The notes beneath the pieces are model-generated. The model had not been told where the DNA came from and did no database searches. It was given only the letters and a program-made list of their open reading frames with translations. From Chloroflexota bacterium (GTDB lineage: Bacteria > Chloroflexota > Anaerolineae > J102), in NCBI GenBank assembly GCA_013152695.1, contig JAADFV010000257.1, positions 1-20,986 of the forward strand: DNA of 20,986 nt, written 5' to 3'. Positions 1 to 20,986 of this stretch are shown here, piece by piece. Made by a program: the position numbers and the translations under genes. Positions within the stretch are counted from its first letter, which is position 1. Each line of letters opens with the position of its first letter.

Positions 1-972
1 GGCAGTACGGCCCCCTTCCGCCATTGGGATGGCGATGGTGAGGTGCGAGGAAGTTGCGCTCGCTGTCACAGCAGTGAAGGCTTACCTACCTACCACAAGG
101 AAGGCGTAAATATCTCGGCCGATACCACTAATGGCTTTATGTGCTCCACCTGCCATGCCAACGTGGGCGGTGATTGGGCCCGTTACGTATTCGATGACGC
201 TACCTTCCCCAGCGGCGCCACTGCAACTTTCGGCGCCGGCGAAGATGACAATATATGTATGCAATGCCACCAGGGCCGTGAATCAGGCGTGGCCGTGGCC
301 GATGCCATTGCCGGCAAAGATGCCGATACCGTCGCCGCCGATTTGCGCTTCATCAATGTCCATTATCTGGCGGCCGGTGCCACGCTATTCGGTAGTGATG
401 TAATGGGCATGTATGAATACGCAGGTAAGAGCTATAACGCCCGGAATATCCATGTGGATTCATTCGATCAATGCACCGAGTGCCATAGTACCCACGGATT
501 GCAAGTCAAGTGGGACGCCGCCGGGTTAAACTGCTCGTTATGCCATCCTGTTGTAACTTCGGCAGCTAAACTGCACGATATCAGGTGGGCAACCACGCCG
601 GATTATGATGGTGACGGCAATACCACAGAGGGTGTTGCTGGTGAAATCCAGACCATGGAACAGGCGCTGTATACAGCAATACAAGCTTACGCTGTGGCTA
701 CCCCAGATGTCGATCCCATCATTTACAGCCCCACCTCTTATCCCTATTTCTTCAAGGACACCAATGGTAATGGTGTGATTGATCCGGGTGAGGCGGTCTA
801 CGGTAACAGATACACGACCTGGACACCTCGGCTTTTGCGTGCCGCTTATAACTTCCATTATGTCATGAAAGATCCTGGTGGATTTGCGCACAACAGCAAG
901 TACATCGTTCAGGCCCTCTTTGATACCCTCGACGATATGGGGGTTGATGTCTCTGGCATGATACGCCCTTAA
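1..972 (+). CDS. Multiheme cytochrome c, 5' end cut off by the window
   Basis: The frame is open from base 1, so the gene begins upstream of the window; the GTG at 43 is internal and not a convincing start. The visible 323 residues carry five CxxCH heme c attachment motifs, starting at Cys 19, 48, 86, 158 and 178 of the fragment, so this is a secreted multiheme electron-transfer protein. After the hemes comes a region with two Asp/Asn-rich, EF-hand-like loops (DYDGDGN and DTNGNGVIDPGE), which in secreted proteins usually bind calcium. The stop is TAA at 970. A strong hairpin follows and the next gene converges on it, so this is the last gene of its transcript. I do not recognise the exact family. 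The total heme count and any signal peptide lie outside the window. Heme c binding is sure; a specific partner or substrate is not. Confidence 0.85.
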   Translation, partial: GSTAPFRHWDGDGEVRGSCARCHSSEGLPTYHKEGVNISADTTNGFMCSTCHANVGGDWARYVFDDATFPSGATATFGAGEDDNICMQCHQGRESGVAVADAIAGKDADTVAADLRFINVHYLAAGATLFGSDVMGMYEYAGKSYNARNIHVDSFDQCTECHSTHGLQVKWDAAGLNCSLCHPVVTSAAKLHDIRWATTPDYDGDGNTTEGVAGEIQTMEQALYTAIQAYAVATPDVDPIIYSPTSYPYFFKDTNGNGVIDPGEAVYGNRYTTWTPRLLRAAYNFHYVMKDPGGFAHNSKYIVQALFDTLDDMGVDVSGMIRP

Positions 973-1006
973 CCCATTCCTATTCCACATCCTTCCTCTT
1001 ACACCA

Positions 1007-1037
1007 AAAGCAGGGCGTTCCGGCGCCCTGCTTTCTT
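1007..1037. terminator. Bidirectional intrinsic terminator
   Basis: A perfect 11-bp stem (1007-1017 with 1024-1034, arms AAAGCAGGGCG and CGCCCTGCTTT) encloses a 6-nt loop. T-rich sequence follows on both strands: TTTCTT on plus, TTTTGG on minus. It lies between two convergent genes and should end both the multiheme cytochrome transcript and the minus-strand five-gene unit. Confidence 0.85.
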
Positions 1038-1075
1038 ATGCATCCCCATTCTGGTCGCCAGCGGAGATTTCAATC

Positions 1076-1681
1076 CTAGGCGAGAGAAAATCCTGCCACA
1101 AAAGCGGCGGTCATTGCCAGTAATAAGGCCGGTAATAGCGTGAGGATGGTCTTTTGCGGGAGAATTGGCTTTCCTGCTTTGAGGAATGCCAGCAATAATC
1201 CACCAACACCAATAAGGGCGCCCCCCAAGCTCACGAGAGCGAATCCTCCTGGGACAGCCCCCCGGAGAACGAGGAAGAAGGGAAGCAGGACAATGACCAT
1301 ACCTGCCACGCCGTGCCCAACGGCCAGAACGATGGTGGCTCCTTGTCCGGGCCTGGTGGTGCGGCTAAAAATGATCGCCAAGAATGCCACAATGACGAAA
1401 ATACGGTAGTAGAGTGTGAACTGGGGCAGGAATTCTGAGACAAGCCCCAGGGAAAGGCTCAAGGGGATGACGGTCGAGACTATGGCGACCAGGGAACTGT
1501 CCAATACCTCAAAGCCCATGATGATCAGTAATAAACCGGCCACGAGGAGAACGCCAAAGGCAACGGTATAGGCCCACGTCGATAGTGTTGTCGCTTCTTC
1601 GATGCCGATGACGATCTGGTAGGCAGCCAGAAGTCCGGTTAGAAGGAGAAGAACTCGGTCGAGAACAGACATTTTCTTCAT
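1076..1681 (-). CDS. Orphan polytopic membrane protein, last gene of the minus-strand unit
   Basis: This gene encodes 201 residues, almost all hydrophobic, forming about six to seven predicted membrane segments separated by short charged loops (for example SRTTRPGQG near residue 107 and LKAGKPILPQK near 167). I do not recognise the family, and no catalytic or heme-ligand pattern stands out. The ATG at 1681 is preceded by GAGGA about 10 nt upstream, which favours it over the in-frame ATG three codons later. It lies 43 bp downstream of the ctaB-like gene on the same strand and ends at the bidirectional terminator, so it is very probably co-transcribed. A role in assembling or anchoring the heme protein encoded upstream is an inference from position only. 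Its Shine-Dalgarno sequence is part of a small inverted repeat. Confidence 0.75.
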   Translation of the reverse strand: MKKMSVLDRVLLLLTGLLAAYQIVIGIEEATTLSTWAYTVAFGVLLVAGLLLIIMGFEVLDSSLVAIVSTVIPLSLSLGLVSEFLPQFTLYYRIFVIVAFLAIIFSRTTRPGQGATIVLAVGHGVAGMVIVLLPFFLVLRGAVPGGFALVSLGGALIGVGGLLLAFLKAGKPILPQKTILTLLPALLLAMTAAFVAGFSLA

Positions 1682-1689
1682 TTTCTAGG

Positions 1690-1705
1690 ATTCCTCGATA
1701 GGAAT
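1690..1705 (-). promoter_or_regulatory. Inverted repeat covering a ribosome binding site
   Basis: ATTCCT-CGAT-AGGAAT is a perfect 6-bp inverted repeat with a 4-nt loop. On the minus-strand mRNA its 3' arm contains most of GAGGAA, the Shine-Dalgarno sequence of the gene starting at 1681. The ctaB-like stop codon lies about 20 nt upstream, so ribosomes ending there could open the hairpin. That would couple translation of the two genes. Confidence 0.35.
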
Positions 1706-1724
1706 TGGGGTGCTGCTCATGATT

Positions 1725-2585
1725 TCAGACTACCAACATGACCATCATCATGGTGCTAAGCATGTAAAGGGAGGCGTATTTGAACAGACCGAAATTCGTG
1801 CGTTGGGAGGGTTTTGTGGCGCTGCCGATGGCCAGAAGGAGTAATCCGAGGGAGAGTACGACCATGAGACGCAGGTAGCCAATGGTAAGACCGATCCCGT
1901 AAGCGGCGATGACCATCATGATCGCTGCAATCATGCTGGAGACAGCGATAATAATTTGCGTGACACGGTCACCGTAGGTCGAGGGAAAGGTGGGTATGCC
2001 AGCACGTCGATAATCCTTGTCATATCTCATGCTGAAAGTGAGAATGTGGGTCGGGATCCAGAAGAGGACTGCGAGGGCGAGGAGGATGCCCACCCACTCG
2101 ATCTGTCCTGTTCCCAGAGCTCGTCCGGCTAAGACTGGCATACCGCCGGAAATGCCGCCCCAAACGATACTCCAGGCGGTGCGTCGCTTGAGCCAAATGG
2201 TGTAGATGACGACATCGAAGAAAAGGCCAGCGAAGACGATCAAGCCATAAAGGGGATCGAGGGCAACGGCCCAAGCCACACCTGATATGGCCAGAATAAG
2301 TCCCAAAATAAACGCTTCTCGGGACGAAATTTTACCTGAAGGTAAGGGGCGATTCTTGGTTCGCTCCATTTTTGCATCGATGTCTCGATCATACCACATA
2401 TTCAGGACGGTGCTGCCGCTAATGGCGAGGAATAGGCTACCGGTGACGGCTAACACCGTCTGCCAGTTCTCGATGGGACAGCGTGTGCTCATGAATCCGG
2501 CCAGGCCGGTGGTCAGAAGCAATCCTGTTTGCAAGCTCTTGATGAGCGACCAGTACAAACGGAATTTTGTTTTTAGACTTGTCAT
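1725..2585 (-). CDS. ctaB: Protoheme IX farnesyltransferase (heme O synthase)-like, UbiA family
   Basis: This 286-residue integral membrane prenyltransferase would attach a farnesyl group to heme B, giving heme O for heme-copper enzymes. The first UbiA aspartate motif is intact: N62-x3-D66-x3-D70, followed by KNRPLPSGK at 77-85. The CtaB-type segment YTIWLKRRT lies at 128-136, followed by WGGISGG. The second motif, YDKDYRRAGIPTFP, lies at 188-201. About eight to nine TM segments and the length fit the family. One difference is that the usual PHFWAL stretch reads PTHILTF, so this is a diverged member and another isoprenoid acceptor is not excluded. GGAG lies 8 nt before the ATG. It sits 117 bp after the SUMF1-like lipoprotein gene in the same orientation. 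The context with a heme-copper-like protein supports a heme-modifying role. Confidence 0.82.
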   Translation of the reverse strand: MTSLKTKFRLYWSLIKSLQTGLLLTTGLAGFMSTRCPIENWQTVLAVTGSLFLAISGSTVLNMWYDRDIDAKMERTKNRPLPSGKISSREAFILGLILAISGVAWAVALDPLYGLIVFAGLFFDVVIYTIWLKRRTAWSIVWGGISGGMPVLAGRALGTGQIEWVGILLALAVLFWIPTHILTFSMRYDKDYRRAGIPTFPSTYGDRVTQIIIAVSSMIAAIMMVIAAYGIGLTIGYLRLMVVLSLGLLLLAIGSATKPSQRTNFGLFKYASLYMLSTMMMVMLVV

Positions 2586-2702
2586 AATGGATCTCCACAG
2601 AGGTTGGGGGTGGTGTGCTGTCTATCCATCTCCCGGTCTTGCCTTCTTGGTTTTGGCTTGTCCGGGGTAGGGTAGAGAGCACTATCCCTCCCCCTTTTTT
2701 CG

Positions 2703-3656
2703 TCAGTCCTTGGCGCACCTGAAGCCTACGGATGGGCTGTAGTGCTGGGGCCCGGCGCTGTTGAATTTCCAAACACGCAAATCGATTTCGTAGGAGTAGT
2801 AGCTGCCGCCGCGCATGTGGCGGTAGTGTTGATCGGGGTAATCATCACCCAGCCATTGCCACACGTTCCCCGCCATGTCATAGAGACCGTAGGGGCTGGC
2901 AGAGTCAATGGTTTGATAGCCGTCATAGGTCTTGCCATTGTAGAAGCCTACCGGTGTGGTGCTGCCCAACTTACCATAAATCTTTTCATAAGGATCTGAA
3001 GAGGCATAATAGTTGGCGTTGTTGCTTTTGATCTCTTCACCCCAAGGGAAGGGACGGCCGTAACCATCTATGATTTCCGTACCTCGTGCCGCTTTTTCCC
3101 ATTCAATTTCATAGGGCAGGCGGGTACCGTAATATTTGCAATAGGCATTGGCACCAAACCAGGTCACCATGGTCATAGGATGGTTGGCAAATGCTTCCAT
3201 GGCGGTAAAAGTTTTGCCGTCATAGTTGAGGCGAAGGCTGCCATCCTTGGCAAACGGCATATAAAGGTGATCCCCGGCTTTGATTTTCTCTTCGTGCTTA
3301 TAGCCATTGAACGGATCACCCTCGTAATAGCCCCCGACGCCATTCTCAGACCAGACATTTTCGCCTGCTTCAACCTCGAATTCACCGACGCTGATATCAC
3401 CGGAGGCCAGGGCAGCGTTGAGGAAGTCGGCATACTGAGCGACGGTGACATCGGTGACCATGATCTGGAACTCAGCGACATCGACCATATGGCTCATCTG
3501 GCCAGAGGGATATTCACCGCCAGGGATAGTCGCCCAGGCGGTGGGGTCGATTCCGGTATCGAAGATGGGCGGGTTGATTTCGCTCGCGCTGGTCGTTGGT
3601 GCGCAGGCAGATACGAGTAAGACAAGCAAAAGCAGGCTGAAAATAGTGCGTTTCAT
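2703..3656 (-). CDS. Lipoprotein with degenerate SUMF1/FGE-type (formylglycine-generating enzyme) domain
   Basis: This 317-residue protein begins with a lipoprotein signal whose lipobox is LVSAC, Cys18 being the lipidated residue, so it is anchored outside the cytoplasmic membrane. The rest is one SUMF1/FGE-sulfatase fold. Landmarks are IPGGEYPSG near 44, a DVTVAQYADFLNA helix near 70, TWFGANAYCKYYGTRLPYEIEWEKAARG at 165-192, YGLYDMAGNVWQWLGD near 257 and RGGSYYSYE at 282-290, ending in GFRCAKD. The two active-site cysteines of true FGEs (RGGSYxC, then Cys five residues later) are replaced by Ser288 and Leu293. Formylglycine synthesis is therefore unlikely, and a binding or scaffold role is more plausible. 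NirV next to copper nitrite reductases is a known SUMF1-domain accessory protein (family knowledge). The start ATG overlaps the stop of the upstream heme-copper-like gene as ATGA, so the two are translationally coupled. Confidence 0.85.
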   Translation of the reverse strand: MKRTIFSLLLLVLLVSACAPTTSASEINPPIFDTGIDPTAWATIPGGEYPSGQMSHMVDVAEFQIMVTDVTVAQYADFLNAALASGDISVGEFEVEAGENVWSENGVGGYYEGDPFNGYKHEEKIKAGDHLYMPFAKDGSLRLNYDGKTFTAMEAFANHPMTMVTWFGANAYCKYYGTRLPYEIEWEKAARGTEIIDGYGRPFPWGEEIKSNNANYYASSDPYEKIYGKLGSTTPVGFYNGKTYDGYQTIDSASPYGLYDMAGNVWQWLGDDYPDQHYRHMRGGSYYSYEIDLRVWKFNSAGPQHYSPSVGFRCAKD

Positions 3657-5194
3657 TGGGACACCTCCGTAAGAGTTGCCTGAAGTTCTTCCATTTTACG
3701 TTTTTGTTCCTCCAATTCAGCCTCTGCGGTACGTTTTTTCTCTTCATTGAATTCTTTGTGCCACAAACCGTTCTTCTTGAACAGGTCGATCAAGCGCCAT
3801 CCCAGGAAAAGGCCCAGGATGATGAGTATGAGCGCCAGGCCGATGTCCATGAGGAGCATCACGGTATCGACCAAGGGCTGCTGCTCCCATTCGCTCACGA
3901 AAAGACGCTTCATCGAAAAGATCGTGGCGGAAGCAAAGGCAATATCAGAGCCGATGATGATGAGCCAGCCATACCATTTGCGCGCTTTGCCTTTGAGTCC
4001 AGAGAGATCGCCGTAGTAGAGAAGGATAATCGTGGCAATCAATCCCGCTAAGATATGCCAGTGCCCGGTGAGAGTGATGCGCTCTTCCCGGTGAGGCCAA
4101 ACGCGAAAGATGTCTTCCAGTTTGACAGCGAGGAAAATGCCGACACCGCTGACCGTGAAGTTCATGAAGACCATTTGCCAGCCAGTACCAAATTTCAGGG
4201 GATCGTGCACAAGGGCAGCGAGTTTCTGGAAGATGTTTGGTTTTTCGATGTGCTGTTCGGCGATGCGGTCTTTGATCAGCTTGTCCCATGAGAAGATGAC
4301 GTAGCACAATGCCGCCAACATGATGAAAGTTGAGCCCACGTAGATGGTGGTGTGTGCCCATTCCAGCCAGACAACGGAAAGAGCCCCGAAAGTGGTGACG
4401 ATAGTACCGAGAATCATCAAAGGCATGGCAATTTTATGGAGCACGCCCTTGAAATCCATCCATCGACCGACGATGAGGGTGATGGCCACAGCAATCAGGG
4501 TGAGCATGATGTGCAGATGGCCGATGATTGATTTTTGTAGCAACGATTTGTGAGGCAAACGAATGATGTCTTCTGCCAGAAATGTCTCTTGGCCGTTGCC
4601 CCAGAATGAACCGGTAACGGCGCCCCAAACCGAGGAAGTCAAGGTCGCAACGACCATGACAAAAAAGGCGGCACGTTCAAGGCTAATGCCACTTTTCGTG
4701 TGGGCATAAGGCGAGTCTTGGGGTACACGAAACTCTTTTCGCCAGGGCCAAAGGGCGAATGCCAGAAGGACGCCGGCAAAGAAAACTAGCGACTGTCCTA
4801 CCAGAAAGAGGCCATGGAAGGCAAAGTTGTGCCCAAAATAGCCAAAGGCCAGGCCGAAGATGACCACCAGGAGATACCCTACAGTGATCGTGGCATTGAT
4901 GAACACCTGCTCGTAGCGTCTCATGGGCAGGATTTCGGTCATGAAGTACACTTCAATGGCAATCACGGTCATGGCGATGGTGTGATAGAGCAAAATAAGG
5001 CGGCCTTCACGCTGGACCTGCTGTAGATCCATGCCCAGCAATTTCACGGTGATGTCTCGCACACCCCACTCGACCATGGGGCCAGAAAGGGTACCCCAAA
5101 TGGCTGTTATCAGGGCGACCGTGGCGATCGCCACCAAAACCAAGCCTCTGGTAGAGCGGAAAAGATAGTTAAGACGCGTTGCAACAGCTCGCAT
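3653..5194 (-). CDS. Heme-copper oxidase/NO reductase superfamily-like membrane subunit, atypical copper site
   Basis: This 513-residue protein has about 12 TM segments and a charged, coiled-coil-like C-terminus (about 480-508). It resembles subunit I of heme-copper oxidases and NorB. His71 lies in TM2, TGHWH (His378, His380) in TM10 matches the diagnostic HxH of the two hemes, and IGHLH (His226, His228) lies in TM6. The three His-bearing helices are about 152-155 residues apart, as expected from the pseudo-threefold fold. The usual His-His pair at the end of TM7 is replaced by His281-Thr282, and there is no Tyr six residues before it, so an ordinary oxygen reductase is unlikely. Glu278 is nearby. 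Conventional c-type cytochrome or CuA partners are not adjacent; instead a lipoprotein gene overlaps its stop codon and a heme O synthase-like gene follows. It could be a diverged NO reductase-type enzyme or a heme-only electron or sensing protein. Confidence 0.6.
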   Translation of the reverse strand: MRAVATRLNYLFRSTRGLVLVAIATVALITAIWGTLSGPMVEWGVRDITVKLLGMDLQQVQREGRLILLYHTIAMTVIAIEVYFMTEILPMRRYEQVFINATITVGYLLVVIFGLAFGYFGHNFAFHGLFLVGQSLVFFAGVLLAFALWPWRKEFRVPQDSPYAHTKSGISLERAAFFVMVVATLTSSVWGAVTGSFWGNGQETFLAEDIIRLPHKSLLQKSIIGHLHIMLTLIAVAITLIVGRWMDFKGVLHKIAMPLMILGTIVTTFGALSVVWLEWAHTTIYVGSTFIMLAALCYVIFSWDKLIKDRIAEQHIEKPNIFQKLAALVHDPLKFGTGWQMVFMNFTVSGVGIFLAVKLEDIFRVWPHREERITLTGHWHILAGLIATIILLYYGDLSGLKGKARKWYGWLIIIGSDIAFASATIFSMKRLFVSEWEQQPLVDTVMLLMDIGLALILIILGLFLGWRLIDLFKKNGLWHKEFNEEKKRTAEAELEEQKRKMEELQATLTEVSQ

Positions 5195-5358
5195 ATGAAA
5201 AACTCCGTGTTAGAATTAAGGATGTGGACAGCATTACTCTTTTGCACCACCGCTAACCCCCCTGCAACAGCACTTTAGGCTACAACGAGAGCGCTTGAAG
5301 GCGTGGCAAGGGGGCCAGGAGTGGGCGAAAACTGTAGGGAAGTAATCTCCCTGCTGAT
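5195..5358. other. Spacer between the first two genes of the minus-strand unit
   Basis: These 164 bp separate the 8-TM orphan gene from the heme-copper-like gene. Near the start of the latter I see a CGGAG Shine-Dalgarno sequence about 9 nt upstream of the ATG. A weak hairpin of AGGGA and TCCCT lies around 5336-5353, without a convincing T tract. No small ORF or clear promoter was found. The length leaves room for an internal promoter, so co-transcription across it is likely but not certain. Confidence 0.4.
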
Positions 5359-6177
5359 TTACTCAGTTTCCTTGCCTTCCAGAAGTCTCTGCGTCGCGGG
5401 CAAGCATAGGATAATGAGCAGAATGGTGCTGATAATCGGCGCCGGTAAGAACATGGAAAATCGATGGACTTCAGAAACATTGTGGATGCCGAGGATATAG
5501 CCTCCGAGCATAGACATAATGGCGGCAAAAATACCTACGGGGACAGCCCATGATTTTCGTTTGAATGCGGCGAAAATGAAGATTGCCCAGGCGGCGGCTC
5601 CCCACCAGTTGACCTGCTGCAAAATGATATACATCCCATTCCAGAACGCCTTTGGCCCCATATCGAATGCTGTGGGCTTTTGGAAGGTGGCCTGGAACTT
5701 AGAAATTGGGGCGACACCATCGATGAATGTGAGCACATAGGCCAGGCCTGCTACGAAAGTGAGTGCTATGATTTTTTTATTCACATCACCGATCAAGAGC
5801 ATGCCGAACCACATAACGGCAGCGAGGAGAAAGACGGCGATAGTCGGTGTCGACAGACCGCTGTCGGCAGCCGGGATCATGGGGAAGAAACCGGCCAGCA
5901 ACAGAACGGTGGCAGCTACAGCACCCCAAAACCAGGCCCAGTCTTGTTTTTTAAGAAAGCCCCATAGGACGACAACTGAGAGGGCGCCGGCAGCGGTACC
6001 AAACCAGCCAAGCACGGCGTAGACGATGCGTACGGTATTGCTCTCTTCCCACTCCCCAGCATTGAAATGGGTGTGGATAACTGTGTTATAGGTCTCGGCC
6101 AGGAAATAGAGGGTGAGAATCCCTGCCACGATCCCTATAATTGAGAGAATGATACCGAGTTTGTGGTTGTTTTTCAT
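5359..6177 (-). CDS. Orphan 8-TM membrane protein, first gene of the minus-strand unit
   Basis: This gene encodes 272 residues with about eight predicted membrane segments and a short charged C-terminal tail (RLLEGKETE). I do not recognise the family. Visible details are a cluster THTHFNAGEWEE (about 35-46) in the first external loop, a Trp-rich stretch DWAWFWG near 79, a QQVNWWGAAAW helix near 188, and YILGIHNVSEVHRF near 230 with two His residues. Scattered His residues in or near TM ends could bind metal or heme, but no classic motif is present. A strong GGAGG lies 8 nt before the ATG. It heads the unit that continues with the heme-copper-like gene 164 bp downstream, so a partner-subunit or assembly role is inferred from context only. 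Confidence 0.75.
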   Translation of the reverse strand: MKNNHKLGIILSIIGIVAGILTLYFLAETYNTVIHTHFNAGEWEESNTVRIVYAVLGWFGTAAGALSVVVLWGFLKKQDWAWFWGAVAATVLLLAGFFPMIPAADSGLSTPTIAVFLLAAVMWFGMLLIGDVNKKIIALTFVAGLAYVLTFIDGVAPISKFQATFQKPTAFDMGPKAFWNGMYIILQQVNWWGAAAWAIFIFAAFKRKSWAVPVGIFAAIMSMLGGYILGIHNVSEVHRFSMFLPAPIISTILLIILCLPATQRLLEGKETE

Positions 6178-6342
6178 TTGAAATCCTCCATCATTGTTTG
6201 GTTGAACAGGGCCAATCCTTACCCCTGAACACAGACTGCTAGAGACAGCATAGCGGCTGGAATTGGGCAGGCAGAGACGACGCTGGTTGGCTTAGCAGCG
6301 GCGAACAAGGGCAATTCAGGCATGAGTTCCTTACTTATAAAA
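6178..6342. other. Leader and promoter region of the minus-strand unit
   Basis: This gap between the terminator of the Crp/Fnr-family gene and the 8-TM orphan gene should hold the promoter of the five-gene minus-strand unit. On the minus strand I see a good Shine-Dalgarno sequence (GGAGG) but no convincing -35/-10 pair. I also see no clear TTGAT-N4-ATCAA-type Crp/Fnr dyad. Confidence 0.35.
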
Positions 6343-6380
6343 ATAGGTCAGGCTGTATTGTAGATTACAACCTGACCTAT
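6343..6380 (-). terminator. Intrinsic terminator of the Crp/Fnr-family gene
   Basis: ATAGGTCAGG at 6343-6352 pairs perfectly with CCTGACCTAT at 6371-6380. An inner stem TTGTA-GAT-TACAA (6358-6370) stacks on it with a 5-nt bulge on one side. On the minus strand the stem is followed by TTTTTAT, as in a classic terminator. CTTTT follows on the plus strand, so it may also work in that direction. Confidence 0.75.
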
Positions 6381-6386
6381 CTTTTG

Positions 6387-6406
6387 TATACGACTTTTGT
6401 CGTATA
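6387..6406. repeat. Perfect 8-bp inverted repeat next to the Crp/Fnr-family stop codon
   Basis: TATACGAC-TTTT-GTCGTATA lies 5 bp beyond the stop of the Crp/Fnr-family gene and just before its terminator. It has no proper T tract of its own on the minus strand. It may be an extra 3' mRNA hairpin or an operator-like dyad. It is AT-edged and symmetric, as many regulator sites are, but its position at the gene's 3' end argues for an RNA role. Confidence 0.4.
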
Positions 6407-6411
6407 GATTT

Positions 6412-7125
6412 TCACGAATCGCCACGTTTTGATAATTTCTCCGGCTCGAGGAGGACAATTTCTTGTCGCCTCACTTTAATCATGCCCTCTTTTTCCAGCA
6501 CCCGCAGGGCGCGGCTCAAGACATCCCGTACTGTCCCCAACCTCACTGCCATTTCATCGAAAGTCGTCCAGGCCTGGCGAGGGACAACCAGCTTTCCCTC
6601 CCGGAATCTGGCATTGCGAAGAAGCGTTCGTGCCACCCGCACCTCCACCCCACACAGGCTCATATCCTCGACCAAATCGATATAATACAGCACACGTTCC
6701 CCCATACGACGGGTCATGGCCATCGTCAGGTCGTGATGTTGACTCATCAGGCGGAGGAGATCCTCGGCAGGGATACTCCAAACATCAACGTCTTCCAGGG
6801 CGGTTACCGTGCCAGGATAAGGTGATTCGGTCAAAACCGCAATATCACCGAAGATTTCACCGGCATATAAGCACAACATGGCTTGCTCTCGCCCCTGGCA
6901 CGACATACGCGTCGCCTTGACCCAGCCCTTCTCGATAAGATAAATCGAAGTCGCCGGCTCGCCTTCAACGTAAATAACCTGTCCGGCCTTGTAGTGACGC
7001 GGTATTGCCACAGCAGCAAGCTTTTTCTGAATTTCTGGCGTCAAGGTATCAAAATGTCGCACTCGAGCAAGCAGATCTTGGAAACGCTTCAGGCGTCTGG
7101 TGGATGTTGCTGAGATCGAGTACAT
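6412..7125 (-). CDS. Crp/Fnr-family transcription regulator
   Basis: I chose the ATG at 7125 (237 aa) because CGGAG lies 9 nt before it; the TTG at 7134 abuts that Shine-Dalgarno sequence. Residues about 22-127 form the cyclic-nucleotide-binding-type beta barrel (YKAGQVIYVEGEPATSIYLI, then GEIFGDIAVL). A dimerisation helix follows at about 128-160. A winged helix-turn-helix lies at about 185-222, with recognition helix TVRDVLSRALRVLEKEG. The four-Cys N-terminal pattern of FNR is absent, so oxygen sensing through a [4Fe-4S] cluster is unlikely. The few Cys residues (about 76, 85, 158) are scattered. The effector could be a cyclic nucleotide, heme/NO or another ligand. It has its own terminator and lies upstream of the minus-strand heme unit and divergent from the sensor kinase. 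Control of either neighbour is an inference. Confidence 0.9.
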   Translation of the reverse strand: MYSISATSTRRLKRFQDLLARVRHFDTLTPEIQKKLAAVAIPRHYKAGQVIYVEGEPATSIYLIEKGWVKATRMSCQGREQAMLCLYAGEIFGDIAVLTESPYPGTVTALEDVDVWSIPAEDLLRLMSQHHDLTMAMTRRMGERVLYYIDLVEDMSLCGVEVRVARTLLRNARFREGKLVVPRQAWTTFDEMAVRLGTVRDVLSRALRVLEKEGMIKVRRQEIVLLEPEKLSKRGDS

Positions 7126-7543
7126 AAGATTCAACTCCGCTTGGTTATATATTTCTGGTCAAGAACGATGGTGATATCAATAGCACCGTTTTATCTTCCC
7201 CCCTAGCTGCTTGATTCCCAGCTAATTCCCCGAAAGTACCCCACCGATCGTACCTTGAAGACGCTTCGGCAACAGAGAAAAAGCAGTACTTACTCATACC
7301 TTATTCTACACCAAAATAGCCGTTTTTGCCATTTGCCGAAGGCCATAAGAGCCCTGCTTCCAGTTGGCTTAGGTAACTCGCCATCATCTCTTATCCGACC
7401 AAGGACGAGCTCCTTCGGGTAGAAGAGAGCGCTGCCTCCGCCTTGAAATACGGCCATTTATTGGAAATGCATTGCTCGCCCTTCCCATTCATGTTATGAT
7501 TCAGCCTCCCCATCCATTTTGGTTCTCTTCATTCGAGGGCATC
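7126..7543. other. Divergent intergenic region between the regulator and kinase genes
   Basis: This 418-bp spacer holds the 5' ends of two divergent genes. Near 7145-7150 the minus strand reads TATATA, a possible -10 for the Crp/Fnr-family gene, but no good -35 was found. TTCGGCAA at 7265-7272 is matched by its inverted copy TTGCCGAA at 7333-7340, 60 nt away, which may be chance. The kinase promoter candidate is listed separately. I found no convincing small gene or RNA. Confidence 0.5.
7472..7500 (+). promoter_or_regulatory. Candidate sigma-70-type promoter of the kinase-regulator pair
   Basis: TTGCTC (7472-7477), a 17-nt spacer and TATGAT (7495-7500), with TG one base before the -10 (extended -10, TGTTATGAT). 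Transcription would start near 7507, about 37 nt before the chosen ATG at 7544. This argues against the upstream in-frame TTG at 7472 and ATG at 7496 as starts. Confidence 0.45.
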
Positions 7544-9646
7544 ATGCCTGTTTCACTTTCCCAACGTTTTCCCTTCAACCAACTGAAAACAGTGCGTGGG
7601 CGCCTGATTTTCGGGCTGCTCCCTGGCCTTGTGGCCCTGATCACTCTGTTGGTGATTGGTCTGTTGGCTACCGACATCCTCGTTCGTGCCAACAACCACC
7701 TCGCCGACACCGGTTGGGAACTGGCGGCTACACGCATGTTACAGTTTCGTTTGCAACAAACCCTGATTCCGCTCACCGATGCCCTTGCCCATCACGATCC
7801 TGACAGTGGTGTCAAGTTTTTGCAAATGGCCGATAACCTCGATCGTGTTTTTGATGAAGTACGTCCTCACTATGGGGAGACAGAGGAGCAGGTCCTCTTT
7901 GCTGAGATCGAAAAGGAATGGCGTCAGTTGCGGGCTGACGCTGAACGCTTATTGGCGGAGCCCTCTCCAGAGACTACAGCGCAAGGCGAGCTCGCTATTC
8001 GTACCACAACAGATTTCATATTTCAAAGACTGGAGTTACTCAATGATGCCGTATACGGTGAGATGCTCCGGACTGTGAGCAATAGCCAGACTGCCCACGA
8101 CACGGCCAGCGCCCTCCTCATCGGCAGTACCCTGATTGCCTTCTTGCTAGGCGTGTTTTTCGTTTGGCTCTTTCCACATTACATCACCCGGCCCCTGGTT
8201 GATTTACGCGAAGGCGCAGCAAAAATCGGCAGTGGCGATTTGACTTATCGTCTCAAGTTGGATCGAAAGGACGAGATCGGTGAACTTGCCCACGAATTCA
8301 ATCTCATGGCCGCGCGTTTGCGCGATAGCTATCAGCATCTTGAAGATCGTGTGGCCGAGCGCACGGAGCAGCTATGGGCACTTAACGAGGCCAGTCGCAG
8401 CGTGGTGGGAGAGCTCCATCTTGAGCGGGTCTTACAAACCATCGCCGATCTGGCGCGGAATTTGGGCGGCGCCCAGTATGCTGCCGTCCTTGTGCCCCGA
8501 AGAGAAGGAGATGCGCCTCCCCGTTTCATTGTTTCGCCATCAACCCTGGCTACCGACCGCTCAACTATGCCCTTTCCTTCGGGACGCGACCTCCTTGCCG
8601 TACTTTTGCAGACGACTAAACCCCTCCGGGCTAAGGATTTGTCCTCCCAACCCCTCATCAACGGCTTTCCCGTCGGGCATCCAGCCATGCAGAATTTTTT
8701 GGGAATTCCCATCCGGGTACACGGCCATACCATTGGGGGATTGTACCTTACCAACAAACCACAAAGCGCCTCTTTCACTGATGAGAATGAGCAAATTCTT
8801 TCGATGCTGGCTGCTTATGCCGGCATTGCCATCGAAAATGCACGGCTGTACAAAGAACTGAAGGAAATGAACGAAGTGCTGGAACGACGGGTGCGAGAAC
8901 GAACTGCCGAGTTAGAAGCAGTCAGTGCCGAGCGTGCCCAATATGCTGTCACACTACGTCAGGTACTCAATCGCAACGTTCAGATTCAAGAAGCCGAGCG
9001 CCAACGCATTGCCAACGGCATTCACGACGGCGTCAGCCAGTGGTTGATGGGCGCGCTCTTCGAATTACAGGCTGCCAAAGTACGTCTGCCGCTGGATGCC
9101 GTCGAAGTGCAATATCATCTGCAGGCAGCACAGCAGGTGCTCAAGGATGTGAAGGAGGAGATGCGACGGGTTATCTATGATCTTCATCCACCGCTCCTGG
9201 AAAGCAACGGCCTTGTCACTGCTTTGAGGAACCATGTTCAGGAATTGGAGTCCCATTCCCATTTGACCATTCCTTTTGAAGTAGAAGGAGAGCCGGTGCG
9301 CCTGCCGTCGCTACAAGAACTGGCCCTTTTCCGCATCGGACAGGAGGCCCTCACCAATGTACTCAAACATGCTGGCAGTAAGGTGGCACAGGTACGCCTC
9401 TCTTTTTCCGATAAAAACGTAACGCTCCGCGTTGTCGATGAGGGTGAGGGATTTGCCGTCGATGCTCTGGCACAGGTGGGGCGGGCGCAGCTAGGCCTAC
9501 TAAGCATGCAAGAACGTGCTGCCGCCGTGGGGGGCATCCTCGATATCGAATCCTCCTTTGGACAGGGGACTTGTGTACGCGTCACTGTACCCATCCAACA
9601 GGCTTTTCTTACCCCATCATCCCAACCCCCAGCCACCTCGGTCTGA
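7544..9646 (+). CDS. Sensor histidine kinase, NarX/LuxR-type (HAMP-GAF-HisKA_3-HATPase)
   Basis: This 700-residue protein (from the ATG at 7544) has TM1 at about 22-43 and an extracytoplasmic, mostly helical sensor region at about 44-188. TM2 at about 189-210 is followed by HAMP at about 211-265 (ITRPLVDLREGAAKIGSGDL) and a coiled linker. A GAF domain spans about 285-435. HisKA_3 carries the phosphoacceptor His494 in AERQRIANGIHDGVSQW, and the HATPase_c domain has Glu601/Asn605, DEGEGF at 632-637, GLLSMQERA and GQGT. The sensor helices resemble the four-helix-bundle input of NarX-like kinases, but I see no nitrate P-box match, so the ligand is open. AGGG precedes the ATG at close spacing. The cognate response regulator starts 3 bp after the stop. 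The cytochrome/molybdopterin operon follows in the same direction and is the likely target. Confidence 0.92.
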   Translation: MPVSLSQRFPFNQLKTVRGRLIFGLLPGLVALITLLVIGLLATDILVRANNHLADTGWELAATRMLQFRLQQTLIPLTDALAHHDPDSGVKFLQMADNLDRVFDEVRPHYGETEEQVLFAEIEKEWRQLRADAERLLAEPSPETTAQGELAIRTTTDFIFQRLELLNDAVYGEMLRTVSNSQTAHDTASALLIGSTLIAFLLGVFFVWLFPHYITRPLVDLREGAAKIGSGDLTYRLKLDRKDEIGELAHEFNLMAARLRDSYQHLEDRVAERTEQLWALNEASRSVVGELHLERVLQTIADLARNLGGAQYAAVLVPRREGDAPPRFIVSPSTLATDRSTMPFPSGRDLLAVLLQTTKPLRAKDLSSQPLINGFPVGHPAMQNFLGIPIRVHGHTIGGLYLTNKPQSASFTDENEQILSMLAAYAGIAIENARLYKELKEMNEVLERRVRERTAELEAVSAERAQYAVTLRQVLNRNVQIQEAERQRIANGIHDGVSQWLMGALFELQAAKVRLPLDAVEVQYHLQAAQQVLKDVKEEMRRVIYDLHPPLLESNGLVTALRNHVQELESHSHLTIPFEVEGEPVRLPSLQELALFRIGQEALTNVLKHAGSKVAQVRLSFSDKNVTLRVVDEGEGFAVDALAQVGRAQLGLLSMQERAAAVGGILDIESSFGQGTCVRVTVPIQQAFLTPSSQPPATSV

Positions 9647-9649
9647 ACC

Positions 9650-10294
9650 ATGTCTCCTCCGATTCGTGTTCTCATTGTCGATGATCATCCCATCGTACGT
9701 CAGGGTGTGCGCAGCCTCTTGGGTGCCTTTCCTGACATCGCCGTTGTGGGCGAGGCCGATTCACCCGTGACTGTAGAAGCACAAATCAATGCACGCTGCC
9801 CTGATGTGATTCTACTTGATGTGCGTCTAGGGCCTTACGATGGCATCCAGATTGCTCGGGATCTGCGCCGCACCCACCCTCAATGCCGCATCATCATCCT
9901 CACCACCTACGACGATGACGATTATCTCTTCGGTGCTTTAGAAGCGGGTGCCCATGCCTATCTGCTCAAAGATGTCTCCCTTGAGGAATTACCGGCATCA
10001 ATTCGGGCCGTCCATGCTGGTAAGCGCTTGCTCAGTCCCTTGCTTATGAACAGAGTGCTGGCACAATTCCATCACCTCGCAGCAGAAAGAGTCGCCGAAG
10101 AATATGGTGTGAGCGCCGAAGAGCAGCAACTCTTGCTTTTTATGGCTGATGGTTTTACCAATCGTGAAATTGCAAAAGAGATGAACTATAGCGAAGCTAC
10201 AGTCAAAAAGAAAGTGCAGGAATTGTTAGAAACGATGGGTGTGTCGAATCGAACCCAGGCTGTGGCACTGGCTATCAGGCGAGGACTGATTTGA
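9650..10294 (+). CDS. NarL/FixJ-family response regulator
   Basis: This 214-residue protein has an N-terminal receiver domain with Asp11-Asp12, phosphorylation site Asp57 (VILLDVRLG), Thr85 and Lys107 (YLLKDVS), all present and correctly spaced. The C-terminal LuxR-type HTH lies at about 152-212 (ADGFTNREIAKEMNYSEATV). Two features depart from the consensus: the first HTH helix begins VSAEEQQLLLFM rather than LTxREreVL, and the recognition helix runs TVKKKVQELLETMGV with two extra Lys. Its start is 3 bp after the kinase stop, so the two are translated from one mRNA. It probably activates the gene run starting at 10504, whose candidate promoter lacks a -35 box, as activator-dependent promoters often do. 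Confidence 0.92.
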   Translation: MSPPIRVLIVDDHPIVRQGVRSLLGAFPDIAVVGEADSPVTVEAQINARCPDVILLDVRLGPYDGIQIARDLRRTHPQCRIIILTTYDDDDYLFGALEAGAHAYLLKDVSLEELPASIRAVHAGKRLLSPLLMNRVLAQFHHLAAERVAEEYGVSAEEQQLLLFMADGFTNREIAKEMNYSEATVKKKVQELLETMGVSNRTQAVALAIRRGLI

Positions 10295-10340
10295 GTAGGT
10301 AAGTTGGGGTAGAGGAGGGAGGTTGGGCCTTGCGGGGATG

Positions 10341-10363
10341 CTCATCAGCTCCGTTTTGATGAG
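10341..10363. repeat. Short inverted repeat downstream of the regulator gene
   Basis: CTCATCA at 10341-10347 pairs with TGATGAG at 10357-10363 across a 9-nt loop. On the plus strand it is followed by AAAAAT, not by T residues, so it is not a plus-strand terminator. It lies between the response-regulator gene and the cytochrome operon promoter and could be an operator dyad or an mRNA hairpin. Confidence 0.3.
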
Positions 10364-10389
10364 AAAAATGAATATCTTAGCCACTTGAT

Positions 10390-10420
10390 ACCCGATTGTT
10401 AGCCGATCGGGTGTTCCTTT
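10390..10420 (+). terminator. Candidate weak terminator after the two-component pair
   Basis: ACCCGAT (10390-10396) pairs with ATCGGGT (10406-10412) around a 9-nt loop and is followed by GTTCCTTTTCT. The stem is only 7 bp and the T tract is interrupted, so read-through into the cytochrome operon is likely to be considerable. Confidence 0.45.
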
Positions 10421-10465
10421 TCTAAGGAAACAAAGCTAGGATGAACGTAGGATGAGAAAGGAAGC

Positions 10466-10474
10466 TGCTATGAT
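10466..10474 (+). promoter_or_regulatory. Candidate extended -10 promoter of the cytochrome/molybdopterin operon
   Basis: TGCTATGAT is an extended -10 element (TGn-TATGAT) located 30 nt before the ATG at 10504. The position where a -35 box should lie (about 10446-10451, CGTAGG) does not resemble TTGACA. The same TGnTATGAT element occurs at the kinase promoter. A missing -35 suggests dependence on an activator such as the adjacent response regulator (inference). Confidence 0.35.
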
Positions 10475-10503
10475 CACCACTTCGTCTTTGCCGTGAGGAA
10501 CCC

Positions 10504-10740
10504 ATGATGTCCCCGACTCCACCATCAGGCCGTAGCGATAGCGACAAGAATTTGGCCTACGCTGTCCTGGTATTGGAGCGCCAGCTTGAGGCCTACCAAC
10601 GTTTACACGAAGAGGACATCGCCTCATTGCACGCCGCCTTGCAAGAGATCAAGGCCTGTCTCATCGATCAAGTGCAAACCGCCCCGATCGGCTCTCAATC
10701 AACCGAAAGTGGCGATCAAACTCAATTTCGTTCTTCTTAG
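10504..10740 (+). CDS. Small predicted coiled-coil protein, unknown function
   Basis: This 78-residue soluble protein begins with a Pro/Ser-rich stretch, followed by a long heptad-like helix (about 15-58: LAYAVLVLERQLEAYQRLHE and beyond) and a polar Ser/Gln/Thr-rich tail. It has no signal peptide, membrane segment or metal-binding motif. Cys52 is the only Cys. GAGGAA lies just upstream; the second ATG at 10507 has the better spacing and may be the true start. Its stop overlaps the Shine-Dalgarno sequence of the tetraheme lipoprotein gene 9 bp downstream, so it is probably the first gene of that operon. I do not recognise a family. A role in regulation or assembly is possible but cannot be derived from sequence. 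Confidence 0.65.
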   Translation: MMSPTPPSGRSDSDKNLAYAVLVLERQLEAYQRLHEEDIASLHAALQEIKACLIDQVQTAPIGSQSTESGDQTQFRSS

Positions 10741-10749
10741 GAGGAAGTC

Positions 10750-12252
10750 ATGAACAAACGAACCATCATCGCTCTGGTTTTGGTCTTGTTGCTGGCCGCA
10801 GTGGTAACGACAGCCTGCGGCGGCAGTAAGCAAGCTGAGCCAACTCAGGCCCCGGCTCCTACACAAGCACCGGAAGCTACCACAGCACCTGAACCCACCC
10901 CAGTCCCTGAGCCCACCACAGCGCCCGAGCCCGAACTGGTGGGTGATTCGTTGGAGGGGGGGCGGTTGTACGACAAATGGTGGGAAGAGCTAGGTGTGGA
11001 TGTTCCTGAAGGCGATCAGCCCCTCTGGGCGAGCCAGTCCAGCAACAAGCGCAGTGGCGGCGACACCTGGCGTTGTAAGGAATGTCACGGCTGGGATTAT
11101 AAAGGTGTTGAAGGCGCTTATGGCAGTGGTTCCCACAAGACTGGTTTCCCCGGCGTCATGGCCGCAGCGCAAAAGGGTGCTGCCTATGTGCTGGGCGCGC
11201 TCAAAGGCGAAACCAACCCTGACCATGACTTCTCTTCCGTAATGAACGAGCAGGCACTCGTTGATCTCACACTCTTCCTGACCCAAGACCTGGTCGATGA
11301 GAGCCAATTCATTACCGCTGACAAGCAAGCAGCTCAAGGTGATGTCGCCATTGGCAAAGATCTCTTCCTGGAAAGCTGTTCCGACTGCCATGGCCCCGAG
11401 GGTCTGGCAATGAACTTCAAGAATGAAACAGAACCTGAGTATGTCGGTTCTCTCGCTAACGACAACCCCTGGGAGTTCTTCCACAAGATGCGCGTGGGCC
11501 AACCTGGTGAAGAGGACATGCCCCCGGCCATCGATTTGGGTTGGACTGAGGAAGAACAGGCTTCTGTTCTCGCCTTCGTCCAGACTCTGCCCTTGGCCAG
11601 TCCTATCAGCGAAGGTGGCGTACTCTATGACAAGTGGTGGAAAGCCATGGGAATCGATGCTCCCGAGGGTGATCAACCTCTGTGGGTATTGCAGAGCAGT
11701 AACAACCGTAGTGGTAGCGATACCTGGCGCTGTAAGGAATGCCACGGCTGGGATTACAAAGGCGTCGATGGTGTTTATGGCTCTGGTTCTCATAAGACCG
11801 GTTTCCCCGGTATTGTTGCTGCGGCCAGCAAGTCGCCTGAGGACATCGCTGCCTGGTTTGATGGTACAGCCAACCCCGACCATGACTTCTCCCCATACCT
11901 GGGCGAAGCACAGATTGCCATGTTGGTGGCCTTTATCCAGAACGGTCTTCACGATGTGTCACCCTACGTCAACGACGATAAGAGTGCCAACGGCGATTCC
12001 GCACAAGGGAAAATCATTTACACCAAAGATTGTAAACGCTGCCACGGCGAAGATGGCAAAGCGATCAATTTCGGTAGCGATTCCGATCCTGAATATGTCG
12101 GCACCGTTGCCAGTGACAATCCTTGGGAATTCTTCCATAAAGCCAGCTATGGTCAGCCTGGCGAGCACATGCCTTCAGGCATAAACCTTGACCTTAGCCT
12201 CGAAGACCTGGCCGACCTGCTCAGCTACGTCCAGGCATTGCCTGCCAAGTAA
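10750..12252 (+). CDS. Tetraheme c-type cytochrome lipoprotein with internal duplication
   Basis: This 500-residue secreted protein starts with a hydrophobic signal ending in a lipobox-like TTAC (Cys23). A Pro/Thr/Glu/Ala-rich tether follows at about 30-62, which would hold the heme domains away from the membrane. Four CxxCH motifs lie at Cys109, 210, 328 and 428. The protein is two copies of one diheme unit: spacing between equivalent hemes is 219 and 218 residues, and blocks such as DTWRCKECHGWDYKGV, GSGSHKTGFPG, NPDHDFS and DNPWEFFHK recur in both. DMPPA (Met257) and HMPSG (Met474) are likely sixth ligands of hemes 2 and 4. AGGAGG overlaps the stop of the preceding small gene. As the first cytochrome of the operon it is the probable electron exchange partner of the membrane complex outside the cell membrane. 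Confidence 0.9.
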   Translation: MNKRTIIALVLVLLLAAVVTTACGGSKQAEPTQAPAPTQAPEATTAPEPTPVPEPTTAPEPELVGDSLEGGRLYDKWWEELGVDVPEGDQPLWASQSSNKRSGGDTWRCKECHGWDYKGVEGAYGSGSHKTGFPGVMAAAQKGAAYVLGALKGETNPDHDFSSVMNEQALVDLTLFLTQDLVDESQFITADKQAAQGDVAIGKDLFLESCSDCHGPEGLAMNFKNETEPEYVGSLANDNPWEFFHKMRVGQPGEEDMPPAIDLGWTEEEQASVLAFVQTLPLASPISEGGVLYDKWWKAMGIDAPEGDQPLWVLQSSNNRSGSDTWRCKECHGWDYKGVDGVYGSGSHKTGFPGIVAAASKSPEDIAAWFDGTANPDHDFSPYLGEAQIAMLVAFIQNGLHDVSPYVNDDKSANGDSAQGKIIYTKDCKRCHGEDGKAINFGSDSDPEYVGTVASDNPWEFFHKASYGQPGEHMPSGINLDLSLEDLADLLSYVQALPAK

Positions 12253-12291
12253 TTACTGGGCCACTGTCCCCCTCTTTTTCACGGTAGATTT

Positions 12292-12315
12292 GTGGCGCCC
12301 CTTCGGGGGCGTCAC
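12292..12315 (+). promoter_or_regulatory. UUCG-capped hairpin between two cytochrome genes
   Basis: GTGGCGCCCC (12292-12301) pairs with GGGGCGTCAC (12306-12315), including one G-U pair, around a TTCG tetraloop closed by C-G. This is the very stable C(UUCG)G loop in RNA. There is no T tract after it, so it is not a standard terminator. It may protect the 3' end of the tetraheme cytochrome mRNA or cause partial termination, letting the first cytochrome be made in excess of the complex. Confidence 0.55.
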
Positions 12316-12336
12316 GAGTCGAAACAGGAGCCAGGT

Positions 12337-12930
12337 ATGAGAAAAATGATCCGGAATATTGTTCTGTTTCTTCCCTTCGTTCTGATCGCGCTGATCGCTT
12401 TATTGGCCTATTTTATCACTTCTAGCGCCGTGAGCGTGGAAACTGTTCACGCCCTTCCCGAATATGCCAGCCGTACGGAAGAATCCTGTTCCACCTGTCA
12501 TGTCAACCCCGGTGGTGGCGGGCCGCGTACCTTGCGGGGCTTATTGTGGGCGGCGCAAGGAAAACCCGATCAGGTACCCGAATTAGCGGGTGTCTTGCTG
12601 GCTCCGGGCATCTCCGATGGGGCGGAACTTTGGGATATTGCCTGTTCCGCCTGCCACGGTTTGCAGGGAGAGGGGGGATTCGGGCTCACGATTGCCAAGA
12701 GTGGGCTTTCCGAGAATAAGATTCGTGCCGCCGTAAAACGAGGGCGGTTACGGAGCGGGATGCCCGCTTTCCAAGAGCAATTGAGTGAGGAGCAATTGGT
12801 GGCTCTCGTGTCCTTTGTCGTTGGAATTGCCAATGATGTCATCGAACCTCCACCCCCGGCCTATGCCTTGCCCCCGGCCGAGTTCATCTGCCAATCTCAG
12901 ACTGCGCCTGTTTCGTGTGGAGGGAACTGA
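12337..12930 (+). CDS. Membrane-anchored diheme cytochrome c
   Basis: I chose the ATG at 12337 (197 aa), which has GGAG upstream; the longer frame from GTG at 12292 runs through the hairpin. Residues about 8-28 form an N-terminal membrane anchor, and the rest lies outside. Heme c motifs are CSTCH at 51-55 and CSACH at 103-107. GMPAF with Met142 is the likely sixth ligand of the second heme, so the C-terminal part (about 90-165) is a monoheme class I cytochrome fold. The first heme sits in a shorter motif followed by a Gly-rich stretch. The tail is Pro-rich and holds two more Cys (185 and 194) that could form a disulfide. Its stop overlaps the next start by one base (TGATG), coupling it to the molybdopterin subunit. 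It resembles the small cytochrome subunits of Alternative Complex III-like systems in position, not clearly in sequence. Confidence 0.88.
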   Translation: MRKMIRNIVLFLPFVLIALIALLAYFITSSAVSVETVHALPEYASRTEESCSTCHVNPGGGGPRTLRGLLWAAQGKPDQVPELAGVLLAPGISDGAELWDIACSACHGLQGEGGFGLTIAKSGLSENKIRAAVKRGRLRSGMPAFQEQLSEEQLVALVSFVVGIANDVIEPPPPAYALPPAEFICQSQTAPVSCGGN

Positions 12931-15308
12931 TGGCCCAATTCACTCGTCGTCAATTTCTCAAACTTTCTGGCACTGCTGCTGGTGTGGCTGCAGTGGCCGG
13001 GGCCACGCCCGCGCTTCTAAAAAGGAATCCGAGCGTAGAGGCCGCTGCCTCTCAGTTTCAAACTTCGGGCGAGGACGTGATCGTCCCTACCGTCTGCTTG
13101 CTCTGCCCCAGTGGTTGCGGCATGCTGGCGCGAGTGGCGGATGGATATGTGGTGAAGATGGAAGGCAACCCAATGCATCCAATCAATCTGGGTGCCCTTT
13201 GTCCCAAAGGTCAGGCTGCCCCAGAGTTACTCTACAACCCTGATCGTCTGAAAGCGCCCCTGCAGCGCCAGGGTGAACGTGGCGCCGGTCAGTGGCAGGA
13301 AATCGGCTGGGATGAAGCCATTGCGGTCGTTGCCCAGCGTCTTAACGACTTAAGGGAAGCGGGCCGGCCGGAACAGGTGGCGCTGATGATGGGAGAAACC
13401 CGAGGTCAGCTTCGCTCTTTCTTTGAACGCTTCTTCCAGGCTGTAGGCTCTCCTAACGCGATTTCGCGGGATAGCCTCAACGTCGAAGGCGCCAAATTAG
13501 CGGCTTACTACACCCAGGGCATCTACAACTTCCCTTCCTACGATCTCGAAAACAGCAATTATATCCTCAGTTTTGGTGCTAACCTCCTGGAAGCAGGCCC
13601 TTGGGTGCAACGTACCATTGCCGGCTATGCCTTTATGCGACGGGGCCGCCCCACACGTGGAAAGGTCGTGATATTCGACCCTCGCCAGGGCGTTACCGGC
13701 TCCAAGGCTGATGAATGGATTCCCATCAAATCCGGTACCGATGCGGCTCTGGCGCTGGGCATTGCCCATGTCCTCATCAAAGCCGGTCTCATCGACTTCG
13801 AATTTGTGCACGAATACGGCTTTGGCTTCGAAGATTTCACCATCGACGGTGTCAAACACAAAGGGTTCAAGAACTTCGTTCTCGAAAACTATGACCCACG
13901 TAAAGTCGAAGAGGTGACGGGTGTGCCTGCTGCCACCATCTCCCGCCTTGCCGGTGAGTTTGCCAATAATCAACCAGGTGTGGCGATCCTGCCTGGCAAA
14001 GGTGGACTGCTCAACGGCAGTATCGGTGGCCTCTATGCGGGGATGGCCGTTCACATCCTCAATGCTCTCGTTGGCAATATCGACAAACGGGGCGGTGTGC
14101 AGACTCAGCGTTACATGCCCTGTACACCCTGGCCCGAGCTACCCCCGGATCCTCTGGCCGAGGCCGGCCGTCAACAAGAGCGTGTGGATGGCGCCGGTAC
14201 TTTCTTCACCCTCGCCCGCCATGCCTTTCAGGCCGTAGCCGAACGCGTCCTCGCCGGCAACCCGCTCGATACACTCTTTCTCTACGATGCCAACCCTGTT
14301 TTTGAAGCCCCGGGCGGAGAACATTTTGTCGAAGCTTTCCAAGATATCTCATTCATTGTCTCCTTTTCATCTTTTCTGGATGAATCCGCCCAGTACGCTG
14401 ATCTCATATTGCCAGAACCTTCCTTTTTGGAACGGTGGGAGGATGATCATATCGAAGGTTTGGGCTATCCCGGCATTGCCTTGCGCCAGCCGGTGATCGA
14501 GCCTCTCTACAACACCATGAACACCGCGGACTTCTTCCTCAAGGTGGCACAGGCCATGGGGGGTACTGTGGCCCAGGCTTTCCCCTGGACGAATTACGAA
14601 GAGGTGTTGCAATATCGCCTGCAAAACGTGGGTACCGACTGGGAGACACTGAAAGAGCTGGGGGTTTGGCTAACGCCCGCCTATTATTTCGCGCGTCGCG
14701 GCAGCAAGCGTTGGTTGCAGGAAGTGGTGGGAAGCGATCGACTCTCTGCTCCCCGAGATGGCCGATTCGATTTTTATGCTCGTGAGTTGGAATGTGCTCT
14801 CGAGGGTTTCGATAGCGAAACTTTGGCATCGATGGGTGTAGCAGCCTCAGCGACTACACTCTACCTTCCTCACTTCGAACCCCCAGTTTATGAGGCCACA
14901 GAAGCCGAATATCCTTTCCACCTCAATGTGATCACCCTCATGAGTCTGGGGCCTTTCAGCGCCGCCGCCAATATGCCCTCTCTCATGGAGATCAGTGGCA
15001 TGACCGTGGGGGAGAGCTGGCGGGGTTGGGTAGAAATGAATCCAGAAACCGCACGGGAACTGCATCTGAACCAGGATGATGAGGTGATTGTCGAAAGTCC
15101 CTTTGCTCGCGTACGAACCCGGCTCAAGCTTGTGCCTGGTCTTCGCCCCGACACCATCAATATGCCGTACAACTTTGGTCACACGGCAGTGGGACGTTAT
15201 GCCAAAGATAGGGGCGCCAACGGCCTCAGTCTCATGTCTGCTCGTAGTGAACCAGTCACTGGCTTGGCTGCCCTCACCAACACCCGTGTTCGTATCAAGC
15301 GAGCCTGA
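12930..15308 (+). CDS. Molybdopterin oxidoreductase (DMSO reductase/MopB superfamily) catalytic-type subunit, Tat-exported
   Basis: Starting at the ATG at 12930 (GGAGGG upstream), the 792-residue protein has a twin-arginine signal (TRRQFLKLSG). A [4Fe-4S] site follows at Cys56, 59, 63 and 91 (CLLCPSGCG, LCPKG), then the molybdopterin domains (GANLLEAGPWVQ, VVIFDPRQ, WIPIKSGTDAALALG) and the C-terminal dinucleotide-binding domain from about 660 (WVEMNPETARELHLNQDDEV). It groups by eye with Psr/Phs/Ttr-type enzymes and the ActB MopB domain. In Psr-type enzymes the metal-binding Cys lies in SPNxxxHxSxC; here the segment is GSPNAISRDSLN, so the ligand position is Asn184. The protein may lack the metal, use another residue, or act only as an electron conduit as in ActB. 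A TorD-like chaperone gene in the same operon favours cofactor loading. The substrate is unknown. Confidence 0.9.
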   Translation: MAQFTRRQFLKLSGTAAGVAAVAGATPALLKRNPSVEAAASQFQTSGEDVIVPTVCLLCPSGCGMLARVADGYVVKMEGNPMHPINLGALCPKGQAAPELLYNPDRLKAPLQRQGERGAGQWQEIGWDEAIAVVAQRLNDLREAGRPEQVALMMGETRGQLRSFFERFFQAVGSPNAISRDSLNVEGAKLAAYYTQGIYNFPSYDLENSNYILSFGANLLEAGPWVQRTIAGYAFMRRGRPTRGKVVIFDPRQGVTGSKADEWIPIKSGTDAALALGIAHVLIKAGLIDFEFVHEYGFGFEDFTIDGVKHKGFKNFVLENYDPRKVEEVTGVPAATISRLAGEFANNQPGVAILPGKGGLLNGSIGGLYAGMAVHILNALVGNIDKRGGVQTQRYMPCTPWPELPPDPLAEAGRQQERVDGAGTFFTLARHAFQAVAERVLAGNPLDTLFLYDANPVFEAPGGEHFVEAFQDISFIVSFSSFLDESAQYADLILPEPSFLERWEDDHIEGLGYPGIALRQPVIEPLYNTMNTADFFLKVAQAMGGTVAQAFPWTNYEEVLQYRLQNVGTDWETLKELGVWLTPAYYFARRGSKRWLQEVVGSDRLSAPRDGRFDFYARELECALEGFDSETLASMGVAASATTLYLPHFEPPVYEATEAEYPFHLNVITLMSLGPFSAAANMPSLMEISGMTVGESWRGWVEMNPETARELHLNQDDEVIVESPFARVRTRLKLVPGLRPDTINMPYNFGHTAVGRYAKDRGANGLSLMSARSEPVTGLAALTNTRVRIKRA

Positions 15309-15321
15309 GGAGAACATATCA

Positions 15322-16044
15322 ATGCCTAAATGGTCCATGGTTATCGATCTGGAAAAGTGCGTTGCCTGTCAAGGCTGCACCATCGCCTGCCGTTTCGAAA
15401 ACAACACACCGGCTGTTTCGCCGGAACTGGCCTGGCAGGGGCGAGAGATGCGTTGGAACGATGTTTTTCCTATGCCTCATCAAGAAGAAGGTGAGTATCC
15501 GAATACGAAGAGCGCCTATCTTCCCCGCCCCTGTATGCACTGTGAAAACCCTCCCTGCATTAAAGTGTGTCCTGTACAAGCCACCTTTATCGACGAAGAG
15601 GGCCTGGTGCGCCAGAATTATGCCCGCTGCATTGGCTGTCGCTATTGTACGGTCGCCTGTCCTTATGGTGTGCGCTACTTCAACTGGCTTGCGCCAGAGT
15701 TCGATGCGACCCTGATCCAGCACCTCAATCCCGATAAAATCGAAGGTCCTGGCGATCTGGAAGGGCCGGCTGTGCGCCCCAAGGGCGTGGTGGAAAAATG
15801 TACTTACTGTGTTCATCGCCTGACAAAAGCTCGCGCCAGGGCTAAGGCCGAAAATCGGGATTTTCGTGCCGATGAATACGTTCCCGCCTGTGTTCAGACT
15901 TGCACCGGTAAAGCCCGTTATTTCGGTGATATCGATGATCCTGACAGCACCGTTTCCCAACTGGATAAAAGTGAACGGGCTTTCCGTCTGTTGGAAGAAG
16001 TCGGTACCTATCCCAAGACCATCTATCTCCAGGAAGGTAAATAA
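15322..16044 (+). CDS. Iron-sulfur subunit with four [4Fe-4S] clusters (PsrB/DmsB/NrfC type)
   Basis: The ATG at 15322 has GAGGAG about 9 nt upstream; the longer open frame from 15088 lies inside the molybdopterin gene. The 240-residue protein carries 16 Cys in four groups: 13/16/19/23, 71/74/79/83, 103/106/109/113 and 160/163/190/194. This is the full set for four cubane clusters, as in PsrB, DmsB and NrfC. It has no signal peptide, so it probably crosses the membrane folded with the Tat-exported MopB subunit, as is known for this family. It would carry electrons between the MopB subunit and the quinone- and cytochrome-facing parts of the complex. It lies 13 bp after the MopB stop and 2 bp before the membrane subunit. 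In Alternative Complex III this domain is fused to the MopB part (ActB); here it is a separate gene. Confidence 0.92.
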   Translation: MPKWSMVIDLEKCVACQGCTIACRFENNTPAVSPELAWQGREMRWNDVFPMPHQEEGEYPNTKSAYLPRPCMHCENPPCIKVCPVQATFIDEEGLVRQNYARCIGCRYCTVACPYGVRYFNWLAPEFDATLIQHLNPDKIEGPGDLEGPAVRPKGVVEKCTYCVHRLTKARARAKAENRDFRADEYVPACVQTCTGKARYFGDIDDPDSTVSQLDKSERAFRLLEEVGTYPKTIYLQEGK

Positions 16045-16046
16045 GC

Positions 16047-17639
16047 ATGTTACGTATCAAAAGAGAGGATAGACAAGCCTTACTGGATCCCATGTTTCGG
16101 GCTGGGCGCGGTTTCTATCTGTTAATCGGGGTCCTGATTTTGATCATGGTTTGGGGACTGGTTATGTACATACGCCAGGTCGTCTTTGGTTTGGGGCTTA
16201 CCGGCATGGATCGGCCTGCTTATTGGGGTCTGTACATGGTCAATTTCATTTTCTTCATCGGCATCAGCCATGCCGGCACCCTTATCTCGGCCATTTTACG
16301 TGTAACCCAGGCAGAATGGCGACGTCCCATCACTCGTATTGCCGAGGCAATCACTGCCTTTGCCCTAGTCGTTGGAACTCTACAGATTCTGTTCGATCTT
16401 GGGCGTCCCGATCGCTTGCTCTATCTTTTCCGCTTCGGTCGTCTGCAATCACCGTTATTATGGGATGCCGTCGCTGTGACGGCTTATTTCCTGGGCAGCC
16501 TTACCTATCTTTACCTGCCCATTATTCCCGATGCGGCACTATTGCGCGACAATCTGCCGGCAGGTGTACGCGCCTGGCGGCGCCGTCTTTACACGATAAT
16601 GGCTTTAGGCTGGCGAGGCAACCGCACGCAGTGGTTGCGCCTGGAGAAGACGATTGCCGTGATGGCGGTATTGATCATCCCCGTCGCTGTATCGGTTCAT
16701 ACCGTCATCTCCTGGATTTTGGCCACGACGGTACAGCCCGGTTGGCATAGTACGGTGTTTGGGCCCTATTTTGTAGTGGGAGCCATTTTCTCGGGTATCG
16801 GCGCTCTCTTTATTGCCATGACGGCCGTTCGCCGCGTGATGCACCTCGAAGCTTATATCACCGAACGCCAGTACCGCAATCTCGGCTACATCTTTATCAC
16901 CATGTCGGCCATCTGGTTCTATTTCACTTATGCCGAACACATGACCCTTGCTGCCGGCCAGCTAGAGGCAGAATTTCCGGTGTTGGCCAGTAAGTTGTGG
17001 GGACCCTTTAGCTTCTCCTTCTGGTCGATGGTTGTGATTATGGTCGTGGCCTTTGTCGTGCTGGTTTTCCCCCAATTAACGCCTTCTTCCTGGCAGAGAT
17101 TGCGCGTATTTCGACCCCGTTTTGCCTTGAGTAGCGGCGTGGTCTCTCTTGCGGCCATTCTTCTTTTACAGATACCGCAAGCCCTGGGCGTTACTGCTGG
17201 CGTCTTGCCTGGCTTACCCACTACTGCCTTACGGCTTGTTGCCGGTACTTTTGGTATCGGAGCACTCCTGAGCATTCTGCCCTGGCTGAAAAGTCATATT
17301 GTCGATGCCATGGTGATTGCTTCTGGTTTCGTGGTGGTGGGGATGTGGCTGGAGCGCTGGAATATTGTCGTTCCAACCATGGTGCATCCTCGTTTGATGC
17401 CCGTTAGTTGGTACACTCCCACCCTAACAGAATGGTCATTATTTGCAGCTTCCGTGGCTCTGTTTGTCTTCCTATTCGTGATCTTTTTCAAACTTTTCCC
17501 TGCCGTATCGGTTTGGGAGGTACGAGAAGGTCGGGTTATCGATGATAGTCAGGCCAGTGCCCGCTCACCCATGCCCGAACCCTCTCTTCCCAGCGGCGGT
17601 ATGCAGCCTGCTTTTGGTGATAACGAACCCACTTATTGA
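16047..17639 (+). CDS. NrfD/PsrC-family integral membrane subunit, ActC-like
   Basis: This 530-residue protein has about 10 or more TM segments. The N-terminal part shows the sequence typical of ActC-like NrfD proteins: LTGMDRPAYWGLYMVNF (51-67), FFIGISHAGTLISAILR (69-85), then TQAEWRRPITR and DLGRPDRL (117-124). His75 in ISHAGT lies where quinol-site residues are found in this family. ActC proteins usually read HLGRPW; here it is FDLGRPD, with Asp117. The length and TM count match ActC/ActF better than the 8-TM PsrC of Thermus. The C-terminal tail (about 490-530) is soluble, Pro/Ser-rich and less conserved. It starts 2 bp after the FeS gene. The expected job is to exchange electrons between the quinone pool and the FeS subunit, perhaps with proton movement; the direction of flow is not visible. 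Confidence 0.88.
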   Translation: MLRIKREDRQALLDPMFRAGRGFYLLIGVLILIMVWGLVMYIRQVVFGLGLTGMDRPAYWGLYMVNFIFFIGISHAGTLISAILRVTQAEWRRPITRIAEAITAFALVVGTLQILFDLGRPDRLLYLFRFGRLQSPLLWDAVAVTAYFLGSLTYLYLPIIPDAALLRDNLPAGVRAWRRRLYTIMALGWRGNRTQWLRLEKTIAVMAVLIIPVAVSVHTVISWILATTVQPGWHSTVFGPYFVVGAIFSGIGALFIAMTAVRRVMHLEAYITERQYRNLGYIFITMSAIWFYFTYAEHMTLAAGQLEAEFPVLASKLWGPFSFSFWSMVVIMVVAFVVLVFPQLTPSSWQRLRVFRPRFALSSGVVSLAAILLLQIPQALGVTAGVLPGLPTTALRLVAGTFGIGALLSILPWLKSHIVDAMVIASGFVVVGMWLERWNIVVPTMVHPRLMPVSWYTPTLTEWSLFAASVALFVFLFVIFFKLFPAVSVWEVREGRVIDDSQASARSPMPEPSLPSGGMQPAFGDNEPTY

Positions 17640-17656
17640 CCTGCGGAGTTACTTTT

Positions 17657-17872
17657 ATGAATTTTCCCCTGGATAATCCTTTTTATCAGTTTATCTACCA
17701 ATTACTGAACACGGCCGGCATTGGTGGTCTCATCGTCGCTGCAGAAGCGTTTTTCATTATCATTGCTGTTGCCCTCAGCCTGCGCAGCATTGTGCTCGGT
17801 GCCCGTGCTGATGAGCTCGAAACTTACGCCTATCCCACACCGGCATTACACCAACATGGTCGAGATGACTAA
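17657..17872 (+). CDS. Small single-TM protein of the complex operon
   Basis: From the ATG at 17657 (CGGAG 9 nt upstream) the product has 71 residues. These are a short N-terminal segment rich in aromatic residues and Asn, one strong TM helix at about 23-46, and a polar C-terminal tail ending in HQHGRDD. I do not recognise a family. Its place between the NrfD/ActC-type subunit (17 bp upstream) and the chaperone gene (16 bp downstream), with good ribosome binding sites on both sides, suggests a small accessory subunit. Small TM subunits are known in Alternative Complex III and in quinol-linked enzymes generally. Sequence alone does not prove membership in the complex. Confidence 0.72.
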   Translation: MNFPLDNPFYQFIYQLLNTAGIGGLIVAAEAFFIIIAVALSLRSIVLGARADELETYAYPTPALHQHGRDD

Positions 17873-17888
17873 GTGAGGGGTGGCAGCA

Positions 17889-18908
17889 ATGCGGAAAAGT
17901 GCACAACGGCACGACGAAATTATGTCTCGAGCTCTGGTTCTGGATGCTTTGGCGCAGGCCTTGAGCGATCCCGCGATCATGGCCGGTGCCCCCACGAGCT
18001 CGCCGCTGGCCGAGGCTTTGAAGCAGGTCGCTCCATTTCTCGGTTCTGCAGCCTGCCGGCGTGCGCTGTTTGCTCTGGCTGAATTGCCATCCCTTGAAAC
18101 AGAGGTTCTCCAACATCATTTCGAAGCGTTGATAACAGAAGCTCAAGGGCAACCTCTCCCGCTTTACGAATCGTTGGCCCTTAATGGTCGCCTTATGGGT
18201 GCGGCTGCTCAGGAAGTAGCACGTATTTATCGCCAGTATGGCCTGGAACCGGATGGTGAACTACCCGATGCAGCCAGTGTGGAACTGGCTTTTTTGGCGT
18301 TTCTCGTGGAAGCGGAAGCCGAGGCTCATCTTTTAGGTGCAACTGCAGAAGCACAACGGCTGCGTCAAGAGCAACACCAATTCCTCAATGAGCATGTGTT
18401 GGCCTGGTTACCGCTCGTAGGCCGGGCTCTGAGCAAGACCGGCGAGCCCCATTGGGTGATGTTAGGACATCTTTTGGAAGACTTTCTCAGAGAAGAGCAA
18501 GTGCGGGTTCTGGTCGATGATCGGGGTGAGAAAGTGGCCAGGGTACCTTTTATTGCCGAGGCAGAGAAGTGTGGTCTTTGTGGCTTCTGCGTGCAGATTT
18601 GCCCCCCGGCCGCTTTGTGGATTTCTGAGAATGCGGAAGTTACGGCGTTGCTACTGACGCCGGAACGCTGCCTTGACTGCGGCAAGTGCCTGCCCGTCTG
18701 TCCTGACCATGCTCTGCAAATGGTTCCCCGACCGGCGAACGTGGCCCCGACCGTGATTCTACGAGAATCGCCGCGAGCCCACTGTCCCCGATGTGGCGCT
18801 GCTACTGTCAGTCAGGTGGAATTGGATTTCGTATTGACGAGCATCGAGGCTGATGCCGGCATGCAATATCGCCTAAGCCTGTGTGGAAGTTGTAAGGGAT
18901 TAGTTTAA
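17889..18908 (+). CDS. TorD-like chaperone fused to a 2[4Fe-4S] ferredoxin and a zinc-ribbon-like tail
   Basis: From the ATG at 17889 (GAGGGG upstream) the protein has 339 residues and no signal peptide. Residues about 12-205 are helical and match the TorD/DmsD/NarJ chaperone pattern: PLYESLALNGRLMG at 91-104, LPDAASVELAFLAFLVEAEA at 125-144 and QFLNEHVLAWLPLVGRAL at 164-181. Such chaperones bind the Tat signal of molybdoenzymes and help insert the cofactor. Residues 228-271 carry two CxxCxxCxxxCP motifs (Cys 228/231/234/238 and 261/264/267/271), a bacterial-type ferredoxin. The end has CPRC (299-302) and CGSC (332-335), a probable zinc ribbon. The fusion suggests cofactor insertion coupled to a redox step or to FeS-dependent recognition. 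It ends the operon and should serve the MopB subunit encoded upstream. Confidence 0.85.
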   Translation: MRKSAQRHDEIMSRALVLDALAQALSDPAIMAGAPTSSPLAEALKQVAPFLGSAACRRALFALAELPSLETEVLQHHFEALITEAQGQPLPLYESLALNGRLMGAAAQEVARIYRQYGLEPDGELPDAASVELAFLAFLVEAEAEAHLLGATAEAQRLRQEQHQFLNEHVLAWLPLVGRALSKTGEPHWVMLGHLLEDFLREEQVRVLVDDRGEKVARVPFIAEAEKCGLCGFCVQICPPAALWISENAEVTALLLTPERCLDCGKCLPVCPDHALQMVPRPANVAPTVILRESPRAHCPRCGAATVSQVELDFVLTSIEADAGMQYRLSLCGSCKGLV

Positions 18909-19060
18909 TCGGGTGAGGCGCGGGAGAAAGAGCAGTAATTCCTTAACCTGATTCGCTCTCTTCTGGCTGAGAGGTGTATACTCAGAGCGCTGTGCAATAG
19001 GTTATTTGCGAAATAATATTGCCTGGCAGAATTTTGTTGACCACTTTCAGGAGATGAACC

Positions 19061-19729
19061 ATGTTCAATCAGGAAGATGTCGCAGAAATGCTCAGAGGGA
19101 TCGAGAGACTCAATACGAGTATGGGGATCTTTGCGTTGCTCATTCCACTCATTTTTACCGTTGTCGTTCTGGGGTTGCTTTGGTATTGTTACAAGTCTCC
19201 TGGGCGTAAAAGAAGCAGTGCCCTGATGGCAGCTCTTGCTATCATTTATATCTTTTCGGGAGCAACAATTTACGCGGGGAAAAAGGAAATGGGAGATACC
19301 ATGGCCTTGATGGGTGCCATTGCTCTGTGGTTTGTCGCCCTACTCCTGCTGTTGGATGCCTATTTTCATTGGACGGAGGTACGCTGGCCGGAGCGAAGAG
19401 ATCTCAGGCTACTTTCCCTATTCTTGATGGCGGCTGGTATTTTTCTCTATCCGATCCTGGAAGTGGCGCTTGGATTTACCTGGCCCGGCATGGTGTTATT
19501 TGGTGCCGAATGCCCAACGACCATTTTTCTGATTGGACTGTTGATCGGTAGTATCCCCAAGGTGAACAAGCCCCTCTTCGTTATCGTTTCCCTCAATGCA
19601 ATGGCTACCGGATTCTCCGTAGCGATGAATGGCGCCCCCTTTGATTATCTTTATGCTTTTGCCGGTGTTGCGGGCATGGCTATGATCATCAGATATTTTG
19701 CCGTAATTTTCTTACACCGCAGTGCCTAA
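19061..19729 (+). CDS. DUF6064-like polytopic membrane protein
   Basis: This 222-residue protein has a short amphipathic N-terminus and about six to seven TM segments. The segment WPGMVLFGAECPTTIF (141-156), followed by a hydrophobic helix and KPLF, and the NGAPFDYLY loop (190-198) resemble my recollection of DUF6064 proteins, which share a CPTTIF core. The function of that family is unknown. AGGAG lies 8 nt before the ATG. It is 152 bp after the chaperone gene, so it probably has its own promoter; TTGCGA at 19006 with CAGAAT at 19027 is only a poor candidate. No metal or heme motif is evident. A link to the upstream complex is not supported beyond proximity. Confidence 0.7.
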   Translation: MFNQEDVAEMLRGIERLNTSMGIFALLIPLIFTVVVLGLLWYCYKSPGRKRSSALMAALAIIYIFSGATIYAGKKEMGDTMALMGAIALWFVALLLLLDAYFHWTEVRWPERRDLRLLSLFLMAAGIFLYPILEVALGFTWPGMVLFGAECPTTIFLIGLLIGSIPKVNKPLFVIVSLNAMATGFSVAMNGAPFDYLYAFAGVAGMAMIIRYFAVIFLHRSA

Positions 19730-19734
19730 ACTGA

Positions 19735-19769
19735 CAAAAATAGGGTACAGCCGCAGAGCGGCCATACCC
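19735..19769 (-). terminator. Intrinsic terminator of the rubrerythrin gene
   Basis: GGGTA (19743-19747) pairs with TACCC (19765-19769), and GCCGC (19750-19754) pairs with GCGGC (19758-19762), with a symmetric 2x2 internal loop (CA/CA) between the helices and an AGA loop. On the minus strand the hairpin is followed by TATTTTTGTC, a good T tract. It lies only 13 bp beyond the plus-strand DUF6064-like stop and may also affect that transcript. Confidence 0.72.
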
Positions 19770-19821
19770 ATGGGAGGAGAAAGATGTGTGGGTTGGGGAG
19801 AGATATCGGGCCGGGAACGGC

Positions 19822-20319
19822 CTAAATCTGGACGAATTTGCTGGGTTTTGTGCCGCAAATGGGGCAGGGATCGCTAGGTTTGCCAAACTCGATGTAGCCG
19901 CAGACGGGACAGAGGTAGAATTCGGTTTCGCTGAGATCTTCGCCACGCAATGCTGCTTCTAGGGCCAGCTGATAAAGCTGGGCGTGCACCTCTTCGGCTT
20001 TTACGGCGTAGCCGAACATGCGCTTGGCAGGATGTCCCTCTGCCTGGGCCTGTTCGAGCATGGGGGGATACATTTCGGTGTATTCGTAGGTTTCACCATC
20101 GATCGCAGCCTGCAGGTTTTCTGCCAGGTTCCCAACGGCCTTCATGGCCTTGAGATGGCCTTCAGCATGAATCCGTTCTGCTTCGGCTGTGGTACGGAAC
20201 AAGCGGGCAATATTGGGGAAACCTTCCCGTTCTGCTTGTTTGGCAAAAGCAAGGTATTTCTGATTGGCCTGGCTTTCGCCGGCGAACGCATCTTTGAGAT
20301 TATCGTATGTATTAGGCAT
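19822..20319 (-). CDS. rbr: Rubrerythrin
   Basis: The ATG at 20319 has a strong GGAGG 8 nt upstream; the longer open frame to 20421 is not needed. The 165-residue protein has the rubrerythrin order. An N-terminal four-helix diiron domain has Glu14 (AGESQANQKY), Glu48/His51 (ERIHAEGH), Glu79/Glu82 and Glu109/His112 (AEEVHAQ). A C-terminal rubredoxin-like domain has Cys137/140 and Cys152/155. This is a cytoplasmic non-heme iron peroxidase that removes hydrogen peroxide in anaerobes and microaerophiles, using electrons passed through the rubredoxin site. It is a single-gene unit with its own candidate promoter and terminator. Its presence fits an organism sensitive to oxygen or living at its edge. 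Confidence 0.95.
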   Translation of the reverse strand: MPNTYDNLKDAFAGESQANQKYLAFAKQAEREGFPNIARLFRTTAEAERIHAEGHLKAMKAVGNLAENLQAAIDGETYEYTEMYPPMLEQAQAEGHPAKRMFGYAVKAEEVHAQLYQLALEAALRGEDLSETEFYLCPVCGYIEFGKPSDPCPICGTKPSKFVQI

Positions 20320-20372
20320 AAAGGCCTCCTTTTTACAATGAGTGGTGAGAATTCGTGAGATGCACTCTCTGT

Positions 20373-20401
20373 ACAATAACAAAACGAGATAAGATTTGCA
20401 A
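20373..20401 (-). promoter_or_regulatory. Candidate promoter of the rubrerythrin gene
   Basis: On the minus strand TTGCAA (20396-20401) and TATTGT (20373-20378) are separated by exactly 17 nt. They match the sigma-70 -35 and -10 boxes at 4 of 6 bases each, about 55 nt before the rubrerythrin start. Just upstream, near 20400-20415, ATGA-N6-TCAT forms a small dyad that could be an operator for a peroxide or metal regulator; this is weak. Confidence 0.45.
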
Positions 20402-20544
20402 TGACATTGATCATAGCCCAACCATTGACCTCCTTCACACCAATCACTGAGATCATTTCCTTTTGCATGTCTTGCCTATTTTATTGTTTACACAACGTTC
20501 GTGGTATTGGCCCCTGAGCTAGAAATGTTCGTGGGAGCAGGAAG

Positions 20545-20601
20545 CAGGCGAGCGCAGGAATTGCTCGCCTGGCCCTGGGCTGATAAACCAGGACCAGGCG
20601 A
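20545..20601 (-). terminator. Overlapping hairpins downstream of the Thr/Pro-rich gene, possible terminator
   Basis: CAGGCGAGC (20545-20553) pairs perfectly with GCTCGCCTG (20563-20571) around a 9-nt loop. The middle arm (20565-20572, TCGCCTGG) can instead pair with CCAGGCGA at 20594-20601. The minus-strand Thr/Pro-rich gene ends at 20606, just before these stems. There is no T-rich tract, so ordinary intrinsic termination is uncertain. Confidence 0.4.
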
Positions 20602-20605
20602 TGAT

Positions 20606-20986
20606 TCAACAGATAGATTCTTGCAGCCACCAGAGAATGTGCGGTGCACTTCTGCCCTCAGCCAGGGAGAGAAACTGGCAAACGTTAGCAGCGGAAGGGG
20701 GTGACGGCATACCCGTCTCCGAGGTAGCTGTCGCTTCACTTGGAAATTGATACGCTTGAGCGGAGCTGGGTAGAGGCGTCGAAGGTGGCGGGTGTCGTGG
20801 CGTGGGATTGAGGTGAGGCGGTGGGGTGGGGGTTGACGTAGGCGTGGGCGTCGCCTCTGGTGTGGCAGTAGGCTGAGGGGTGGGCGTGGCCGCAAGCGTT
20901 GGTGGCGGAACCGGCGTAGGCAGGGGCGTCGAGGTGGCCTTGGGGATTGAGGTGGGGGTAGGCGTGGGTGTTGGCGGCGCCGGTGT
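20606..20986 (-). CDS. C-terminal part of a Thr/Pro-rich, probably secreted protein (partial)
   Basis: This minus-strand frame is open from the window edge to TGA at 20606-20608, giving 126 residues. The first 80 or so are low-complexity Thr/Pro/Ala repeats (blocks like TPTPTPTS, ATPTPQPTATPEATPTPT). This is the kind of flexible extracellular linker common in cell-surface and secreted proteins of Chloroflexota and relatives. The last part is ordinary sequence (VCQFLSLAEGRSAPHILWWL) with two Cys, 26 residues apart. The start and any functional domain lie outside the window, so the function cannot be named. I preferred this frame over the overlapping minus-strand frame ending at 20488, which reads as Arg/Pro/His-rich and looks like a shadow. 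The C-terminal stretch after the repeats is less certain than the repeats. Confidence 0.55.
   Translation of the reverse strand, partial: TPAPPTPTPTPTSIPKATSTPLPTPVPPPTLAATPTPQPTATPEATPTPTSTPTPPPHLNPTPRHPPPSTPLPSSAQAYQFPSEATATSETGMPSPPSAANVCQFLSLAEGRSAPHILWWLQESIC

Follow-up and report, generated by a model that had tools for sequence, protein, structure and literature searches.

Most biological O2 reduction and a large share of N2O production are due to heme-copper oxidases (HCOs), whose branches serve to date the rise of O2. The cbb3 enzymes contain hemes b and c, nitric oxide reductases (NORs) use heme b, and a heme O synthase of its own typically marks an enzyme with an O2-reducing site; to our knowledge, the third pore of the subunit I fold holds no cofactor in known HCOs. 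In one account (PMC3413370), six histidines, the histidine sextet, are called the HCO signature, and the putative NO dismutases (Nod) are described as having Asn for one FeB His. Another (PMC8756737) gives as diagnostics of eNOR a Gln in subunit I and a cupredoxin subunit II upstream.

Here we describe an unnamed, widespread family of bacterial membrane proteins predicted to have the HCO fold, taking as its representative a gene in a 20,986-nucleotide stretch of DNA from a Chloroflexota bacterium (contig JAADFV010000257.1; the whole stretch is called the window below). Our best reading, to which as a whole we assign a probability of about 0.5, is that the protein has the HCO fold, carries heme O and reduces a small molecule, most likely O2.

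Results

A predicted subunit I fold outside the named classes

The open reading frame is real: it occupies 3653-5194 on the minus strand and encodes 513 amino acids with 12 predicted transmembrane (TM) helices, while the plus strand there contains several stops. An AF2 model shows the 12-TM subunit I fold of the superfamily (TM2 59-88, TM6 218-245, TM8 280-313, TM10 373-397), with low local confidence at the start of TM10 (pLDDT 49 for block 371-380). Judged by this model, the protein very probably has the HCO fold, which supports the reading of an HCO-like subunit I made in an earlier note on this DNA. His71, His226/His228, Glu278, His281-Thr282 and His378/His380 lie where that note had placed them in the protein, and its spacings of 155, 55 and 97 residues are correct; the His281-Thr282 pair, which it had assigned to the end of TM7, falls at the start of TM8 in the model. 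A Foldseek search with a half-model returned no HCO among the best 50 matches.

Pfam, NCBIfam and PDB sequence searches did not recognise the window protein. The COX1 profile PF00115 had no match in it, matched none of the family members' places when 19 carrier genomes were searched, and was absent among the 25 of 43 families listed for 63 family members. Comparison by hhalign of the family alignment (A1) with CcoN, NOR, qNOR, A-type and fused alignments gave nothing significant, and neither did repeat-wise comparisons with HCO alignments. One full-length profile alignment brought all five ligand histidines into register, with His226 and not His228 in TM6; its score was not significant, it was lost on a changed reference row or when His was masked, and we rejected it. 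The lack of any profile match agrees with the earlier placement on a diverged branch, and a profile check for an unrelated transporter family left that reading unrefuted. The same lack of significant similarity to HCO sequences would be seen in an unrelated transporter with 12 TM helices if AF2 had modelled it as an HCO owing to its His-rich helices; we regard such a look-alike as very improbable.

The window protein differs from each described class. As compared with cbb3 CcoN (C-type HCO), it has no sequence match (TIGR00780 was not among the matches and hhalign was not significant), lacks the second His of the TM7 pair and has His127 and His226 in addition; no CcoO/CcoP cluster occurs in the neighbourhoods, and the gene is linked to one for a heme O synthase. 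Unlike the A- and B-type oxidases (aa3, bo3, ba3), it has no PF00115 match and no CuA subunit, and its copper triad is incomplete. The 'atypical' oxidase of Melioribacter roseus was considered as the same protein and rejected, being an A-type enzyme (PMC5492636) and a different protein. Since the fold is present in the model, whereas the full His signature and every profile match are missing, we set the family apart as having the HCO fold and belonging to no named class. Another diverged HCO-like protein of 458 amino acids lies beside CtaD in genome G281 (L123:1474-2847), with a weak COX1 match of 47.7 bits and no NCBIfam match.

Invariant histidines and a proposed reduced metal site

Conservation was assessed in 80 aligned sequences (the window and 79 loci) and then in 324 distinct homologs, for which 3000 random pairs gave a median identity of 68%. 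His127, His226, His228, His281, His378 and His380 were each present in 324/324 of the distinct homologs, and His71 in 323, with one gap. The conservation check proposed in the earlier note therefore leaves its reading unrefuted, the six histidines that it named being unvarying; a seventh, His127 at the start of TM4 (4814..4816, minus strand), had been missed. The family thus keeps five of the six HCO signature histidines and adds two, His127 and His226. Arg62, Arg65, Tyr119, Met230, Asp331, Gln340, Asn345, Trp366, Glu371 and Arg372 are also fixed in the 324 homologs, and Tyr285 (323/324), Tyr393 (323/324) and Glu81 (321/324) nearly so.

The TM2 His and TM10 HxH expected of HCO heme ligands have counterparts in His71 (4982..4984, minus strand) and His378-Trp379-His380 (4055..4063, minus strand), which are invariant in those helices of the model; the exact alignment to HCOs, including the correspondence of His71 to CcoN His60, is unfixed, and pLDDT is low at the start of TM10. 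We propose His71 as a low-spin heme ligand, His380 as the second ligand of the same heme and His378 as the proximal ligand of a high-spin heme. That the protein binds heme is highly likely.

The earlier note had drawn attention to an extra His in TM6. An extra His is present, and a half-model points to His226 (4517..4519, minus strand) as this residue, because His228 (4511..4513, minus strand) is the residue that falls on the TM6 copper ligand in 5/5 cbb3 structures, at modest local confidence. His228 can thus be taken as the equivalent of the TM6 CuB/FeB ligand. With ba3 entries, one of three mapped to 233, the position of the TM6 copper ligand His233 of ba3, and two were one off. In contrast to this family, none of the 57 canonical HCOs compared has a His two residues before the TM6 ligand, and they show no His column at the position of His127.

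At the TM7-8 junction, the oxidase His-His pair is represented by His281 (4352..4354, minus strand) alone. Among the 324 homologs, the next residue, 282, is Thr in 224, Asn in 27, Ile in 27, Lys in 15, Tyr in 14, a few other residues in the rest, and never His; the second His of the pair is therefore absent from the family, and the loss first noticed in the window protein extends to all 324. Glu278, which had been suggested to lie near the metal site, is no family feature, as position 278 is Glu in only 111, Pro in 100, His in 48 and other residues in the remainder, and we rejected it as a likely metal ligand. The cross-linking Tyr had been called absent. There is indeed no Tyr at +4 of the TM6 His, where Met230 is found in 324/324; Tyr285 (4340..4342, minus strand) nevertheless follows His281 at +4 in 323/324, in an H-x-x-x-Y motif. 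Given this i,i+4 spacing in the sequence, His281/Tyr285 is a candidate relocated His-Tyr pair.

An operon with a dedicated heme O synthase

Overlapping the stop of the HCO-fold gene by 4 nt is a gene (2703..3656, minus strand) for a 317-aa FGE-fold protein with a lipobox-like N terminus (PF03781, 8.7e-37). Its counterpart is the next gene in 76 of the 77 loci with enough flank; in the exception, L009, the FGE match is present and the ORF call begins inside the HCO gene. The best PDB sequence match is SUMF2 (1y4j), with which it shares the FGE-fold domain PF03781; unlike SUMF2 and FGE, it has the lipobox-like N terminus and adjoins an HCO-fold gene. Alignment to 6muj shows that the FGE catalytic Cys pair is not present in the window protein; SUMF2 is not known to have this pair either. 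Among 72 relatives of the FGE-fold protein, C314, in GFRC, is the sole Cys to reach 90% conservation. This lipoprotein, devoid of the catalytic cysteines, might serve as an external structural or assembly subunit.

Two genes downstream of the HCO-fold gene is a heme O synthase (CyoE/CtaB; 1725..2585, minus strand), scoring 242.5 bits with TIGR01473 against a cut-off of 210.3. A heme O synthase gene lies within 2.2 kb downstream on the same strand in 66/68 loci with enough flank, including L071, where it is a short, low-scoring piece; in the other two, L027 and L030, it is nearby on the opposite strand. The unnamed membrane protein M201 (1076..1681, minus strand; no Pfam match) is encoded downstream in 44/63 loci, with a paralog upstream in 30/60, and another, M272 (5359..6177, minus strand; no Pfam match), upstream in 18/60. 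Further upstream is a CRP/FNR-type protein (6412..7134, minus strand; PF00027, PF13545), likely the operon regulator, whose cluster occurs in 24/81 neighbourhoods. The family neighbourhoods have no conserved gene for a CuA subunit, a cytochrome c or a copper chaperone.

So small an operon, devoid of a redox subunit and with regulators upstream in part of the loci, could suit a gas or redox sensor, a heme receptor whose signal would pass by way of the FGE-fold lipoprotein or those regulators. We consider this improbable: the protein has no signalling domain, the helices of its conserved 12-TM core contain charged residues and tyrosines that are deeply placed and invariant, and an invariant heme O supply would be excessive for such a role.

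Other genes near the operon were noted. Long proteins encoded upstream of it in two Chloroflexota loci (L012:3055-4566 and L029:4692-6269) were considered as second subunits and rejected; they proved to be repeat lipoproteins, lipoprotein-like with two tandem domain copies, a conserved HSCG and no NCBIfam match. A NapH/NosR-like 4Fe-4S membrane protein, possibly a quinol-side partner, is encoded upstream of the operon in 10 loci (L010:3133-3969, L014:6520-7356). An unnamed multi-pass membrane protein (L066:13417-14391 and kin; no Pfam match) forms a cluster found in 33 neighbourhoods, with paralogs (41 members). In the window itself, a partial multiheme cytochrome with several CxxCH motifs (1-972, plus strand) converges on the operon. 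The plus strand also has, at 10750-12252 and 12292-17639, a set of genes that likely encodes a separate respiratory complex. The first is for a lipoprotein-like cytochrome of 500 residues whose c-heme region is duplicated in tandem. After it come genes for a cytochrome c, for a molybdopterin oxidoreductase whose best NCBIfam scores, with PhsA/QrcB, lie below cut-off, for a 4Fe-4S protein and for a membrane protein like DsrP/NrfD.

Heme use in carrier genomes

Among the 19 carrier genomes, 11 encode a PF00115 protein and eight do not, the latter all being metagenome-assembled genomes (MAGs) of unstated completeness. In each of these eight, TIGR01473 gives exactly one gene above 200 bits, that of the operon itself, all others scoring at most 70 bits; three of the eight operon synthases pass the TIGR01473 cut-off and five score 201.6-208.3 bits. 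Heme A synthase is absent from 8/8. Because the sole strong heme O synthase is the operon's own and heme A synthase is missing, heme O is most likely made for the HCO-fold protein, and we think it probable that the protein uses this heme. Cytochrome bd is encoded in three of the eight, so that in the five that also lack bd the HCO-fold protein is the only terminal-reductase candidate seen. NirK was found in none of the eight and cd1 as one weak partial match, which argues against denitrification as a source of substrate.

These counts bear on whether the family could reduce nitric oxide or detoxify it, as a new class beside cNOR, qNOR, eNOR and their kin. Loss of a metal ligand is known in the superfamily, the putative NO dismutases having Asn for an FeB His according to PMC3413370, and the present family resembles them in having one metal-site His of the sextet replaced. 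Nod, however, is a qNOR relative with Asn at the lost His, whereas here 224 of 324 homologs have Thr and 27 have Asn, and two extra invariant His are present. CRP/FNR-type regulators upstream in some loci would also be compatible with NO as substrate. Yet the family lacks the Glu that cNOR and qNOR have at +4 from the His of TM6, and that is seen in 24 of the 57 canonical HCOs, these being the NOR sequences: Met230 follows His226 at this distance in 324/324, and Thr232 follows His228 in the window. Nor is there a NorC-like subunit, and the cupredoxin subunit II reported for eNOR (PMC8756737) has no conserved cluster in the neighbourhoods. With the heme O synthase tied to the gene, and NirK and cd1 nearly lacking in the COX1-less carriers, a NOR is a decidedly unlikely reading.

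Internal repeats and a possible third-pore site

Residues 166-325 (repeat 2, TM5-8; 4220..4699, minus strand) and 326-480 (repeat 3, TM9-12; 3755..4219, minus strand) align to each other by hhalign with a score of 41.1 (E 4.2e-6); the highest score was 22.3 when columns were shuffled and 23.8 when blocks were shuffled, 60 times each, and the reversed control gave 16.2. The alignment sets GHLHIM against GHWHIL ungapped, pairing His226/228 with His378/380. Repeat 1 has no significant similarity to repeat 2 or 3 (hhalign, shuffles). In CcoN, for which loci L112, L116 and L132-L151 were used, all three arcs are related (hhalign scores 52.7-64.9 against a shuffled maximum of 28.4), and in the A-type and NOR alignments used here three-fold repeat scores were at or near noise. 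The TM2 His of CcoN pairs with the first TM10 His, and its TM6 His with the second, provided that no gap is allowed in helix 6 counting from the Tyr-Tyr anchor downstream, which lies at a spacing of 16 in either case; hhalign itself put in a two-residue gap, giving a match to the first TM10 His.

By the logic of the CcoN repeats, His228 would therefore occupy the copper-site position and His226 would correspond to His378 and point into the remaining pore; under the pseudo-threefold symmetry of the fold, His226 should sit at the TM10 position of the axial ligand of the active-site heme. TM4 with His127 may line the same pore, in which case both extra histidines should face it. We tried His127 as a sequence equivalent of His281 (H-x5-G in both) and rejected it, as 4/40 shuffles of TM3-4 vs TM7-8 scored equally; shuffles did equally well in 12/40 cases for TM2-4 vs TM6-8, 37/40 for TM2 vs TM10 and 28/40 for TM2 vs TM6. 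Because shuffles match and repeat 1 is not significant, the third-pore idea draws on helix topology and symmetry and not on sequence statistics. In its fullest form, all three pores would be filled, with a low-spin heme at 71/380, the active site at 378 with His228/His281 and a third heme or metal at 226/127, together with the relocated His-Tyr pair 281/285, and the family would form a distinct lineage, among low-oxygen bacteria, of terminal reductases that use heme O; we offer this as a speculative and rather unlikely elaboration.

Discussion

The earlier note had left open whether the protein binds another metal, reduces NO or another small molecule, or only carries electrons. Its HCO-like subunit I, with a copper site one His short, is supported by the data above; catalysis, metal and substrate are at the level of candidates. 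On balance we lean towards a reductase, and O2 is the predicted substrate at slightly less than even odds. The fold is predicted, and the bound hemes, metal, electron donor and substrate are inferred. A low-spin heme would be held between His71 and His380, and the iron of a heme O by His378, the hemes being supplied by the synthase two genes downstream. Above heme O, a reduced metal site would have two His ligands, His228 and His281, probably with Tyr285 close by. Electrons would pass from the low-spin heme to heme O, and quinol is their probable donor because the conserved operon has no CuA or cytochrome c subunit. A small molecule would then be reduced at heme O beside the two-His site, with Tyr285 perhaps as a radical partner. 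Heme O and Tyr285 together favour O2, which might be used for scavenging or for micro-aerobic respiration in largely anaerobic hosts.

Alternatively, the protein may only transfer electrons between quinone and an extracytoplasmic partner through three heme sites (71/380, 378 with 228 or 281, and 226/127), all low-spin or closed, with no gas chemistry. The two extra invariant histidines 127 and 226, the loss of the full CuB triad and the lack of a conserved copper chaperone in the operon clusters are as one would expect of such a carrier. Against it, a dedicated heme O synthase accompanies the gene, no redox partner gene is conserved in the operon, and the conserved Tyr285 would be left unexplained. 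We hold pure electron transfer to be unlikely, and continue to prefer an O2-reducing enzyme.

The family is large: a protein search found at least 3226 relatives at an E of 0.001 or better, with 8000 candidates scored. Source names among the best 120 matches (two lists) are mostly 'hypothetical protein', the exceptions being MFS permease, YfcA-like and one 'Cytochrome oxidas...', the last from relative P0238, whose UniRef name reads 'Cytochrome oxidas'. A locus search over one genome per GTDB species gave 151 stretches with relatives; the best 80 of the 151, which were used here, are all titled MAGs or uncultured bins and come from Anaerolineae, other Chloroflexota, Calditrichota, Ignavibacteria, Neomarinimicrobiota, Bacteroidales, Aminicenantes, KSB1, Desulfuromonadaceae/Geobacteraceae and Spirochaetales. 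In even samples the family is rare, with full-length matches in 2/198 genomes of one phylum and 3/82 of another. A literature search found no account of it, a weak negative since subscription papers and preprints lay outside the search.

With thousands of members, a predicted HCO fold and no Pfam or NCBIfam profile, the family is missing from HCO surveys. Having a reduced metal site and two extra invariant histidines, it provides a natural test of the ligands needed for O2 or NO chemistry. As the only terminal-reductase candidate in five of the eight COX1-less carriers, it could show how supposed anaerobes meet O2, and it may be a gas-reducing enzyme of a new kind among microbes living at low oxygen.
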